Assembly (NCBI GenBank): GCA_002733575.1
Contig: NVWB01000005.1
Span: forward strand, 1-64,000
Direction: 5' to 3'
Length of the DNA stretch: 64,000 bases
Origin: Blastopirellula sp.
GTDB taxonomy: Bacteria > Planctomycetota > Planctomycetia > Pirellulales > Pirellulaceae
In this document: positions 1 to 64,000 of the stretch, piece after piece
Layout of the letters: every line of letters begins with the position of its first letter
Numbering within the stretch: the stretch's first letter is position 1
Position numbers and translations under genes: made by a program
The notes under the pieces: model-generated
Told to the model about the DNA's origin: nothing
Seen by the model: the letters and a program-made list of their open reading frames with translations, nothing else
Databases searched by the model: none

Positions 1-1595
1 TCGGCTCCATCAGGATCGCCTCCCCCATAATTTTCATCATCTCTTTTGGCGCGTCGTTTCTTGCGTTTTGACTCTCTGTCGAAGCCGCCCCCTTCATATT
101 CTTCTCCATAACCAGAATCGTCATCGAACTCATCCTCTCCGTAAGCTCCCTCCTCGCCTGCTTCGAAATCGAGTTCCAACTCTTCTTCATAAATGACTTC
201 TTCGCCTTCAAACTCGCCATCCGTAAAGGGTTCATCGCCGAATGGATTATCACTTTTATCATCTCCAAATGGATCGGGGGCTTCGCTGTAGGGAGCGTTT
301 TTCCCTTTCTTGAAAGAATTGTACTTTTCAATCAATTTTGTGTTTAAAATCTTGCCAGGCTTCTCGGTCTCTTTCTTAACTTTTTCAAAGGTACCATCAG
401 GCCTCATTTGGTCTAGCAAGTTGGCAATGGCTGCGTGGGTCTCTTGGGTTTGTAACACAAACAGAGAATTCGTGGCCCTATCTTGCATGATTTGGCCAGG
501 GCCGCCCGCTGCATTCCAACTGTCAGCATGGACCGAAGTAGTGACTAACGCCACCAAAGAATTCCCATCTTGATCCGTCGCGGATAGTAGTCCATTCATC
601 GAATAGGCTCGTAGCGAGATCAGCGTTTCATTCACTTCTTCGGTCGTGACAAATAGCGTTTCTTGATGATCGATTGCGATTAGTTCTCGCTCTTTCAAAA
701 TCGTATCAATCACATAGCGTGCCGTGTGTCCTTTGGCCAGTGTGATGTTTATCGTTTCTCCTGTATCAAGTCCAACATCGTCTAATGCTCGGGTATCAAT
801 CTGTATTGAAATATCAAGCACTTGTTGCAAGAAATCGATGGCTTCGGCCAGTGGCGTATCAACGAAATCAATCGTGTCGAGTCTTTGCTCTAGAGCGGCT
901 TGTATCCGAGGGTTCCGGGCCGGGGCAATATCAGTCACCGCTGATTTATGTGGTGCAAGTAACTGATTGTAAACCGTTAAGAAACGGACAACAGCACGGC
1001 GGTTCTGCTGTGTTTGTTGGAGCACAAAGCCTGCTCCAGTAGGGCAAAGAGTTCCATACCCGCCGACGGTATCCCAGCTGTCAGGGGCAATCAACTTACG
1101 AATGTGAGAGGCCAATTGTTCGAGCCGAACATGCGGCTTGGCCAACATCGGTTGCAGCTTAAAGAACTTGGCTTTGACCTTTTCTTCGCTATCCTCATGC
1201 GTTGTGATCACAATGGTGCCTTGCTCAACGTAATATGTGAGTTCCAACTCGCTCAGGACCAACCGCAGAGCCGATCTCAAACTAATGCCATTCAGGTTGC
1301 GTGTGATTGGTGTATCAACCGCGAGCCCTACTTCTTCCAGTGCTCTCTTGTTCACGCGAACTTCAATATCATGCAGGGCAGATACAAACTCCACCACATC
1401 CTCCAGTGGCGTATCAGTAAACACGAACTCTGTTTTCTGAGAAAGCACTGCCTCGGTCTTGGCATCTTCTGGTTGTTGAAAGGCATTAAATTTCAGTAGC
1501 ACCGGTTGCTTAGATGCTGGCCTTTCATCGCCCGCTAAGTAAGAAACATGGCTGAAAAATACGCACAAACCCAATAGCACCACGAAACGCTTCAT
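1..1595 (-). CDS. Secreted STN/secretin-N-like repeat protein, 3' end cut by window edge
   Basis: Reading the minus strand from the ATG at 1595 gives an open frame through position 1, so at least 531 codons are present and the stop lies outside the window. The start MKRFVVLLGLCVFFSHVSYLA is a signal peptide. Two STN-like segments follow ('FTDTPLEDVVEFV' and 'FVDTPLAEAIDFLQ', each followed by 'RALxxVGL'). Each is followed by a secretin-N-like piece with a conserved 'DSWxxxGGxG' turn. The last 130 residues are acidic and low-complexity (GDD/EEE/FGDE) and end in a basic KRKKRRAKR stretch. It is the fourth and most divergent member of the tandem family occupying 2240-7377. STN and secretin-N folds are protein-interaction domains of outer-membrane machines; no secretin pore is seen. 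Role unknown, probably envelope. Confidence 0.85.
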   Translation of the reverse strand, partial: MKRFVVLLGLCVFFSHVSYLAGDERPASKQPVLLKFNAFQQPEDAKTEAVLSQKTEFVFTDTPLEDVVEFVSALHDIEVRVNKRALEEVGLAVDTPITRNLNGISLRSALRLVLSELELTYYVEQGTIVITTHEDSEEKVKAKFFKLQPMLAKPHVRLEQLASHIRKLIAPDSWDTVGGYGTLCPTGAGFVLQQTQQNRRAVVRFLTVYNQLLAPHKSAVTDIAPARNPRIQAALEQRLDTIDFVDTPLAEAIDFLQQVLDISIQIDTRALDDVGLDTGETINITLAKGHTARYVIDTILKERELIAIDHQETLFVTTEEVNETLISLRAYSMNGLLSATDQDGNSLVALVTTSVHADSWNAAGGPGQIMQDRATNSLFVLQTQETHAAIANLLDQMRPDGTFEKVKKETEKPGKILNTKLIEKYNSFKKGKNAPYSEAPDPFGDDKSDNPFGDEPFTDGEFEGEEVIYEEELELDFEAGEEGAYGEDEFDDDSGYGEEYEGGGFDRESKRKKRRAKRDDENYGGGDPDGA

Positions 1596-1730
1596 CGGTC
1601 TTCTCCCTGTCCACGGCCCTGTTTTCTGGTGGCCTAGACGCTTAGGCACACCCTCGCATTCCCGCATCGTCCCGTTTTATTGCAGCGGTTGCAAGGAATT
1701 TGTTGGAGAAAATTGGAAGAATTGTAAAAG

Positions 1731-1924
1731 GGTCAAAAGAAGCCGCCTTGCATGGGTGGGCCGAAAGTATCTGTTTTGAAGTTATGCGATTTTTTGATAT
1801 AAATCGGTGTTAAGTCCATTTGAGATGACACTTTAACTTTGGGTGGCAGCGATGATGATTCCGGAGTTGGTTCTGCTTCGGGATCAAACGTGTTCGGAAC
1901 GTCGTCGGTGTGGCCGAAGGCCAT
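1731..1924 (-). pseudogene. Relic of the C-terminus of an STN-repeat paralog
   Basis: The minus-strand frame ends in PPMQGGFF, the same C-terminus as the intact paralog at 3897-5597. At DNA level, positions 1731-1759 and 3895-3923 are nearly identical (one mismatch in about 29). Upstream of this tail the reading frame is proline/serine-rich linker-like sequence with no STN module. This looks like the leftover 3' end of a fifth paralog or a misplaced duplicate. The remaining sequence up to 2239 holds no recognisable gene. Confidence 0.5.
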
Positions 1925-1958
1925 CAGAGGTTACAGCGGCCAAGAATTCACGGAATTC
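1907..1958. repeat. Dispersed repeat, copy 1 (other copy 48161-48210, inverted)
   Basis: About 43 of 50 bases match the reverse complement of 48161-48210. The core reads GGCCATCAGAGGTT, then CAGCGGCCAAGAATTCA. In one frame both copies read AIRG(Y/F)SGQEF. Nothing else in the flanks matches clearly, so this is a short dispersed repeat rather than a gene duplication. Confidence 0.6.
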
Positions 1959-2239
1959 TTATACCGTATTCGCCTCGATAAAGCCTGGATTTGCAGGGTA
2001 ATAATGGAAACCGCTCTAACCTCTAATCGACTAACGTCGACCCCGACGTCGTTTTGAATATGCGTATATGAATGGCATGCGTTCGCCAAAACCGACATCG
2101 CGGCCACCCGGAACTTTAAACCGAGCAATTTCAAAAAGTATCTGCTCGCCCAAGTTCTATCTCAGACTGCTTCCACTTAATCCCCTGCCTGTTGCACGCC
2201 ACTTTTCCCTCCGAACTTGCCACCTTGAGTAACGCCAGT

Positions 2240-3817
2240 TCAGCAGCCGCTACCTCCCATCACTTGCGGGCCGATAAATCCTTGCTCACTGAGAAACTCA
2301 TAGATTTTGAGGTGGTTGGTGCGAGTCTGTTTAATCAGCAAACGGTCTCCGATAACCATGATGGTGTTTTCATCCTTTTTCCAACTCTCAGGTTCTACTT
2401 CTTTCATGATGAGAACTTGAAGCTGCTGCAAGCTTTGTTGAATATCAGAACCCTTGGGCGATTCCTGGGCATACAGTCCAATTAGCCTGTAAGGATGCAT
2501 AATGGTCTTTTCGGCATCGACTAACCATGGCTTATCAACCGGTTGGCGATTGCGTTTTTGACGAATTTGGGCCAAGAGATTCTCAACCCTTTGGTGGTTT
2601 TCATCGGTTTGGGAGAGAATCAAACAATCTGCAATGGCATGCGGAGAGATCGATCCTGGTCCTCCTAGTTCTTCCCAAGATTCAGGATCAATGCTGGTCG
2701 AAATGGCTCCTATCAACCATTCGTATTTCGCCCATCCTCCATAATTAAAATAACGCCGAGCAAGTAGTTTATGCCCAACAGGATCAACTTGGATAAAATC
2801 TCGTACAGGGTAAACTCTTGTCGAAAGACGGTACTCAGCCTTATCAGGCGATGTAATAACGACCACATCGTCATGCATCATGAAGGCGAGATCGTACTCG
2901 TGAAGGAGATCGTGCAAGATGATCATTGCCGAAGTTGCTTTCCAATGGCCTGAGATTTTATGATTAACACTTAAGCCAATCTCATCCAATGCACGTTCAC
3001 TGATAAAGATATTCAAATCAATTTCTTGGCTTAAGAAATCCATTACCTCTTGAAGTGATGTCTCTTTGAAATTCACTTCTTTGATCGGCCTAGTAAGCTT
3101 TTCTTGAATTGTTGGGTCCGTACCCATGATGTCATTGGATGTTACATCGTACTTGTTATTGGGTAACTGTTTTACTCTTCGTAATGTTCTTAATAACGCA
3201 GCGATTTTCTCATGCATTTGCTCTACATGGCTAATCACAATTCCATTCTCTAAATTGTTGATCGCACCAGGCCCGCCCAGTTCCTCCCAGCTTTCAGGGT
3301 CGATTGATGTTATAATGCCTTCAATAAGCGAATTAAAATCAAGTTCGTTCTGTTCTCCTGGATCGACTAAATCCAGAACATCGTAATAAACCGTTTTCAG
3401 ATGCTCCTCCGCCTCCTCTGGAGTGGTAATCAGAATTCGGTTCCAACTGTTCATCCAAGTTAGATCAAGCTCGTTCAATAGAAGAGAGAGTGCTGTTTTC
3501 AGCCGCACTTGTTTTAAGTTGATCGAAACTACTGCTGCACCCGAGAGCCCTACGTCATCCAAGGCTCTAGTGTCAATCCGAAAAGGAACGCCTGACTCCT
3601 CTTGCAAATAGGCGACCACTTCAGTCAATGGAGTATCTATAAAATCAATCGTGATTCGCTTTTCAAGCCCGACCTTTAATTTCGCCAGTGACGTATCCTG
3701 CTTCTGTGTTTCAGGGCTGGGAATCACCGTAATCGGATCTTGTGCCGATGCTGCATGACCTAGAGATAACCCCAGCATAAGGCACAGTAGCAGTAAATTT
3801 TTAATCAAGGTTTGCAT
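2240..3817 (-). CDS. Secreted STN/secretin-N-like repeat protein (paralog 2)
   Basis: 525 residues with a signal peptide (residues 1-25, cleavage near ASAQ). Module 1 has an STN-like part ('DFIDTPLTEVVAYLQ', 'RALDDVGLSG') and a secretin-N-like part ('DPESWEELGGPG'). Module 2 repeats this ('NFKETSLQEVMDFLSQ', 'RALDEIGLS', then 'DPESWEELGGPG' again). A shorter third secretin-N unit ('VEPESWKKDENT') closes the protein, which ends GGSGC. No secretin channel domain or membrane segment follows. The stop codon is TGA. The gene lies 79 bp downstream of paralog 3 in the same direction, so co-transcription is likely. Function is not known; exported scaffold or ligand-sensing roles are possible from the fold. 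Confidence 0.85.
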   Translation of the reverse strand: MQTLIKNLLLLCLMLGLSLGHAASAQDPITVIPSPETQKQDTSLAKLKVGLEKRITIDFIDTPLTEVVAYLQEESGVPFRIDTRALDDVGLSGAAVVSINLKQVRLKTALSLLLNELDLTWMNSWNRILITTPEEAEEHLKTVYYDVLDLVDPGEQNELDFNSLIEGIITSIDPESWEELGGPGAINNLENGIVISHVEQMHEKIAALLRTLRRVKQLPNNKYDVTSNDIMGTDPTIQEKLTRPIKEVNFKETSLQEVMDFLSQEIDLNIFISERALDEIGLSVNHKISGHWKATSAMIILHDLLHEYDLAFMMHDDVVVITSPDKAEYRLSTRVYPVRDFIQVDPVGHKLLARRYFNYGGWAKYEWLIGAISTSIDPESWEELGGPGSISPHAIADCLILSQTDENHQRVENLLAQIRQKRNRQPVDKPWLVDAEKTIMHPYRLIGLYAQESPKGSDIQQSLQQLQVLIMKEVEPESWKKDENTIMVIGDRLLIKQTRTNHLKIYEFLSEQGFIGPQVMGGSGC

Positions 3818-3896
3818 CGTTCATCTAACTAAGAATAAAGGAGTTGGAATAATTACTGTATCAGTGAATGTTAGTTGTATGCTTTATGGATAAAGG

Positions 3897-5597
3897 TCAA
3901 AAAAAGCCGCCTTGCATGGGTGGATCAGATGGGTCGTCTGCTGGCTCAGGTTCTTCCTCAGACTGCTTCCATTCAGCTCCCGACGCTCCGCCACCTCCAA
4001 AACCGTTGTCTTGAAAACGGCCACCAAATCCTCTGTGTGATCGTTGAGTAGAGTTAAGAAAACCGAGGTCTTCGAGGAATCGGTAGATTTTGAGGTGAGT
4101 GGCCCTGACTTGGGTCACGATCAATCTATCCCCGATCGTCTCGATGGTATTCGCATCATTTTCCCAACTATCTGGCTCAACTTTGCTGGTGATTAAAGTC
4201 ATCAACCTCTCCAAGCTTTTTTGTCGTTCACCCTCAGTCGGAGAACTTTGTTGGCCAAACAATCCTGGCAGTGTATAAGCGTGTACAAACGGCTGACCGG
4301 CATTGACCAACCATGGTTTATCAATTGGCTGTCCCTTTCGCTTTAGGCGAATTCGAGTCAGAAGCTCCTTGATCTTTTGATGCACTTCATCGGTTTGTGA
4401 AATTACCAAACAGTCAGCAAGCTCAAAGGCTGAACAGGAACCTGGTCCACCACCTCTCGCCCAAGAATATGGTTCAATTGTCGCTGAGATTGCACTGATT
4501 AATTCATCATAGTCTGAGCTCCAATTGAGTAATTCATAACCTGTTGTATCTTGTGCTGCAAAATCTCGAACCGGGTAAACTTTTGTTATTAGATCAAATT
4601 CCGTTTCTACTAGAGTCGCAATCATTACCACATCATCGTGCATCATGTAGGCGAGATCGTGTTCGGTGAGTAGATCGCGCAAGATCGTCTTTGCTGAGGC
4701 GTTCTTCCATTGACCTGAGACTTTGAAAGAAGGGCTAAGGCGAATGTCATCCAGGGATCTTTGATCGATAAAGATATTTAAATCAATCGCTTCACTTAAG
4801 AAGTTCATTACCTCTGGGAGTGGTGCCCCTTTGAAATTCACTTCTTGAATTGGCTTGGCCAGCTTTTCTTGAATCGAAGGATCGGTGCCCATGATATCAA
4901 TTGGCGTCACATCGTATTTTTTGTTCGGCAATTTCTTTACGGTTCGTAATGTATCGAACAACGCAGCCACTTTCTCGTGCATGTAATCAGTCTGCTCGAA
5001 CACAATTCCACCATCCACAATATAAACTGGTGGTGGTCCGCTAAAGTCCCAACTCCCTGGTTCGATTGTGGTGAACATCAATTCAATAATGAAATCATAA
5101 TCAGGCTCCTGACCATAACTAGGCTCCTGATGCCCTTCTGCCATGACTAAGTCAAGCACATAATGATGCCTGGCTTCTAGATGGCCATCTGCTTCATCCG
5201 GTGTTGTAATCTCAATCCGGTTCTCGCTATATACCCAAGTCAGATCAAGCTGCCGAAGCATCAGCCTCAGCAGAATTTTCAGACGCACTTGCTTTAATTT
5301 GATGGTTATTGGAGTATCATCCAAGAGCCCTACGTCATCCAAGGCACGGTGATCAATCCGAAAAGGAACACCTGTTTTTTCTTGCAAATAGGCAACCACC
5401 TCAGCCAATGGAGTACCTTTAAAATCAACCGTGATTCGCTTTTGAATCCCAGCTTTCAGTTTTGCAAGTGCCTTGTCTTGCTCCTGTGTTTCCGGGGTCG
5501 GCACCACCGTTATCGGCTCTTGTGCCGATGTGCTGCTACTTATCGACAGACTCAAAACGAAACATAACAGCAGTAAAACATAATGTGAACGTAGCAT
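3897..5597 (-). CDS. Secreted STN/secretin-N-like repeat protein (paralog 3)
   Basis: 566 residues with a clear signal peptide ending STSAQ. It has the same plan as its neighbour: two STN-like plus secretin-N-like modules ('DFKGTPLAEVVAYLQ' and 'NFKGAPLPEVMNFLSE'; 'RALDDVGL' and 'RSLDDIRLS'), then a single C-terminal secretin-N unit. A Gly-rich and acidic tail ends DPPMQGGFF. It is close in sequence to 2240-3817, pointing to tandem duplication. The gap to the gene upstream (paralog 4) is 61 bp. The C-terminal tail is shared with the relic at 1731-1924. An exported envelope protein is inferred; substrate and partners are unknown. Confidence 0.85.
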   Translation of the reverse strand: MLRSHYVLLLLCFVLSLSISSSTSAQEPITVVPTPETQEQDKALAKLKAGIQKRITVDFKGTPLAEVVAYLQEKTGVPFRIDHRALDDVGLLDDTPITIKLKQVRLKILLRLMLRQLDLTWVYSENRIEITTPDEADGHLEARHHYVLDLVMAEGHQEPSYGQEPDYDFIIELMFTTIEPGSWDFSGPPPVYIVDGGIVFEQTDYMHEKVAALFDTLRTVKKLPNKKYDVTPIDIMGTDPSIQEKLAKPIQEVNFKGAPLPEVMNFLSEAIDLNIFIDQRSLDDIRLSPSFKVSGQWKNASAKTILRDLLTEHDLAYMMHDDVVMIATLVETEFDLITKVYPVRDFAAQDTTGYELLNWSSDYDELISAISATIEPYSWARGGGPGSCSAFELADCLVISQTDEVHQKIKELLTRIRLKRKGQPIDKPWLVNAGQPFVHAYTLPGLFGQQSSPTEGERQKSLERLMTLITSKVEPDSWENDANTIETIGDRLIVTQVRATHLKIYRFLEDLGFLNSTQRSHRGFGGRFQDNGFGGGGASGAEWKQSEEEPEPADDPSDPPMQGGFF

Positions 5598-5658
5598 GAT
5601 GATCTCTTGGTTCTATTGAATTGGGTTGCGTTGATCTTCTGTAAGCAAAGCCGGTTCG

Positions 5659-7377
5659 TTAGAAAAACCCGCCGCCGCTAGTGGTTTCAGCGGGGGTCCA
5701 TTTTGCTTTGGATTGCTCGCCAAACTTCTTTGGGCCTGCTTGCTCTTGGAAGTAGCTGGGGACTCGGGCCTCCAACAGCCCATGTTGAATCAGGTAGTTT
5801 TGAATTTCGATATGAATATGAGGGTCTTGCTTGATCACAAGGCGGTCTGCCACCACTTTCACATAATGGGCTTCTTCCTGCCAGCTTTCGGGGGCAATTT
5901 CTTTTTGAATCAGGCCGCTTATCTCTTTCAGTCGCTTGCGTATTTCTTTGGGTTTGGGTGGTTTGCTGTCGGAGTAGATATAGTTGCCGGAGAACAAAAT
6001 CAGCGAATCGTACGCATGCGTAATCGGCGGAACGGTTTTATGCAGGTCTCTGGTGTCAACAGGTTTTCTCTTGCGGTCTAGCCTGATTTTTGCCAGATAG
6101 CGTTCGATCTGCTCATGAATCTCTCTCGACTGTGAAATGACAAGGCAATTGGCCAAATGGAATTCAAATATTGCCCCATTGCCACCCACTTCCTCCCAAG
6201 AATAAGACTCAATGTTTGCCTGAATCACTTCCATCAACGCATCGTAGTACGGCAGCCGTGCATGCTGTGTATCGGAGTTCTTTCGATAGCTGTTCACATA
6301 CTTGGCCCAACTTTCCAGATCTCCAGGCTGAAGTAAGTCACGCACAGGATATACTTTGGTTAGCATCTTCCAATCGGTTTCTTCTGGATTCGTGATAACG
6401 ACGACATGATCATATAAGGTGAAAGTCAGATCATAATCACTCAGTAAAATATACAAGACCGACTCAATCGAAGAATGATTCCATTTACCAGTAAGTTGGA
6501 TGTCATCCACAGTCAACCCAATATCGTCAATCGCATTTTCATCGATGTGATAGGTTAGATTGTTTTCGCCAAGTAGCGTTTCCATTGCTTCTCTGAGCGG
6601 AGTTTTCTCAAACTGGATATCCTTGACTTTCTCTCTCAGTTTTTTGCGAGTGGCAATCACTTGTGGAGACATTGGCTTGATGTCAATTGAAGTGACATCA
6701 TATTGATTATTGGGTAGTTGCTTGACTTTTTTAATCACTGCCAACAATTCGGTAATCTGTTCGTGGATGTCCTCGGTCTGCCAAACAACCATTCCTTGTT
6801 CAAACTTCGTGATGGTTCCAGGGCCTCCTAATTTCTCCCAAGCCTCTGGCTCTAAGACCGTTGTGATCCCCTCAAACAATGAATCGTAAATAGATTGTGG
6901 GTTCGTCTCATTCGTTAATAAATCACTTAGGGGGTAATAGACTGAAGTTTCAATCCCATGACAATCTTCATAGGTAGTGATTAAGAGGTGTTCGGTGTAT
7001 GGATACCAAGTCAAATCAAGTGACCGCAGGATAAAGTGTAACGCCGTTTCAAAGCGAACATTTTTTAAGTGGATCGTCACCGGCACATCACTTGAAAGCC
7101 CTGCATCATCTAAGCCTCTCAGATCAATCCGAATATCGATCTGAGCCTTTTCTCGCAAAGCATCGACCACTTCGTTGAGCGGTGCTTCAAGAAATGAGAC
7201 CGTGATTCTTTGATCCAATTTCTGTTGAAGGATGATTTTCGCTGTCAGCAACTCATCCTTTGCCAGTTCAGCTTGACTCGGCACCAGCGTGATCGGTTCT
7301 TGAGCCAAGCCCCAAGTCGCCCAGGTGAGACACAGCGACACAGCGAACAGAAGCTTTAACGTGTTGGAAAGCGGCAT
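5659..7377 (-). CDS. Secreted STN/secretin-N-like repeat protein (paralog 4)
   Basis: 572 residues from the ATG at 7377. I chose this start over the ATG at 7437 because it begins directly with a signal peptide (MPLSNTLKLLFAVSLCL, ending GLAQ), whereas the longer form places 20 polar residues in front. It holds two STN-like/secretin-N-like modules ('SFLEAPLNEVVDALRE' with 'RGLDDAGLSSD'; 'QFEKTPLREAMETLL' with 'NAIDDIGLTVDD'), each followed by a 'SWEx(L/V)GGxG' segment. A third unit ends in 'APESWQEEAHYVKVVADRL'. The tail ends GGGFF like paralog 3. It appears to be the first gene of the tandem cluster and the probable promoter-proximal gene. Confidence 0.85.
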   Translation of the reverse strand: MPLSNTLKLLFAVSLCLTWATWGLAQEPITLVPSQAELAKDELLTAKIILQQKLDQRITVSFLEAPLNEVVDALREKAQIDIRIDLRGLDDAGLSSDVPVTIHLKNVRFETALHFILRSLDLTWYPYTEHLLITTYEDCHGIETSVYYPLSDLLTNETNPQSIYDSLFEGITTVLEPEAWEKLGGPGTITKFEQGMVVWQTEDIHEQITELLAVIKKVKQLPNNQYDVTSIDIKPMSPQVIATRKKLREKVKDIQFEKTPLREAMETLLGENNLTYHIDENAIDDIGLTVDDIQLTGKWNHSSIESVLYILLSDYDLTFTLYDHVVVITNPEETDWKMLTKVYPVRDLLQPGDLESWAKYVNSYRKNSDTQHARLPYYDALMEVIQANIESYSWEEVGGNGAIFEFHLANCLVISQSREIHEQIERYLAKIRLDRKRKPVDTRDLHKTVPPITHAYDSLILFSGNYIYSDSKPPKPKEIRKRLKEISGLIQKEIAPESWQEEAHYVKVVADRLVIKQDPHIHIEIQNYLIQHGLLEARVPSYFQEQAGPKKFGEQSKAKWTPAETTSGGGFF

Positions 7378-7558
7378 GATTAGGGTTTCATAGGTAGGAG
7401 AAACGTAGCGATTACGTTCTACAGTAGGCAGGGTCAAACTTGTACCCTAATCTATGGGGTCGGTTATGGCAAGTAATTTGCACTAATAGTCTCCATCTGA
7501 CACTCGCTTGTGTCTCTTGATATGATGAAGGGCTGAAAGCGAGAATTGGCGGACAGAG

Positions 7559-9010
7559 TTGGCGAACCTAGAGATAGAGCAGAGAATACAAGTGAACGAC
7601 ATCTCAAATAGCAGCGTGAAGCGAATCGCAGTCATCGGGGGCGGAATCAGCGGGCTGGCGGCCGCACATCGTGTGCATGAGCTGGCACCTGACTGCCAGA
7701 TCCAACTGTACGAAGCTTCCGCTCGACTAGGCGGCGTGCTGCATACTTCGCAGCAAGGCAACTTTCTCGTAGAGCATAGCGCCGATAACTTCATCACCAA
7801 CGTGCCGTGGGGAGTCGACCTGTGTAAGCGCGTTGGGCTAGAGCACGAACTGCTGCAAACCAACGAGAAACTTCGCAAGGCGTTTGTTGTTTGTCGTGGC
7901 AAGCTAGAAGAAGTGCCGGAAGGTTTCCTGTTGATGGCCCCGAGTAAAATAGGGCCGATCTTGAAGACGCGAATACTCTCGTGGCGAGGCAAAGCCCGAC
8001 TGGCCTGGGAATACTTTGTACCGCAGCGGAAGTCGACCGAAGACGAGAGCCTGCAATCGTTTGTCGTCCGCCGCTTAGGCAAAGAAGCGTACGAGCGTTT
8101 AGTGCAACCACTGATCGGCGGAATCTACACGGCCGACCCTGAGAAACTGAGCATTGCCGCTACCCTGCGGCAGTTTGTTGAAATGGAACGCGAACATGGT
8201 GGTTTGATTCGTGGCATGCGAAAAAAAGAGCAGGATAAGAATCAATCAGGCGCCCGGTATTCGATGTTCGTGGCTCCCAAAGGAGGCATGGGCGCATTGG
8301 TCGAAGAGATCGCGAACCGCTTGCCGAACGATTGTGTGCAACTGAATACCGGCGTTGAGAGTGTGACTCAACTTGAGTCTGGCCCGTGGGAAGTGAAATT
8401 ATCGACTGGATCTACTGAACAATTCGACGCAGTGATTGTGGCCACACCTGCCCCGGTGGCTACGAAGATTATCCAGTCATGGAACGAAGAACTGAGTGAT
8501 CGCTTGGCCAAAATTCCGTATGCTGGTTGTTCGATTGCTGTGCTCGGGGTCAAGAAAAGCCAGATTGCCAGCCCCGTTGCTGGGTTCGGTTTTGTTGTGC
8601 CAGAAGTAGAGAACCGCCAGATATTAGCCGCAAGTTTTTCAAGCCATAAATTTCCAGGGCGTTCACTAGATGATGAAGTATTGATCCGCGTGTTTGTCGG
8701 CGGGGCCTGTCATCCTGAACTGGGGGACTTGTCTGATGAAGAGATCATCAGCATCGCTCAAGCAGAATTGGGCAGCTTGATTGGATTAACCGGAGAACCA
8801 ATCTTCAGCAAAGTCACACGCTGGACTCAGCACATGCCTCAGTATCATGTAGGGCACTTAGATAATGTCCAAGCCATCGAAGATCTGGCCGCCGAACATC
8901 CAGGATTTGAACTGGCCGGCAACGCCTATCGCGGGGTTGGCGTGCCGCAGTGTATCCTCAGCGGAGAGCAAGCAGCCGAGCGGGCCACACAAGCTTTGGA
9001 ACAAAAATAA
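7559..9010 (+). CDS. hemG: Protoporphyrinogen oxidase (HemG/HemY type)
   Basis: This FAD-dependent enzyme oxidises protoporphyrinogen IX to protoporphyrin IX, the penultimate step of haem synthesis. The N-terminus carries the dinucleotide fold VIGGGISGLAAA, and the acidic end of the second strand is 'LYEASARLGG'. The family signature region 'RLGKEAYERLVQPLIGGIYTADPEKLS' type sequence lies near residues 175-200, and the C-terminal FAD contact 'ELAGNAYRGVGVPQCILSGEQAA' is intact. Length fits the family (about 460-490). The listed start is a TTG at 7559; GTG at 7592 or 7616 would remove a weakly conserved leader and is equally plausible. No other haem genes are adjacent. It converges on the kinase gene. 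Confidence 0.9.
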   Translation: MANLEIEQRIQVNDISNSSVKRIAVIGGGISGLAAAHRVHELAPDCQIQLYEASARLGGVLHTSQQGNFLVEHSADNFITNVPWGVDLCKRVGLEHELLQTNEKLRKAFVVCRGKLEEVPEGFLLMAPSKIGPILKTRILSWRGKARLAWEYFVPQRKSTEDESLQSFVVRRLGKEAYERLVQPLIGGIYTADPEKLSIAATLRQFVEMEREHGGLIRGMRKKEQDKNQSGARYSMFVAPKGGMGALVEEIANRLPNDCVQLNTGVESVTQLESGPWEVKLSTGSTEQFDAVIVATPAPVATKIIQSWNEELSDRLAKIPYAGCSIAVLGVKKSQIASPVAGFGFVVPEVENRQILAASFSSHKFPGRSLDDEVLIRVFVGGACHPELGDLSDEEIISIAQAELGSLIGLTGEPIFSKVTRWTQHMPQYHVGHLDNVQAIEDLAAEHPGFELAGNAYRGVGVPQCILSGEQAAERATQALEQK

Positions 9011-9254
9011 AGACGAGAGCTTAAACAGTTCATCATCAAGACTGAAGCTAGAGCATTTCTGTTCTGTTGTTTGATCTCGAATTAATTCTTGTAGCCGGAT
9101 TCGTGAGAATTCAGTTTTTTTTCGGCATTGTTTTTCGGCATTGAGGGTTCTCTGAAGTCTAACGACTTCAGCTACATTTGCTGTCGTGAAATCTTCTCAC
9201 ACTTCACACTGGCACCTGGAAATGGCTTCTTAGTTGACTGAGAAATATCCAGTA
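9011..9254. repeat. Intergenic hairpins between convergent genes
   Basis: Contains a perfect stem CTGAAGTC/GACTTCAG (9152-9159 and 9164-9171) with a 4-base loop, and a direct repeat TTTTTCGGCATTG. A TAGAGCATTTCTGTTC motif near 9050 resembles the terminal repeat of the elements at 28.4 and 33.8 kb. The hairpin can serve as a bidirectional terminator for the haem gene and the kinase gene. Confidence 0.5.
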
Positions 9255-12200
9255 TCACTCGTCGCTTGTACCGGTCTCACCAAGCAAAGCCTTGGCTTCC
9301 TTGTACGCCAGCCACATTATCAGGTCACGCTTATCGGCATCGTCGGCAAGGGGGTTCTTTTCATCCGTAGGGAGTGGTTTCATTGTGGCTTCGGCTTGGT
9401 TGAACAGCGTGCGGGCTTCGTCTGGTTTGCCTTGTTGGAAGAGACTCATTGCACGATAGAAGTTGGCGGTGCCCTTAATAGTCCCGTTATCCAGAATTTC
9501 GGCAGCGGTACTGAGGCCATTGTTGGCCATGGCGTAGTGCCCACTGCGGTATTCGGCCATGCCAAGGCACACTTGAAAGTAGGGCAGTAGATCCTTGTGT
9601 TCGGGTCCAATTTCAACAGCACGCTGGGCAAGGGCGAGAACAGTTGCTCTCATCTCGTCATTCGAGATGGGGGAGATGCAACTAAGCTTGGCAACCCTCT
9701 TAAATTCACCCGGTTTTGTGGCATCTTTGGCCCACTTCAGCATTCGCTCTCTCGTGGCCAGATACTCGGCGTCCTTACTGAACCAGACCTGTAAAGCGGC
9801 GGTTTTCATGGCCAGAAATGTATCCCCAGGATTGTCAGCGGAGTATTCCGCCAACAGAGGAAGCGTTTCCACCGTGCGGCCCGCAGAAGCGAAAATTGTA
9901 AAAGCGGTGCTGGACAGTTCCGGTTTTGATTTCACCGCCTGCACACATGCGTCCAGGTTCTTCAGGTCCTTCAGGAGCATTTGGGTCTTGTCGTGGGCCT
10001 GTTGTCGCATCACGCCGTTCCTGATCGCTGTCAGGTACGCTGTGAAGGCTTCGCCTGATTTTCCGGATCGCTCGAGTAAGACTCCGAGATAGAACGGGGC
10101 ATTTGATTTGATCTTCGGATTCAGCTCGATGGCTTTCCGCCATGCGTCGATCGCCTCTTCTGTCCTCTCTTTTCGATCCAACTGGAACCCAAGATTGCTG
10201 TAGGAAATCGCCAGATTCCGCATTGCGCTGAGGGTGTCGGGGTGCTCTGGACCCGATACCTTACGATAAAGCTCTAGCAGCTCTTCAAGCATCTCCAATG
10301 CCTCATCTGGGCGACCAGCAATGCCATAGGAAGTCACCAGTGTATTCATCGTGTTAAGGGTGTCGGAGTGCTCTGGACCCGATATCTTACGATAAAGCTC
10401 TAGCAGCTCTATAAGCATCTCCAATGCCTCATCACGGCGACCAGCAATGTCATAGGAAGTCACCAGTGTATTCATCGTGTTAAGGGTGTCGGAGTGCTCT
10501 GGACCCGATATCTTACGATAAAGCTCTAGCAGCTCTTCAAGCATCTCCAATGCCTCATCACGGCGACCAGCATTGCCATAGGAAGTCGCCAGTGTTTTCA
10601 TCGTGTTAAGGGTGCTGGGGTGTTCTGGGCCCAATACCATACGGTCAAGTTCCAGCGTCTCTTCATGCATCTCCAATGCCTCGTCTGGGCGACCGGTTGC
10701 GTAGTACGAACTCACCAGTTTATTCATCGCCCTGAGCGTGTCGGGGTGTTCTGGACCCAATACCTTACTTTGAAGTTTTAGCACTTCTTCTTGCAACTCC
10801 AACGCCTCTTTTTGTCGTTCGGAAAGCGAGTAAAATCCCACCAGACGAATCATACTTTGGAGCGTGTGGGGGTGTTCATCGCCGCGAGACTTACGGCTGA
10901 GTCGCACTTTTTCCTCTTGCAGTTCTAATGCCTTTTGATGCTGACCAGCATTGAAGTAAGTAATTGCAAGTCCCTCCAGCGTCATGAGCGTGTGGAAGTG
11001 CTCAGGGCCGAGTACTTTACGACGGAGTGTCAATACTGCCTCCAACAGCTTCAACCCCTCGTCTAGGCGACCTTCTGCAAGGTACCCGTGCGCCAAATCA
11101 CGCATATAACCGAGAGTGCTATAGTGTTCGGGTCCATAAATTTTTCGGCCAATCGCAACGATTTGCTCTCGCAGTTCCCTACCCTTTTCAGGCTGACCAG
11201 CTAGGGAGTAGGAATTCGACAGGAGGACAAGCAACTGGATCACCTCTCCGCTCTCGTCGCCGTACAATTTTTGGCAAAGTGGAAGCATCTTCTCTACCAT
11301 TTCACAAGCCTTGTCTGGGTGCCCCGTCTTAACGTAGTAATCCGCCATAAATCGCATCGCATTGAGTGTGGAGGGGTGCTCAGGGCCGTGCAGTTTACGT
11401 TTTAGTGTCAGTATTTTCTCTTGCAGTTCAAACGCCTCTTTGGGCCGATAGATCTGGGAATATAAATGCGCCAATGTTTGCATTAATTCGAGTGTCAGAG
11501 GGTGTTCGGGGCCGTAGGTCTTAGTGCGGAATTCCAGCAGATCCTTTCGTATCTTCATCAGGTCCTCTCTAATCTTTAACGCCTCGTCTTTGCGTTCTTC
11601 GCGGTCATAGGAATTACTCAAACTCCGCATCGCATTGTGTGTATTGGAGTCCTCAGTACCAAAATTGGTAAAGTAATAGTCCCGCACCTTCTCTTGTAGT
11701 GGAATGGCTTCGTGATACAGGCCGAGCGTGAAATAGGTTTTTCCGAGGGTGGCTTGCAACTTGGCCCGCTGGGCAGGTTGGTCGGCGAGTTCCGTCTCCA
11801 GCTTTCCAACAGCGTTGCCGAGCGTCTCAGCCACAGTGATGGTGCGACCATCTCGGGCTGGGTCAGCGCTTTGGAAGACTTTGCTGAGAAACTTTGAAAT
11901 AGCTTCCGCCTCTTTTCGAGCCAGTTCTTTCGCGTCACGTTCAGCGGCGACTTGTACTAAGGTTTCGGCCGTTTTCTTCTCTGCTTCTACCGCACGGGCC
12001 GCTTCGACTTTGGCCACTCCTTCAGCATTGGTTGCCCGAACAGTTTCGTTTCTTGCTAATGTTTCTGCATTGGTTGCCCTCACTGCTTGCCAGACGCTGA
12101 AGGAGATGCCGATTACCAGGACCGCCACAATGGCCGTACCAGCGGTGATTGCCAGTTTATTTCGTCGACGAAGTTCCTCCGTCCGAATCAGAGCATCGGC

Positions 12201-13589
12201 TTTTGCCCTTTCGGTTTCTCGTAGTTTGTTCTCGACTGATTCTAAATAGCCAACCACTTGCTCGGCCAGCACGCCGGCGTCACGTGGGCGATCTTCTGGT
12301 TCGAGTTCTAAGCAATGTTTCGTGAGAGCAATTAATTCAACATCAGCTTCACAAGCATCAAGCCGCTCAAAACAATCTCCCAATTTGCCACGTGCCGCTT
12401 GACGATAGATGGAGTTACCATCGGTGCCAACATACGGCGGTTGGCCAGTGAGGATTTCGCACAGAATGGCCCCCAGTCCAAACACATCGGCTCGTTCGTC
12501 GAGGTGATCAATTTCACCCAACGCTTGTTCTGGCGGCATGTAGGCCGGCGTGCCCATCACGCTGCCCATTTGTGTTTCTGATCCCTGTGTACCGAACGTG
12601 CCCGGTGCATCACTACCGACACTGCGTAGCGTTTGGATAATGCTGACATCATTGAGTTTAGTATGGGCCTTCTTTTCATCGGCCACGCCACCTGTGGGCA
12701 GAACTTTGGCCAAGCCCCAGTCCATGACCTGAACTTCACCAAACGCCCCGACCATGATATTGGCTGGCTTCAAGTCTCGGTGAATGACACCGCGACTATG
12801 CGCGTAGGCCATCGTCTGACACATTTGTTCGAATATACCGAGTAACTTTCCACGATCAGCATTTGCATTTTCTCGTTCTGATAAAATGGCAGAAAGCGTT
12901 TTTCCTTTGACTAGTTTCATAGCGAAAAACGGGCGTTTGTCGGCAAACTGACCCAGTTCATAGATCGGAGCAATACCTGGATGCTGTAACTGCCCGCCGA
13001 TTTGGGCTTCTTCCACAAACCGCTGAACGATTTCTGGCTTGTCTTTATGATCATCAAGCAGCACCTTGATCGCCAAGTCACGACCGAGATCGGTATCGCG
13101 GCCTTTGATAATCGCCCCCATGCCACCGCGGGCAATTTCACCATCAAGTCGATAGCGACTGTCGGGGTTAGTTATCGGCATCTCAGACGACTTCGGTCGA
13201 ATAACTGAATCCGGCCCCTCTTCAATCGAATCTCGCAACGCAACCCGTGGAAGGTCTATCGTCTGGCCCAAGGTCCTCAATACACTGTGATTCGCACGCC
13301 CAATGACCACCGCTTCCTCTTCACCAAACGAAGCCGCCAACCCAGCTTCAAGAGATTCTGCCAAGTTGCCGCGTGAATTTTCAGGCAAGACGGTCGCTTC
13401 AAGTTCGGCTGCAGGTTTTTTTAGAAACTGTGATTCTTCAAGATAGGCTGAGAGTAGTTTCTCAACCCGCTGTTGCAAACCGGAGTCTTTACCGCAGGCT
13501 TCTTTTAGGTAAGCAGCCTGGTCGTCACTCGAATTGATTTTACGAGCGGCGTTGAAAATGGTGGCTTCGTTGGATGGCGCTTCAGACAT
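9255..13589 (-). CDS. Membrane Ser/Thr protein kinase with long TPR array
   Basis: 1444 residues. Residues 1-60 are the leader usual in planctomycete kinases. The kinase domain spans about 146-450: glycine loop GEIARGGMG (150-158), catalytic Lys175, HRDLKPAN loop (270-277), DWG in place of DFG (290-292) and the APE-like 'MPPEQAL'. One transmembrane helix covers about 479-500, followed by an Ala/Glu-rich coiled coil. Kinesin-light-chain-type TPRs of 42 residues ('LGPEHPxTLxxMxxLAxxYxxxGRxxEAL') run from about 620 to 1130, then further TPR-like helices reach the end. All kinase catalytic residues are present. It probably forms an operon with the ECF sigma gene 108 bp upstream; ECF factors paired with Hanks kinases are a known arrangement. 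The substrate may be that sigma factor. Confidence 0.92.
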   Translation of the reverse strand: MSEAPSNEATIFNAARKINSSDDQAAYLKEACGKDSGLQQRVEKLLSAYLEESQFLKKPAAELEATVLPENSRGNLAESLEAGLAASFGEEEAVVIGRANHSVLRTLGQTIDLPRVALRDSIEEGPDSVIRPKSSEMPITNPDSRYRLDGEIARGGMGAIIKGRDTDLGRDLAIKVLLDDHKDKPEIVQRFVEEAQIGGQLQHPGIAPIYELGQFADKRPFFAMKLVKGKTLSAILSERENANADRGKLLGIFEQMCQTMAYAHSRGVIHRDLKPANIMVGAFGEVQVMDWGLAKVLPTGGVADEKKAHTKLNDVSIIQTLRSVGSDAPGTFGTQGSETQMGSVMGTPAYMPPEQALGEIDHLDERADVFGLGAILCEILTGQPPYVGTDGNSIYRQAARGKLGDCFERLDACEADVELIALTKHCLELEPEDRPRDAGVLAEQVVGYLESVENKLRETERAKADALIRTEELRRRNKLAITAGTAIVAVLVIGISFSVWQAVRATNAETLARNETVRATNAEGVAKVEAARAVEAEKKTAETLVQVAAERDAKELARKEAEAISKFLSKVFQSADPARDGRTITVAETLGNAVGKLETELADQPAQRAKLQATLGKTYFTLGLYHEAIPLQEKVRDYYFTNFGTEDSNTHNAMRSLSNSYDREERKDEALKIREDLMKIRKDLLEFRTKTYGPEHPLTLELMQTLAHLYSQIYRPKEAFELQEKILTLKRKLHGPEHPSTLNAMRFMADYYVKTGHPDKACEMVEKMLPLCQKLYGDESGEVIQLLVLLSNSYSLAGQPEKGRELREQIVAIGRKIYGPEHYSTLGYMRDLAHGYLAEGRLDEGLKLLEAVLTLRRKVLGPEHFHTLMTLEGLAITYFNAGQHQKALELQEEKVRLSRKSRGDEHPHTLQSMIRLVGFYSLSERQKEALELQEEVLKLQSKVLGPEHPDTLRAMNKLVSSYYATGRPDEALEMHEETLELDRMVLGPEHPSTLNTMKTLATSYGNAGRRDEALEMLEELLELYRKISGPEHSDTLNTMNTLVTSYDIAGRRDEALEMLIELLELYRKISGPEHSDTLNTMNTLVTSYGIAGRPDEALEMLEELLELYRKVSGPEHPDTLSAMRNLAISYSNLGFQLDRKERTEEAIDAWRKAIELNPKIKSNAPFYLGVLLERSGKSGEAFTAYLTAIRNGVMRQQAHDKTQMLLKDLKNLDACVQAVKSKPELSSTAFTIFASAGRTVETLPLLAEYSADNPGDTFLAMKTAALQVWFSKDAEYLATRERMLKWAKDATKPGEFKRVAKLSCISPISNDEMRATVLALAQRAVEIGPEHKDLLPYFQVCLGMAEYRSGHYAMANNGLSTAAEILDNGTIKGTANFYRAMSLFQQGKPDEARTLFNQAEATMKPLPTDEKNPLADDADKRDLIMWLAYKEAKALLGETGTSDE
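10198..10738 (-). repeat. 126-bp near-identical tandem repeats inside the kinase TPR region
   Basis: The phrase GTGTCGG(A/G)GTGCTCTGGACC recurs at 10234, 10360 and 10486, with a diverged copy at 10612, exactly 126 bp (42 codons) apart. The central copies differ by only a few bases, so they arose by recent duplication of single TPR units. Repeat number may vary among strains. Confidence 0.85.
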
Positions 13590-13697
13590 AATTCACTAGT
13601 TCTCGCGGTTGCAAGTTTGGCCTTATGGACTCAATCATAAGTCTCTACAGGTCAATGCGACATCTGGCTAAAAAACACCCAACGAGAAATCAAGAAT

Positions 13698-14276
13698 TTA
13701 AGACTTATTTTCAGGTACGTCCGAATCTGACATTTGAAGACGCAACCAAGATTTCGCGTAAGCCCAGTCATTGTCGGCAGTTGAGTCCGAAATGCCTAGT
13801 GCCTGAGCGGCCTCGGGAAGCGTTAATCCGGCAAAGAATCTTAAGCGAACCAACTCGGCCTTGCGACTATCTTGCTGTTCGAGTTTCTCTAGTGCCTCGT
13901 TAATTGCCAAAACATCGACCGATGGGCCTCGGATCGATGCGTTTACTTCGGTGAGTTCGACCCTTTGATGAGCGCCGCCTGCCTTGAGACGTTTTTTGCG
14001 TCGAGCGTTATCGACCAAAATCCTCTGCATGGCCAAGGCCGCTGCCCCGAAAAAATGTCCACGTCCTGCCCACTCAACATCAACATCAGTCCCGACCAAC
14101 CGAATTCAAGCTTCATGAACCAATATCGTGGGCTGGATGGTTTGACCTGGAGTCTCTCGGGCCAGCTTTGCTGCTGCCAACTTACGAAGCTCTTGATAGA
14201 CCAAAGGCAACAGCTCATCCGCAGTGGTCTGTTTACCCTGTGAAATGTCGGTCAGTATTCTTGTAACATCACTCAT
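13698..14276 (-). pseudogene. ECF sigma factor interrupted by one in-frame TGA
   Basis: Translating the minus strand from the ATG at 14276 gives a complete ECF sigma factor of about 192 codons. Codons 1-56 (MSDVTRILTDISQG ... QPTILVHEA) cover the start of region 2 and codons 58-192 the rest, with region 4 'LVRLRFFAGLTLPEAAQAL'. Codon 57 is TGA (14106-14108), exactly where the family has an aromatic residue (HEA-W/Y-x-RL), so TGG to TGA is the likely change. There is no frameshift and both halves are well conserved, so this is a very recent nonsense mutation, a sequence error, or read-through. A TTG at 14099 could restart translation but would lose most of region 2. The partner kinase lies 108 bp downstream. 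Confidence 0.85.
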
Positions 14277-14340
14277 GCACGTATTCTAATCTAGCGAAGA
14301 CGCGGATACACCTACTAGTTATAATTAAGTTTGTTCAACC

Positions 14341-14420
14341 AGACGCCGGGTGCCAACATAAGAGTTCAAAAACATGCCCACGCGAAAACGCGAGGGCATG
14401 GCACACAACGCCTCTTCTTA
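14341..14420. repeat. REP-like double hairpin in the 14277-14640 gap
   Basis: Outer stem CATGCCC/GGGCATG (14373-14379, 14394-14400) encloses an inner CGCG-aaaa-CGCG stem. Weaker complementary flanks (ACATAAGAG and CTCTTCTTATGT) extend the fold. Nothing protein-coding is seen in the rest of the gap. Confidence 0.6.
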
Positions 14421-14640
14421 TGTCACTTCTCTATCAACTCACAGGCCAAGCCCACATCTTCTGCCCCTACATTCGGCATTTCTGGAATAATCAATTCTGG
14501 GCTTTGACCGGGGGCATTCTTTGACCTATAGAATCATAGCCAATTCTGCGCAGGTCGTAGAAGATGCGTTGAGCGAACACCTTAGATACTGATATGACTC
14601 AATACTTACTGATAACTGGGCGGTACTGTAAATCGAACTC

Positions 14641-17259
14641 ATGGAAGACTTAACCCCTCAAAACTTGAATGCCACTCAAGGCGAGAGCTCGTCGATCTCG
14701 GTTGCTAAGCAACGGGAACGGGCGCGGGAGGTACTTGCGCAGCAGAAGGAAATGTTTGGGCAAATCGAACAACGGATTTTAGGCCACATTAAACAAGTGA
14801 CCGAAGGTCTCTCAACTCAAGAATCCGAGATCAGTAGCCAGCAAGAATCAATTTCGCAATCGACCGCCGATTTGGATCAACAATCGGCCGAATTAGCCAT
14901 TGCCGTTCAATCCTTTCAAGATACTGAGAGTCAATGGAAAGAGCAGTCCATAGCCAAAGAGCAAGCTTTCGTGGAGACCTCTGCCGAGCTTTCTGAACGA
15001 CAAGCAGGGCTGGATCGATACCAGGAAGAACTGAATCAAAAAGAAGAAGCGCTAAAACAGCATCAAGAAGAGTATCACCAACAAAGTAGTGAGCAGGGCG
15101 ATCTGCAAGCCAAAATTGCCGAACTACAGTCGACCAACGATGACACCGAAGCCAGAGCCCACAGCTTAGAAGCAGAGAAGCAGCAACTGGCCGAAGACGC
15201 TGCGAACCAAAACGAACATGCCGCGAACCTTGACTCGCAAATCCAGGCCCTGCAAACCGAGCTCGAAGCAGCACGCACACAAGCCGAGACGAACGCTCAT
15301 GACGCCGAAGCCAGAGCCGACAGTTTAGAAGCCGACAAGCAACAACTGGCCGAAGACGCTACGAACCAAAACGAACATGCCGCGAACCTTGACTCACAAA
15401 TTCAGGCTCTGCAAAACGAGCTCGAAGCAGCACGTACACAAGCCGAGACGAACGCTCATGACGCCGAAGCCAGAACCCACAGTTTAGAGGCAGACAAGCA
15501 ACAGCTGGCCGAAGAAGCTACGAACCAAAACGAACATGCCGCGAACTTGGACTCGCAAATTCAGGCCCTGCAAAACGAACTTGAAGAGTCACGTGCCACA
15601 GGCCAGGCAAACAATGAGCAGCGAGAGCAGTTGCAGAATAGCCTGAACGAAAAAGAAGCCGCGTTCCAGCAACTTTGCGAAGAGAAAAATACTGCGGATG
15701 GCCAACTCAACGAGAGAGCGGGTCAGCTTCAAGAGGAATCTGGCCGAGTCGAGTCGTTAGAAACAGAACTGCATGAAGCCCAGCAGCAAGTGACCCAGTT
15801 GGGTGAATCGCAGGCTGCGGACAAAAACACGATTGAAGAATTGTCGACCCAAATCGAAGGGGTGCTGCAGGAACTGAAGGAATCAGAAGTTCAGTGCAAT
15901 ACGTTGAAGGAATTGGAAGAGTTCCCCGTTTTGCTAGACAAGCAAACCGAAGAGTTCTTACAGTTGCAAGAGGCTCATAAGTCGGTTCTACAACAACTGG
16001 AAGAAGTCGAACAAACGGCCCAAGAGACACAGAATAAATTCGAGAATCAACTGAACCAGGCACAAGAGTCGCTTCAGCAAAAGCAGCAGGAATTAGAGAC
16101 ACAGGTTCAGGCGGCCGAACTTCTTCAGCGGCAAGGCAGCGAGCATGCCGAGTCTTCTGCTGCGGAACGAACAACGCTAGATCAAAAGCGAACACAGCTC
16201 TCGACAGACAACCAGGAATTGCAGAAACAGCTCGAAAGCCAAGCTGAAAAGGCGAAGGAACTTCACGAACAGAGTGATCTGTTGCAAGCAGAGAAACAGT
16301 CGCTACAGGCTCGCTTAGATGACGCTCAAGGGGAAATGGAAAGCCAGTTAACCGCGTCTCAAATTGCATTGGGTCAGGCACGGGAAGACCAAGAGCTGCT
16401 GCGAACCCAGTTGACCAGCATGCGTCAGAAACATGAAACGGGGACCGATCAGCTTGAGCAGTTGCAACAAGAAAATGAAAGCCTAAGAAATCAATCCACC
16501 GAAGCCGTTGATGAAGGGGCCTTGCATGAAATGACTGCCCAGCGTGATCAATTGATAACTGAGGTTGAACAACTCCAGCAATCGGCCACCCATGGAGAAG
16601 CAGAAGGTGATTCAGAACGGGTTAACGACCTGGAATCCCGACTTCAGATGAGCCTTGATGATCTCAAAGAGCTAAAAGCAGAGAATAAGCAGCTTCAGTC
16701 AGAAATCAGCAATCAGTCTACAACGGCCGATAACGATGCCGATGATGGCGTGATGGACTGGGAGGCGACCAAACGCAAGATGCTGGCACAGCTAGAAGCC
16801 GATTGTGTTGAAGACAACTTTGAAGATGCCCAACGAAAACTATCGGTGAAGGAAGCGATTTCCAAAACCGATCAGGCATTGGAATCAAAAGACCTGGAGA
16901 TCAGTGAGCTGAACGAAGCGATTGATTCGATGCGTGCTGCCGGATTAGCGAACAACGAAGGTGTTGCGATGGGTGCTCATGCGATCGGCAGCTTGTTAGA
17001 TCAAGACGAGTTGATCGCGCATGAACGAGAAAACTTGAAGCACTTGCAGGAAGAATGGAAAGACAAGCTGCGTAAGGCCGAAGTCGAGCTTTCGGTGGAA
17101 CGGGCAAAAATTGCACGAGAGCGTGCTGACATGCAAGGCCAACTCAAGCAACTAGAGCAAGCAAAAACCCAAAAGAGCCCCCGGCCTGATGTTCGTGATT
17201 CCAAGCCAACTCGCGGCAACTGGCTTTCGCGGTTAGGTTTGAAAGACGGCGAAGATTAA
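14641..17259 (+). CDS. Large cytoplasmic coiled-coil protein
   Basis: 872 residues, almost entirely Gln/Glu/Ala/Leu-rich heptad sequence, without signal peptide or membrane helix. Residues 171-318 are three near-identical 53-residue repeats starting 'ARAHSLEAEKQQLAED'. The C-terminal 200 residues are less repetitive ('DWEATKRKMLAQLEADC', 'LDQDELIAHERENLKHLQEEW') and end in a basic segment KPTRGNWLSRLGLKDGED, the part most likely to have a specific contact. Length and composition suggest a rod-like filament or tether. I cannot assign it to a characterised family. It converges on the sigma-54 regulator. Confidence 0.8.
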   Translation: MEDLTPQNLNATQGESSSISVAKQRERAREVLAQQKEMFGQIEQRILGHIKQVTEGLSTQESEISSQQESISQSTADLDQQSAELAIAVQSFQDTESQWKEQSIAKEQAFVETSAELSERQAGLDRYQEELNQKEEALKQHQEEYHQQSSEQGDLQAKIAELQSTNDDTEARAHSLEAEKQQLAEDAANQNEHAANLDSQIQALQTELEAARTQAETNAHDAEARADSLEADKQQLAEDATNQNEHAANLDSQIQALQNELEAARTQAETNAHDAEARTHSLEADKQQLAEEATNQNEHAANLDSQIQALQNELEESRATGQANNEQREQLQNSLNEKEAAFQQLCEEKNTADGQLNERAGQLQEESGRVESLETELHEAQQQVTQLGESQAADKNTIEELSTQIEGVLQELKESEVQCNTLKELEEFPVLLDKQTEEFLQLQEAHKSVLQQLEEVEQTAQETQNKFENQLNQAQESLQQKQQELETQVQAAELLQRQGSEHAESSAAERTTLDQKRTQLSTDNQELQKQLESQAEKAKELHEQSDLLQAEKQSLQARLDDAQGEMESQLTASQIALGQAREDQELLRTQLTSMRQKHETGTDQLEQLQQENESLRNQSTEAVDEGALHEMTAQRDQLITEVEQLQQSATHGEAEGDSERVNDLESRLQMSLDDLKELKAENKQLQSEISNQSTTADNDADDGVMDWEATKRKMLAQLEADCVEDNFEDAQRKLSVKEAISKTDQALESKDLEISELNEAIDSMRAAGLANNEGVAMGAHAIGSLLDQDELIAHERENLKHLQEEWKDKLRKAEVELSVERAKIARERADMQGQLKQLEQAKTQKSPRPDVRDSKPTRGNWLSRLGLKDGED
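15151..15592 (+). repeat. 159-bp tandem repeat (2.8 copies) in the coiled-coil gene
   Basis: Copies start at 15151, 15310 and 15469, spaced by exactly 159 bp (53 codons). The third copy loses similarity near 15592. A 53-residue period keeps the coiled-coil register only approximately (7.57 heptads). High DNA identity means recent duplication. Confidence 0.85.
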
Positions 17260-17292
17260 TTCGCGGAAATGAGGGTCTCTAGGTGAATGACG

Positions 17293-17313
17293 TCTGAGTG
17301 TTAAAAACTCAGA
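17293..17313. terminator. Hairpin between convergent genes
   Basis: Stem TCTGAGT/ACTCAGA with loop GTTAAAA lies between the coiled-coil gene and the NtrC-type gene and could terminate both. There is no clear T-run, so the call is tentative. Confidence 0.45.
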
Positions 17314-17318
17314 TCGTA

Positions 17319-18704
17319 CTAACCACTCAGTTCAGCTTCTTGGATTTCATATTTATCGATGAGTCGATAAAGTTTTCTTCTGCCAATCCCGAGAGCCTGA
17401 GCGGCTTTTGTTTTGTTATTGCGTTCTCTGCGTAAAGCTTGAATGACTTTCGATCTTTCCACAGTCGCCAAATCACTGGTGTCAGCATCGATAGAATCTG
17501 CCTTGCGAACCTTGGACTCCAGCACTTCTCGTGGTAGATGGGCTGCCTGAATGATTCCGTCATCGGCCATGATCTTGCCACGTTCTAGCGCGTTGGATAA
17601 CTGGCGAACATTGCCTGGCCAATAATACCGCTCAATCGCAGCATCCGCTTCTTCGGCCAAGTCCCAGTCTTTGCCTAGGAAGTGGTCGACAAGTCGTGGA
17701 ATATCGCCAGTACGTTCACGCAAAGGTGGCAACTGCAACGACATGACATTGATGCGGTAAAAGAGATCTTCTCGGAAGTCACCCTCTTCAACCATTTTTC
17801 CCATGTCACGGTTGGTGGCCGCTAACAGACGAACGTCGACTCGACGTTCTTTTAGGGAACCAATGCGACGCATTGATCCATCTTCCAGAACGCGTAGGAG
17901 CTTTGCCTGCAATGAGCCAGGCATCTCTCCAATTTCGTCAATGAAGAGCGTTCCGCCATCGGCAATCTCAAACAATCCTGCTTTGCTGGCAACGGCTCCG
18001 GTAAACGATCCTTTTTCGTGCCCAAACAATTCGCTTTCTAATAAGCTCTCTGGTAACGCGGCACAGTTGATTATGACCATTGGCTTATCACAGCGTAAAC
18101 TTTGTTTGTGCAATGCACTGGCCACTAGTTCTTTGCCTGTTCCACTTTCACCTTGGATCAGAATCGCCGTTTCACTCGGGGCAGCTCTTTCGATGAGTCG
18201 ATAGACCTCTTGCATGACTGCCGATTCACCGATCATCGATTTTGATTCTTTATTGCGACGCAGCAGCGTCTTCATCTGCGTGTTCTCTTGCTTTAAGCGT
18301 TGAACACCACTTGCCTTTTCCAATAAGCTTTCTAAAGCACTAAGAGAGAAGGGCTTGCTCAGGAAGTCAAAAGCGCCATGCTTCATGCCTTCCACGGCAG
18401 TTTGCACCGAGCCTTGCCCTGTCAGGATAAGCACTTCACATTCTGGCTGATTCTCTTGGAAGATCTTGAGCAAATCGAGTCCACTCATGCCAGGCATCAC
18501 TAAATCAAACACGGCAACATTAAATTGACGGTTCTCTGCATGCTGTAATGCCTGCTCGGCACTGTCGGCCTCGTAGACTTGAAATCCACGACGTGAAAAT
18601 CTACGAACTAAGGTTGCGCGAAATTCATGATCATCATCGACGATCAGTAAATCAGTTTTCGAAGGATCGAACTGTGAATTGCCTGCGGAAGTATCCGAGC
18701 TCAT
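17319..18704 (-). CDS. NtrC-family sigma-54-dependent response regulator
   Basis: 461 residues with the classical three domains. The receiver has the acidic pair Asp23/Asp24, phosphoacceptor Asp67 and Lys117. The AAA+ domain has Walker A GESGTGKE (185-192), the sigma-54 contact loop GSFTGA (232-237, Ser in place of the usual Ala) and Walker B GTLFIDEIGE (251-260). A Fis-type helix-turn-helix closes the protein ('NNKTKAAQALGIGRRKLYRLIDKY'). It activates transcription with sigma-54 RNA polymerase after phosphorylation by a histidine kinase, which is not encoded nearby. Being divergent from the stress protein gene suggests it may control that side, but I found no convincing -24/-12 promoter there. 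Confidence 0.93.
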   Translation of the reverse strand: MSSDTSAGNSQFDPSKTDLLIVDDDHEFRATLVRRFSRRGFQVYEADSAEQALQHAENRQFNVAVFDLVMPGMSGLDLLKIFQENQPECEVLILTGQGSVQTAVEGMKHGAFDFLSKPFSLSALESLLEKASGVQRLKQENTQMKTLLRRNKESKSMIGESAVMQEVYRLIERAAPSETAILIQGESGTGKELVASALHKQSLRCDKPMVIINCAALPESLLESELFGHEKGSFTGAVASKAGLFEIADGGTLFIDEIGEMPGSLQAKLLRVLEDGSMRRIGSLKERRVDVRLLAATNRDMGKMVEEGDFREDLFYRINVMSLQLPPLRERTGDIPRLVDHFLGKDWDLAEEADAAIERYYWPGNVRQLSNALERGKIMADDGIIQAAHLPREVLESKVRKADSIDADTSDLATVERSKVIQALRRERNNKTKAAQALGIGRRKLYRLIDKYEIQEAELSG

Positions 18705-18867
18705 TATTTAGTAACTAAAGGGGGAATGTAGTCGAAAGTAGTCGTTTGTATGAAGCCCATAATAACCTGCAAATCTTATGCCGGTTCGCTATTCTAGGTA
18801 CAACTACTTTAATTGTAGCGCCATAAACAAAGTTGACCAAAAAAAACTGTGTCAATAAAGGGAGGAT

Positions 18868-18905
18868 GAGCAATAATGCACACTAAAATGAGTAATACTG
18901 CACAC
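18868..18905 (+). promoter_or_regulatory. Direct repeat upstream of the stress-protein gene
   Basis: Two 16-bp copies, GAGCAATAATGCACAC and GAGTAATACTGCACAC (two mismatches), start at 18868 and 18890. That is 22 bp apart, or two helical turns. They sit in the 362-bp divergent gap between the regulator and the universal stress gene, as expected for an activator site. A 19-codon frame with a GGGAGG box (ATG at 18876) overlaps it but is not convincing as a gene. Otherwise the gap shows nothing recognisable. Confidence 0.35.
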
Positions 18906-19056
18906 CACCAGCAGCTAGATGAAAATAAAGAATGAATGTATTGGCGATAGAATATAAGTGATTACGGCATTCAATATGCAGGTTATCTAAGATAGATATC
19001 ATCTGTTAAAAAGGTGAGTGCAGAAGTGCATAAACTTCACTGATTAATTTAATTAT

Positions 19057-19061
19057 GGAGG
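19057..19061 (+). promoter_or_regulatory. Ribosome binding site deciding the start of the stress-protein gene
   Basis: GGAGG lies 5 bases before the GTG at 19067, the expected spacing. It overlaps the alternative ATG at 19055, which makes that ATG an unlikely start. Confidence 0.7.
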
Positions 19062-19066
19062 CAGTC

Positions 19067-19495
19067 GTGAATTGGTTACCTAAAAAGAATGTGGTTGTTC
19101 CGATCGATTTTTCTGAGCAATCGATGCAAGCGGTCAGCTTAGCGTTGCAGATGACGGAAGAAACTTCGGATATCCACATAATCCATGTCCTCCCTCCATT
19201 GATGGTGGCAGAGCCCGGAGTCGTGTGGGATGAAATTGATGATCAGTCCCGAATAAAACATGCCAAGGAAGCGATTACTGACGAACTCTCTGGAGAGCAG
19301 TTTCAAGGGGTCAATTTGGTGGTAAAGATCGGAGACCCTGGTCATGCGGTGGCCGATCTTGCACGAGATGTTTGCGCTGAACTGATCGTCATGCCTTCGC
19401 ATGGGCGCACCGGCTTGGCCCACATTTTAATCGGCAGCGTCACCGAGCGTGTGGTCCGCATGGCCCATTGCCCTGTTTTAGTTTTGCGAGATTAA
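19067..19495 (+). CDS. Universal stress protein (UspA family)
   Basis: 142 residues from the GTG placed behind a GGAGG box. It starts NWLPKKNVVVPIDFSEQS, the usual first strand with the conserved Asp. The nucleotide-binding stretch near the end reads PSHGRTGLAHILIGS: this fits the ATP-binding pattern GxxG(x9)G(S/T) except that the first Gly is Pro. The protein may still bind ATP. Single-domain USPs act in the cytoplasm in stress survival, often as dimers. A VIT-family transporter follows 46 bp downstream on the same strand, so the two are probably co-transcribed. Confidence 0.9.
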   Translation: MNWLPKKNVVVPIDFSEQSMQAVSLALQMTEETSDIHIIHVLPPLMVAEPGVVWDEIDDQSRIKHAKEAITDELSGEQFQGVNLVVKIGDPGHAVADLARDVCAELIVMPSHGRTGLAHILIGSVTERVVRMAHCPVLVLRD

Positions 19496-19541
19496 TTTAC
19501 CAGGCAAGGTTTTATATGGCACTACCTGAAGGGTCTGTAGC

Positions 19542-20297
19542 TTGAATCAACACCAACAGGAACAACTGGAACAATTGCACACTTCAGATGCAATTGCAGC
19601 ACGTATTGTGGCCAGCCAGTCGCATACGTTTATCGGCGATTTTATACTGGGCGCGGTTGATGGTGCGATTACCACATTTGCAATTGTGGCAGGCGTTGCC
19701 GGGGCAAACTACTCAATCACAATAGCAATTGTGTTAGGTGTAGCTAATCTATTGGCCGATGGCTTTAGCATGGCTGTCAGCAATTACTTGAAAGCAAGAT
19801 CAGATCAGCAAGTGGTCCAAAAGTTTCGCCGCATGGAAGAGATGCACATTGATTTAATTCCCGAAGGAGAACGCGAAGAGATTCGCCAAATCTATTCCGC
19901 CAAAGGCTTTGAAGGAGAGCTTTTAGACCAAGTGGTCGACACCATTTGTAACGACAAACAACGCTGGGTTGATACCATGCTAACCGAAGAGTGGGGATTG
20001 CAACTCGATATCCCATCGCCTTGGAAATCTGGTTTGGTCACTTTTGTTGGGTTTGTGGTCGCTGGGTCTGTTCCTTTAGTGCCCTTGCTGCTGACTTATT
20101 TTGGGATGTCTGACGCTGTCATCTTCGTTTCTTCTGCCCTGCTAACAGCACTCGCATTTGTCATGATCGGAATTTTTCGCGCACGCGCCTTGCATACGTC
20201 GATTTCGGTCTCTGTCATCGAAACCCTAGGCACAGGCGGCCTAGCAGCGGGAATTGCATATTTTACTTCACAACCTGATTCAGTCTACCTGAGATGA
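19542..20297 (+). CDS. VIT1/CCC1-family iron/manganese transporter
   Basis: 251 residues from a TTG start. The N-terminal helix pair carries the family motif 'GDFILGAVDGAITTFAIVAGVAGA', followed by 'GVANLLADGFSMAVSNYL'. A charged cytoplasmic segment of about 90 residues (Glu-rich, metal-binding in VIT1 homologues) comes next, then three C-terminal helices. Plant and yeast relatives load Fe2+/Mn2+ into vacuoles; bacterial members are thought to export or sequester these metals. It ends in TGA at the expected family length, which is useful evidence that TGA is a normal stop here. Coupling with a stress protein fits metal or oxidative stress control. Confidence 0.88.
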   Translation: MNQHQQEQLEQLHTSDAIAARIVASQSHTFIGDFILGAVDGAITTFAIVAGVAGANYSITIAIVLGVANLLADGFSMAVSNYLKARSDQQVVQKFRRMEEMHIDLIPEGEREEIRQIYSAKGFEGELLDQVVDTICNDKQRWVDTMLTEEWGLQLDIPSPWKSGLVTFVGFVVAGSVPLVPLLLTYFGMSDAVIFVSSALLTALAFVMIGIFRARALHTSISVSVIETLGTGGLAAGIAYFTSQPDSVYLR

Positions 20298-20413
20298 AAT
20301 TCGGGGAAACAAATAAAATGGTAAAATAATCAGCCGCGTTTGTGCATCTTACTCAGAGAGATAGTAGGCTATAGATAGACATTTAAAGCTTACGATCACC
20401 AATAAAAACATCT

Positions 20414-22489
20414 ATGGAAACAGAGAATAGGATCTTATTGATGAATAATTGTTCGGACGTTTCTCCAACGGCCACGATCTTCAAACGGCTGTGCCAGCTT
20501 GGTTTTTTGTTCTTAATGACCATCAGCTTGGTGGGAATGGCAAATGCTGCCCCGAAGAAGGGCGCGATTGCTGCGAAACGCAAAGCGGCTTTGAAGAAAA
20601 AAATTGCGGAAGAAAAAAAGAAGGATCTGAAACGCAAAGAGCAAGCAGCCGTTCCCAAACGTAGGATAGAGATTTCCACTATCTCTCCAGAGACCCAAGA
20701 TCGAGCCAGGGCGGCCGCGGCAATGGTTGATCGTTTGGTCGGAGAGAACTTCACCAAACTAAACATTAGCCCGAATCTTAAAACGACCGACGAGCAATTC
20801 GTGCGGCGTGTATATCTTGATGTCGTGGGCCGCATTCCAACAGCACTCGAAGTCAACAAATTTCTGACAAATAAAGCTCCGAACAAACGCTCCGATTTAA
20901 TCGACGACCTGTTGAACTCGCCCGGCTACTCCTCGCACTTCTTTAACTACTGGGCCGATATCCTGCGAGTCACCGACAAGCTTCATCCACAAGTTCCCTC
21001 GGTGGCCTATACCCAGTGGATCAAAGAATCGCTTGAACAAAATAAACCGTACGACGAATTCGTGTATGAGATGCTTTATTCCAACGGCAAGGTTTGGGAC
21101 AATCCGGCCTCGGGCTACATGATCCGTGATACCGGCATGCCACTCGATAATATGAACAACACGATTCGTACTTTCTTGGGAACACAAATCGGTTGTGCCC
21201 AATGCCACGATCACCCGTTTGATCGTTGGACCCAAAAAGAGTTCTACCAAATCGCGGCGTTTACCTACGGGGCACAGACAAAAGTTGGCGCTAAAGACAA
21301 AAAACGCTTTGGTGGCGAAAACATTAATTTAAAACTCCGAGGGGAAGTTACCAAGATTAAGCCGGATGAAAATGTAGGCCGCTACAATCGACTGATCAAC
21401 GGCAATCTGTTTGAGGTCTATGACCTGCCTGCTCGTAAACTTAAACTGCCGCATGACTATGCTTACGACGATGCCAAACCGAATCAGGTGATCAACCCTA
21501 AAACCTTATGGGGCAACGAAGCCGATCTCGCTTCAGCAGCCGCACCCCGCGAGGCGTTTGCCCAATGGGTCACCTCGAAAGAGAACCCACGTTTTGCGAA
21601 AACCATCGCCAATCGACTTTGGAAAAAGTTAATGGGCGTCGGTCAAATTGAACCGGTCGATGATATTACTGACGACAGCGTGGCAGAAAATGAGAAACTC
21701 ATGAAGTTCTTATCGTATGCCATGATTCAACTCGATTTCGACATGAAAGAGTATCTTCGGATTCTACTCAACTCCGAAATCTATCAGCGTCAGGCCAGCA
21801 CCTTCGATCCTGAAGATGGCGATGAATATCACTTCCCTGGCCCACTATTACGACGCATGACAGCCGAGCAAGTTTGGGACTCGTTCATTACGATGAGTGT
21901 ACCTAATGCGGATGAATATCAGGCACGCCCAGCCTTTGTAGAAGCAGATATTCTCAATGTCGATCTAACAGAAACCTCGGGCCAAGATTTGATCGATCGA
22001 CTCGTAAGCTATCAACTCGCAGTAGGTGGCAAAAACAAAAGAATCCGCGAAGAGATGTTCAAATACAAAGGAACTGAAATCGAAGGGGCCGCGACAATGT
22101 TGCTTGCCAGAGCGTCTGAGTTACCCCAGCCGGCACCTGTGGGGCATTTCATTCGTCAGTTCGGTCAGTCAGATCGAGAACTGATTCAATCGTCTTCGAC
22201 TCAGGGAAATGTTCCGCAAGTATTGCAAATGTTCAATGGGCCAATCACGCATATCATGCTGGATGAAAAATCTCCACTCGCCAGAGCGTTGAGCCGAGAG
22301 CCCACCACCGATGGTCGAATTGATGCCATCTTCAAGACCATTCTAGGCAGGGCACCTACAGCGAACGAGCTTGCCATTGCCCGTAAAGAAATAACAGAAA
22401 TGGCCGCTAAGGAAGAAAACAAAAAAGCAGGTTACGGCAACGTAATTTGGGCATTGATTAACACCCGAGAATTTCTGTTCATTCAATAA
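20414..22489 (+). CDS. DUF1549/DUF1553 protein (planctomycete cytochrome-associated family)
   Basis: 691 residues with an N-terminal membrane/signal segment (LCQLGFLFLMTISLVGMANA) and a basic Lys/Ala-rich stretch. DUF1549 covers about residues 95-300 ('RRVYLDVVGRIPTALEV', 'GTQIGCAQCHDHPFD' with a CxxCH motif). DUF1553 covers about 380-680 ('WVTSKENPRFAKTIANRLWKKLMG', ending 'VIWALINTREFLFIQ'). The CAQCH motif could bind haem c. These proteins are expanded in Planctomycetota and almost always precede a DUF1501 gene, as here (69 bp gap). Function is unproven; roles with sulfated polysaccharide catabolism have been suggested from context. An internal ATG at 20441 is an alternative start. Confidence 0.9.
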   Translation: METENRILLMNNCSDVSPTATIFKRLCQLGFLFLMTISLVGMANAAPKKGAIAAKRKAALKKKIAEEKKKDLKRKEQAAVPKRRIEISTISPETQDRARAAAAMVDRLVGENFTKLNISPNLKTTDEQFVRRVYLDVVGRIPTALEVNKFLTNKAPNKRSDLIDDLLNSPGYSSHFFNYWADILRVTDKLHPQVPSVAYTQWIKESLEQNKPYDEFVYEMLYSNGKVWDNPASGYMIRDTGMPLDNMNNTIRTFLGTQIGCAQCHDHPFDRWTQKEFYQIAAFTYGAQTKVGAKDKKRFGGENINLKLRGEVTKIKPDENVGRYNRLINGNLFEVYDLPARKLKLPHDYAYDDAKPNQVINPKTLWGNEADLASAAAPREAFAQWVTSKENPRFAKTIANRLWKKLMGVGQIEPVDDITDDSVAENEKLMKFLSYAMIQLDFDMKEYLRILLNSEIYQRQASTFDPEDGDEYHFPGPLLRRMTAEQVWDSFITMSVPNADEYQARPAFVEADILNVDLTETSGQDLIDRLVSYQLAVGGKNKRIREEMFKYKGTEIEGAATMLLARASELPQPAPVGHFIRQFGQSDRELIQSSSTQGNVPQVLQMFNGPITHIMLDEKSPLARALSREPTTDGRIDAIFKTILGRAPTANELAIARKEITEMAAKEENKKAGYGNVIWALINTREFLFIQ

Positions 22490-22558
22490 CAGCATTTTCT
22501 AATCGACCTGTTTTCTGTTTCAGACAAGCAAACGAACTTCATATAAAAGAAACTACGC

Positions 22559-23839
22559 ATGAACGACCCACTTCTAAAAATGAACCCTTTTTCGCGTCGC
22601 CAGTTTCTCGAAACCATGGCCCAAGCCGCATTGGGTGTCACCATGTTTGGCGGTTCTAAACTGATGGCCGCAGATTCTTCCACAGGCAAACAGGGCAAAG
22701 CCAAAAACGTCATTTACCTGTTCATGAATGGGGCCATGTCTCATCTAGATACGTTTGACTTAAAGCCTGGAAGAGAAGTCCAAGGCGATACCAAACCACT
22801 AAAAACCAAAAACACCGAGATCTTGATTGGCCAGTGGCTGCCGAAAATCAGCAAGCAAACAGACAAACTGGCCATCATTAATTCGATGACCCAGGAAACC
22901 GCCGCTCATGAACCGGGTCGCTATTTAATGCGAACCAGCTACCCAGAAATCGCCTCGACTCGCCATCCAAGCATGGGCGCTTGGGCTCAACGCCTTCATG
23001 GAAAACGGTTGGAAGACATGCCAGACAATGTGGTCATTGGCAGCGCCAGTCAACATCCAGGGGCCGGGTTCTTAGACCCTGAATTCAGCCCTCTGCCGAT
23101 TGGCGACCCAAACAAAGGTTTACAAAACACGAAGCGACAAGAGTACGTCACCGAATCGTTGTTCAGTCGAAGACTCGATTTGATTTCAAAATTCGATGCA
23201 AACTTTCAAGCCAAATACAAGCAAAAGAAAGTCACCGCATATAACGACTTTTACGAACAAGCCACGCGCCTACTCGAAAGCTCGGACCTCGCTAGTTTCG
23301 ATCTGAACTTAGAGAAGGATGCAACACGCGAAAAATATGGGATGAACAACTTCGGCCAAGGTTGCCTGTTGGCCCGCCGGTTGGTCGAAAATCAAGTTCG
23401 CTTTGTCGAAGTCAGTTATGGTAGCTGGGATCACCACCGTGATATCTACGAAACCATTCCTGATCATGCTGCCGTGATGGACCAAGCACTTTCCGCATTG
23501 CTAGAAGACCTTGCAGAGAAGGGCCTGCTCGATGAAACCCTCGTCGTGCTCACCACGGAATTTGGGCGAACACCAAAAATCAACGCCAATGGTGGCCGCG
23601 ATCATCACCCTGGCGCGTTCAGCACCTTGCTGGCAGGCGGCGGAATCCAAGGGGGTCAAAAATATGGTACCTCAGACGAAGATGGATTTTCCGCCGATGA
23701 GAATCCCGTAAGCGTTGCAGATTTCAACGCCACAATCGCCTACGCCATGGGCCTCGATACCGAAGAAGAAATCTATTCTTCAGCCGGAAGACCCTTCAAA
23801 GTGGCCCATGATGGCGTGCCTATTAAGGAGCTTTTCTAA
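22559..23839 (+). CDS. DUF1501 protein, Tat-exported
   Basis: 426 residues. The N-terminus contains the twin-arginine motif SRRQFLE followed by a hydrophobic stretch and GGSKLMAA, so folded export by Tat is expected. The DUF1501 body follows: 'VIYLFMNGAMSHLDTFDLKPG', 'NFGQGCLLARRLVENQVRFVEVSYGSWDHH', 'LVVLTTEFGRTPKINANGGRDHHPG'. DUF1501 is structurally related to the alkaline phosphatase/sulfatase superfamily; the Asp/His-rich stretches suggest metal binding. It is the second gene of the pair with DUF1549/1553 and its product probably works with it. Confidence 0.9.
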   Translation: MNDPLLKMNPFSRRQFLETMAQAALGVTMFGGSKLMAADSSTGKQGKAKNVIYLFMNGAMSHLDTFDLKPGREVQGDTKPLKTKNTEILIGQWLPKISKQTDKLAIINSMTQETAAHEPGRYLMRTSYPEIASTRHPSMGAWAQRLHGKRLEDMPDNVVIGSASQHPGAGFLDPEFSPLPIGDPNKGLQNTKRQEYVTESLFSRRLDLISKFDANFQAKYKQKKVTAYNDFYEQATRLLESSDLASFDLNLEKDATREKYGMNNFGQGCLLARRLVENQVRFVEVSYGSWDHHRDIYETIPDHAAVMDQALSALLEDLAEKGLLDETLVVLTTEFGRTPKINANGGRDHHPGAFSTLLAGGGIQGGQKYGTSDEDGFSADENPVSVADFNATIAYAMGLDTEEEIYSSAGRPFKVAHDGVPIKELF

Positions 23840-23905
23840 AATCGAATCGACATTGCGTTAATCCTTTACTGTGTAAAGCTTTATCGTATATTGACTCACA
23901 ATTTT

Positions 23906-23967
23906 AACCCGAAGCGTAAGTGAGGAGCCGCCGCAATTACACTTCGTCCTCGCTTACGCTTCGGGTT
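23906..23967. repeat. Long inverted repeat downstream of the DUF1501 gene
   Basis: Arms 23906-23926 (AACCCGAAGCGTAAGTGAGGA minus its last base: 20 bases AACCCGAAGCGTAAGTGAGG) and 23947-23967 pair with one mismatch around a 20-base loop. It lies in the 23840-24154 gap between two operons and could act as terminator and as REP element. The rest of the gap is A/T-rich and unremarkable. Confidence 0.75.
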
Positions 23968-24154
23968 GAGATGGAATACACAAACCCTGTGTATACAATA
24001 ACTTAGAGCAATCCCTCTGTTTTTTCTCATCCTTCTGTAAGATAATTGCGAAAAATGCAATAAGCGCTTACGCTAATGTCGTTTATGATAGGGTGTGGAT
24101 TGATTTCCGCTTATCTTGAGTACTTTTCTGTTCCTGGCTCGTTAATAGACTGAT

Positions 24155-24724
24155 ATGGCTTCGCAACCTACGACACCGAGTTTCGACGCAGCGAAGCTGA
24201 TCGAAACACATCAAACCGGAATCTGGAGATATCTCCGGTCTCTGGGGTGTGAAGGACATGAAGCTGAGGATCTTACCCAGGATACTTTCCTGAAGGTTCT
24301 TCAGAAGCCATTTGAAGACTATGAGCCTGTTGCTACAGCCGCATATCTTCGCCGGGTGGCCCATAATTTGTTCATTGATTTCTGCCGCCGTCATGGTCGC
24401 AGAATTGTGACCGAAGAAATTGAGCAGTTAGACGCCCAATGGAATCAATGGGTCAAAGATGATAGCGGAACAGAACTGTTGGAAGATTTGGCCGTTTGCT
24501 TTCAAAAGCTAACCCCCAGAGCCCAACAAGCCTTACGACTTCGATATGACGACAAAAAAACACGCCTTGAAATTGCCGAGATCTTAGAGATTGGCGAGCA
24601 TGGTGCTAAGAACCTGATGCAGCGTGCAAAACAACAACTCAAAGCGTGTATTGAGCGAAAACAAAAAACTGATACACCTAATACAGTCACACCGAATTCA
24701 ACCACACATAATACAGAAGAGTAA
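24155..24724 (+). CDS. ECF-family RNA polymerase sigma factor
   Basis: 189 residues. Region 2: 'IWRYLRSLGCEGHEAEDLTQDTFLKVLQ' then 'AYLRRVAHNLFIDFCRRHGRR'. Region 4: 'LTPRAQQALRLRYDDKKTRLEIAEILEIGEHGAKNLMQRAKQQLKACIERK'-like helix-turn-helix. The frame is intact. The next gene starts 12 bp after the stop and encodes a membrane protein with a short cytoplasmic N-terminus, the usual place of an anti-sigma factor. The sigma factor probably controls this DUF1549/DUF1501 operon and possibly other genes; the signal is unknown. Confidence 0.9.
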   Translation: MASQPTTPSFDAAKLIETHQTGIWRYLRSLGCEGHEAEDLTQDTFLKVLQKPFEDYEPVATAAYLRRVAHNLFIDFCRRHGRRIVTEEIEQLDAQWNQWVKDDSGTELLEDLAVCFQKLTPRAQQALRLRYDDKKTRLEIAEILEIGEHGAKNLMQRAKQQLKACIERKQKTDTPNTVTPNSTTHNTEE

Positions 24725-24736
24725 TCACAGTTTTAC

Positions 24737-26959
24737 ATGAGCGATAAACCCGACCCAATTTTCGACCTATTTTTGGAAGAGCTGCTCAGTGAGCAAACTC
24801 CGCCAGATCTCAGTGCGCGAATCCTGGCCGCTCATCAACAGAAAACTGCTCCTAAAGCTCAGCCACCTAAAGTTGCTACGATTGCAAATGGGGTTGCCAT
24901 AGCGGTTGCTGCCTCTAATTCAGATCCATGCGATTCAAACACCAAGGTAGTTTCCGCCAGAACAAAAGCTCGCAAAGCACGCCGCAATCGCTTTGCCATT
25001 TCAATGAGCTTGTCACTGGTGCTCTTTCTGGCCATCGGCGGTCTCTCTTACTGGGGTGTTACGAATTTTGTCATCCCAGGTGATCAACCGATTGCGGACA
25101 ATGATCCACAAAAGGATCCACAAAAGGATCCACAAAAGGATCCACAAAAGGATCCACAAAATCCAATTGAAACAAATCAGGATGAGCAATTCGTTCAGGT
25201 CAATCCTGATGTTTCTCCCATAGAAACAAATCAAGTAACACCAGATACGCGTGTTCCCAAAGAAACGACACAAGTTTCCTCCAACAACACAAAGCCCGCT
25301 GTGGTTCAAGCCACGCTTGCGGTGGCCAAAAATCAGCCTTCGGCCACTTTGATTCAATCTGATGAGCAAGTGATTCAGGAAATCAACACCCTAATTGCAG
25401 CCGCTTGGAACGAATCAGATATTCAACCTGCCAAAGCTGCCACCGAAGAAGAATGGTGCCGTCGAACGTACCTTCGACTGCTGGGCCGTATTCCTACGGT
25501 CGATGAATTAAAAAAATATACTTCTCGAAGACCGAAAGACAAACAAACTTGGCTCGTCGATAAAATCCTGTCAGACAAAACCTACACCGAAGAGTTCGCT
25601 AGTTACTGGGGCGCACGTTGGGCCAATGTTTTAGTCGGTCGTGCTGGCGGCATGCAAAAAGATAGCCCTATTGATCGTGAAAGCCTTGAACAGTATCTGG
25701 CTTCGCATTTTGCCAAAAACACGCCTTACAATTATGTGGTTCAAGAATTGCTAACGGCGACCGGTTCCACCACGCCAGACGCCAAAGACTTCAACCCGGC
25801 TACCAACTTTTTAGTCAGCATGCTAGACGACAAAGCCACATTGGCCACCAGTAAAGCTTGCGAAGTCTTTCTGGGCCAGCGTCTCCAATGTATTCAGTGC
25901 CACAATCATCCTTCCAACGACTGGCAACAAAATCGCTTCTGGCAACTCAACGCGTTTTTCCGTCAATCTGATAGCAAAAAGAACCTTGATTCAAAAGGCT
26001 ATCGAATTGCAGATCACGACTTCTCAGGCGAAGGCGGAGACGCCAACAGTACAAACTCTAAAAGGGCGAACCCCAACGGTGCAGAAGTTTACTTTGAAGA
26101 ACTCAATGGACGAGTCCAAGTCGCTTACCCGCGATTTGTTGACAATACGGAAATCCCTCGCTCTGGCAAACTCAGCGAGGTCAATCGCCGCGAGCAATTG
26201 GCCAGCTTGATTACCACTTCCAACTTGCTTCCCAAAGCAACCGTCAATCGCGTCTGGCAACATTTCCTCGGCATTGGATTCACCGTTCCGGTAGACGACA
26301 TGGGTCCACATAACCCACCATCACACCCTGAGTTGTTAAACAACTTGGCCGATCACTTTGCCGCCAGCGGATATGATTTCAAACGCCTAATGAAATGGAT
26401 CACCTTGAGCAAAGCCTACGGCCTCTCAAGCCAGGCACCTGCTGACCAATTTGCCAATCACCCTGAACTTAATTACCCACAAGCTTCCGGCCAATTGTTC
26501 GCTCGCTACTATTCTCGACAGATGGAAGCCGAGCAGTTGTTCCATTCGCTGACGATGGTAGCCAAATCTAGCAACAAGCCGCTCAACATTATTGCCGATG
26601 CCCGAGATCGTCAACAATGGCTAGGCCAGTTTGCTCGCAAAATGGGCGACGACGAAGCGAGTGAAGACACCTCGTTTAATGGCTCAATTTCGCAGTCGCT
26701 AGAAATGATGAACGGCCAGCTTATGTACAAGGCCACCAATAAAAAGAATGGCGTGCTGCAAGGGGTAATTTCCAGCAAGATGAACCCTGCCGAAAAGGTC
26801 GACCACCTATTTTTGGCCGCTTTGTCACGGCACCCTTCCAAAAAAGAAAAAAAGGCGATTCAGCAGATTTTGCAAAAACGCCAACACGAACTCGACCTAT
26901 CACTCCAAGATATCTGGTGGGCTCTACTCAACAGCAACGAATTTATCTTGGATCACTAA
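24737..26959 (+). CDS. Membrane-anchored DUF1549/DUF1553 protein with anti-sigma-like N-terminus
   Basis: 740 residues. Residues 1-35 ('DPIFDLFLEELLSEQTPPDLSARIL') resemble the short helical N-termini of planctomycete anti-sigma proteins. One transmembrane helix lies at about 87-109, preceded by a basic RTKARKARRNR stretch, so the N-terminus is cytoplasmic. A DPQK repeat linker (123-142) and a Ser/Thr/Gln-rich spacer lead to DUF1549 (about 215-430; CxxCH in 'QRLQCIQCHNHPSND') and DUF1553 (about 475-735). Its position directly after an ECF sigma gene suggests a fusion of sensor/regulator and effector. It differs from the family member at 20414, which has an ordinary signal sequence. Confidence 0.88.
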   Translation: MSDKPDPIFDLFLEELLSEQTPPDLSARILAAHQQKTAPKAQPPKVATIANGVAIAVAASNSDPCDSNTKVVSARTKARKARRNRFAISMSLSLVLFLAIGGLSYWGVTNFVIPGDQPIADNDPQKDPQKDPQKDPQKDPQNPIETNQDEQFVQVNPDVSPIETNQVTPDTRVPKETTQVSSNNTKPAVVQATLAVAKNQPSATLIQSDEQVIQEINTLIAAAWNESDIQPAKAATEEEWCRRTYLRLLGRIPTVDELKKYTSRRPKDKQTWLVDKILSDKTYTEEFASYWGARWANVLVGRAGGMQKDSPIDRESLEQYLASHFAKNTPYNYVVQELLTATGSTTPDAKDFNPATNFLVSMLDDKATLATSKACEVFLGQRLQCIQCHNHPSNDWQQNRFWQLNAFFRQSDSKKNLDSKGYRIADHDFSGEGGDANSTNSKRANPNGAEVYFEELNGRVQVAYPRFVDNTEIPRSGKLSEVNRREQLASLITTSNLLPKATVNRVWQHFLGIGFTVPVDDMGPHNPPSHPELLNNLADHFAASGYDFKRLMKWITLSKAYGLSSQAPADQFANHPELNYPQASGQLFARYYSRQMEAEQLFHSLTMVAKSSNKPLNIIADARDRQQWLGQFARKMGDDEASEDTSFNGSISQSLEMMNGQLMYKATNKKNGVLQGVISSKMNPAEKVDHLFLAALSRHPSKKEKKAIQQILQKRQHELDLSLQDIWWALLNSNEFILDH
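25103..25162 (+). repeat. Five 12-bp repeats encoding DPQK
   Basis: GATCCACAAAAG is repeated five times in frame (the last copy ends AAAT), giving DPQK x4 then DPQN. It forms the flexible linker just outside the membrane helix. Perfect copies suggest slippage-prone length variation. Confidence 0.95.
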
Positions 26960-27009
26960 TCGTTTAATCAAAAATCACTAGTAACTTTACCACGCAGAAA
27001 GTTTTATTT

Positions 27010-28278
27010 ATGACTACCACACCTACTGGAATGAGTCGGCGTCACTTTATGTCTCACATGGCGGGGGCTTCGGCGATGGTTGCTCCGGCGTTGATGATGG
27101 GCCAATCGATCAAGGCCAATGCGGCCGAGTTGACCAAGCGTCGCAAAAGTTGCATTATGCTTTGGATGGGTGGTGGCCCTAGCACGATGGATATCTGGGA
27201 CTTGAAACCTGGTGCCGCAACTGGTGGTCCGTTCCGTCCGATTTCGACCGCTGGTGACTTGCAAATTTGTGAGCACATGCCACAAACCGCAAAGATCATG
27301 GACAACCTGTCAGTCGTGCGTTCGATGAGCACGCGAGAAGCTGATCACGGGCGTGGACGTTACTACATGCACACCGGTTATGTTCCTAATCCGAACATCG
27401 AACACCCTAGCTACGGCGCGGTGATTTCTCACGAAACCATCGATCAACGACCTGGCTTGGAAGTTCCTCCGTTCGTCAGCGTCGGCGGCGGAAGCGTAGG
27501 ACCAGGATTCCTCGGCATGGGCTGGGCCCCGTTTACGGTCAACAGCAACGGTCAAGTTCGCAACCTGCGAATGAACGGCATGGACAAAGAAACCCTCAAC
27601 AAACGCTTGCATATGTTGAGCTTGGTTGAGTCTGGTTTCATCCAACAAAACCGTGGCCCGAGTGCGGAAGATCACGCCAAGATTCTGAAGAAAACCGTCG
27701 ACTTGATGACTTCAGAACAAATGAAGGCCTTCAAAGTTTCCGAAGAACCTGCCGCGATGACCGAACTTTACGGCAACAACAACTTCGGCAAAGGCTGCAT
27801 GTTGGCTCGTCGCTTGGTCGAAAACGGAGTGCCATTTATTGAAGTCGATCTTGGCGGTTGGGACAACCATCAAAACATCTTCAACACCCTGGCCGACACC
27901 AAATTGCCGATGATGGATCAAGCCATCGGCGGACTGGTAACCGACTTGAAGCAACGTGGTTTGCTGGAAGACACGACCATCATGTGGATGGGCGAATTCA
28001 GCCGCACGCCTCGCATCAACGGCAACACTGGTCGTGACCATTGGGCACGTAGTTGGAGCGTTATGGTCGGTGGCGGCGGTATCAAAGGTGGCCAAGCCAT
28101 CGGTGAAACCAGTGCCGATGGTACCCGAGTCGAAACTGAACCTTACAGTTCCGAAGACATCATGGCCACCGTTTGCCGAGCAATGGGTATCTCGCTAGAG
28201 ACCACGTTCACCAGCAAAAACGGACGCCCAATGAAAATCGCCAACGGCGGCCGCGTGATCAAAGAGTTGATCGCCTAG
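27010..28278 (+). CDS. DUF1501 protein, Tat-exported (second copy)
   Basis: 422 residues with the twin-arginine motif SRRHFM and signal core 'ASAMVAPALMMG'. The body shows the family hallmarks: 'SCIMLWMGGGPSTMDIWDLKPG', 'NFGKGCMLARRLVENGVPFIEVDLGGWDNHQN', 'IMWMGEFSRTPRINGNTGRDHWARSW'. It is collinear with the 22559 gene but clearly diverged. It follows the membrane-anchored DUF1549 gene by 50 bp, so the operon is sigma factor, DUF1549/1553, DUF1501. Codon use looks more GC-rich than in neighbouring genes, as in highly expressed genes. Confidence 0.9.
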   Translation: MTTTPTGMSRRHFMSHMAGASAMVAPALMMGQSIKANAAELTKRRKSCIMLWMGGGPSTMDIWDLKPGAATGGPFRPISTAGDLQICEHMPQTAKIMDNLSVVRSMSTREADHGRGRYYMHTGYVPNPNIEHPSYGAVISHETIDQRPGLEVPPFVSVGGGSVGPGFLGMGWAPFTVNSNGQVRNLRMNGMDKETLNKRLHMLSLVESGFIQQNRGPSAEDHAKILKKTVDLMTSEQMKAFKVSEEPAAMTELYGNNNFGKGCMLARRLVENGVPFIEVDLGGWDNHQNIFNTLADTKLPMMDQAIGGLVTDLKQRGLLEDTTIMWMGEFSRTPRINGNTGRDHWARSWSVMVGGGGIKGGQAIGETSADGTRVETEPYSSEDIMATVCRAMGISLETTFTSKNGRPMKIANGGRVIKELIA

Positions 28279-28325
28279 TGCCAGTTTAGTTCTAACGAAC
28301 CAAACCAAAAATCCAACGAAGCGCG

Positions 28326-28380
28326 ACGGTCGAAAGCCCAATGTCCTCACCGGCAGAAAGTCTTTCGACCGTTTCTTTAT
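28326..28380 (+). terminator. Terminator of the sigma/DUF1549/DUF1501 operon
   Basis: Perfect 11-bp stem ACGGTCGAAAG/CTTTCGACCGT (28326-28336, 28362-28372) is followed by TTCTTTAT, 48 bp after the DUF1501 stop. The 25-base loop is long for a Rho-independent terminator but the position and T-rich tail fit. Confidence 0.7.
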
Positions 28381-28426
28381 GCGCTGATGGCGTTGTGATT
28401 GAGCTATGATCTACCTTTGCATCTTG

Positions 28427-28889
28427 TCTAGAACATTTTAAAAATTCGTGTCCCGACTCATTACGAAAAACGGCTTTTGATTTTCAGTTTTTCTCAGTCC
28501 CGTTAGGGACGATATCATGTAGCCAGGGAATTCATTCCCTGGAACCGATATGCCCCAATTCAAGAAAGCCCCAGTCGGGGCGACATCGAGAGGATCAAGG
28601 ATGTTTTGGCATTTAACTGCCGATTCGTGTTAGGAATATCTTTGATTTACAGTATGAAACTGCCGCTTTAAATCGATGTCGCCCCATCCGGGGCTTTGAG
28701 GTTTCGTGGCTCTTTTTCCAGGGGATAAATCCCCTGGCTACACGATTTCGTCCCTTTCGGGACTAAAAATAATTTCAATCTGACGCATTATCTAGCCTGA
28801 AGAGACTAGAAAGAACCGAAGAACCTGACAGTAATTTCCCCCACTCATCGATGAATACTCGGGTATGCTATCTTTAGAAATGCTCTAGA
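28427..28889. mobile_element. Nested-palindrome element A (463 bp, terminal inverted repeats)
   Basis: Ends: TCTAGAACATTTTAAAAA (28427-28444) and, read inward from the other side, TCTAGAGCATTTCTAAAG (28872-28889). Inside, outer arms 28496-28542 and 28718-28764 pair; each arm also folds on itself around AGGGAAT/ATTCCCT or GGGGAT/ATCCCC. Inner arms 28566-28589 and 28673-28696 pair at 21 of 24 bases. There is no coding capacity. The right 120 bp match element B in reverse orientation. MITE-like, non-autonomous by inference. Confidence 0.8.
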
Positions 28890-28981
28890 AAATCAGTTCG
28901 CACATTTATGTTGTGAGCAGCCTGAATCCATGCTACGATTTCAAGCATGTACTACGCACCCTCATCAGGCACCCCTGCTCC

Positions 28982-29674
28982 ATGAAATACCTCCCCAAAT
29001 TCCGCTTCAGCGTCCGCACGTTGATGATCATCACGGCGCTGCTTTGTGTAGGGTTTGGATATCTCGGCTTGAAGATGCGCCGGGCTCAGAAGCAGCGGGA
29101 AGTGGTTGTCTGGGTGCAAGAGCATCGAGGTTCGGTGGAGTATTCGTTTAGACGCGGAAGAATGCTTTTCAATCCAGCATCAATGCTTGGTTCAAGTATA
29201 CCCAGGTTTGATTTTGGAAAGTCGCCTGTGCCTGAGTGGCTGCTTAATCTATTTGGTGTTGATTTCTTTCATTCCGTAACTATTGTTGATTTCCCCTATA
29301 ATGAAGAAATTTCTGATCTCTCTCCACTTGCTTCACTTACCGATCTTAAGAAAATCTGGATATCTTCACCCAACGTTACCGACCTTTCGGCAATAGCTCA
29401 TCTGACTCAGATCGAAGAATTAAGTCTTTCTGGATCATCCGTGACAGATCTTTCACCTCTAGGAAAATTCGAAAACCTTAAAGAGCTTGACCTCCAACGC
29501 ACTCAAGCCACGGATATATCACCTTTGTTCAAGCTAAAAAAATTGTCACTTGTACATTTAATGGGAACAGAAGTTTCCAAAGAGGAAATTGCTAAATTGC
29601 AAAAGGCAGTTCCGGATTGCAAGGTAGAATATTTAGAATATCTTTGGGATGATTATGACTTTGGGTTCGACTAA
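28982..29674 (+). CDS. Membrane-anchored leucine-rich-repeat protein
   Basis: 230 residues. I chose the ATG at 28982 because the two paralogs at 62540 and 63410 begin in the same way (MKYLPKFRFSVRTLMI); the frame is open 23 codons further upstream. One N-terminal transmembrane helix (about 9-29), then 'RRAQKQREVVVWVQEH' and about 55 unrelated residues. Short LRR units of about 22 residues follow ('LTQIEELSLSGSSVTDLSPLGKFENLKELDLQRTQATDISPL'), of the internalin-like/bacterial type. It is probably exposed outside the cytoplasmic membrane and binds protein or glycan partners; no enzyme domain is present. It starts 93 bp after element A. Confidence 0.8.
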   Translation: MKYLPKFRFSVRTLMIITALLCVGFGYLGLKMRRAQKQREVVVWVQEHRGSVEYSFRRGRMLFNPASMLGSSIPRFDFGKSPVPEWLLNLFGVDFFHSVTIVDFPYNEEISDLSPLASLTDLKKIWISSPNVTDLSAIAHLTQIEELSLSGSSVTDLSPLGKFENLKELDLQRTQATDISPLFKLKKLSLVHLMGTEVSKEEIAKLQKAVPDCKVEYLEYLWDDYDFGFD

Positions 29675-29688
29675 ACTCAAGTCTTTCC

Positions 29689-30459
29689 CTAACGCTTACC
29701 CCAACGAAACGATCTCTTGTCTTGCGTCACAATTGCCTGCATGTCGGGGCTCAGGGAGTAGTATTTTGACGGGCGGTTGATTTCTAGTTCGACTTGATGC
29801 CGACTATGGGGGCTGCTGGCGTAAATTACGGGGGCGTTGGTGACTCGAAAAATACTGGTCGGTTTGCCGTTCCAGCGGGTCATGTACAGACCGGCCCCGA
29901 GTGATGGTTCTCGTTGGAACTCAAACGGTTTGCTGGTGAGCATCTGAATGATTTTTCGGTCGTCGCCGGTTTGCCCACGGAAAGTGATTCGCTGAACGCG
30001 TTGATTGCGATCAAAGTAATACGTCAGCGAACCGGCCAAGTCGTTGACCTCGGTTCCCGTGACCAGTGGTACTCGCAGTCCTTCTAAATTCAAGTCAGCC
30101 AACGTGGTCGAAACTCTCGGCCAGCGGGCCATGATCCAACGGGGCGTGGCCTCGAAGTTCAAGGCTTCTTGCAAACTATGAAAAGCAGGATCGGTAGGAG
30201 TGCCTGCCCCGGCAATTGATATTGTAGGAGTCGAGCTTCCAGGCGAAGTGCCCCCGGTTTGTGTGTTGGAAACAAATGCAGGGACACCAATCAGGCTATC
30301 TGGTGTTTCATTTTTTTTCTCATCACCAGAGGGGATCACACCTTCGGCCATCTCCCACGCCGAGGAAGTGGCTTCTTTGAAGTCCACATTGTAATAAGAG
30401 TAGGGTGCGCCAAAACAAGCACCCATGATCGCCATATAAGTTAAATTGCGTCGAATCAC
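29689..30459 (-). CDS. Uncharacterised secreted or membrane-tethered protein
   Basis: 256 residues. A short hydrophobic N-terminus (MIRRNLTYMAIMGACFGAPYSY) may anchor or export it. A Thr/Ser/Pro-rich linker (about 75-95) precedes a compact domain: 'RWPRVSTTLADLNLEGLRVPLVTG', 'LAGSLTYYFDRNQRVQRITFRG', and 'RHQVELEINRPSKYYSLS' near the end. I do not recognise a characterised family; the pattern suggests a planctomycete-specific protein. It converges on the LRR gene (14 bp apart) and diverges from the methyltransferase gene. Confidence 0.75.
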   Translation of the reverse strand: MIRRNLTYMAIMGACFGAPYSYYNVDFKEATSSAWEMAEGVIPSGDEKKNETPDSLIGVPAFVSNTQTGGTSPGSSTPTISIAGAGTPTDPAFHSLQEALNFEATPRWIMARWPRVSTTLADLNLEGLRVPLVTGTEVNDLAGSLTYYFDRNQRVQRITFRGQTGDDRKIIQMLTSKPFEFQREPSLGAGLYMTRWNGKPTSIFRVTNAPVIYASSPHSRHQVELEINRPSKYYSLSPDMQAIVTQDKRSFRWGKR

Positions 30460-30633
30460 GATTGAAACTCCGAGCCAAAAAAGAGAAACCGATATTGTCT
30501 ATTTCGACATTTGGCACGGTAAAGATCGAGCAAACCCGGTTTGCGTGATTTGATCGGTCTGTTAAGTTTTGTTTCTCCGATTAGAATGATCGGATTACTC
30601 GTTTCTAACTGTAGAACATGAACCCAACCTGCC

Positions 30634-31866
30634 ATGCCTGAGCCTGCACAAAACCTACAACCGGCAACACCGGCCGATTTCCAATGGATCACCGGAGAGC
30701 AGGCCCGAGATCTGTTGGCACAATTGTCGAAACAGCATGGCCAAAAGCTTTCGCTGGCCGTGATGTTGCAATTGCGAAAAGAAGTCGGGGCCACGCGTGC
30801 AGGCTTACTCGTCGAACAGCACGAACTTCGCCCGCGTGGCAAATCAAAGTTCAAAGCGGCGGACCAAATGTTCTTCACCAAGATAGGGCTCGAACAATCG
30901 ACCGATGAACAAATTGCCCAGTACAAAGCAAAGCGGTTTGTTGAGTCCGGCATTCAAACATCCGATCACGTGGCCGATTGCTGCTGTGGAATCGGCGGAG
31001 ACACGGCCGCGTTGAGTCAACATTCGCAGGTTACCGCGGTCGATTTGTCAGAGCAGCATCTATTTTACGCTGCCGCCAATTGCCAGGCAGCCGGAAGAAG
31101 TTCCATAAAAACGCATTGTGAAAGAGCAGAAACGATTGACTTGCAAAACTTTGCGGCGTGGCATATTGATCCTGATCGCCGAGTCGATGGGCGGCGAACC
31201 ACCCAGCTAGAACACTATAGCCCTACGCTTGCTGACTTGGAACAGATGTTACAAACCAACGACAACGCGGCCATTAAACTGGCACCAGCGGCGAGTGTTC
31301 CAGACGCTTGGCAGCAAAGGGCCGAACTTCAGTGGATCAGCCGAGACCGCGAATGCAAACAACTGGTTGCCTGGTTCGGCAAGTTGGCACTGCAACCAGG
31401 CCAGCGAAAAGCAACCAAGATTGATCGAGAGGGCACGCCTCACAGTTTTACCGGTCAGTTAGGCAAGCGAGCGAATACTTCAGCAGACCAAGTCGGTCAA
31501 TTCGTTTACGAACCAGATCCGGCCATTCTTGCGGCTGAATTAACCGATGCGATTGCCGTTGAGTTCAATTTAAAGCGATTGATGCCACGAAGTGTGTACC
31601 TTACTGCCGATCATCCTGTGAAATCGCCGCTGCTTTCGATGTTCCATTTGATTGAGTGTTTGCCGATGGATGTAAAGAAAATTCGCAAAACACTTCTGCA
31701 ACTTGAGATCGGCCAACTCGAAATCAAAAAACGTGGCGTAGATATTCTGCCAGAAGCATTTCGCAAAAAGCTGAAATTAAAAACTGAACTGCCAGGCCAA
31801 GCCGTGTTGATATTAACGCCAACGCCTGAAGGCAATCGGGCCATTTTATGCCAGCGAGTTACATAA
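30634..31866 (+). CDS. Class I SAM-dependent methyltransferase with THUMP-like domain
   Basis: 410 residues. SAM-binding motif I is VADCCCGIGGDTAALS (about 109-124), followed by the acidic end of strand 2 'VTAVDLSEQH'. Motif 'WHIDPDRRVDGRR' corresponds to the catalytic DPxR-type loop seen in this family. The C-terminal part ('PRSVYLTADHPVKSPLLSMFHLIECLPMDVKKIRKTLLQL') resembles the THUMP-like domain described for these proteins, which suggests an RNA or other nucleic-acid substrate. The actual target is not known. No operon partner. Confidence 0.82.
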   Translation: MPEPAQNLQPATPADFQWITGEQARDLLAQLSKQHGQKLSLAVMLQLRKEVGATRAGLLVEQHELRPRGKSKFKAADQMFFTKIGLEQSTDEQIAQYKAKRFVESGIQTSDHVADCCCGIGGDTAALSQHSQVTAVDLSEQHLFYAAANCQAAGRSSIKTHCERAETIDLQNFAAWHIDPDRRVDGRRTTQLEHYSPTLADLEQMLQTNDNAAIKLAPAASVPDAWQQRAELQWISRDRECKQLVAWFGKLALQPGQRKATKIDREGTPHSFTGQLGKRANTSADQVGQFVYEPDPAILAAELTDAIAVEFNLKRLMPRSVYLTADHPVKSPLLSMFHLIECLPMDVKKIRKTLLQLEIGQLEIKKRGVDILPEAFRKKLKLKTELPGQAVLILTPTPEGNRAILCQRVT

Positions 31867-31899
31867 ATTCAACAATTGTGTGAAACTGGGGCACTTACC

Positions 31900-32150
31900 G
31901 GGTAGCCCAGTTTGCTCGCAAACTGGGTTGACGCAGTCAACAAGAGGTCGCACGTGGTGCTGAGCCTAGAACAAAAGATGTTCATTTTTGACGTAGGTCA
32001 GTGCTGTGCCTGACTATGAAGTGGCATCGATTCTCAATCTCCGTCAGGCACAGCACTGACCTACAGATTTTCAAATCCAAAGTTGTTCGACATTCAACAT
32101 GAAATCTCTTGCGGCTGCGCCGCCCAGTTTGCGATCAAACAGGGCTACCC
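31900..32150. repeat. Nested inverted-repeat (REPIN-like) element
   Basis: Outer arms 31900-31927 and 32123-32150 match in inverse orientation at 26 of 28 bases. The left arm itself is a hairpin, CCCAGTTTGC-tc-GCAAACTGGG. Inner arms 31993-32014 and 32043-32064 (starting GTAGGTCAGTGCTGTGCC) pair perfectly over 22 bases. A small GTTGAC/GTCAAC hairpin lies at 31927-31941. It fills the gap between the methyltransferase and esterase genes; no coding capacity. Confidence 0.85.
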
Positions 32151-32244
32151 ATTCTTTTCTTTGAATCAGCCCCCGATTTGCAAACCGCGTCTCTAGCGGT
32201 TAAGTTAAAGGGCTCACTTAAATTTCATCCTGGAGTTTTGTCAC

Positions 32245-33000
32245 ATGTGGAAATCACTTTTTCTTGTTGTTCCTTGTATGATGGTTTCGTTTTCGCCCAT
32301 GTTTGCTGATACCCAACCCAAAGCCGAGCCTGGCAAACAGGTGGCTCAAACACTCACTTATCAAGATGCTGATGGCAAAGAGCAATCGATCTCGTATTGG
32401 CTCTATCTGCCCAAAGACCACAAAGCCGATGGCAAAAAAATGCCGCTGATGCTCTTTCTGCATGGGGCAGGCGAACGTGGCGACGACTTGGAAAAAGTTG
32501 CAAAACATGGTCCACCAAAAATTGTTCAAACGAAAAAAGATTTTCCTTTCATTGTGATCTCGCCCCAGTGTCCTAAAGGAGTTTGGTGGAACACAGCAGA
32601 AAACCTTGGCAAACTGAATAAATTAGTTGAGACCATTATCGATCAGCAGAACGTCGATACCTCGCGTGTTTATTGCACCGGCTTAAGCATGGGCGGTTAT
32701 GGTACTTGGTCGCTCGTGGCCAAGTACCCTGGGCTTTTTGCCGCAGCGGTTCCGATTTGTGGCGGCGGTGATCCTGATGATGCGGCTGCACTGGCGAAGA
32801 CTCCGATTTGGGCATTTCATGGCGATGCTGACAGTGTGGTGCCACACAAACGCAGCAAGGAAATGGTAGACGCAGTCAACGCAGCTAAAGGCGATGTCCA
32901 ACTGACTTCCTACCCAGGAGTCAATCACGATAGCTGGACTAAAACTTATAACAATGCTGAAGTCTACAAGTGGTTGCTTTCGCATACGAAGAAAAATTAA
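32245..33000 (+). CDS. Secreted alpha/beta-hydrolase (esterase/peptidase-like)
   Basis: 251 residues with a signal peptide (cleavage near MFADT). The alpha/beta-hydrolase fold is clear: oxyanion region 'LFLHGAGERGDDL' (71-82), nucleophile Ser148 in GLSMGGYGTW, acid Asp196 in HGDADSVVP and His228 in 'PGVNHDSW'. This is the 'predicted peptidase/phospholipase' group related to polyhydroxybutyrate depolymerase and feruloyl esterase. The true substrate is probably an ester of a polysaccharide or lipid, outside the cytoplasm. The 38-bp gap to the DUF4013 gene on the same strand suggests an operon. Confidence 0.85.
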   Translation: MWKSLFLVVPCMMVSFSPMFADTQPKAEPGKQVAQTLTYQDADGKEQSISYWLYLPKDHKADGKKMPLMLFLHGAGERGDDLEKVAKHGPPKIVQTKKDFPFIVISPQCPKGVWWNTAENLGKLNKLVETIIDQQNVDTSRVYCTGLSMGGYGTWSLVAKYPGLFAAAVPICGGGDPDDAAALAKTPIWAFHGDADSVVPHKRSKEMVDAVNAAKGDVQLTSYPGVNHDSWTKTYNNAEVYKWLLSHTKKN

Positions 33001-33038
33001 AGCACAACCTTCACTCGATTTGATCTTAGGAGAACACG

Positions 33039-33827
33039 ATGTCCTCGAATTTCCCTACGGATGAACACAATCCCTATAGCTCGCCGAGTGAAGGCTACCA
33101 ACCACCAGGAGAGCCAGTGGGCACCGGCACGCCGCGGCGTGACTCCATTGATTATTTCTACGCCTATAACTTTGTGTTTGAAAGTCAAAACTGGGTCACT
33201 ACTCTGCTATTAAGTACACTGACAATGATCATACCACTGGTGGGTGGAATTGTATTGATCGGTTACCACTACGAAGTCATCGCGGTGTTAGCCATGGGCC
33301 GCGGGCGTCCTTATCCTGACTATGACTTCGGTCGGTTTGGTGAATATCTGACCCGTGGTGTTTGGGTCTTCTTAGTGAGTCTGTGTGCGGGACTGCTTGT
33401 TCAGGTCATTATAGCTCCACTAGTCATTTGCGGTTGGTTGATGATTGGAATAGCCGTAAGCATTGATCCAGTGTTAGGAATCATCGGGATGTTTTTCTTC
33501 ATTCTTCTAATGATTGCATGTAGTATCATTCCATCCTTTATCATGACACCACTTACCCTTAGAGCTGGCTTGACAAAAAACTTTGGCGAAGCTTTTGATT
33601 TTGCATTCGTGAAAGACTTTGTTTCAAAAATGTGGGTCGAACAAATTCTGGTTGCCCTATTTATGAGCATCAGTTCTTTGTTTGTGGTGCTGGCAGGGGG
33701 GATAATGTTTTGTGTTGGAATGTACCCGGCACTGGTTTTGGTAATGATGGCATATACCCACATCCAATTTCAGTTGTACCAAGTCTACCTTTCACGCGGC
33801 GGAGTGCCGATACGCATTGCACAGTAA
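33039..33827 (+). CDS. DUF4013 integral membrane protein
   Basis: 262 residues, start supported by AGGAG 8 bases upstream. A polar, Pro-rich N-terminus of about 35 residues is followed by 'YFYAYNFVFESQNWVTTLLLSTLTMIIPLVGGIVLIGYHYEV' and the motif 'GRGRPYPDYDFGRFGEYLTRG', both typical of DUF4013. About five transmembrane helices follow in pairs. The family is a relative of other small helical membrane proteins of unknown function. It converges on the sulfatase gene, with element B between. Confidence 0.85.
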   Translation: MSSNFPTDEHNPYSSPSEGYQPPGEPVGTGTPRRDSIDYFYAYNFVFESQNWVTTLLLSTLTMIIPLVGGIVLIGYHYEVIAVLAMGRGRPYPDYDFGRFGEYLTRGVWVFLVSLCAGLLVQVIIAPLVICGWLMIGIAVSIDPVLGIIGMFFFILLMIACSIIPSFIMTPLTLRAGLTKNFGEAFDFAFVKDFVSKMWVEQILVALFMSISSLFVVLAGGIMFCVGMYPALVLVMMAYTHIQFQLYQVYLSRGGVPIRIAQ

Positions 33828-33848
33828 GAAATGTTCAATGCGTATTAC

Positions 33849-34112
33849 GAGGGCATTTCTAAAGATAGCATACTGAGTATTCACCGATGGTTGGGGCAAA
33901 TGATTGTCATGTTCTCCGGTTCTTTCTAGTCTCTCCAGTCTAGTAATGCTTCAGATTGAATTTATTTATTAGTCCCGATAGGGACGATATCGTGTAGCCA
34001 GGGAATGAATTCCCTGGCTACACGATATCGTCCCTAACGGGACTGAAAAAACAGAAAAATAAAAAATCCGCTTTTCATAATTAGTCGGAACAAGGATTTT
34101 TAAAATGCTCTA
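33849..34112. mobile_element. Nested-palindrome element B (about 264 bp, inverted relative to A)
   Basis: The left end GGGCATTTCTAAAGATAGCA matches the right end of element A in reverse. The right end reads ...TTTTTAAAATGCTCTA. The 120 bp next to the left end align with element A throughout. In place of the large interior of A there is one 74-bp almost perfect palindrome (33971-34044). B therefore looks like an internally deleted form of A. The terminal CTA (34110-34112) is the stop codon of the sulfatase. Confidence 0.8.
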
Positions 34113-35474
34113 GGGCTTGATCACAATCGAATGATCTGGCACATCGGAATTGTCTTTCTGCGATTCTTGTACGCGAATTGCTTGTAGTTTGGCCAGTTGC
34201 TTCTTGTTCGTCGCAGCCCGGTCTGTTTTCTCGTATGGATCAACACTCAAGTGAAATAACTCCGAAGTTTTCTTCTTGGTGTTGTAGATTAACTTCCAAT
34301 CGCCCAGATGCACGGCCACACTGGTTCCGCCGGGGCCTACGTTGTAGAGAACACGATTCTCATTGCCTGGTATTTTGCCGGTAATGACAGGCCAAATATT
34401 TTGTCCATCCCAGGCTAAGTCTTCCTCTTGTTCAAAGCCAACTAAGTGACATAGCGTAGGCATCCAGTCGACCACATGCAGCGGGGCGGTAATCTTTTTC
34501 GGCTGTAGATGTCCTTTCCAATGGACAAACGCTGGCACGCGAATCCCGCCTTCGTACGATTGTTTTTTCCAACCTCGCAGTGGATGATTTAGCCCTTGGA
34601 CTTTGGTGGTCGCCTTGGTGTTGGGGTAGTTACGGCTATCGTCTCCGTTGGTTCCGCCGTTGTCTGAGAAGAAGAGGATTAGCGTGTTGTCTCGCTGTCC
34701 GGTTTGTTCCAGTGCGGCCAGCATTTGGCCTACGCCGTCATCTAAATGGGCCACACTGGCCGCGTATTGACGTCGGCCAGTATCAATGAGTTGACATAAG
34801 TCGAGATATTTCTCCGTTTCATCAAACGGAGTATGAACCGCTGTATACGGAACATAGATAAAGAAAGGGCCTTCTCGTTTGGCTTCGATAAACTTGACTG
34901 CTTCGCTGGTGACTAAGTCGGTCACGTGTCCTTTTTCTTCGATCAACTGGTCATTGCGATGCCAGGTCTGCATGTACTCGCCCTGTTTGTACAAGTGGCT
35001 CCAAGGGTTCACGCCGCCTGCCAAGCTTCCGTGCGAATGTTGAAACCCAAACTGCTTGGGGCCCCACTGAGTTTTAGAACCAAGATGCCATTTACCAGTG
35101 ATGTAAGTTTCATAGCCGACCGATTGAAGTGCCGAAGCCAGGGTAACCGTGTTCCAAGGAAGCACTCGCGTGTTGGATGGGGCATGGTTGCCAAAACGGC
35201 TCCAATATCGGCCAGTCAACAGTCCGGCCCTAGTCGGCGTACACATCGGCGCCACATAATGCCGGTCAAGTTCTACGCTTTGTTTACAAAGCTGATCGAT
35301 ATGCGGCGTAGGAATCGGGCTGCCATGATAACCGACATCGGCCCAGCCCATGTCGTCGGCTACAATCACCAAGATATTGGGGCGAGTAGTAGGTTCACTG
35401 CCTAGCAGTTGATGAGCAAGAGCTATCAGCCCTAGAAAACATGAATAAGATATTAAACGGGTACAGATCGACAT
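34110..35474 (-). CDS. Secreted sulfatase (formylglycine type)
   Basis: 454 residues with a signal peptide (ending near LLGSEP). Metal-binding Asp40/Asp41 lie in 'VIVADDMGWADVGYHG'. The active-site cysteine is Cys78 in MCTPTRAGLLTGR (CxPxR), which needs conversion to formylglycine. 'HTPFDETEKY' and the late 'DGQNIWPVITGK' stretches fit family S1. It hydrolyses sulfate esters, most likely on algal or mucin polysaccharides, in the periplasm. The substrate subfamily cannot be read. The TAG stop lies inside the terminal repeat of element B, so the C-terminus may have been reset by that insertion. Confidence 0.93.
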   Translation of the reverse strand: MSICTRLISYSCFLGLIALAHQLLGSEPTTRPNILVIVADDMGWADVGYHGSPIPTPHIDQLCKQSVELDRHYVAPMCTPTRAGLLTGRYWSRFGNHAPSNTRVLPWNTVTLASALQSVGYETYITGKWHLGSKTQWGPKQFGFQHSHGSLAGGVNPWSHLYKQGEYMQTWHRNDQLIEEKGHVTDLVTSEAVKFIEAKREGPFFIYVPYTAVHTPFDETEKYLDLCQLIDTGRRQYAASVAHLDDGVGQMLAALEQTGQRDNTLILFFSDNGGTNGDDSRNYPNTKATTKVQGLNHPLRGWKKQSYEGGIRVPAFVHWKGHLQPKKITAPLHVVDWMPTLCHLVGFEQEEDLAWDGQNIWPVITGKIPGNENRVLYNVGPGGTSVAVHLGDWKLIYNTKKKTSELFHLSVDPYEKTDRAATNKKQLAKLQAIRVQESQKDNSDVPDHSIVIKP

Positions 35475-35503
35475 CGGTAAATTATCCAGTCTGTGTAAGA
35501 ACT

Positions 35504-37042
35504 TTATCTGGCACTCTCTACTTCTTTAACTTCGATAGTGACGTTGCCGATGTTATCGCCAAGCTGTGCCGGGTGGTCGTTGACTTTGAGATAGAGCGTG
35601 GTGTTGGTTTCAATCTTTAGTTCGCGTTGTGAACCGACTGGCTCTTGAAAGGCAAGTGGCGCGGTGCCTTGGCCATTCCAGTTATCGGCGCGTAAACCGC
35701 ACATTAACATTCCCAATGGAAATCCGTTGTAGTATCTCAGCGTAATTCCGTTGGGTTCGCTCATCCAAGGTTGATTGTCTTCCTGAGCAATTTGATATTG
35801 GCCAGAAGCACTTAGCTGATAGGTTTTGCCGGCTTCTAACAAGATGCCGGTTGACTGCCAGCCTCGATCGGCGGTGATCATCGCAGTGGCCGAAGCACCT
35901 GTGATCGCTTGCCCTTTTTTATATTGGACATCATTTCTAGCGAAGTCATATCCATACTCAGAATTCACCACGAACAGTTGCCAGCCTTCGCTGATCTCTG
36001 GCCACTGGTCGGCCAGTGATTCAAGTAATCTTCGACTCAAGTCAGTATGAAAACGCACGTTCTTGTACGATTCTCGAAAGGCTTTTTGTGAGCGAGGGTT
36101 ATGATCTAAATAGGTCACCGCACCCCAGCACCAGCCATACGGTTCGTTCTGTAAATGAGCGGTCGGGCCGTAGATCATGATCGTGCCCAAGGTCATGCCG
36201 CGCTGTGCTTTGTATTCTTCCTTGATAATTTTGATGCGTCCCCACATCGGAACATCTAGTTTGTTGTTCGGCACTATTCCAACTTCAAGTTTCTTGCCGT
36301 CCCAGGAGTGCGTACCAAAGTATTCGGCCATCCCCTCCATGTACCACGGCGGACCTGCGCCGCCGAGTAGATTGTTCATAAAGGCGTGCGTTCCTTCGTG
36401 CAGCAAAAGATGACGCTGGTAGTAATCGCTCGGTTGATCCAATAGCCAGACCGTGTCATTGCGTGCATAGCCATATAAGAACTCTGGTAAGTTGCCAGGC
36501 AAAAGTCCGGCGGCTGAGAACTTTTCTTTGCCAGACATCAAGCAGGCTTTGATCTTCCAGTTGGCGTGCTTAGCAGGGTCTACATGAAAGTAACTGCACC
36601 AGTGGGGAAATGCCGCGTCGAACAACGCAGGAAATGAATTGAGTTCGGCACTCGCAGGCAAGTCGGTATAGAGCGTCAGGTGCGTGCCTGAGATTGTGCG
36701 AATTCCGGCGACTGATAATTTGGCAGGGTCGGCTTCAAACTCCTCATGAACTTGTATCGGCCCCGGTTTGAAACGCTCTTTGGCGTTATCATTGTTCATA
36801 AATTGATTGAAGAGTCGTTCTCCTTCATTCTTGGGTGGGGCCGTTTCTGGCTTTTTCGATGTGCCTTGCCGAAAAGCCGTAGGGTTGCCTGGATCTTCAA
36901 TCGTGGCTGTCGTTTGTTGCGAAGTGGTAACCGGTCGCTGCGCTGTTGATGGCTGAGTTGCAGATGGTTTCGAACCACAGCCGACGAGGGACAAACCCAA
37001 TGCGGCGAGAATAGTTAAACGTATCAAATCCATTGAGTGCAC
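35504..37042 (-). CDS. Lipoprotein with HExxH metalloprotease-like domain
   Basis: 512 residues. Lipobox at Cys22 (SLVGC), then a Ser/Thr/Gln-rich spacer. HEGTH at 215-219 sits in 'HLLLHEGTHAFMNNLL', with 'PPWYMEGMAEYFG' 17 residues later supplying the third ligand (Glu236 or Glu240): a gluzincin arrangement. The C-terminal 140 residues ('GILLEAGKTYQLSASGQYQIA', 'GITLRYYNGFPLGMLMCGLRADN') resemble a small beta-sandwich of lectin or PA-IL type. Probably a membrane-attached peptidase facing the periplasm or exterior; substrate unknown. ATG at codon 4 is an alternative start. Confidence 0.75.
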   Translation of the reverse strand: MHSMDLIRLTILAALGLSLVGCGSKPSATQPSTAQRPVTTSQQTTATIEDPGNPTAFRQGTSKKPETAPPKNEGERLFNQFMNNDNAKERFKPGPIQVHEEFEADPAKLSVAGIRTISGTHLTLYTDLPASAELNSFPALFDAAFPHWCSYFHVDPAKHANWKIKACLMSGKEKFSAAGLLPGNLPEFLYGYARNDTVWLLDQPSDYYQRHLLLHEGTHAFMNNLLGGAGPPWYMEGMAEYFGTHSWDGKKLEVGIVPNNKLDVPMWGRIKIIKEEYKAQRGMTLGTIMIYGPTAHLQNEPYGWCWGAVTYLDHNPRSQKAFRESYKNVRFHTDLSRRLLESLADQWPEISEGWQLFVVNSEYGYDFARNDVQYKKGQAITGASATAMITADRGWQSTGILLEAGKTYQLSASGQYQIAQEDNQPWMSEPNGITLRYYNGFPLGMLMCGLRADNWNGQGTAPLAFQEPVGSQRELKIETNTTLYLKVNDHPAQLGDNIGNVTIEVKEVESAR

Positions 37043-37143
37043 CAGAAATAAATGAAAAGTACCACAAAGGGGAGAATCTTTCTTCCATTCGTGTTATTCT
37101 AAACAAAAACTACAAGAGTTACCGACCCCAGACGAAAATAACT

Positions 37144-37596
37144 ATGGAACAAGCTCCGCGTAAATATACATCAAAACTATCACAGGCTCATTTTTCCTGT
37201 GGAATCGTGGCATTTCTTGGTGCGTTGGTCAGTTTAACCGACTGGCCAGAATTGCCCGATAACTTGACCGAGTGGTTGCCGCTGACCATTGCGGCATGGA
37301 TTATCGCCGGGATTGTACAATTAATGCTGGCCCAGGGCCATATTCGCACATCTGTATTAGATCGACAAAACTTGCAACTACCGGCAGCAGCGGAACGTAA
37401 AACTACGTTGGTTTGGGCCGCCACAAATGTTGTTGTTTTGTGTGCCGTATTCTATTTTTACTGGCAAGGTTCCCAGTCGATCTTACTATTGGCAAATCAG
37501 AATTTGTTGTTAGTTAGCCTAGCGATTAGCAACTCGTTTTCACTGATCGTTTGGATCGCTCGCTGGTTCACAATTTCCGACTCCTCACAAAGCTAA
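37144..37596 (+). CDS. Small four-helix membrane protein
   Basis: 150 residues from the ATG at 37144. A longer frame from 37033 would overlap the divergent lipoprotein gene and add an improbable 37-residue leader, so I rejected it. Four hydrophobic helices: 'IVAFLGALVSL', 'LTIAAWIIAGIVQLMLA', 'LVWAATNVVVLCAVFYFYW' and 'LLVSLAISNSFSLIVWI'. No family recognised. The solute-binding protein gene starts 6 bp after its stop, so they are co-transcribed and possibly functionally linked. Confidence 0.7.
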   Translation: MEQAPRKYTSKLSQAHFSCGIVAFLGALVSLTDWPELPDNLTEWLPLTIAAWIIAGIVQLMLAQGHIRTSVLDRQNLQLPAAAERKTTLVWAATNVVVLCAVFYFYWQGSQSILLLANQNLLLVSLAISNSFSLIVWIARWFTISDSSQS

Positions 37597-37602
37597 TCGA
37601 GT

Positions 37603-38637
37603 ATGACTTTTCAGAATAAACACCAAACGATACTATTTCTTGCATTATTGACCGTGGTCGGTTCGTTGTGGGGCTGTCGGTCTGCTTCTGAGAACGAAGT
37701 GATCGTCTACACCGCATTGGATCAACAGTTCTCAGAACCGCATTTCAAGATGTTCACCGAGCAAACCGGTATTCCAGTCGTGCCGAAGTTTGATACTGAA
37801 GCCAATAAAACCGTAGGGCTTACTACAGCAATCTTGGCAGAAAAGAATCGGCCTCGCTGTGATTTGTTTTGGAACAACGAAATTCTCAATACATTACGGC
37901 TCGAAAAGGCGGGGCTGCTCGACGTTTACTTTCCTAAAAACCGGGAATCCTTTCCGGCAGAGTTTCGTTCAGCGGAAGGACACTGGAGCGGCTTTGCGGC
38001 CAGAGCCCGAGTATTAATAATCAACACCGATAAAATAAAACCGGCCGATTTGCCTGAGTCGATTTTTGATCTCGCCGACCCGGCTTGGAAAGGCCAATGT
38101 GGATTTGCCAAACCACTGTTTGGAACGACCGCCACACATGCTGCGGTTTTATTTGCGACACTCGGCGAAGAAAAAGCAACGCAGTTTTTTACTGATCTAA
38201 AAGCAAACGCTCGCATGATGCCTGGTAACAAGCAAGTGGCCCTAGCGGTTTCAAACGGACAACTGGCCTTTGGGCTCACCGATACCGACGATGCCATCAT
38301 CGAAATCGAACGCGGCATGCCGGTTGCCATTGTCTACCCTGACCAGGGAGCCGATCAATTGGGCACACTGTTCATTCCGAACACTTTGGCAATCATTAAA
38401 AATGGCCCCAATACCAAAGCGGCCCAACAACTGGTCGATTATCTACTAACCGCAGAAGTTGAAACGGCCTTATCGCAGGGCCCTAGTGCTCAAATTCCGT
38501 TGAATAAAAACATTGATATCGAACTGCGAGTTGAATCGCCTCAGACTATCAAGTCAATGCAAGTCGATTTCCACGAAGCGGCCAACCACTGGAACACCGC
38601 CGCCGCACAGATGGAAGCGTTGTTCTTGGCGCCGTAG
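37603..38637 (+). CDS. Iron(III)-type ABC solute-binding lipoprotein
   Basis: 344 residues with a lipobox at Cys25 (SLWGC). The body begins 'VIVYTALDQQFSEPHFKMFTEQTGI', the start of FbpA/AfuA-type family-1 periplasmic binding proteins, and continues 'CDLFWNNEILNTLRLEKAGLLDVY', 'FGLTDTDDAIIEIERGMPVAIVYPDQG' and 'IPNTLAIIKNGPNT'. Binds Fe3+ or a related small anion/metal complex for uptake. No ABC permease or ATPase is encoded nearby, so it must use a distant transporter or serve another role. Confidence 0.85.
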   Translation: MTFQNKHQTILFLALLTVVGSLWGCRSASENEVIVYTALDQQFSEPHFKMFTEQTGIPVVPKFDTEANKTVGLTTAILAEKNRPRCDLFWNNEILNTLRLEKAGLLDVYFPKNRESFPAEFRSAEGHWSGFAARARVLIINTDKIKPADLPESIFDLADPAWKGQCGFAKPLFGTTATHAAVLFATLGEEKATQFFTDLKANARMMPGNKQVALAVSNGQLAFGLTDTDDAIIEIERGMPVAIVYPDQGADQLGTLFIPNTLAIIKNGPNTKAAQQLVDYLLTAEVETALSQGPSAQIPLNKNIDIELRVESPQTIKSMQVDFHEAANHWNTAAAQMEALFLAP

Positions 38638-38672
38638 AATAACGTGGGCACGTGTCTATCAAGGAAAGAAAA

Positions 38673-39224
38673 ATGAGTCGAAGAGAAACAATCCGACAAC
38701 AACTAGAGAGAGCGGCAAAAGACAATCTCATCGTTCGGGTCTACCGAAGTAAAATGGGGGGCGAATGGGAACACGGATATGTTGTAGGCATGGGGGATGA
38801 TTTTATTGCATTGGAATCAATTTCTAATTCAATTTATTATGATGGTTATCGCTGCATTCTTTTATCCGATGTTACGAAATGTGATGTTCCTGACAAATAC
38901 AGTGAATTCCTAGAGAAAGCATTGAGATTACGGGGACTGAAACAGCAAGGCGACCAAGGTGTTGATTATTCTTCAGCAAAATCTATTATTCAGTCAGTTT
39001 CAGAGAGATTCCCTCTTGTGACAATTCACCAAGAGAGACTTTATCCCAATGAATGCTACATTGGGAGCGTTGACAAACTTAGTAATGGTTTTCTTGAGTT
39101 ACAGGAAATTGATCCTGGTGGAATATGGTGTGAGGAATCGGAGCCCTACAAGTTATCGGATATAACAAAAATAGCATTCGGAGGAGCCTACGAAGAAGCG
39201 TTATTTCTAGCTGTAAATGGTTAG
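38673..39224 (+). CDS. Uncharacterised cytoplasmic protein with SH3/Sm-like barrel pattern
   Basis: 183 residues from the ATG at 38673, preceded by AAGGAAAG; the GTG at 38652 is less likely. Two related halves: 'GGEWEHGYVVGMGDDFIALESI...YDGYRCILLSDVTKCDV' and 'NECYIGSVDKLSNGFLELQEIDPGGIW...YKLSDITKIAFGGAYEEAL'. Both have the beta pattern of small barrels in which a residue stretch 'GxVxxxxxxFIxLxxI' repeats. Similar proteins are widespread without assigned function. Its low-GC codon use differs from its neighbours and it stands alone, both consistent with transfer. Confidence 0.6.
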   Translation: MSRRETIRQQLERAAKDNLIVRVYRSKMGGEWEHGYVVGMGDDFIALESISNSIYYDGYRCILLSDVTKCDVPDKYSEFLEKALRLRGLKQQGDQGVDYSSAKSIIQSVSERFPLVTIHQERLYPNECYIGSVDKLSNGFLELQEIDPGGIWCEESEPYKLSDITKIAFGGAYEEALFLAVNG

Positions 39225-39355
39225 AAGTCTCGTAGGATGGCTGCTTGCCACTTACGCTTACCCACATTTTTGGCTTGGATGTTTTAGGAGTTCGACGCCG
39301 TTGACTAGTTGGTGGAGTTTACCGAGAAGTGTCTCTACTTCTGCATAAATAAAAC

Positions 39356-40357
39356 TCACGCTTCAACTCGCTCGATCTGTCGAGATCGAATTCTTGGCGC
39401 CACCGCTTCGGCATCGGTGATTTGTGAATTGCGTACGATGCCGAGTTCGTCTGGCGATTTTCCAACCCAAGTGCTTTCTTTTCCGTGGATACTTATCGTT
39501 CCACTGGCTGGATCAAACGTCAGGGTCGTGAACAACGCGTCTTGGTAAGGGCATGTCGAACTAATCCAGCGGTGCTGTTTGTGAATCTCAGGCGAATAGC
39601 TTTCGTGCTTGTAAGTTCCCCCGACCCATTTATAAGAGGCCGAGTTCACATGCAGATATGAAATCTTTTCGACTTGAATGAGATCGTCAATATGTGTGTG
39701 CCCATTCAAGCAGAGGACCACTTTGTCGGCATGGGCACTCAAGATTTGTTGAATCTCTTTTGCATTGTCAATCGCCGAAGAACCGGCTAAAGGTTGATGG
39801 CAAACCACGACAACAGGGCCCTCGAATGTTTTCAGTTGTTCTTTCAGCCAAGTGACTTGCTGCTTGCCGACAAACTTGACATACCCGCCTTGGTGCGTGG
39901 GCGAACCTTTGTCGTTGCCATCGAGAACCAAAAATCGCAAGCCGCCAATGTCATGATGATAAAAGCGATCACTCATTCCCCAAACATCCAGGCACTGCTG
40001 CTTTGTGTGCCCACTATCAGTATCATGATTTCCAATTACATGCAGCGAAGTAGCGTGCGCCTGATTGAATTTATCGATGACCGGTTTATTGGCTTTGCTG
40101 GGATACGCAAAATCTCCGAGCTGCATAATTGCATCTGGTTTAACTTTGTCCATCTCGCTCAGAAAGTCGTCTAACCTCGCCTCGCCATCGTGCATGATGT
40201 CTTGATGCAAATCGGCAATCAAGCCAATCTTCACTGGCTTCTCCAACTGATGAACCCGAGCCTTGGCCTCCGCTGCCAGCGAAATAGAAGCGGCAGTTGC
40301 ACCTAATGTCAAAACAAACTCCCGACGAGACGATTTTTTAGTTGATGAATTTGGCAT
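39356..40357 (-). CDS. Tat-exported calcineurin-like metallophosphoesterase
   Basis: 333 residues. Tat motif SRREFV with a hydrophobic stretch ending AEAKA. Metal-ligand motifs are all there: DLHQD (49-53; Asp49 and His51), GDFAYP (81-86), GNHD (109-112), 'VVCHQPL' and NGHTH. It hydrolyses phosphomonoesters or diesters with a dinuclear metal centre in the periplasm; substrate unknown. It has no operon partner. Convergent to the gene at 38673. Confidence 0.9.
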   Translation of the reverse strand: MPNSSTKKSSRREFVLTLGATAASISLAAEAKARVHQLEKPVKIGLIADLHQDIMHDGEARLDDFLSEMDKVKPDAIMQLGDFAYPSKANKPVIDKFNQAHATSLHVIGNHDTDSGHTKQQCLDVWGMSDRFYHHDIGGLRFLVLDGNDKGSPTHQGGYVKFVGKQQVTWLKEQLKTFEGPVVVVCHQPLAGSSAIDNAKEIQQILSAHADKVVLCLNGHTHIDDLIQVEKISYLHVNSASYKWVGGTYKHESYSPEIHKQHRWISSTCPYQDALFTTLTFDPASGTISIHGKESTWVGKSPDELGIVRNSQITDAEAVAPRIRSRQIERVEA

Positions 40358-40486
40358 GGTTGTTTTTCTCTAACGAATCTGAGGTAAAAAGAATGACTCT
40401 GTAAGAAATTGAGATCGTACCCTGCCCAGCTATGTGCCTGACATTGGAGAAATCATTCTATCACTTGCGGCTTGAGTTGCAAATTA
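40358..40486. other. Gap upstream of the phosphoesterase gene
   Basis: No gene, hairpin or promoter that I can support; leads into element C. Confidence 0.5.
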
Positions 40487-40862
40487 TTAGAGCATTTTTA
40501 AAACTGCTGTTCTGCTAAAATATTAGTGCCGGTAGGAACGAAGTCAGCTAGACTGGTTCTTCAGAACCAGGAATAGCCTTGCCTGAAATCTCAAAGTCCC
40601 GGCAGGGACCATGTCGATTTATTACGTTATTTCAAGCTGAAAACCAAAGAGATTTCTACCACGAATCGGTAGCCTGAAATCAAAACATCCACGATGCGCC
40701 CGACGTCGTCCCATCCGGGACTATCTTGAATTTGGGCGAAGTCACCTAGCCTGGGGATGAATCCCCAGGCTAGGTGACTTCGCCCCTATCGGAACTGAGA
40801 AAACTTGAAATTCCGGACTCTTTTCGTAGATTCTCGGAGTACAATTCTTCAAGATGCTCTAG
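40487..40862. mobile_element. Nested-palindrome element C (about 376 bp)
   Basis: Ends TTAGAGCATTTTTAAAA (from 40487) and CTAGAGCATCTTGAAGA read inward from 40862. The right half carries a 52-bp palindrome (40734-40785) with a 24-bp perfect stem and 4-base loop, starting GGGCGAAGTCACCTAGCC. The left half has the matching but decayed arm. Inner arms carry GTCCCGG/CCGGGAC. The sequence differs from A and B inside but keeps the same plan. It ends 9 bp before the stop codon of the TPR gene. Confidence 0.75.
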
Positions 40863-40870
40863 TCGAATGA

Positions 40871-43414
40871 CTACGACCCATCGATCAATTTTAGCAGCGT
40901 CTCAAACTGGCTTTTTCTGGCAGGACCGCCTAAGTTGGGATGCAATGTTTGCATGTACCGGATTACCTTGCTCGCTTCTTCTTTGTTGCCCAGCCGAAAA
41001 TGACTCCGCGCAATTTCATACTTGGCTTGATACCAAGCGGCTGACTTAGGTGGTGTTTTATTGGCCATGTATCGCCATTGTGCCAATGCCTGAGTCACAT
41101 CTTCTTTTGTAGTGCCGCTTGAAAGTAGTTCCGCAAATTCAATTTGAATCGTTTGATTTTTTAGGTTCGCAGCTGCTAGTTTTTTCATGGTTGAAACAGC
41201 AGTAGCCCTTTCGCCCTGCAAGTTCAACACATGAACTTGTGTGAGCTTCAATTTCAATTGTTCTTCTGGCGAAAGCTGAGCTTGCAGCGGAGTGATCTGG
41301 CGGATGACCATGGCTTGTAAGTTGGCCATATTGGGTTTCGTTTTCTCAGGGCTGCTTGAAGTGATCTCTGCTAAGGCGTCAAGCAGTTGCATCAATTTCT
41401 GGGGCGACCCGCCTGACAAGGCCGACAGCGTTTGCTGTGCTTTTTCACTTTGCCCCTGGCCTGCTTGAGCAATTACCAGTAGCGACTGTAAGCGGTTTAA
41501 CCAATCTTGCGGTGGATTAGAGTTCTCTTTGAGTGCTACGCCAATCACCGCTTCTGCATTGGCATAGCCGTTCTTGCCGTAGTGAATCCAAAGCTCTGCC
41601 GCGGTTTCAGCCGCTGTGCGAGTGGTCGGAGACCAAACACCATCGGTTGCGCCAGGGTTCTTCAAAATCAACTGTTCAAAGAAGTTGATTAACCTCGCAG
41701 CATCTTGCTCGACCAATCCATTCCGGCTGCTGGCGAGTGCCAATTGTTGTAAGGCCGTCTGTCGTGTTAACTGAATTACTTCGTGATATTTTGGATAATC
41801 AGAACGAACTTGCATCAGCAACTTGGTTGCTTTGCTCCAAAGCTTTTGAGATGCATAAAGTTTGCCCAGCCAAAAGTTGGCTTGATTGGCCACTGAACTA
41901 CCTGGCCAGTGGGTCAGGTTTTCTTCTAGGATCTCTTGATAGAGTGCCAATTTGGATAGATCTTGCCGACGAATCGAATACGTGAGAGCGTGTGCTGCGG
42001 TTAGATGGATGCGTGCTGCATCTTTGTGGGTTCGGTATTTCAAAGCCAATTCACGAAACCGGCCAGCGGCACCTGCGTAGTCATCTTGATTCAAGGCAAC
42101 CGCCGCGGCCGTACTGCCGATCTGAAATAGTTGATCACTAGTGGCATCCGCTTTTAGCGCCGCTTGATATGCTTTGTCGTAGGTCTTTAGTGCATCTGCT
42201 AATCGATCTTGGCGATAAAATCCTGCTGCGGTTTTAATCAACAAGTCGACATTGGCCGAATCGCCTGACACGGCCCTGTCAGTAAGTGTCATTTCGGCCC
42301 GACGAGACCAATAGGCTCCATGCAAACTGTCTAGTTGTTTTGCAACAACCGCCGCCTTCGCTTGCCAGAGTTTTAAGTCATCCGCCTTGTTTTTTGTTTC
42401 AGCATCTTTCCAGAGAGCCACGTAAGTTTCAAACAGGGCATAGTCCAAATCGGCGGAAGTTTGGCCGTCGATCATGCGTTCAAACTCAGTAATCTTTGCC
42501 GATTCGTACAACTTTTGTTGATCAAGTAATAATCGCACCTGTTGAGCTCTGGCTGCCAATTGCACGTCGACCGGTGGTTCTAACTTCAGCAGGGCGTTGA
42601 TACGTTCTGACGATTCATCAAAACGTGCTAATAATCGTTGGCAGCGAATCTGGGCCAAACGACTAGGCCACATACTGGGCGAGTCTTCACGGTGTTGGGT
42701 TAATGGTTTTAGGAGAGCCAAAGCTTGCAACAGTGAATTCGTCCGGTCAGGGCTTTGCGGTGGATAACAGAGTCCCTGGTTCATGTAGGCTCTTGCTTGT
42801 TGATACTCGATGTTATGTGTTATTGCAGTCAGCTCAATTAAACTGAGCTTGTCCGAGTTGGCATTAGGCCCTTGAACCATGGCTCTCTGGAGTATTGCAA
42901 CCTGGTTTTTATGATCCAGGAGTTGGCCCAAACAAGTTCGCAGATAGGTCCTGGCTTCCTCAATCGAAGCTCCGCCTGCCGCTTGGACTTCTGCTTCTTG
43001 ACGTGCCAATTCTCCACGTGCCAGCAAACCGAGCGTGGATTGTAAGCGAACCAGAATCAATCGTGGATTGCGGGGAGAAAACTTGGCAAATTTAACGGGG
43101 AGGCTATCGGCCGCTTTCCAGAGTAAAGCCCGCTCTGCTGGCGGAGAGTTCAATGCGTGGATTGCATACGTGCGAATCCAGGCCGCCGCGATTTCCGCTC
43201 TTTCTTTATCCGTAAGTCCCGCTTCGACCACACGTTTGGCTGCATAAGCTTCGGCCAATCGATAAAGCTGGCGAGAGCGCAGGCCATCGACCATGCGTAA
43301 ATCATCACTTGCTTGTGTCGAGTGGCTCGATATTTCAGCGCAGACCGGTTGCCAGAGGATGAGCCAGCAACTCAGCACGAAAGCTAATCGAATTAGGGGC
43401 ACAAGGTGATTCAT
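40871..43414 (-). CDS. Secreted TPR protein, partner of the Exb-like cluster
   Basis: 847 residues with a signal peptide (LAFVLSCWLILWQPVCAEI). Helical repeats of TPR type cover most of the length, e.g. 'DLLIKTAAGFYRQDRLADALKTYDKAYQAAL', 'DYAGAAGRFRELALKYRTHKDAARIHLTAAHAL', 'WYQAKYEIARSHFRLGNKEEASKVIRYMQTLHP'. This resembles YbgF/BamD-type periplasmic TPR proteins of Tol systems but is much longer. It is the last gene of the ExbB-ExbD-ExbD operon (33-bp gap), and so is likely the periplasmic partner of the proton-driven complex. Cargo unknown. Confidence 0.82.
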   Translation of the reverse strand: MNHLVPLIRLAFVLSCWLILWQPVCAEISSHSTQASDDLRMVDGLRSRQLYRLAEAYAAKRVVEAGLTDKERAEIAAAWIRTYAIHALNSPPAERALLWKAADSLPVKFAKFSPRNPRLILVRLQSTLGLLARGELARQEAEVQAAGGASIEEARTYLRTCLGQLLDHKNQVAILQRAMVQGPNANSDKLSLIELTAITHNIEYQQARAYMNQGLCYPPQSPDRTNSLLQALALLKPLTQHREDSPSMWPSRLAQIRCQRLLARFDESSERINALLKLEPPVDVQLAARAQQVRLLLDQQKLYESAKITEFERMIDGQTSADLDYALFETYVALWKDAETKNKADDLKLWQAKAAVVAKQLDSLHGAYWSRRAEMTLTDRAVSGDSANVDLLIKTAAGFYRQDRLADALKTYDKAYQAALKADATSDQLFQIGSTAAAVALNQDDYAGAAGRFRELALKYRTHKDAARIHLTAAHALTYSIRRQDLSKLALYQEILEENLTHWPGSSVANQANFWLGKLYASQKLWSKATKLLMQVRSDYPKYHEVIQLTRQTALQQLALASSRNGLVEQDAARLINFFEQLILKNPGATDGVWSPTTRTAAETAAELWIHYGKNGYANAEAVIGVALKENSNPPQDWLNRLQSLLVIAQAGQGQSEKAQQTLSALSGGSPQKLMQLLDALAEITSSSPEKTKPNMANLQAMVIRQITPLQAQLSPEEQLKLKLTQVHVLNLQGERATAVSTMKKLAAANLKNQTIQIEFAELLSSGTTKEDVTQALAQWRYMANKTPPKSAAWYQAKYEIARSHFRLGNKEEASKVIRYMQTLHPNLGGPARKSQFETLLKLIDGS

Positions 43415-43447
43415 GTTCTGTTTAACAGCAGGTCGTTATAAGTAACT

Positions 43448-43897
43448 TCAAGTGTCTTCCGATACGGCAAATTGGATCTCTTGATAATTTAACTGCCGGG
43501 CCACGTCATACACATCGATAACATCGCCGACCGAGACTCCTTCGTCAGGGTCAATCACCAGTGAGGTATCGCTCTTGATTTCTTCTATTATTTCCCTGAG
43601 TATCTTTCGAACTTCAGCTAGGCTAGAGTAAGGTTCTTCATTGACCATCCACATGGGTTGATCACCCTCTTGAATCAAACGGACAACCACTTGATCAAAG
43701 TCTTCCTTCTCAAGCTGCTTTTCGGTCGATTGGCCTTTTCCTACAAGCGGCGTCAAAGTGCTGGGAAGTGAGTACTCGACAATTTGAAAGCTGGCGGTCC
43801 AGATAAAGAACACCAGCAACAAAAACACCACGTCGATCATCGGCGTCATGGCGATTTCTAAACTTTTGCGATCTTGATAAGGCGAATGTCTTTTCAT
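43448..43897 (-). CDS. ExbD/TolR-family protein (second copy)
   Basis: 149 residues from the ATG at 43897, which shares one base with the stop of the preceding exbD-like gene (TAATG), a translational-coupling arrangement. A longer frame from 43960 would overlap that gene by 64 bp and is unlikely. The membrane helix is 'AMTPMIDVVFLLLVFFIWTASF', with the conserved Asp of the proton path (PMID). The periplasmic part is about 100 residues and acidic. It forms the rotor or peptidoglycan-contact part of ExbB/D-type motors. Confidence 0.9.
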   Translation of the reverse strand: MKRHSPYQDRKSLEIAMTPMIDVVFLLLVFFIWTASFQIVEYSLPSTLTPLVGKGQSTEKQLEKEDFDQVVVRLIQEGDQPMWMVNEEPYSSLAEVRKILREIIEEIKSDTSLVIDPDEGVSVGDVIDVYDVARQLNYQEIQFAVSEDT

Positions 43898-44325
43898 TAG
43901 CGGGCATCCTCTTTTCGAATGACGGCAAACACCACATTCCAAATCTCGGCCTCGGCACAAGCCAACATAATCGGTTGAACTTCTCGATATGCGACCGTGC
44001 GATCACAACGAATCCGCACTTCCAAATCAGAACTTGACCGGTTTTTCTCGTACATCAGCCGTTGTTTTAATTCTGTTTTATTGACACGTTTTCCGGCCAA
44101 CAGCATTTGACCTTGCGGGTCAATGTTCACAATAATTCTCTCGCGTTCGCCATCAATAATTTCATGCCCACTATCGGCAGAAGGCAGCGCCAGAGGCATT
44201 TGACTTTCCTGCTTTGCCAAATGGCTTGAGACCAGAAAGAAAATGATCAATAAAAAAACGACGTCGATCATCGGGGTCATGTTAAACCCAAATTCACCTG
44301 ATTTTAGATTGGAATGAACTTTCAT
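43897..44325 (-). CDS. ExbD/TolR-family protein (first copy)
   Basis: 142 residues. 'NMTPMIDVVFLLIIFFLVSSHLAKQE' contains the single membrane helix and proton-carrying Asp. The C-terminal periplasmic domain ('VRIRCDRTVAYREVQPIMLACAEAEIWNVVFAV') is typical. It overlaps the ExbB gene by 4 bp (ATGA) and the second ExbD gene by one base. Two non-identical ExbD subunits per ExbB suggest a hetero-dimeric plug in the channel. Confidence 0.92.
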   Translation of the reverse strand: MKVHSNLKSGEFGFNMTPMIDVVFLLIIFFLVSSHLAKQESQMPLALPSADSGHEIIDGERERIIVNIDPQGQMLLAGKRVNKTELKQRLMYEKNRSSSDLEVRIRCDRTVAYREVQPIMLACAEAEIWNVVFAVIRKEDAR

Positions 44326-45161
44326 CCGCTCTTGCCTCCACTATTGGAAGCTTGACGGCGTCGACGTTTCAATGGAGTAAAGACTTGTTGTGCTTGATAG
44401 GCGGCTTCTGCTACCAGTTCGTCAATCCAGTTACGGAAAACAGCAAACGCACCCAAGCAAGGAATGGCAATGATCAACCCGCCCACGGTGGTAACGAGTG
44501 CTTGGTAAATTCCTTCGGCCAAATCAGCGGCACCTGCGGCCCCTTGGGTGCTGGCCACTTGTTGAAAGGCAAAAATCATTCCAGTGACTGTACCTAACAG
44601 ACCAACCATCGGTGCGATGTTGCCGATGACCGAGAGATATTCGATTTTGCGAAACAACCGGGCCGATTGTTCAGCGGTCGCGTCTTCCAATGCTTTTTCT
44701 ACGCCAGTCCAACCGCTATCGAGTTCGGCAATGCCACTTAAAATCACGAAGGAAAGAAAGCTGGGTGCCTCTATACACGCGTTTTCGGCTTCTTCAACCT
44801 TGCCTGCTAACAAGTAATCACGCACGGTGTCTCGCAGGCCCTCAGGCATTAAGTCTTTTTGCCGGATGGTCATCGCATGCTCGAACACCAAATAGGAGGC
44901 GGTCAATGACAATGCAAACAACAGCAACAAAATCATCATGCCCACGATGCCGCCAGACAAGACAATGTCAACGAAGCCTGCCCCTTGCGTATTGCTTCCA
45001 GTATCTGAAACAGGTGCCGCTGGTGTACCTGAACTATCAGCCGGCTGTGCAATAACAGGTGTTTCCCAGAATGCCAAGTTGCCTGATTGCCACTGAAGTG
45101 CTGAGAGCATCAGGAACAAGATCCCGAATGCCGTTACGATAGTACGTGTCCTGTTTGACAA
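44322..45161 (-). CDS. MotA/TolQ/ExbB proton-channel protein
   Basis: 279 residues. An N-terminal hydrophobic segment (signal or extra helix), then a Ser/Pro/Gly-rich periplasmic linker, then the three ExbB helices: 'GGIVGMMILLLLFALSLTASYLVFEH', 'IEYLSVIGNIAPMVGLLGTVTGMIFAFQQVA', 'EGIYQALVTTVGGLIIAIPCLGAFAVFRNWI'. The signature 'NIAPMVGLLGTVTGMI' is intact. It uses the proton gradient to drive movement of the ExbD pair and through it an outer-envelope process. Confidence 0.93.
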   Translation of the reverse strand: MSNRTRTIVTAFGILFLMLSALQWQSGNLAFWETPVIAQPADSSGTPAAPVSDTGSNTQGAGFVDIVLSGGIVGMMILLLLFALSLTASYLVFEHAMTIRQKDLMPEGLRDTVRDYLLAGKVEEAENACIEAPSFLSFVILSGIAELDSGWTGVEKALEDATAEQSARLFRKIEYLSVIGNIAPMVGLLGTVTGMIFAFQQVASTQGAAGAADLAEGIYQALVTTVGGLIIAIPCLGAFAVFRNWIDELVAEAAYQAQQVFTPLKRRRRQASNSGGKSG

Positions 45162-45237
45162 AATTGTCTCCCTACGATTTATTTAAGTCAGGTCGTTTGT
45201 GTTTGAAGTATCAAATTGTTTCAGATCAATATGCTGG

Positions 45238-45410
45238 GTGCCACTGGCCCCGCCAGTGTGAAGTGCAATTGTTCTGTCTGTGTATCTTGCATTTGAACAA
45301 TATAAGTTGTAATCAATTCCTTTGGTTGTTCCCTGAAATACGTTTTTCGATTTTAACCAATAGTTATTTATCTGGTCTCTATGCAATTCACACTGGCGGA
45401 GCCAGTGGCA
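45238..45410. repeat. Inverted pair of CACTGGC/GCCAGTG hairpins (REPIN-like)
   Basis: Copy 1: stem 45242-45248 and 45252-45258 (loop CCC) in GTGCCACTGGCCCCGCCAGT. Copy 2, inverted: stem 45391-45397 and 45401-45407 (loop GGA). The flanks TGAAGTGCA and TGCAATTCA also correspond. It sits inside what should be one operon, between the gene at 45431 and ExbB. Confidence 0.8.
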
Positions 45411-45430
45411 CACAGAAACAAATTTCAAAC

Positions 45431-46522
45431 TTAATCACTGGCCTCTAACAATTGTTCTAATGCAAGTTTGGCTTCATTACTGGAAGCCGTGTGTTGGTAG
45501 TTGGTTATCACTTCACGATAAATACGTGCCGCTTCTTCTGGTCTTTCAAGTTCTTCTAATTGACGTGCCGTTTGAAACAATGCGTCGCTCACCAGGTGAT
45601 GATGCCGAGGGTACAAGATCGGTATTTTCATGTAACTCAACGCGGTCACTTCCGGTACTTCCGGCTCCTTTTGACGGTCTCGGGCTTTACTGATTAAGTA
45701 CGTTGGCCCGGCCCTCACGGTTTTGGGTAGTCGCGTGATTTGTGCTTCCCACATATCGATCTGGGCCGGAATGGCGAGATGCAGCTTCGTCCTACGAAGC
45801 TGCATCTCGGCCAGTTGTGCAATGATGGGGTTGGGATTTAGCTCTAGTGATTTCAAAACGCTGATGCACGTTTTTCGATCTACGGTAAAAAGTAACCAAC
45901 TGGCACCCATCAGTTGAGCATAGGGCAACTCACGGTTTTGAATCCACGAGACGGCCCTTCTTTCGAGTTCGATACTGACCACATGATTCATCCAAGCCAA
46001 CGGCATTTCACCTAATAACCGTGTGGTTGGATCACTGCGAACAATCAGCAAGAAGTCTTCGCCGGCTAGGTCGATTTGACCCTGATATCGGTGGCACCAC
46101 GAAAGTTGTGCCAGAATTTCACGTTTGACCCAACGACGATCTTCTAGCTGCATCGCCTGTCCATACGCGATCGTGGCGTTTTGATATTTCTTGTTCGCAA
46201 ATGCCTTGTCTGCAAGTTGATGCGATGAAATCTTTGTGTATTGAATTCCAGTTACTTTTGAACCGGCGATCTGATCTTCCCGTCCGCCGATGGTTCGTAA
46301 GATGAGCACTTCACCCGTGTATTCTAGAACGGTGCCACGTAACTGCGTCGGTGATTTCGGCCCGGTTGGGTTGAGAGACACCAGGTCTTCCGCCTGCAAA
46401 CGCTGACTAAAGAGCGTGAGGCAGCAGAAGCAGGCGATCAACAGAGCGAGCAGCTTTAATGCGCAGCGCAAGCCAGTATGGCTGTCACTGGTTCGCTCGA
46501 ATTGGTTTTGAAACAGTTGCAC
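45431..46522 (-). CDS. Membrane-anchored protein with SH3-like and TPR-like parts
   Basis: 363 residues. One hydrophobic helix at about 22-43 ('LKLLALLIACFCCLTLFSQ') may be an anchor or signal peptide. A small beta domain follows ('QLRGTVLEYTGEVLILRTIGGREDQIAGSKVTGI'). Then comes a helical, TPR-like body ('AFANKKYQNATIAYGQAMQLEDRRWVKREILAQLSWCHRYQG'; final repeat 'ARQLEELERPEEAARIYREVITNYQH'). No known family. Its place between the vWA gene and ExbB suggests it is a further envelope component of the same complex. Confidence 0.7.
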   Translation of the reverse strand: MQLFQNQFERTSDSHTGLRCALKLLALLIACFCCLTLFSQRLQAEDLVSLNPTGPKSPTQLRGTVLEYTGEVLILRTIGGREDQIAGSKVTGIQYTKISSHQLADKAFANKKYQNATIAYGQAMQLEDRRWVKREILAQLSWCHRYQGQIDLAGEDFLLIVRSDPTTRLLGEMPLAWMNHVVSIELERRAVSWIQNRELPYAQLMGASWLLFTVDRKTCISVLKSLELNPNPIIAQLAEMQLRRTKLHLAIPAQIDMWEAQITRLPKTVRAGPTYLISKARDRQKEPEVPEVTALSYMKIPILYPRHHHLVSDALFQTARQLEELERPEEAARIYREVITNYQHTASSNEAKLALEQLLEASD

Positions 46523-46574
46523 TCTCGCTCCTTCGTGTGCAAATTTAGTAAAAATCTGGATCAGTTTTTGGGCT

Positions 46575-47594
46575 TCATTTTGAGATGTCTATGTAGATAT
46601 GTCTTCCAGCATTTTGCTCGGCCAGCTTCACCAGGAAATTCCGTTTTCCACTAAAGGGGATATCGCCAAATTCGATAGTATGAATCACGGTCCCTTTATT
46701 TCTACGCCGGACTCGTTCTAACTCACTCGGAAACATTTCAGGCTGAGCGGCATCGGTCAAAAAGAAAATCACATCGGGCTGCATGTTGAGTGCCAACAGT
46801 AGCGCAGGCAAGTGTTGCGTTCCCCCATTGGCAGTTACCGATTTCACAAATCGTTCGGCCAATATCTTACCTTGTGTATTGGCGAATACCAGCTTGCCTC
46901 GACCATCGCCGGTATCAAAGATGCGTTGGTTCTCATTGTAAAACACAATGGAAAACTGATGCGTTTCTTCCAACTCACCCAGGCTGGCGATCAGTTCGCT
47001 TTTCGCGGCGGCCAACGGGCGACCGCCCCAGCCATTCATGCTGCCACTGCGATCAAACACATAAACGAATTTGCTGCCTGTGCCTTCGGCACCAAAAACC
47101 GAGGTGGTTCCTTTTTCGCCTGCGCCAGGTCGTTTGTTTTCGCCACCAGTGCCTAACTCACCTATCCCCGGTAGTCCTTTGCCGATTTCATTCCCATTCA
47201 GCGGCTCACCTCCATCGCTGGCAAGCAGAGACCCAACATCAAAAGGGACGTCATCAATCGCTGGCACGCTGCTTTCGATTGCTTCAGAAGGATCGGTCGA
47301 GTCAGTTTGCTCTGCCTTGCTGGTGCTGTTGTTGCGCGAGCCATCAAAGTACTCGGTCTCTCCATTCTCATGACTGGCCAACACGATGCTGCCACTGCGA
47401 TCGGGTTCGTCCCCTGGTGCATCTCGATTGACTTCCTGAACCGTCAAGGCCAGCACTATCACCAACGAAGTATGCAGCAGCAGCGAAAGCGCCCAGGCCG
47501 GGATGACTCGTTTGCCAGACATACCTTGGCCGTGTGAATGCATGGCAGATGCAACATCAAACGCAGCGGCTTCTTCTGGCAAATCGGCAGACAT
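46575..47594 (-). CDS. Membrane-anchored von Willebrand factor A protein
   Basis: 339 residues. A cytoplasmic N-terminus, one helix at about 32-53 ('IPAWALSLLLHTSLVIVLALTV', a TonB-like position), an acidic Gly/Ser-rich linker with repeated 'GIGELGTGG' type turns, and a vWA domain from about 175. The MIDAS site is DRSGS (181-185). TonB/TolA-like topology with a C-terminal vWA in place of the usual TonB domain fits a partner of the ExbB/ExbD motor encoded downstream. Start of the operon by position. Confidence 0.85.
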   Translation of the reverse strand: MSADLPEEAAAFDVASAMHSHGQGMSGKRVIPAWALSLLLHTSLVIVLALTVQEVNRDAPGDEPDRSGSIVLASHENGETEYFDGSRNNSTSKAEQTDSTDPSEAIESSVPAIDDVPFDVGSLLASDGGEPLNGNEIGKGLPGIGELGTGGENKRPGAGEKGTTSVFGAEGTGSKFVYVFDRSGSMNGWGGRPLAAAKSELIASLGELEETHQFSIVFYNENQRIFDTGDGRGKLVFANTQGKILAERFVKSVTANGGTQHLPALLLALNMQPDVIFFLTDAAQPEMFPSELERVRRRNKGTVIHTIEFGDIPFSGKRNFLVKLAEQNAGRHIYIDISK

Positions 47595-47761
47595 GATTTG
47601 TGGTTCTTTGAAAGGGCTAGGGAAATTAAAATGGCCGGGTAATTCTAGGGATACCGCTATTTTACGTCAATGTGGTTAATCGCACCCTATTTTGTCCAAA
47701 CTTCCTGTGCTTACAGGGGGTATTTCTATTGAACCGGTAAATTTCCTCTGATCTTACCGTT

Positions 47762-48067
47762 TTAGAGCATTTTCAACATGACTGTTTTGCCGTGAAACCT
47801 TCTGTCCCAGAGGGACAGTATCGTGTAGCCAGGGGATTTATCCCCTGGAATCGAAGCTCAAAGAACCCAAAAGCCCCAGCGGGGCGACATCGCAAAAGTT
47901 GAGTGGTGTTGCCATCTGAAAACGAATTTCACAAAGAATAATCATCGAATCATAGCTTCTAAAAGGGTTTATTGAACCGATGTCGCCCCGCTGGGGCTTG
48001 GAGGATTTAGCTCTTTCATCTCCAGGGGATAAATCCCCTGGCTACACGATTTCGTCCCTACGGGACT
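47762..48067. mobile_element. Nested-palindrome element D (right end unclear)
   Basis: Left end TTAGAGCATTTTCAACA resembles the ends of A to C. Perfect 22-bp inner arms lie at 47871-47892 and 47978-47999 (AAGCCCCAGCGGGGCGACAT...). Outer arms contain the self-palindromic CCAGGGGATTTATCCCCTGG (47829-47848) and its variant (48022-48041). The sequence follows element A very closely between these points. No matching terminal repeat was found on the right. It lies in the 47595-48350 divergent gap, which otherwise holds the repeat at 48161-48210. Confidence 0.75.
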
Positions 48068-48160
48068 GAAAAAAATGACACTTATGGATTAGAGGCCAGA
48101 GGGTTTTCCATTACTTTAAATTTTAAAAATTAGTAATTTGAGGGCAGTAACTTTATCTGA

Positions 48161-48210
48161 GTTCGATGAATTCTTGGCCGCTGAAACCTCTGATGGCCTG
48201 CGCCCACACC
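48161..48210. repeat. Dispersed repeat, copy 2 (inverse of 1907-1958)
   Basis: Reverse complement of the copy at 1907-1958 with about seven mismatches in 50. Both can be read AIRGxSGQEF, here in the minus-strand frame ending at 48153. That frame (83 codons) has no other support. Confidence 0.6.
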
Positions 48211-48350
48211 CGATGATTAAGTGCTCTATCTAAAGAACTTAACCAATGGTAGCAATTTAATACTATCACTAGACCCAGTTCTTCACAAACAATCGGTCGC
48301 TTGATATCGTAGAGTTTCAATCTTCGAGCATAAAGAAACATAGCACCAAC

Positions 48351-49256
48351 GTGACTTCCACCGAATCTGACCCCCCACAAGACGCACAAATCTCTCGCAA
48401 CCAAGGCCGGCTGCTAATCGTTGCGGCTGCCGTGTTGTGGAGTACCAGTGGGTTGTTTGCCAAGAGCCCTTACTTCAACGACTGGCCGCTAGAACATCGC
48501 GGCATGCTACTCGCTTTTTGGCGGGCCGCGTTTGCTTCGGTGATCTTGCTTTGCTTTGTGCGAAGACCCAACTTTCATTGGCGTTACCTGCCGTTGTTGG
48601 GCTGCTTTGTGGTGATGAACATCAGCTTTCTCTCGGCCATGACTTCGGGCGAAGCCAGCAACGCAATTTGGTTACAACACACGGCTCCTGCCTGGGTGCT
48701 GATGGGCAGCCTGTTAATTTTACGCGATAAAGTGCTTCCAAAAGATTGGACCTTACTGGCGTTTTGCGCCGCTGGCATAGGGCTGATTCTCAGTTTTGAA
48801 CTACAAGGTGCCAACTCCTGGGGCGCCGTGCAAGGGTTGATCTCTGGTGTAACGTATGCCGGGGTGGTTCTCTCACTGCGATATTTACGAGACGAAGACA
48901 GCGCCTGGGTCGTGGCAATCGCGCATATTGTCACGGCCTTATGTTTGTTCCCGTATGTGGTCTACCAAGGAATTTGGCCCAGCGGTTCTCAGTGGCTGCC
49001 ACTGGCCGGGTTCGGGATGCTGCAAATGGGTTTTCCGTACTTCTTATTTGCCCTGGGCTTACGCAAAATCACCAGCCACGAAGCCTCCGGCATCTGCCTG
49101 CTTGAACCAATTTTAGTCCCCGTCTGGGTCTTCATCGCTTGGCACAACTCACCCGGCTATCAATCCCCCGCCTGGTGGACCCTGGCCGGCGGTGCTTTGA
49201 TTTTAGTTGGGCTGGCTAGTAAGTATTTGCTACCGGGTAAGCAAGACCGAAAGTAA
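48351..49256 (+). CDS. EamA/DMT-superfamily permease
   Basis: 301 residues from a GTG start. Ten hydrophobic helices in two EamA halves: 'RLLIVAAAVLWSTSGLFAKSPYF' opens the first, 'WGAVQGLISGVTYAGVVLSLRYL' the second. The motif 'ISFLSAMTSGEASNAIWLQHTAPAWVLM' is typical of drug/metabolite transporters. It probably exports a small metabolite; the substrate cannot be read. It stands alone and converges on the dehydrogenase gene. Confidence 0.88.
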   Translation: MTSTESDPPQDAQISRNQGRLLIVAAAVLWSTSGLFAKSPYFNDWPLEHRGMLLAFWRAAFASVILLCFVRRPNFHWRYLPLLGCFVVMNISFLSAMTSGEASNAIWLQHTAPAWVLMGSLLILRDKVLPKDWTLLAFCAAGIGLILSFELQGANSWGAVQGLISGVTYAGVVLSLRYLRDEDSAWVVAIAHIVTALCLFPYVVYQGIWPSGSQWLPLAGFGMLQMGFPYFLFALGLRKITSHEASGICLLEPILVPVWVFIAWHNSPGYQSPAWWTLAGGALILVGLASKYLLPGKQDRK

Positions 49257-49262
49257 ACCGTT

Positions 49263-49286
49263 GGGTGCCATTCGGGCATGGCACCC
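49263..49286. terminator. Hairpin between convergent genes
   Basis: Stem GGGTGCCA/TGGCACCC with an 8-base loop lies between the permease and the dehydrogenase. It resembles the GGTGCCA hairpins elsewhere in the window and may terminate both genes. Confidence 0.55.
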
Positions 49287-49324
49287 TGATTTCAATAAAA
49301 CAACCCGGCGGGCCTCACATTTGT

Positions 49325-50050
49325 TTAGGTATATTCCTGGAAGGAAGGCTTAATAATCAACTCCGGCACATGGGCTCGGGCCGGTAAGTTACAGATCGAC
49401 ACGATTAGTTCACGGAAGTCTTCTGGCTGTAAAATTCTTGCTCGGTGTTCGGCAGATACCGGGTTCGGGCGCTGATCAAGAATCGGGGTTTCGACTTCGC
49501 CAGGGTAAACATTGGTGATTCGAATTCCGTTGGCCGCCTCTTCATTTCCTGCGGCAGTTCCCAGTGCGGTCATCGCAAATTTGGAAGCACAATAGGCAAT
49601 GCCACCTAAAGAAGAAGCTCGTTTTCCGGAGATGGACGAGATATTAATGATCAACCCATCTTTTCGCTCGCGCATTTGCGGCAGCACGGTATACATCAAG
49701 TTATAGCCACCGGTGGCGTTTATGAGCATGACTTTGTCCCACTCTTCTGGCACCATTTCGGCCATCGAGCGTTTTTTGATGTTGATGCCTGCCGCATTGA
49801 CCAGAATATCGACCTTGCCTAAAGTCTTGTCGGCCCAGTTAATTAGGGCAGTCACGCTCTCGCGGTCCGAAACATCGACGCTATGACAGTGAATTTCATC
49901 GGAACTAGCCTCTGCGGCTTTTTCTAGCACCTCAAACCGTCGACCAGCAATGCCCACAGTAGCCCCTGCTGCGGCCAATCCCTCGGCAATTGCGAGTCCT
50001 ATTCCAGTTCCACCACCGACGATTAAGGCTGATTTCCCACTAAGACTCAT
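49325..50050 (-). CDS. Short-chain dehydrogenase/reductase
   Basis: 241 residues, classical SDR. The cofactor loop is GGGTGIG (12-18) with Arg37/Arg38 after strand 2, which favours NADP. NAAG is at 85-88, with a catalytic Ser near 139 and YxxxK as Tyr153/Lys157. C-terminal part 'VYPGEVETPILDQRP'. It oxidises or reduces an alcohol/ketone; the substrate cannot be told from sequence. No operon partner. Confidence 0.9.
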   Translation of the reverse strand: MSLSGKSALIVGGGTGIGLAIAEGLAAAGATVGIAGRRFEVLEKAAEASSDEIHCHSVDVSDRESVTALINWADKTLGKVDILVNAAGINIKKRSMAEMVPEEWDKVMLINATGGYNLMYTVLPQMRERKDGLIINISSISGKRASSLGGIAYCASKFAMTALGTAAGNEEAANGIRITNVYPGEVETPILDQRPNPVSAEHRARILQPEDFRELIVSICNLPARAHVPELIIKPSFQEYT

Positions 50051-50338
50051 CTTCTCACATTCTCCACGAATTTTTTATTGAACGGTGTTTAAGGTTTTTA
50101 GATTAAGATAACCAGCTTACCAGAAACTAAGTTGCCGGAAATATGGCGGAAAATATCTTAGATTTCAGCCTCTGACGCGAATTAGAATAGAAAGGGTAAT
50201 AGCCTCAATCTGAAAAGTTGTTCAAAATTACTGGTTTTCACTACTGGAGAGGGGCTATGCAGTCAGAGTAAACTAGAGAGAGTCAGATATCGGTGATGTT
50301 TGGCCACTTATCCCATTGTCGAATTCTCGAAAGCAGCT
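50051..50338. other. Divergent intergenic region
   Basis: No gene or hairpin that I can support. Presumably holds the promoters of the dehydrogenase and of the RDD operon. Confidence 0.4.
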
Positions 50339-51283
50339 ATGTCGTCAGTTTCTGAGCCAATCGATTCGCGCATCAAGGTGGTAACGCCTGAGAACATTGC
50401 GTTCAACTATCAAATCGGGGGACCATTCCGTAGACTGGCTGCGTTCTTGCTGGATCTCGGGATTCGATTGGCGGTGCTCATTGGTCTTTGGATGATCTTA
50501 GTCTGCACAGGAATCTTAGAATTCTTGATGAGTATATTAGGATTAGGTGCAGTGGACTTTTCTGCCGCAATTTTTCTTTTGGTATATTTTGCACTCGATT
50601 GGTTTTATGGATCTTTATTTGAGACCTACTGGAACGGACAGACGCCGGGTAAAAGATTGCTTAGCTTAAGGGTCTTAAGTTCCAACGGAGAACCGATTAA
50701 TGGCTTACAAGCATTTGGAAGAAACCTGCTTCGTTATGCAGATATGATGCCTACGGTGCCTGTTCCTACCGAAGCTTTACAAATGCAATTCGGTACACAT
50801 CCAATTCTTCCCACTTTTTTGGTCGGATTGATTGTGCCATTATTTAGCAAAAGATTTCAACGGCTTGGAGACTTGGTTTGTGGAACCATGGTGGTAATTG
50901 AAGATCGAAGCTGGTTGATGAAAGTGGCAAAGGTCGAAGACGACCGGGCTCGTTTGTTGGCCGAATTTATTCCTGCCAACTATGTGGTAGGGCGTAGTTT
51001 AAGTAAAGCGATTGCCACGTATGTGGAACGTCGTCGGTATTTCACCACGGCCCGGCGTCGTGAGATTGCCCGGCATTTGGCGCAACCGATGCTGGCAAAA
51101 TTCGATCTTCCAGAAGATACTAGTTATGATCTATTGTTGTGTGCTGTGTACTACCGCACTTTCCTTTCAGATCAAAGTGCTGATCGAACTTCGAATGAGT
51201 CAGAGATATTAACCAATGGGCCTCCACAGGCCTCGACCAATACATTAGACCTCAGTTCATTCAAGCCAAGAATCGGAAACTAA
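50339..51283 (+). CDS. RDD-family membrane protein
   Basis: 314 residues from the ATG at 50339; the TTG at 50300 adds 13 residues without a better ribosome site. RDD pattern: 'GGPFRRLAAFLLDLGIRLAVLIGLW' (Arg, Asp, Asp positions), a second helix with 'YFALDWFYGSLFETYWNGQTPGKRLLSLRV' and the third with 'GLIVPLFSKRFQRLGDLVCGTMVV'. A cytoplasmic tail of about 110 residues follows. First gene of an operon that continues to 58107 with overlapping or tightly spaced genes. RDD proteins are thought to transport or bind ions; here it likely works with the MoxR/DUF58 set. Confidence 0.87.
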   Translation: MSSVSEPIDSRIKVVTPENIAFNYQIGGPFRRLAAFLLDLGIRLAVLIGLWMILVCTGILEFLMSILGLGAVDFSAAIFLLVYFALDWFYGSLFETYWNGQTPGKRLLSLRVLSSNGEPINGLQAFGRNLLRYADMMPTVPVPTEALQMQFGTHPILPTFLVGLIVPLFSKRFQRLGDLVCGTMVVIEDRSWLMKVAKVEDDRARLLAEFIPANYVVGRSLSKAIATYVERRRYFTTARRREIARHLAQPMLAKFDLPEDTSYDLLLCAVYYRTFLSDQSADRTSNESEILTNGPPQASTNTLDLSSFKPRIGN

Positions 51284-51295
51284 AGGGAGAAGCAT

Positions 51296-52357
51296 TTGAA
51301 AGTCGCGGAACTGATTGAACAACGTCGCAGCAACTGGCAAGAGCTAGAGCAGTTGTGTACGACCATGGAGAACAAACGTAAACGTAGTATGACTGCGCGT
51401 TCGATCTCTCGATTCGCCACGCTCTATCGGGGCGCGTGCGCCGACTTAGCACTGGCGGACTCGTATCAGTTGCCGCCGAACATTGTCGAATACTTGCATC
51501 AACTGGTAGGCAGGGCACACAACCAACTCTATCGCAGTCGGCGGATTGATTGGACTAGCCTGGTAAACAGCCTGATCTTTGAAGTCCCTAGCCATATTTT
51601 TCATGACCGTTGTGTTCAAGTTTGTTTCTGTCTGTTCTGGTCGGTCTTTCTGATGTGCGGTTACTTGGCGTCAGGTTCCGACAGTACGTTTGCTGATCAA
51701 ATCGTCGGTGCCGAACAATTAGATATGATGAGCGAAATGCACTCACGAAGTGTTGGGAATAGCGGATTTACACCTTCTGCGTATATGTCAGCTCGTTATA
51801 TTCAACACAACACAAGTATCGGCCTGCAATGCTTTGCCTTGGGAATTACCGTGATTGGCGGCCTGGGTGTGTTGCTGTCGAATGCGAGTACCTTGGGTAC
51901 CGTTTTTGGTTATATGGCCAGCCCCAATGTTCCAGACGATGTCAGCAACAACTTTTTTGAATTTGTAACCGCTCATGGTCCGTTTGAGTTAACCGCAATC
52001 ATCTTATCCGCAGGCGCCGGTTTACGGTTGGGAATGGCATTGATCAATCCTCGCTTCCGTGATGCGGAACTCAAGGAACACGAACAACCGAATATCGAAA
52101 ACGATCTGTTCGATAAAATGCGGATGTTGACGTTTAACCGAATTGATTCGCTAAAAATTGCCGCACGACGGGCCTTACCGATCATGGGTTCGGCGGCAGT
52201 CATGTTTGGTTTAGCGGCCATGATCGAAGCTTGGATTTCTCCTTCTCCTTTACCGCTGATTTTTAAGCAGATGATCGCAGTGACTTCCAGTGGCATGTTG
52301 ACTATCTACTTTATTCTGCTGGGTTTCCCACGAAGGGAGCATGATGCAGTTAGATAA
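51296..52357 (+). CDS. SpoIIM-like membrane protein
   Basis: 353 residues from a TTG start with GGGAG upstream. A cytoplasmic helical N-terminus ('LIEQRRSNWQELEQLC') leads to about five membrane helices. The region 'NTSIGLQCFALGITVIGGLGVLLSNASTLGTVFGY' and 'FVTAHGPFELTAIILSAGAGLRLGMALI' is the stage II sporulation M family signature. Planctomycetes do not form endospores; this family occurs with RDD and MoxR genes in many non-sporulating bacteria. It ends 17 bp inside the next gene. Confidence 0.87.
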   Translation: MKVAELIEQRRSNWQELEQLCTTMENKRKRSMTARSISRFATLYRGACADLALADSYQLPPNIVEYLHQLVGRAHNQLYRSRRIDWTSLVNSLIFEVPSHIFHDRCVQVCFCLFWSVFLMCGYLASGSDSTFADQIVGAEQLDMMSEMHSRSVGNSGFTPSAYMSARYIQHNTSIGLQCFALGITVIGGLGVLLSNASTLGTVFGYMASPNVPDDVSNNFFEFVTAHGPFELTAIILSAGAGLRLGMALINPRFRDAELKEHEQPNIENDLFDKMRMLTFNRIDSLKIAARRALPIMGSAAVMFGLAAMIEAWISPSPLPLIFKQMIAVTSSGMLTIYFILLGFPRREHDAVR

Positions 52358-53219
52358 AACGCAAATTGCCATTCGTGAACGTGGCCTGTTAGAAATTTAT
52401 GACTTGGCATTGCTGGTCACTAAATGTTATTGGAAGAGAATACTGTTGTCTCTGGCAATCTTTGGTATTCCGGTTTCACTGCTCAACTTCTTCTTGCTGT
52501 ACAGCTTGCAAATCGAAGTCGGCGTGTGGGATGTTTCAGCGCAGTTTTTCACACTCACGGTGGTGCTCATCTATTTAGAAGCTCCACTGGTCACGGTTCC
52601 GCTAACCATGTTTCTCGGCGATGCGTTATTCCACGACAAGCCCGATTGGCGGCGGGCATTCCTTGGGTTCTGGCCATTAACGCCGCGTGTGTTTTGGAGC
52701 ATCTTGATGCTCAGAGGAGTCCTCCCAGGGATAGCACTGGTCTATTTCAGCATGTTTGAAGATGGCATCCTGGCGGTCGTCTTTTTAGTGCTGCTTTGTT
52801 TATATGCTGTGGTACTCCGCGTGGTTCGCCCTTACATCAGCGAGATTGTTTTACTTGAACGCAATCCGTTAAGATCGAAGAACAAATCAGTCATCACTAT
52901 CGGACGAAGAAGTTCGGCCTTGCATGGTCCAAATTTTGGAGACATGGTCGTGCGTGGTATGGCGTCGAGTGTCTCGATTTTAATCGTACTGGCAATCGTG
53001 CTCAACATTTGGGCCGCACGAGGCTATTTGTTTGGAGCCTGGGGTATCGATCTCTGGTATCTCAACTTGTTGTTGCCACTAGGATTGTGGCTAGTAGTGG
53101 CATTTATGAGCGTAGTCCGGTTCCTGAGCTATCTTGATCTGCGAATTCGTCGAGAAGGCTGGGAAGTCGAACTAGTGGTTCGAGCCGAAGCCAATCGCTG
53201 GAAAGGAGTCTTATCATGA
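52341..53219 (+). CDS. Multi-pass membrane protein of the MoxR/DUF58 operon
   Basis: 292 residues. The ATG at 52341 overlaps SpoIIM by 17 bp; the next codon is also ATG. About six hydrophobic helices, e.g. 'RILLSLAIFGIPVSLLNFFLLYSL', 'LTVVLIYLEAPLVTVPLTMFLGDAL', 'LNLLLPLGLWLVVAFMSVVRFLSYLDLRIR'. I cannot place it in a characterised family. Similar uncharacterised membrane proteins stand at this position in related operons. The stop TGA overlaps the start of the next gene (ATGA), so translation is coupled. Confidence 0.75.
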   Translation: MMQLDKTQIAIRERGLLEIYDLALLVTKCYWKRILLSLAIFGIPVSLLNFFLLYSLQIEVGVWDVSAQFFTLTVVLIYLEAPLVTVPLTMFLGDALFHDKPDWRRAFLGFWPLTPRVFWSILMLRGVLPGIALVYFSMFEDGILAVVFLVLLCLYAVVLRVVRPYISEIVLLERNPLRSKNKSVITIGRRSSALHGPNFGDMVVRGMASSVSILIVLAIVLNIWAARGYLFGAWGIDLWYLNLLLPLGLWLVVAFMSVVRFLSYLDLRIRREGWEVELVVRAEANRWKGVLS

Positions 53220-54079
53220 GTTCACTTTCCTTACGCACAATGATTCGAGTGACTTTGTTGCTACTACTTCCCATCTCGGCAAGTCTTTTCCTGCTTGTAC
53301 CAGAGGCCAGTGCGCAAAATTTCTGGGAAGAAGATTACGAACCCAACACACTGGATGACCCCATAGGTTCAGGGGAAGAGAGTTTACAGCAGTTACCCCA
53401 AGCCCCTTGGTACAATGCCGAGTCAGGACAAGTGCAGCCGGTTGCAGTTTCTGTCACAGCAGAAGATGCAAAAGCTAGCGAGCCAACGACTCGCCCGAGA
53501 AAAGATCCCCCTCCCAAACCAAAAAATACTGGCACTTGGAATTGGCCAAGCTGGCTCAATTGGGATTTATCATTCTTGGGTTTTGGTTTCTATACTATCC
53601 TTTACATCGTATTCGCGGCTCTGTTGATCGGCTTGGTTATCATAGTGATGCGTACCATCGCGATGTCGAGCGAAGAGGGAATCATGTCCAACAACAGCTT
53701 CGCCGATGAAATTACAAGTCATGTAGATCGTGTTGAGAATCTACCATTTCAGTTGAAGCGGCCTGACTCCGACTTCCTCACCGAAGCCCGTCGTCACTAC
53801 AACGAAGGCAACTATCGTGAAGCCATTGTCTATCTGTTTAGTTACGAACTAGTAGAACTCGACAAAGGCCAAGTCATACATCTAACCAAAGGAAAAACCA
53901 ACGGGCAGTATCTGCGTGAAATGGGCAGACGCCTCGCGTTACGAGGTATCCTTGAGTTGACCATGAACGCGTTTGAAGATGTATTCTTTGGTCAACGCGA
54001 ACTCTCAAAACGTCAATTTGAATCTTGCTGGGACCAAGTTGATCAGTTTAAGACACTGGTTCAAGGAGGGGCATCATAA
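53216..54079 (+). CDS. DUF4129-family protein
   Basis: 287 residues. A signal or anchor helix at the N-terminus ('VTLLLLLPISASLFLLVPEASAQ'), a disordered Pro-rich periplasmic part (to about residue 110), a second helix 'WDLSFLGFGFYTILYIVFAALLIGLVIIVMR' and a cytoplasmic C-terminal domain ('ARRHYNEGNYREAIVYLFSYELVELDKGQVIHLTKGKTNGQYLREM'), which is the DUF4129 hallmark. It overlaps both neighbours by 4 bp and 1 bp. Confidence 0.85.
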   Translation: MSSLSLRTMIRVTLLLLLPISASLFLLVPEASAQNFWEEDYEPNTLDDPIGSGEESLQQLPQAPWYNAESGQVQPVAVSVTAEDAKASEPTTRPRKDPPPKPKNTGTWNWPSWLNWDLSFLGFGFYTILYIVFAALLIGLVIIVMRTIAMSSEEGIMSNNSFADEITSHVDRVENLPFQLKRPDSDFLTEARRHYNEGNYREAIVYLFSYELVELDKGQVIHLTKGKTNGQYLREMGRRLALRGILELTMNAFEDVFFGQRELSKRQFESCWDQVDQFKTLVQGGAS

Positions 54080-55260
54080 TGGCTCTGCGAACATCAAACC
54101 TATTCACGATCCTTGCTCTGGTTAGTTTCGTCAGTCTCTGCGGTTGTGGACAACAACAGTCGGACATGAATAGCACTTACGGAACCCGTAGCGGCAGTTC
54201 CATTGGCAGCGTGAATGGCACTTGGGTGTTATCTGACATGTTCCAAGAAGCCGGTTATTACACGAGTACTGCCAAACGACTTTCGCCACGAATTTTGCGC
54301 AGCGATGTCATTGTTTGGGCGCCAGATACATTCCATGGCCCCACAAGAGAGACCCGCGTCTACTTTGAAGATTGGTTAACCGAGCAAGATGGCCGCACGT
54401 TGATTTACATCGGGCGTGATTACGATGCGTCGATTGATTATTGGGAGCAGATGCAATCGCAAGCGACCACTACCGACAAAGCCGATTTTCTGCGGCAAAA
54501 AGCGCTGGCCCGACAGTCGTATGATCAGCGAAGAAACCTCATGCCAGAGAAGCAAGATGTCGACTGGTTCGAAATTGTTCGTGATCAACCGCAGACCACC
54601 GCAAGAACGCTACAGGGCCCTTGGGCAACAGGTGTAGTAGCCGAGGATGCTGATATCATGATTCGCTCTAAGTACAATTTTCCAGAATCCAAAGAAAATC
54701 AAAACGTCAACAAATGGAGTGACGACTTTGTGCTGAGTGAAGTGCTGCTCAAGTCAGGCAAGCATAATATCGTGACGCGTTTGGAAGATGACTATATGGA
54801 CTCACGAATTATCGTGGTCAACAACGGTTCGTTTTTACTGAACATGCCGCTGGTCAATCCAGAACACCGCGTTTTAGCAGGCAAGTTAATTGAAGAATGT
54901 GGTTACGGCAGCAGCGTTGCTTTTCTGGAATCTGGCGAGGACGTGCAAATTGTACACTCTGAGGATAACGCTTCTGGAAACAGCGGCTGGGAATGGCTAA
55001 CGGTTTGGCCGTTGAATGTCTCAGGCTTGCATTTTGCACTTCTGATGATTGTACTTTGCTTTGCCCTGTTTCCTTACTTTGGACGTCCACGAACCTTGCC
55101 GGAAGAACCGACATCGGACTTTAAAAAACATATCGATGCACTCGGCCAGTTGCTAGAAATTACCCAAGATTATGATTACGCTCAACTGAGAGTAAAACAA
55201 TATCAACAGATGACCAAGACGGAAACGGTTTACCGTCGAGGGCGTTCTAAGAACGGTTAA
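54079..55260 (+). CDS. DUF4350-family membrane protein
   Basis: 393 residues. The N-terminus has a lipobox-like SLCGCG, followed by an extracytoplasmic domain ('GSVNGTWVLSDMFQEAGYYTSTAKRLSPRILRSDVIVWAPDTFHGP') of the DUF4350 type. One helix near the C-terminus ('GLHFALLMIVLCFALFPYF') and a short cytoplasmic tail follow. In family members the DUF4350 domain has a Rossmann-like fold of unknown ligand. Start and stop are shared with the neighbours (TAATG). Confidence 0.82.
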   Translation: MALRTSNLFTILALVSFVSLCGCGQQQSDMNSTYGTRSGSSIGSVNGTWVLSDMFQEAGYYTSTAKRLSPRILRSDVIVWAPDTFHGPTRETRVYFEDWLTEQDGRTLIYIGRDYDASIDYWEQMQSQATTTDKADFLRQKALARQSYDQRRNLMPEKQDVDWFEIVRDQPQTTARTLQGPWATGVVAEDADIMIRSKYNFPESKENQNVNKWSDDFVLSEVLLKSGKHNIVTRLEDDYMDSRIIVVNNGSFLLNMPLVNPEHRVLAGKLIEECGYGSSVAFLESGEDVQIVHSEDNASGNSGWEWLTVWPLNVSGLHFALLMIVLCFALFPYFGRPRTLPEEPTSDFKKHIDALGQLLEITQDYDYAQLRVKQYQQMTKTETVYRRGRSKNG

Positions 55261-55336
55261 ACGACAGTTCATACCACCACGTAAAAATATCCCAATTCAA
55301 AACTGATTCGATCCTTTCAATATTGATTGACATACA

Positions 55337-56686
55337 ATGAATTCACCTGCTTCCGACGTAATCGAGTTTCAATGTGTCCATTGCAGCAAAGTCTTGCGAG
55401 TTCCAGTGGCCGCTGCTGGCAAAAAAGCCAAATGCCCCGGCTGTGCCAACATCCAAGAAGTGCCGCCAGAACCCTCGAACAATGTTGCGGCACCAATCAG
55501 CGGAGTCGATAATCCGTCTGCCGATCCAATCATCTCCGCACCGACTGGCGAGTCCATCTTTGATTCGGATGTTATGAGTGGCTCTGGCATATCGATAACG
55601 TCACCTGCTAGTCCCACTCCAAGCCCACCAGTCGCTCCTCCTGTTGCCCCTGCTGTCAGTGAGCTGACAACGCCTGTTTCGCCAGTAAGTTCGGCAGACA
55701 AAATGACCAGCCATCACACGTCGCAAGAGTCAAACACGCCGACGCGAGAGCTGTTCAAAAAGATCACCAGCGAAATCAGTAAAATTTATGTTGGCCAGGA
55801 AGAAATGGTCCTCGGCACCCTGGTTGCCCTGTTTTCCAGTGGACACGTATTGATCGAAAGTCCGCCTGGATTAGGGAAAACCTTATTCGTCCGGGCACTA
55901 GGGCGAGTCTTAGGCTGTGACTTTGGGCGTGTGCAGTTCACCGCCGACTTAATGCCGAGTGATATTACCGGTGCCCCGATCTTCGATATGAAATCGAATG
56001 AATTTCGTTTTCGCAAAGGGCCAATTTTCACTCAGCTTTTATTGGCCGATGAAATCAATCGTGCCCCAGCAAAAACGCATGCCGCTTTGCTAGAAATCAT
56101 GCAAGAGTTTCATGTCACAGTCGATGGAACAACGCACGAAATTGAACGACCGTTTCTCGTGATGGCCACCCAGAACCCGATTGAGTCGGAAGGAACCTAT
56201 AATCTTCCGGAAGCTCAGTTGGACCGTTTTATGTTCAAGTTAAATTTGGACTATCCAGCAGTGGAAGAAGAAGCCGAAATTCTGCGAGATCACAGTCGAC
56301 AGCTTGACATCAACAAGCGGCTAGAAGAAGAACTGGACGTAATTTGCTCTCCTCAACAGATATTAGAAGTCACACTGGCCAATGGAAAGGTGATTGTCGA
56401 TGACAAATTAATTGACTACATCAACAAAATTGTCCGGCTAACACGCGAGTGGCCACAGTTTCACATGGGTGCATCACCTCGGGCCGGTTTGACACTGATG
56501 CAAGGGGCCAGAACTTTGGCCGCATTCTCAGGCCGTGATTATGCAGTGCCAGATGATGTGGTGCAAATCGCGCTACCTGCATTGCGTCATCGAGTGATTC
56601 TATCGGCCGAAGCCGAAGTAGAAGGCCATCATGTTGATGAATTATTGACCGAATTGATTCGCACAGTCGAGGTACCCAGACTTTGA
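55337..56686 (+). CDS. MoxR-family AAA+ ATPase with N-terminal zinc ribbon
   Basis: 449 residues. Residues 10-40 form a zinc ribbon, CVHC (13-16) and CPGC (33-36), of the type planctomycetes fuse to many proteins. A Pro/Ser/Val-rich linker runs to about 135. The MoxR core follows: Walker A ESPPGLGKT (174-182), Walker B LLLADEINR (234-242), 'ATQNPIESEGTYNLPEAQLDRF'. MoxR proteins act as chaperones in metal insertion and activation of vWA/DUF58 partners. The next gene (DUF58) overlaps by 4 bp. Ordinary MoxR proteins of about 330 residues lack the first 130. Confidence 0.92.
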   Translation: MNSPASDVIEFQCVHCSKVLRVPVAAAGKKAKCPGCANIQEVPPEPSNNVAAPISGVDNPSADPIISAPTGESIFDSDVMSGSGISITSPASPTPSPPVAPPVAPAVSELTTPVSPVSSADKMTSHHTSQESNTPTRELFKKITSEISKIYVGQEEMVLGTLVALFSSGHVLIESPPGLGKTLFVRALGRVLGCDFGRVQFTADLMPSDITGAPIFDMKSNEFRFRKGPIFTQLLLADEINRAPAKTHAALLEIMQEFHVTVDGTTHEIERPFLVMATQNPIESEGTYNLPEAQLDRFMFKLNLDYPAVEEEAEILRDHSRQLDINKRLEEELDVICSPQQILEVTLANGKVIVDDKLIDYINKIVRLTREWPQFHMGASPRAGLTLMQGARTLAAFSGRDYAVPDDVVQIALPALRHRVILSAEAEVEGHHVDELLTELIRTVEVPRL

Positions 56687-58107
56687 GCGAATTCTTTCTA
56701 CTAGTCGAATCTTGGGTCAAAGATTTCCAGCAATTACCGATCTTGGTGTTTTTGACTTTTGCATTGCCGTTGTTCGTAATGGCCCGATGGCTGCGTACCT
56801 ATCCCTCGCAGATATTGGCCTTTGCGTTTGTCATCCCTTGCGTGCTGTCGCTGTTGATTGTCGTCGGCATTGATACCTTGCTGATCGCATTAACCATCGA
56901 CATTGCGTTTATAGCCGTAGGTCTCATTGATTTAGTACGCCTACCACGGGCTTCGCATATTACGATTGAACGTAAAACCTTGAAAGTGGCCTCGCTGAAA
57001 AAGAAGCATCGCGTCACGTTGACGGTCTCCAACAAGTCTGGCATCAATATCCGCGCCGATATTCGGGATGATATTCCCCAAGAGTTTGTGGCAGGCCCAG
57101 AAGAGTTTGATATTTCAATCAGCGCCAGAAGTCGGTCAACTGTGCATTATGAATTTGAATCAACCAAACGTGGTGCCTTTCAACTGAACTGTGTACACGT
57201 ACGAATTCGTAGCCCTTGGCTGCTGTGGCAAAGAATCGTCAAGATTCCGTTGGAGACTGTGATTCGGGTTTACCCTGACATGAAGCAACTGGGCGAGTAT
57301 GCCCTGCTAGCAAGAACGAATCGCTTGAGTTTAATGGGCGTGCGTCGCACTCGAAAAGTCGGACAAGATCACGATTTTGAGCGTCTGCGAGACTACACAC
57401 CAGATGACAATTACAAACACATCGATTGGCGAACCACCGCCAGGCGTCGCAAGTTGACCGTCAAAGACTATCAAACCAGCCAAAGTCAAAGAATCATTTT
57501 CATGATCGACTGTGGCCGGATGATGTCGAACGAGGCCGATGGAATTAGTCTGTTAGATCATGCGTTAAACGCCATGTTAATGCTAGGTTACGTTGCCCTA
57601 CGCCAAGGAGATTCGGTCGGAGTTATATGCTTCTCAGACAAAGTGCATTCGTATGTGCCGCCTCGCACTGGCGCCAATCACATGAACCAACTTCTGCATT
57701 CAGCCTACGATCAATTTCCATCGTTGGTCGAGTCACGTTACGACGAAGCCTTCATGCACTTGCGTACAAATTGTCGTAAGCGTTCGCTGGTGGTTTTAAT
57801 TAGCAATGTCATCGATGAAGTCAATGCACATCAGATTGAACAATATCTTGGCACACTCGTCGGCCGGCATTTACCGCTGGGCGTGTTGATGCGAGATCAC
57901 CGGTTGTTCGACGCGGTAGAAACCGAAAAGATGTACGGCAGCCATCTGTTTAAAGCCGCCGCCGCTGCTGAAATTTTGTCGTGGCGGCATCAAGTGCTGA
58001 CCGACTTAACCCACAAAGGAGTCATGGCCATGGATGTCTTTCCAGAAGACCTGACCGCCAACCTTGTCAATCAATATCTAGAAATCAAAGCCCGGCATTT
58101 GCTTTAA
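56683..58107 (+). CDS. DUF58 protein
   Basis: 474 residues from a TTG overlapping the MoxR stop (TTGA). Two N-terminal membrane helices ('LPILVFLTFALPLFVMARWL', 'VLSLLIVVGIDTLLIALTIDIAFIAVGLIDL'), a beta-rich domain, then the DUF58 signature 'DFERLRDYTPDDNYKHIDWR' and a vWA-like fold ('IIFMIDCGRMMSNEADG', Asp and Ser of a degenerate MIDAS). It ends the operon. Known pairs of MoxR and DUF58 act together in envelope stress and in assembly of protein complexes. Confidence 0.9.
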   Translation: MSEFFLLVESWVKDFQQLPILVFLTFALPLFVMARWLRTYPSQILAFAFVIPCVLSLLIVVGIDTLLIALTIDIAFIAVGLIDLVRLPRASHITIERKTLKVASLKKKHRVTLTVSNKSGINIRADIRDDIPQEFVAGPEEFDISISARSRSTVHYEFESTKRGAFQLNCVHVRIRSPWLLWQRIVKIPLETVIRVYPDMKQLGEYALLARTNRLSLMGVRRTRKVGQDHDFERLRDYTPDDNYKHIDWRTTARRRKLTVKDYQTSQSQRIIFMIDCGRMMSNEADGISLLDHALNAMLMLGYVALRQGDSVGVICFSDKVHSYVPPRTGANHMNQLLHSAYDQFPSLVESRYDEAFMHLRTNCRKRSLVVLISNVIDEVNAHQIEQYLGTLVGRHLPLGVLMRDHRLFDAVETEKMYGSHLFKAAAAAEILSWRHQVLTDLTHKGVMAMDVFPEDLTANLVNQYLEIKARHLL

Positions 58108-58182
58108 AACAGGAGAGCATTTTATGCTCAGCGGCACGCCAGCCGACTTATGAAGTGCAAAAAAAGATGTCTCACGCCAAGA

Positions 58183-58351
58183 CGCAAAGGCGCCAAGAAA
58201 GGAAATAAGAAGCTTTCAGCACAGAGAAAACAGAGGGTTGGGTTTCAGACTTCATCTTGTTGATCATGTTTATCTTGTCGAAAAAAAGTTCTCACGCGAA
58301 GCCTCGAAGTCGCTAAGAAATATTACTTCACACCTTCTTGGCGCCTTTGCG
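58183..58351. repeat. Inverted copies of CGCAAAGGCGCCAAGAA
   Basis: Perfect 17-bp arms at 58183-58199 and 58335-58351, with a third, diverged direct copy at about 58290-58320 (CTCACGCGAAGCC...). It fills the gap between convergent genes. Similar CTCACGC..AAGGCGCCAAGAA sequences are common interspersed repeats in environmental bacteria; here they carry no gene. Confidence 0.75.
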
Positions 58352-58406
58352 TGATTTGTTTTTCGTTTCTCTGAGGATAGTTTTATGACACACAAGAAAC
58401 AACACT

Positions 58407-59504
58407 TCACTGCTTCGGTGCGTTCTCTTGCCAATACTCAAGCCACACAGCTAGGATGGCCCCTGGTATGTCGCCCTCCTTTTTGAGTTCGGGGATGGTT
58501 TTTCCCCAGTAGAAACTGATCCAACCATCGGTGAAACTCCGCGAGCGTTTAATGAACGTGTCCATATCTTCCATGCCTGATTTCAGTGGAAACATTTCTT
58601 CGATGACAAGCGGCTTGCCAATTTCATACACCTTCAACGCATCGATGGCCTTATCAACTTCGCCTTTGGTTGGATAGAAATGTACACTCACAAAATCAAG
58701 CGGCTTGCCTACTTCCGCATCGTGAAACAGCGGTTTGGCCCCTTTGAATGTCAACGCCCAAGGAATCACGCCGACCGTAATCAGATGTCGGTCATCAACT
58801 TCTCGAATCGCACTGCTTAACTCGGCCACCCAAGCCTTGGCTACTTCTTTGCGATCACGCCCTTTAAGATCAAGCGTAATTCGCTGCACGAAAAACTTAC
58901 CGCCCAAGTTACCGGTTAACCACTCGTTGTCTCCTTCTTTTCCTGCCATCACAGGTTCGTTCATCAAGTCATAACAGAAGACCGCAGGGCTCTCTTTGCA
59001 GACCCCGGCAACCGCTTTCCAAAACCGGCATTGCACATCCCAGCGATCCGATTCTGATAGCCCGTCATACCACGGCGGAACGTCTTGTTTGTGATAACAG
59101 GCTAGGCCCGTCAAGTCGAGATAAAGCCCGGTCGCTTCCGCCAACTTCACTAACTTGGCCAACTGCTTTAAGTTCGATTTATCAGGCTCTTGGGCCGTCT
59201 TCATCGTTTGGCCCAATTGCAAATGAATGCGAACCACATTGCAGCCGAGGGCTTTGATCTCTTGAAAATCTTCGACCACGGTGTCCCAGTCTTGCCAATA
59301 GTCTTCCAATAGATCGCCGCCATCGTTGTGATCGTAGTTCACTCCCCAGATAACAAACTTGTTGCCGGTATCAGCTTCGATAAAATGTGTTTTGTCAGGG
59401 CTGACTTTTATCCATGGCAGTTGATTCTCGGCAGCCCAAGCCCCGCTTGAAGTGAATAGCAGTGCAAGACAGGTTGAAAGCATAAGAGTGAGTGATAGTT
59501 TCAT
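58407..59504 (-). CDS. Secreted glycoside hydrolase, GH5-like
   Basis: 365 residues with a signal peptide (cleavage near SGAWA). A (beta/alpha)8 barrel of clan A type is indicated by 'VIWGVNYDHN' (strand 1), 'GCNVVRIHL', the acid/base Glu183 in LMNEP and the nucleophile Glu302 or Glu303 in 'PLVIEEMFP'. It resembles endo-mannanase/cellulase members of GH5. The polymer cannot be told from sequence. Secreted, in line with polysaccharide degradation together with the sulfatase. Alone on its strand. Confidence 0.85.
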   Translation of the reverse strand: MKLSLTLMLSTCLALLFTSSGAWAAENQLPWIKVSPDKTHFIEADTGNKFVIWGVNYDHNDGGDLLEDYWQDWDTVVEDFQEIKALGCNVVRIHLQLGQTMKTAQEPDKSNLKQLAKLVKLAEATGLYLDLTGLACYHKQDVPPWYDGLSESDRWDVQCRFWKAVAGVCKESPAVFCYDLMNEPVMAGKEGDNEWLTGNLGGKFFVQRITLDLKGRDRKEVAKAWVAELSSAIREVDDRHLITVGVIPWALTFKGAKPLFHDAEVGKPLDFVSVHFYPTKGEVDKAIDALKVYEIGKPLVIEEMFPLKSGMEDMDTFIKRSRSFTDGWISFYWGKTIPELKKEGDIPGAILAVWLEYWQENAPKQ

Positions 59505-59686
59505 CGATATTCCACCGGTTCAGGCCAATTAGTACTACTCTAAAGTCTAGCGAAAGCTGGACACAGAAAGTAGTTAATAACGTGAAATAGTGGATGCAAA
59601 CAATAATATTTTGTAGTCTCGCCAGTTTCATGCTACAATAACTGGCCCCAATTGTCCTTTCTTTCTCTTCGCTGGAGCCCATCACA

Positions 59687-60922
59687 ATGTTCCGTTATCA
59701 CTTCTCCTTTCTGGTCCTGATTCTTGTTTCAACCGCATCCCTTCAAGCCGAAGATAGTGCGTTGGATTTATTTCGCACGCGGATTTCTCCGATATTGAAA
59801 TCGTCCAATCCTTCGAGTTGCACCGAGTGCCATCTGAGCGGGGTTGATCTAAAGAATTACATCGGAGACACCCAAGAAGAGACGTTTGCGTCGTTGAAAG
59901 AGGCAGGGCTGATTGATATGAAGCACCCTGATCAGTCGAAGCTGTTGACCTTTATCAAGCGAGCCCCAGAGAAGCAAACCCCGGTCAGTGAAAAGGCGAG
60001 GAACTTGGAATACGAGGCATTCCGTGCGTGGATTCATGCGGCGGTCAAAGACCCTAAAGTGGCAGCTGCCAAAACCGAAACCAATCAGCTAGGGCCAACC
60101 CTTCCGCTGGAAGTGATCCGCCATACCCGACAAGACCGCGTCGTCGGTTCGTTTGTTGAAAATGTGTGGACAGAAATTGGCCGCTGCGTTAGTTGTCATT
60201 CGGCAGAGATGAATCGAAAAATGATTGGCCGCAACGATAACACCAAAGAAGATATCGACGCCATCTCTTGGGTCGTGCCCCGCAATCCGGCCGCGACCTT
60301 AGACAAGCTTTATGAATCGGGCAACATTGACACCGATGACCCTTACGCCAGTTTAATGTTGACCAAACCATCCGGTTTATCGGATCACGGCGGCGGGCCA
60401 AAGTTTGCGGTCGGCAGCCGAACCGACAAAAACTATCGCCGCTTTTTGAAAGACTACGCCGCCATTCTGAACGACGAATACCAAGATGCCAAAGAGCTGC
60501 CCGAACCTTCCAAACAAGTGGCATTCATCACCAAACAGAACTTGCGAATTGTTGACCTCCCTGAAAAATTTGGCCGCAAGTTACTTCGGGCCGATATCTA
60601 TCGCTGGCAGGGCGATAAGTGGTCAGAAACCCCTTGGGGAACTGCCGAAAACGCAATCGCCGGCAAACGCCACATGTGGCAAAGCTATGTGCTGGCAACC
60701 GCTCCACGTGATTCGGCCAGGGCCAAAAAACTGAAACCAGAAACCCCACTGCCTGGCGGACGCTACCTGATCAAAATCTATATTGACCAAGAAGACAAAG
60801 TCAAAGCTGATCGAGACTACGTCCTGGGCCCCAAAGAATTCTACGGCCAAGTCGAAATCAAAGGGCCTTGGAAAGTTGGGTATCAACCGCCAAAGATTAT
60901 CCATGCCCCAGTGAAGGATTAA
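59687..60922 (+). CDS. Secreted protein with two CxxCH haem-binding motifs
   Basis: 411 residues with a signal peptide (cleavage near LQAED). CTECH (45-49) sits in 'ILKSSNPSSCTECHLSG', as in planctomycete cytochrome PSCyt1 domains, and CVSCH (167-171) in 'TEIGRCVSCHSAEM'. Distal Met ligands may be Met78 and Met175. The C-terminal half ('RADIYRWQGDKWSETPWGTAENAIAGKRHMWQSYVLATAP') is not a known domain. It probably transfers electrons in the periplasm, partner unknown. No cytochrome biogenesis genes nearby. Confidence 0.8.
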   Translation: MFRYHFSFLVLILVSTASLQAEDSALDLFRTRISPILKSSNPSSCTECHLSGVDLKNYIGDTQEETFASLKEAGLIDMKHPDQSKLLTFIKRAPEKQTPVSEKARNLEYEAFRAWIHAAVKDPKVAAAKTETNQLGPTLPLEVIRHTRQDRVVGSFVENVWTEIGRCVSCHSAEMNRKMIGRNDNTKEDIDAISWVVPRNPAATLDKLYESGNIDTDDPYASLMLTKPSGLSDHGGGPKFAVGSRTDKNYRRFLKDYAAILNDEYQDAKELPEPSKQVAFITKQNLRIVDLPEKFGRKLLRADIYRWQGDKWSETPWGTAENAIAGKRHMWQSYVLATAPRDSARAKKLKPETPLPGGRYLIKIYIDQEDKVKADRDYVLGPKEFYGQVEIKGPWKVGYQPPKIIHAPVKD

Positions 60923-60998
60923 TGGAAGCGCGTTCTCCTTCTAAGTAATGCTATTTATAGCACGTGGGTTCTGTAGTCTTTATGAACAACAGATAGAT

Positions 60999-61475
60999 AT
61001 GATCAAGCTCTACACTGGAATCGACAATCAGATGAAATACAACGAAGCCTGGATCGATGATGATTGCGTAGTTCAACACTTCGGAAGAATTGGCACGAAG
61101 GGTCGGACAAGATATCATGATTGCAATCCTGCTCTCTCGGATGAAGACAATATATTCCAAGTGTTGAAATCTGCATTCAACAAAGGATACCAAGAGATCG
61201 ACTTAGACAATCACTCTATTATTATTATTGAGTTTCAAATTATCGGTATGGGATCAGAAGAGGACATTGAGAAACTAAATCGCCTTCAGGATAGGATGAA
61301 TGAGACGCTGGGATGGACTGGCCTCGGTATGTGTGATGGTGGAAGTGTCGGAAGCGATTCCATGGAAGCCTGCTGCTTTGTTGTTGAGGTTGAAGTTGCA
61401 AGAAAAGTAATCGAATCGGATCTTGAAAATACTGAATTTGCAAACTACACTCGCATCTATGAAGAGCAGCGGTGA
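60999..61475 (+). CDS. Small WGR-like domain protein
   Basis: 158 residues from the ATG at 60999 (the frame is open further upstream to 60948). The first 80 residues 'KLYTGIDNQMKYNEAWIDDDCVVQHFGRIGTKGRTRYH' fit a WGR domain: a GRIGTKG turn and charged beta strands, but with Phe in place of the Trp of WGR. WGR domains bind nucleic-acid ends in PARPs and occur in bacterial proteins. The second half ('EEDIEKLNRLQDRMNETLGWTGLGMCDGGSVGSDSMEACCFVVEVEVARKVIE') is unassigned. Low-GC codon use unlike its neighbours suggests transfer. Confidence 0.6.
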   Translation: MIKLYTGIDNQMKYNEAWIDDDCVVQHFGRIGTKGRTRYHDCNPALSDEDNIFQVLKSAFNKGYQEIDLDNHSIIIIEFQIIGMGSEEDIEKLNRLQDRMNETLGWTGLGMCDGGSVGSDSMEACCFVVEVEVARKVIESDLENTEFANYTRIYEEQR

Positions 61476-61612
61476 GTTTGTGAAGAAGTTTCTCTTGCAG
61501 AAAATTTAGGTAGCCCTGATACCTAGCCTGCTGTCGACAAGAGGGCATTATGTTTCGCCCAAGTGTATCAATCACTTGCTTCCCACATCACAGCTCACCG
61601 AGACACCTCACG

Positions 61613-61836
61613 AACGCCGAAGGTGTTCTACTCCAAAGCCTAGGGCACGCGAGAATGCGAGGCATTGGAAGCGTACCCTAGGAATGGTTTCGATTTCAGC
61701 ACCAACGCTGAAAGTGTTGAACAGACGCCCGTGTTTGTAGTACTCCTTCAGAGTACACTTTTTTGGAACCAATCTACCCAGGGTGACGCGACGCAATCGC
61801 TGACCCTGGGCTGTGGAGTAAAACGCCGTTGGCGTA
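61613..61836. repeat. Chain of hairpins between converging genes
   Basis: Within 224 bp: inverted arms around TGGAGTA (61613-61635 with 61814-61836); CCTAGGG/CCCTAGG (61639-61645, 61676-61682); TTTCAGC/GCTGAAA (61694-61700, 61707-61713); GTACTC/GAGTAC (61740-61745, 61751-61756); CCCAGGGT/ACCCTGGG (61777-61784, 61803-61810). It looks like two inverted REP units with smaller hairpins between. No coding frame is supported in 61476-61895. Confidence 0.75.
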
Positions 61837-61895
61837 TTTTGATTCAATACGACATTACTTTTTATCAGAATCAGCGATTTCGCAATTTGGAAAGT

Positions 61896-62540
61896 TTAGT
61901 TGGATTTTTCGATGCCACTCTTCCCGATTTTCAGAAAAGAAAGTTCTACATAATGCAGTTCTTCCATTTTCAATAATGGCAAAATATCAGTTACTGGTGT
62001 GTTTGAAAAAGTAAGGAATCCGATAAACTGGATATCTGATAGTGGTGACAGATCACTGACCTGGGTATCTGAAATATCGAGAAACAAGAGTTCCTTCGTG
62101 TTTGACAGTGGAGTTATATCCGTGATAGGAGTCGCAGAAAGAATAATTATGCTCAAATTCTTTATCTGCTTAAGAGGCATAATATCCGAAATTTTAGTGT
62201 TGGATAGGTCGATATGGCGAAGCTGACCAAGTTGTGCTAGAGGTCCAATATCTGTTATTTCACTGTCCGAAAGATCAATGACCGAGATCGTATCAACAAA
62301 GTCATACCCAAACATCGAAATCAGCCATTCAGATTTCTCAGGTGGTGAACCTATTCCGTAACCAGAGAACTGACCCGCATATTGAACAAATCCTCCGTTG
62401 GCCTCAACCCAATCAACCACGGCCCGTTGCCGTTGGGCTGCACGGATCTTCATCACCAGCGGTCACAGCAAGACACAAATCACCGCCGTAACGATCATCA
62501 GCGTTCGCATGCTGAAACGGAATTTTGGGATGTATTTCAT
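61896..62540 (-). pseudogene. LRR membrane protein interrupted by one in-frame TGA
   Basis: Translating from the ATG at 62540 gives MKYIPKFRFSMRTLMIVTAV, the same membrane anchor as the paralogs at 28982 and 63410. Codon 26 is TGA (62463-62465), inside the membrane helix. The frame is open afterwards ('MKIRAAQRQRAVVDWVEANGG') through LRRs ('DSEITDIGPLAQLGQLRHIDLSNTKISDIMPLKQIKNL') to the stop at 61896. The paralog at 28982 has Gly at this place, so GGA to TGA is a one-base change. A GTG at 62456 could start a shorter, unanchored product. Likely a recent pseudogene. Confidence 0.8.
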
Positions 62541-62549
62541 GCGGATTTA

Positions 62550-63410
62550 TTAGAAGGCTGTGATCTTACTGTTGGGCAATGCTTCTTTCAGATCGTCCAC
62601 TTCGTCTTGACGAACCTTGCAATACATTATGAGGGATAGTTGCTTCAACTTTGTAAAGCGTTTCAGTGGTGTCAATTCCTCAAATGAAATTACACGAAGA
62701 TGAAGTCGTTCCAATCCTTGGAGTTCTTCCAGCGGTTGAATTTCGGCAACTGGCGTGTTTTCTAAGATCACTGTTTTCAAATGCTTAAGTTGAACAATAT
62801 GCTGAAGAGTAGTTTTGTCCGCTCCGTACAAGCGAATCGTGTGCAGGTTTTCAAGACTAGAGAGCGGAGATATATCTGGAATATATCCCTCGAATGTAAT
62901 GCTCTCTAGGTTCTTTAGTTCTGCAAGGGGCGAAAGATCAGACTGAACTGTGAGCGATTTATTTGTGAAAGTAATACTTCTAATACCCTCGATCTGAGCA
63001 AGTGGGCTCAGGTCTAACACCGGGAGAATCTCTTGGTTAATTAAATTCATGGTCCGATAATCAAGCTGAGAGAATTCATAAAAACTTGGGCCAATTTGTA
63101 CATGCTCTACGGTTTCTAAAAAGTTTTCACCAAAAAACCCGCGAATCCATTTTGGAGTACCAGGGCCTTTAGTCGGACCAGAGAAGGGTTTGTTTTGGTA
63201 ATAGGGTGTAACTCCGCCCGAAGGATATTGAGAAGTATACTGATACTGATATCGGATACTACCAAAATGTTCATGCACCCAAACGACTGTTTGTTGCTGC
63301 TTTTGGGCTTGGTTGATGCGTATTCCGGCCAGTGTCGAGATGATCGCAATCACCGCCGTAACGATCATTAGCGTTCGCATACTAAAGCGAAATTTTGGAA
63401 TCCATCGCAT
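62550..63410 (-). CDS. Membrane-anchored leucine-rich-repeat protein
   Basis: 286 residues. N-terminal anchor 'KFRFSMRTLMIVTAVIAIISTLAGIRI', then 'QAQKQQQTVVWVHEHFGSIRYQYQ' as in the paralogs. About six LRR units follow ('LSPLAELKNLESITFEGYIPDISPLSSLENLHTIRLYGADKTTLQHIVQLKHLKTVILEN'). Extracytoplasmic by topology. It lies 9 bp upstream of the broken paralog in the same direction, a tandem duplication. Function is unknown; LRRs of this type bind proteins or glycans. Confidence 0.8.
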   Translation of the reverse strand: MRWIPKFRFSMRTLMIVTAVIAIISTLAGIRINQAQKQQQTVVWVHEHFGSIRYQYQYTSQYPSGGVTPYYQNKPFSGPTKGPGTPKWIRGFFGENFLETVEHVQIGPSFYEFSQLDYRTMNLINQEILPVLDLSPLAQIEGIRSITFTNKSLTVQSDLSPLAELKNLESITFEGYIPDISPLSSLENLHTIRLYGADKTTLQHIVQLKHLKTVILENTPVAEIQPLEELQGLERLHLRVISFEELTPLKRFTKLKQLSLIMYCKVRQDEVDDLKEALPNSKITAF

Positions 63411-63527
63411 GTTGGCACGATCTTTCGATTGAGGTAGTAGAGTCCCCTAGAAAGATCGTACTATGATTTTGAGCCGTAGGCAACAGAAATGTTCAATTAT
63501 CGCCAGTTGCCTCGGTATTGCGATTTC

Positions 63528-64000
63528 CTATTTGTTTAATTCAGCAAACCTATCTTGGAGCGAGAGCACGTTCATGTCTTCTTCTCGTAAGGCTTCCATT
63601 GCTTTCACTGCGGCTTCAGCAGCTTGAATCGTGGTGATACACGGAATTCCTTGTTGAACCGCGGCTGCTCGAATACGGCCTTCATCGGTTCTGGCCCCTT
63701 TGCCGTTGGGCGTATTCAGAACTAGCGAGACTTCTTTATCGATCATGTGGTCAATCAAGTTCGGATGGCCTTCGGCCAGTTTCTTGACTTGCTCTACTTT
63801 GATACCTTCTTCCGCCAGTTTGCGAGCCGTTCCTTCGGTACACATCATCTGGTAGCCCATCGAAGCCAGTCTTCGTGCGATATCGACGATCTGCCCTTTA
63901 TGGCGGGCTGTTACACTGAGGAAGACCTTGCCATCTTCCGGCTGAGGCAAAATAACTCCAGCGGCCAATTGCGATTTTGCGAAGGCAATCGAGAATCGTT
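63528..64000 (-). CDS. carB: Carbamoyl-phosphate synthase large subunit, C-terminal part
   Basis: The frame enters from the right edge ('AFAKSQLAAGVILPQPEDGKVFLSVTARHKGQIVDIARRLASMGYQMMCTEGTARKL') and ends at 63528, giving the last 157 codons. This is the MGS-like allosteric domain: 'GARTDEGRIRAAAVQQGIPCITTIQAAEAAVKAMEAL'. It makes carbamoyl phosphate from bicarbonate, ATP and ammonia for pyrimidines and arginine. The catalytic parts lie outside the window. The C-terminal domain binds UMP/IMP/ornithine in other bacteria. Confidence 0.93.
   Translation of the reverse strand, partial: RFSIAFAKSQLAAGVILPQPEDGKVFLSVTARHKGQIVDIARRLASMGYQMMCTEGTARKLAEEGIKVEQVKKLAEGHPNLIDHMIDKEVSLVLNTPNGKGARTDEGRIRAAAVQQGIPCITTIQAAEAAVKAMEALREEDMNVLSLQDRFAELNK

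Follow-up and report, generated by a model that had tools for sequence, protein, structure and literature searches.

Work on the gate domains of secretins usually treats them as components of the pore. PilP is bound by the N0 domain of PilQ, according to the relevant passages of PMC3441751, and PMC5646246 describes the self-assembly of an isolated XcpQ N-domain into a hexamer of dimers. Separate secretin-type N0 proteins are also found in other outer membrane complexes, namely DotD of the Dot/Icm type IVB system and VirB7 of Xanthomonas; in the excerpts of the sources concerned (PMC2951367, PMC3093366), both are lipoproteins with one N0-type domain and belong to a type IV secretion machine. 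The secretin passages of PMC8567305, PMC3422733 and PMC11131199 have no bearing on gate-only proteins. No paper on a GGFF tail, or on planctomycete proteins that consist of free-standing secretin N-domains, was found in a literature search; this is weak evidence, as most subscription papers lay outside the search. Paralogues and new protein architectures in planctomycetes were reportedly the subject of a 2020 paper.

The proteins described here differ from DotD and VirB7 in carrying tandem N0-N1 units, in having no lipobox and in having no adjoining machine. They are encoded in the window, that is, the whole stretch of 64,000 nucleotides analysed, which starts at base 1 of contig C406. In line with the initial annotation, four adjacent genes (A to D) form a tandem array, all on the minus strand and each with an N-terminal hydrophobic segment of the signal type:

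5659..7377, minus strand, gene A: signal peptide, N0-N1, N0-N1, N1-like half, GGGFF tail (sequence, profile, Pfam)
6730..7221, minus strand, unit A1 (N0-N1), folded alone as a single unit (profile and structure prediction)
6082..6642, minus strand, unit A2 (N0-N1) (profile)
5782..5991, minus strand, third, N1-like half unit of A (profile, 17.1 bits)
3897..5597, minus strand, gene B: plan as gene A, MQGGFF tail (sequence, profile, whole-protein AlphaFold model)
4944..5447, minus strand, unit B1 (N0-N1), degenerate motif (profile)
4347..4865, minus strand, unit B2 (N0-N1) (profile)
4065..4298, minus strand, third, N1-like half unit of B (profile, 25.5 bits)
2240..3817, minus strand, gene C: plan as gene A, tail lost through a stop, a frame change and an inserted repeat (sequence, profile)
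3179..3667, minus strand, unit C1 (N0-N1) (profile)
2561..3100, minus strand, unit C2 (N0-N1) (profile)
2282..2521, minus strand, third, N1-like half unit of C (profile, 22.5 bits)
1774..2134, minus strand, dispersed repeat of 361 bp, ending in terminal inverted repeats, inserted into what was the tail of gene C (repeat comparison)
1733..1750, minus strand, leftover MQGGFF-stop tail past the repeat (sequence)
3..1595, minus strand, gene D: signal peptide and two N0-N1 units, then an acidic tail containing [DN]PFG repeats; cut by the contig end (sequence, profile)
969..1445, minus strand, unit D1 (N0-N1) (profile)
402..896, minus strand, unit D2 (N0-N1) (profile)

Gene A starts with an ATG at about 7377, within a frame open from a TTG at 7437. 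The two or three repeats originally counted per protein correspond to two full N0-N1 units, the third being only an N1-like half in A, B and C. The 'SWExxGGxG' turn is not invariant, contrary to what had been stated, since unit 1 of B reads SWDFSGPPP, and of the four genes only A and B end in the tail described as conserved between copies (GGGFF or MQGGFF). In gene C there is a premature stop, the tail region is out of frame, and the 361-bp repeat, flanked by a 10-bp direct duplication (1764-1773 and 2135-2144), lies between the gene and the leftover MQGGFF-stop at 1733; gene D is cut off at the window start. The array consists of two subfamilies, A/B/C and D, and D groups with proteins encoded on contigs C84 and C85.

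Structure prediction and Foldseek searches identified the periplasmic N0 and N1 domains of secretins in the window proteins. The AlphaFold model of protein B had a mean pLDDT of 70.6, with cores at 80-94, and its best matches in the PDB were the N-domains of XcpQ, GspD and EscC (E 2.4e-7 to 3.7e-5). Unit A1 was modelled with a pLDDT of 84.6 and matched PilQ, EscC and GspD best, and DotD was among the structural matches of the unit. Against PilQ N0-N1, 137 residues of A1 aligned with a Z of 10.5 and an rmsd of 8.2, a deviation that probably reflects a different hinge angle. When the unit profile was compared with PDB sequences, no match was significant; PilQ aligned collinearly at E 1.2-2.4, below chance matches to uricase. 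The comparison with STN and secretin N-domains that had been suggested as a check returned secretin N0-N1 folds.

No secretin core (PF00263) was detected in A-D with Pfam or NCBIfam, D being readable only to the contig end. A secretin-core profile built here scored weakly on the window proteins, and its scores on gene C fell in N1 helices. Hydropathy analysis (19-residue Kyte-Doolittle windows, threshold 1.6) found no membrane segment after the signal peptide in A-D, and no lipobox occurs within their first 60 residues. The proposed lack of a channel domain, membrane segment and lipobox was therefore confirmed for A-D as far as they can be read. Pfam STN exceeded its cut-off only in A (30.7 vs 28.4 bits); in the other window proteins, all STN, FecR_C or Secretin_N matches were below the Pfam cut-off.

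The same N0-N1 unit, with the SWExxGGxG turn, is contained in a 1,325-aa secretin encoded on contig C71 of the same genome (Secretin domain, 75.2 bits), downstream of a gene matched by NCBIfam to Amuc_1101/PilM, an arrangement resembling the Amuc_1098/Amuc_1101 operon. In this PilQ-like secretin the unit directly precedes the core and follows a long N-terminal part, whereas each window protein has two units and lacks both the pore and neighbours of this kind. Window and C71 sequences share 52% identity over 61 residues. A profile built from the eight window units, which scores 196-235 bits on each of them by construction, detected kinship with the secretin's own N0-N1 unit at 58.6 and 65.8 bits. 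A survey of the phylum found the unit in 143 of 149 genomes; among the 29 best loci, 18 have a secretin core directly after it. The Secretin domain was confirmed in all four further proteins scanned (L111, L118, L124 and L126), and the long N-terminal part of L124 and L126 contains TPR matches. Considering the N0-N1 folds, the unit inside the C71 secretin and the phylum loci with the unit before the core, we are confident that A-D form a tandem array of exported proteins that are paralogous to the N0-N1 gate of the planctomycetal PilQ-like secretin but lack its pore. The initial reading as STN and secretin-N gate modules without a pore is thereby upheld.

Gate-only proteins are common in planctomycetes, often in tandem and fast-diverging. 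A direct scan of genome contigs gave only three loci and was replaced by the phylum survey. The wider family is represented in 39 of 40 relatives, with gate-only proteins in many of them, so that 'new envelope module' is too strong a term for this locus alone. No conserved partner gene lies beside the free-standing genes in the loci compared. Six groups of similar ORFs in at least three loci were considered as shared operon partners, but none of them is linked to the free-standing genes; among the six are a common type of kinase, further common families and a frame read opposite to the unit genes. In the loci examined, no secretin gene adjoins the free-standing genes, with the exception of one protein of 238 aa in G023 that contains a short piece resembling the core. 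No secretion machine recurs beside the relatives' genes, and the window contig itself ends inside gene D. Without conserved partners or an adjoining secretin (G023 aside), no dedicated machine appears to be encoded with the free-standing genes.

Outside their own genome, the window units reach a best identity of 37-47% each, compared with 55-67% for the secretin unit. As the unit of the secretin itself diverges more slowly than the free-standing ones, a tight fixed interface is not suggested. In the unit tree, units 1 of A, B and C cluster with units 1 of relatives and apart from units 2, although many forks are weak; the separate clustering across relatives suggests that the two-unit plan is old. 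This was a quick tree in which 48 of 97 inner branches are open and the secretin rows need five label changes, so it does not establish one secretin lineage as the source of all free units. Its secretin labels come from a hand list of 23 rows (five by Pfam, four C71-type by the core profile partly built from them, the rest by a post-unit motif), which replaced an automatic rule that had labelled one of 100 rows.

Alternatively, N0-N1 may be a general protein-interaction module copied into many exported planctomycete proteins, the free forms having drifted with no tie to secretins. We consider this rather unlikely. Within the same genome, a VWA/TPR protein and one resembling a zinc ribbon do carry the unit or its N0 half, end branches are long (median 0.9 over the rows vs 0.2-0.3 for the secretin units of the order) and conserved partners are lacking, as such drift would have it. 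Nevertheless, the N0-N1 order, the export signals and often the two-unit plan are kept in free-standing proteins across many genomes, and the VWA protein also has a piece like the secretin core, which points back to secretins too. It is distinctly unlikely that the PilQ-like system handles A-D as cargo, or as proteins of the surface or matrix, without their being parts of it. Their signal peptides, their low-complexity tails, either Gly-rich or acidic, and their rapid divergence after duplication in tandem would suit such a role, as would the presence of GGGFF tails on lipoprotein-like and polysaccharide-export proteins, but secretin gate domains are not known to act as cargo.

FecR/PupR and TonB-dependent transducers are membrane-anchored or barrel-fused signalling proteins without N1, whose STN domains fold like the N0 half of the window units. 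A comparable function in cell-surface signalling is hinted at by below-cut-off FecR_C matches in all four window proteins, and STN domains of anti-sigma regulators top the structural list for the N0 half alone, fitting it as well or better (Z 11.7 and 10.1). It is nonetheless very improbable: A-D contain no membrane anchor that would link STN to a part binding a sigma factor, N1 follows each N0, as in secretins, and the sequence kin of the unit in the phylum are largely secretins. That the array consists of decaying fragments of secretin genes is barely credible and largely refuted by the intact frames. The broken tail of gene C, with its inserted repeat, is the kind of damage expected from decay, but the frames of A and B are intact, that of D stays open up to the contig end, and these proteins have their own signal peptides; moreover, the doubled unit is absent from the C71 secretin, and two-unit relatives exist in other genomes.

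As pore-less gate paralogues, A-D most likely act by docking on the secretin gate or on each other, a mechanism that we favour over the alternatives but infer only tentatively, holding it slightly less probable than not. It comes close to the scaffold or the receptor for a distant secretin that had been suggested initially, and the self-assembling XcpQ N-domain and the N0-bearing proteins DotD and VirB7 offer precedents. After Sec export and cleavage of the signal peptide, the proteins would stay periplasmic as chains of N0-N1 modules. These chains could dock through the contacts usual for such domains, on the N-domain ring of the PilM-linked secretin, a PilP/GspC-like partner or each other, and would thereby form accessory or adaptor layers of an outer membrane complex rather than a channel, with the Gly-rich FF C-terminus as a possible docking or retention tail. 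The proposal is weakened by the missing partner and secretin genes and the fast divergence described above, by the lack of a lipobox in A-D, unlike DotD and VirB7, and by the fit of the N0 half to anti-sigma STN domains; the FF tail is also not kept in every copy, gene C having lost it. Widespread, tandemly expanding gate-only exported proteins would mean that a group of bacteria has dismantled the gate and put its parts to new use; they would also provide tractable soluble material for tests against the planctomycetal pilus secretin.

The GGGFF tail had been proposed as a sorting or docking signal, a role for which it has gained support and remains a candidate. The shorter GGFF-stop shows no genome-wide excess (10 sites vs 8 for the reversed pattern in its own genome; 21 vs 32 in four relatives); this search pattern matches TGG as well, and the majority of its sites do not end a gene. 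The longer GGGFF-stop was found across 117 genomes of the order at 46 sites vs 15 for the reversed pattern, while the control GGGLL-stop gave 31 vs 44. GGGFF-stop ended an ORF of at least 150 aa at 26 of 30 sites, compared with 2 of 30 for GGGLL-stop. Beyond the order the excess fades: among 21 sites in 149 phylum genomes (four from G000 and G018), five of the 19 read end an ORF of this length, two of them in G000 and G018.

In the GlyGly-CTERM/rhombosortase system, too, exported proteins that are not otherwise related share a short signature at the C-terminus. That signature consists of a motif, a transmembrane helix and a basic C-terminus, whereas the window tails are Gly-rich and end in FF, with no helix after. 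Planctomycete envelopes contain crateriform structures, complexes of unknown make-up in the passages of PMC5394234 concerned. It is conceivable, if quite improbable, that in this order a C-terminus rich in Gly and ending in FF serves as a previously undescribed tag for docking or sorting in the envelope. Such a tag would be common to Poly_export proteins, lipoprotein-like families, a secretin-like protein with only the pore, and the N0-N1 arrays without one; these arrays would be its clients and would build additional ring layers, either on the PilQ-like secretin or independently of it, perhaps within crateriform complexes.

In an export test on 20 of the 30 GGGFF-stop sites (ten were dropped, four for short frames and six cut by the locus edge), the difference from background was not significant at a hydrophobicity cut of 2.4 (p 0.06). 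At a cut of 2.0, 12 of 15 unit-less GGGFF proteins passed, compared with 50 of 181 background frames (p 9e-5), these 15 proteins representing six families, with eight in one family. Seven of the 26 GGGFF-ending ORFs belong to the gate-domain family and the rest mostly look exported, the tail being common to gate-only, lipoprotein-like and polysaccharide-export proteins. Judged from sequence, GGGFF-stop is a genuine C-terminus found across the order, for the most part on apparently exported proteins, and a simple candidate for a C-terminal envelope signal.

We show that the proteins encoded by genes A to D bear export signals and are related to the secretin gate but have no pore.

Genes of the array, from sequence reading
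Window 1-7437, minus strand: four neighbouring genes, A, B, C and D

A sequence scan found a hydrophobic N-terminal segment of signal-peptide type in each of the four proteins, and in none of them a later membrane segment or a lipobox. With a profile built from eight units (a unit being an N0-N1 pair, STN-like plus secretin-N-like), two full units were retrieved in each, and a third N1-like half in A, B and C (17-26 bits). Identity to B is 56% for C, 36-39% for A and 24-29% for D. Gene D is cut off because the window begins at base 1 of contig C406, in an assembly of 9.25 Mb, 438 contigs and 88% completeness. Adjoining the array, a 1,444-aa protein (window 9255-13589) reads by eye as a TPR-containing serine/threonine kinase. 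A [DN]PF[GE] motif is repeated in gene D (window 3-1595) and at L015, L016, L083 and L095; two or more copies occur in 5 of 31 free-standing proteins (exported, unit-bearing, without a secretin pore) versus 0 of 284 neighbouring open frames.

The initial annotation read these as STN/secretin-N proteins lacking the pore, correctly: they have predicted N0-N1 folds and no pore. In the structure prediction it proposed, run with AlphaFold, the top Foldseek matches were secretin N-domains, both for protein B (XcpQ, GspD and EscC; mean pLDDT 70.6, cores 80-94, tail below 50) and for the first unit of A (PilQ, EscC and GspD; pLDDT 84.6). VIA-align superposed the unit on PilQ N0-N1 over 137 residues (Z 10.5) with an rmsd of 8.2, which we read as a different hinge angle. 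Taken by itself, the N0 half can also be superposed on anti-sigma STN domains (Z 11.7 and 10.1) and on DotD (Z 9.2; VIA-align). Since whole-unit Foldseek TM-scores are low (about 0.3-0.5), we base the fold assignment on the separate halves and the order in which they occur.

Protein B retrieved 14 places in its own genome, in which eight open frames exceed the cut-off for Secretin (PF00263).

Matches to protein B among the genome contigs
Window, four; C84, two; C85, one; C189, one
C125: a VWA/TPR protein with a single STN unit
C71: a 1,325-aa secretin, two places
C100: zinc-ribbon-like protein
C69 and C298: weaker matches

The C125 protein (5044-9336, 1,430 aa) also carries a Gly-rich GGGFFAV stretch and a secretin-core-like piece at its C-terminus, and C69 (5492-7231) encodes a DUF1598 protein whose short SWEELGGPG stretch differs little from the one in the C71 secretin. 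Upstream of the C71 secretin gene lie a gene with matches to Amuc_1101 and PilM and two more whose products show, by eye, a hydrophobic N-terminal segment and have no Pfam match; this four-gene order is repeated in genome G037. Because the unit directly precedes an apparent secretin-core start in 18 of the 29 phylum loci read, and a Secretin domain was confirmed in 4/4 further proteins scanned, it looks like the standard N0-N1 of the phylum's secretins. Treating the locus as special was an over-reading: the wider family is present in 39 of 40 relatives and the unit in 143 of 149 phylum genomes. The surveyed order and phylum are taken to be planctomycetal from the named loci L082 and L084. The array is a real and widespread variant of a known domain, though one that has been little described.

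The proposed search of Planctomycetota genomes also detected tandem copies: a pair on C84, and sets of two to four genes at L095, L099, L100, L101, L082, L083 and others. L083, under a record titled Candidatus Nealsonbacteria, has three tandem planctomycete-type units and is probably a mis-binned contig. Comparison of neighbouring genes across loci revealed no conserved partner of the free-standing genes, and in the loci searched no adjoining secretin gene, bar that of a 238-aa protein of G023 with a short secretin-core-like piece. In a quick-method tree of 100 units, many of whose forks are weak, first units of A, B and C cluster with first units of G018 and G233 proteins, second units are placed apart, and gene D joins C84 and C85 proteins. 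At the start of contig C85 (2-412), an N1-like half can be read by eye together with a GGGGGFFNVAD tail, followed by another two-unit gene, which groups with gene D; the opening stretch is in a frame that could extend gene D, an agreement with a 1/3 chance by frame alone. Between this genome and four relatives, the C71-type secretin unit retains 55-67% identity; for window units the best identity outside the genome is 37-47%.

After export, the four proteins would stay in the envelope and, by precedent, may dock through N0-N1 contacts. This is favoured by published reports: self-assembly of isolated XcpQ N-domains (PMC5646246), binding of PilP by N0 in Neisseria (PMC3441751), the outer-membrane location of Akkermansia PilQ (PMC4960237), to the family of which the window proteins show weak matches, and DotD and VirB7, which, comparably to the free-standing proteins, are separate N0 proteins, within outer-membrane complexes (PMC2951367, PMC3093366). 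However, the missing genetic linkage, fast divergence and lack of a lipid anchor weaken the docking reading.

The C-terminal tail, flagged initially, deserved the attention. Across 117 genomes of the order, GGGFF-stop occurs at 46 sites versus 15 for the reversed pattern, and at 26 of 30 sites read it closes an open frame 150 or more residues long, seven of them in the window-gene family. The control GGGLL-stop, four times more degenerate, gave 31 sites versus 44 reversed and ended such frames at 2/30. The excess is limited to the order and near kin. Among the remaining GGGFF-ending proteins are lipoprotein-like families and a further two that carry a Poly_export domain. The shorter GGFF pattern retrieved a secreted-looking 372-residue frame in G018 with a Secretin match (PF00263, 31.4 bits) and no N-domain match, a predicted pore-type domain without a gate. 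Within the family, 5 of the 31 free-standing proteins listed end in GGFF (two more have GGGFF within about 12 residues of the end), and the tail of gene C is broken. Gene C stops early; beyond lies a 361-bp stretch (window 1774-2134) flanked by a 10-bp direct duplication and, past it, an MQGGFF-stop remnant. The repeat recurs at at least 39 other places in the genome (E <1e-50; 40 of 191 candidates scored). Four of nine copies compared match over the full length, with inverted ends TTGAAGTTGC/GCAACTTCAA, and the window copy has degenerate ends. Judged from these features, the repeat reads as a putative small transposable-type, MITE-like element in the former tail of gene C.

Follow-up and report, generated by a model that had tools for sequence, protein, structure and literature searches.

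Nested palindromic elements in a Blastopirellula genome and their probable relation to Y1/HUH transposases of subclass 1.2

The 64,000 nucleotides of Blastopirellula sp. analyzed here (contig NVWB01000005.1, positions 1 to 64,000; the window) carry four non-coding elements, A to D, each with terminal inverted repeats (TIRs) and two self-complementary arms around an inner inverted repeat. The question raised by this locus is what these elements are and which enzyme moved them.

Elements A to D and their relatives in the genome

Direct reading of the sequence found all four elements in the window. The preliminary description had grouped them as one family with defined ends, and this held, with new limits for A and C and unchanged limits for B; D was also real and starts at 47763, but its right end lies near 48145 and not at 48067. 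As had been stated, none of the four contains a transposase. Their density of four copies in 20 kb, previously regarded as high, was not significant (P about 0.09). The features are listed below, with hp1 to hp3 denoting the hairpins of an arm.

28429–28887, plus strand: full-length element A of 459 bp, with left end TAGAACATTTT and right end AAATGCTCTA
28429–28493, plus strand: left outer shell of A, type i, 65 nt, opening with the terminal inverted repeat (TIR model E 1.6e-10)
28494–28603, plus strand: left arm of A, with hp1 GTCCCGTTAGGGAC, GTAG foot and hp2 at 28519–28542, and hp3 within 28565–28589 (arm model E 1.7e-19)
28659–28766, minus strand: right arm of A, an inverted copy with hp3' within 28673–28697, hp2' at 28718–28741, and hp1' (E 1.4e-19)
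28767–28887, minus strand: right outer shell of A, type iv, 121 nt
33849–34112, minus strand: element B, 264 bp, a deletion form with two hp2 halves fused
40488–40861, plus strand: element C, 374 bp, same plan, with arms of the CTAGCCTGGGG (RAYT-2) type
47763–48145, plus strand: element D, with a clear left end of type ii and an eroded right end near 48145
47800–47907, plus strand: left arm of D, with hp1, GTAG-hp2 and hp3 (arm model E 1.4e-18)
47963–48070, minus strand: right arm of D, an inverted copy (arm model E 6.5e-19)

Each arm comprised three hairpins: hp1 reads GTCCCxxxxGGGAC, hp2, on a GTAG foot, reads CCAGGGAATTCATTCCCTGG or similarly, and hp3 reads GCCCCxxxxGGGGC with GACATCGA after it. 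The GTAG-hp2 occurred in inverted pairs in A, B, and D, while the foot in C was CTAG. The large inverted repeat of A had arms of 57 nt that were 82% complementary, with an inner repeat of 25 nt; the corresponding values for D were 50 nt, 88% and 22 nt. In the predicted single-stranded DNA fold, the arm of A reached a z of -3.45 and the whole element a z of -7.71. The window has 12 occurrences of the hp2 palindrome against none in its shuffles, and the whole genome has 74 against 0 for a reversed control. A near-perfect 74-nt hairpin between two genes (31992–32065) is probably a terminator or another palindrome; miRNA-type Rfam matches there and in B were below gathering and due to long perfect hairpins.

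The genome searched comprised 9.25 Mb in 438 contigs and was 88% complete, and the copy numbers, which come from the arm and outer-end models, are lower bounds. A covariance model of the arm revealed at least 142 arms at E < 1e-3, and at least 54 arms or arm matches formed convergent pairs; in about 30 of these the core measured 268–277 bp. Merging arm and TIR matches gave at least 93 loci. The same copies served both to set the arm limits and to build the TIR model. The supposed co-occurrence of ends and palindromes was borne out genome-wide, with 55 of the 70 outer-end matches tallied among those listed having an arm directly inside; the TIR matches without an arm, among those inspected, were mostly internal-deletion forms, such as C45 with one hp1 left between two ends and C113 with almost nothing left. 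Conversely, the end TAGAGCATTT lay, within two mismatches, outside 70 of the 142 listed arms against 7 expected. The boundary was sharp at the first T: in a stack of 40 ends, the rise in information (from <0.3 to 0.8 bits) fell exactly on the T of TAGAGC. As a stand-alone marker TAGAGCATTT was discarded, being at chance level in the window and significant only by its position relative to arms.

Four end types (i, ii, iii, and iv) had the first 40–60 nt in common and were combined as i with iv in A and as iii with ii in the copy carrying the Y1 gene RAYT-1 (see below) and its relatives; the type ii left end of D is thus the one found in that copy. Element A and a copy at C117 were 86% identical over 462 bp, the alignment stopping within 1–2 bases of the limits of A. 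Identity among copies was 85–86% for the best full-length pairs and 91% for the best partial pair, and the median of 74% implies that the spread is old and that the family may be inactive. Plasmid records held no match to A, and the hp2 palindrome was absent from 59 relatives, none of the same genus. At L259 (1357–1384) and L260 (2606–2633), the opening 28 bp of the TIR stand alone, with a few more bases in common and then unrelated sequence.

A related end that had been placed near 9050 was not sustained, having no arm behind it and no TIR-model match. Close by, 9152–9175 is a canonical GTAG palindrome (GTAGCTGAAGTCGTTAGACTTCAG) of another family, the core of which also occurs in L058, L059, and L120; class-2-like RAYT genes (motif YVHQNP) at C298 and C346 are possible partners of it. 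The window further contains three tandem repeats: 10231–10808 (126 bp, 4.6 copies), in a large minus-strand ORF at 9255–13589 and the source of TAGAGCTTTAT near-matches to the TIR; 15140–15594 (159 bp, 2.9 copies), within an ORF; and 25103–25161 (12 bp, GATCCACAAAAG, 4.9 copies), also within an ORF.

Y1 transposase genes between inverted arms

A PF01797 search of the genome found a Y1 gene at C123 (RAYT-1, 150 aa) and another at C63 (RAYT-2). RAYT-1 lies between inverted copies of arms of the A/B/D type (hp1, GTAG-hp2, hp3), and its outer arms align with those of C437, C24, and D. RAYT-2, which is 73% identical to RAYT-1, is flanked by CTAG-type arms with the CTAGCCTGGGG hairpin and an AGTCCC hp3. 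The earlier view of C as a variant keeping the plan with arms of its own was correct, and these arms are common to the RAYT-2 element (79% identity over 100 nt for the right arm of C, including the same hairpin variant). The outer ends are eroded at the RAYT-1 copy, and RAYT-2 is without a clear shell. Longer arm pairs at C396, C248, C437, C14, and C205 yielded no further Y1 gene by tblastn.

The Pfam Y1_Tnp match reached 1.6e-29, and the PDB sequence matches were solved IS200/IS605 transposases. RAYT-1 reads YVSNQEEHH and RAYT-2 YVQGQGEHH, with DHVH and WQ in both; at the level of sequence motifs they thus carry the subclass 1.2 signature of TnpA-Y1 (Y---Q--HH, DHVH, WQ). The suggestion of a RAYT-like partner was right as to Y1 genes between arms, but the proteins are of subclass 1.2 and not class-2 RAYTs. 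IS200/IS605 insertion sequences (subclass 1.1) are near-identical, multi-copy, and bear non-inverted subterminal hairpins; the two diverged genes and the inverted arms do not fit this.

The same arrangement recurred in other genomes. Homologues were detected at E < 1e-25 in 81 of 392 Planctomycetota genomes, and inverted hairpin arms flanked the Y1 gene at 29 of the 30 loci examined, that of the Blastopirellula genome included. Among 80 named loci from Planctomycetota, Verrucomicrobiota, Acidobacteriota, Bacteroidota, Sumerlaeota, and Chlamydiota, 55 had a flanking inverted repeat with a score of at least 16, compared to 3% of mispaired controls, and Y---Q--HH was present in 79 of the 80 proteins. 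The common plan was hp1, about 10 nt, a TAG foot with hp2, a linker, and hp3 beside the gene. About half of the Bacteroidota loci were without strong inverted arms, and many Bacteroidota arms kept hp1-TAG with hp2 absent. Paired copies of the same plan without a gene were present in G390, G179, and G250. In three congeneric species, gene and arms also occupied one orthologous site (L277, L282, and L283), as REPtrons do. Flank homology there began again no farther than about 10 nt from hp1 on some sides, and on one side about 50 nt intervened. Arm numbers differed at this same site. The link between arm and transposase is strong. Arms nested around an inner repeat are a general feature, unlike the TAGAGC shell.

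The outer shell and its target site

In the Blastopirellula genome the core sits in an inverted shell of 40–65 bp beginning TAGAGCATTT. A search for the TAGAGC shell in 195 other genomes of the order gave at most two weak matches. With the shell confined to this genome and the arms phylum-wide, the two look like distinct layers that can come apart.

The base outside the end was C or T at 61 of 70 ends, and single elements showed this at either end. A duplication of 4 bp (CTAG, for instance) was rejected, as the outer base differs between the two sides of single elements and only TA fits. Among 14 frames of at least 70 codons reaching an end, a few of which may not be genes, the terminal triplet was the in-frame stop in 11, against 3 and 0 in the other two frames; like the target-site counts, these numbers depend on ends that were recognized by their resemblance to the consensus. 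The right-end TAG of B is the stop codon of a sulfatase-like gene (34110–35474, minus strand), and when 33849 is taken as the start of B, reading by eye under the TA model yields CCC-TAG, an immediate closure of the host frame. For queA, beside an element at C368, 29 of 30 sequences (queA itself among them) stop at the same residue. When elements were removed in silico with TA duplication, the frame closed at once at C24 and C140, and that of queA ran for one more residue before closing; without the duplication the frames ran on. Judged from these junctions, the shell probably landed at Y-TA-R sites with TA duplication. The 11 ends on stop codons suggest how elements settle beside genes without breaking them.

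IS630/Tc1-mariner enzymes use a symmetric TA target, whereas IS200/IS605 enzymes use a one-sided tetranucleotide target. The symmetric TA target therefore suggests that a DDE enzyme, IS630/Tc1-mariner-like, made the shell insertions. A DDE transposase with matching ends, proposed earlier as a partner to look for, was not found genome-wide: the TIR model detected none with such ends in the 88%-complete assembly. As autonomous partners, three DDE_3 loci were set aside because they are without these ends, and solo TIR matches at C27 and C166 because no such gene is there.

We consider it likely that A to D are old non-autonomous members of a mobile-element family with a Y1/HUH transposase of subclass 1.2, the shell having been moved probably by a DDE-type enzyme. 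The arms would fold on single-stranded DNA and the cognate TnpA would cut and rejoin them in trans, as TnpA-REP does on REP sequences. Such action in trans would produce paired REPIN-like copies without the gene, and deletions between hairpins would produce forms such as B. The DDE-type enzyme that moved the shell would be lost or unassembled, and insertions at stop codons would be tolerated, since the element end supplies the terminal TAG.

It is unlikely that the subclass-1.2 Y1 enzyme alone moves the whole element with its shell, with TAGAGC as its outer cleavage sites in this lineage. The only transposase gene inside a copy with homologous outer arms is indeed a Y1 gene (C123), and the shell rarely occurs apart from arms or what is left of them, as this would predict. 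However, the Y-TA-R symmetry and the apparent TA duplication misfit the target of IS200/IS605 enzymes, arms occur without the shell in other genomes, and at the orthologous locus described above flank homology begins again close to hp1 on some sides.

That the elements are plain IS630/Tc1-mariner-type MITEs, with the hairpins as passengers and no link to Y1, is improbable. They resemble such MITEs in being non-coding, with inverted ends of 40–65 bp, a probable TA target and a sharp boundary, and DDE_3 genes are present at three loci in the genome. They differ in having a core of Y1-type arms; in many phyla such arms border Y1 genes with the shell absent, and the arm variants correspond to the two Y1 paralogues. 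No DDE gene with these ends, that is, no matching transposase, was found in the genome.

The Acido-Lenti-1 motif and comparison with known systems

The hp2-hp1 part of the arm is covered by the Rfam family RF01687 (Acido-Lenti-1), of which the gathering score is 37 bits. Its consensus is the arm read outward: an 8-bp stem, GGCUA, a 12-nt linker with CGU, and a 5-bp stem. D (43.5 bits) and A (37.6 bits) reached the gathering score, while B and the other arms (31.8–35.8 bits) fell below it; at E < 1e-3, both arms of A, B, and D were matched.

28496–28542, minus strand: RF01687 match on A
48022–48067, plus strand: RF01687 match on D
33998–34044 and 33971–34017: RF01687 matches on B, below gathering

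RF01687 reached the gathering score in 21 of 56 loci of the subclass-1.2 type and was nearly the sole Rfam family around Y1 genes. A rescan of 20 sources at E ≤ 0.01 added five more such loci and gave no match at four other Y1 loci. At L166 (G203), nine Acido-Lenti-1 units occupy both sides of one Y1 gene (1267–1446 and 1989–2362), which suggests local tandem growth of the arm.

Acido-Lenti-1 was described as a probable RNA of Acidobacteria and Lentisphaerae with no known role (Weinberg et al., 2010; PMC2864571). It is still taken for a regulator of neighboring genes: a 2026 paper on Tannerella (PMC13298647) suggests that it may regulate protease genes. The arms share with it the hp2-GGCTA-linker-hp1 structure, but here this forms an end of the inverted repeat that flanks a transposase gene. 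From the sequence comparisons we infer that the family is a transposon end; a limited search of the open-licence literature found no paper saying so. The preliminary description had raised a stable RNA at operon ends, and the RF01687 match accords with that idea, but the conservation is better explained by a transposon end. It is highly improbable that the arms are conserved as RNA, either as the Acido-Lenti-1 sRNA or as 3'-UTR stabilizers at operon ends, with the spread as repeats secondary. Several elements begin exactly at the stop codon of a gene and would thus be transcribed as 3' UTR, which together with the Rfam matches fits such a role; yet the arms form inverted pairs that enclose a transposase gene, and they also build strand-symmetric elements, and their stems vary between families while the plan is constant, as expected of co-evolving transposon ends.

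Subclass 1.2 has been characterized by Y---Q--HH, DH[IV]H, WQ, and a length of about 148 aa (Corneloup et al., 2018; PMC6006769), and as low-copy, without REPs, generally without terminal structures, and found mostly in Cyanobacteria and Bacteroidetes (PMC6006769). The present genes agree in DHVH, WQ, Y---Q--HH, a length of about 150 aa, and low gene copy number, but differ in their inverted three-hairpin arms, many dispersed copies, and occurrence in Planctomycetota and other phyla. Since the published absence of structures comes from a small sample and is worded "generally without," the arms extend subclass 1.2 rather than exclude membership.

REPINs and REPtrons (PMC3116915, PMC3733652) likewise combine GTAG-footed inverted hairpin pairs, a gene that stays put, and dispersed non-autonomous copies. 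Unlike in those systems, the protein here is not class 2, each arm has three hairpins, the length is 270–460 bp, and the foot is more generally TAG (GTAG, CTAG, TTAG, or ATAG). TIRYTs and TIRtrons (Di Nocera et al., 2013; PMC3733652) are similar in having a Y1 gene in long inverted repeats, some double-palindromic, and dispersed copies, but their listed TIR motif, GGGGWSAS, differs from the arm here; most TIRYTs are of subclass 2.1 (PMC6006769). Least credible is that the elements are canonical REPINs of a class-2 RAYT: the GTAG foot, which fits the GT[AG]G of such REPINs, the inverted pairs, and the longer Y1 genes with class-2-like YVHQNP at C298 and C346 speak for it, but the arms do not flank those two genes, RF01687 having no match at L035 and L036, and the arm-flanked RAYT proteins have Y---Q--HH instead of a class-2 Y motif ending in NP and score 39.7 and 35.9 bits against a cut-off of 80 for NCBIfam REP_Tyr_transpos, while lying above the IS200 cut-off.

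More tentatively, it is possible that Acido-Lenti-1 and the subclass-1.2 Y1 enzymes are the two halves of one single-stranded DNA transposition system of Planctomycetota, Verrucomicrobiota, Acidobacteriota, and Bacteroidota, which here lies inside a TA-targeting shell and so would form a two-layer element with two unrelated chemistries. This reading offers a function for two orphans, an HUH subclass believed to have no partner DNA, together with an Rfam "sRNA" whose role was not known. If it is true, the RF01687 annotation would become that of a transposon end, and each TnpA would have a ready-made candidate substrate.
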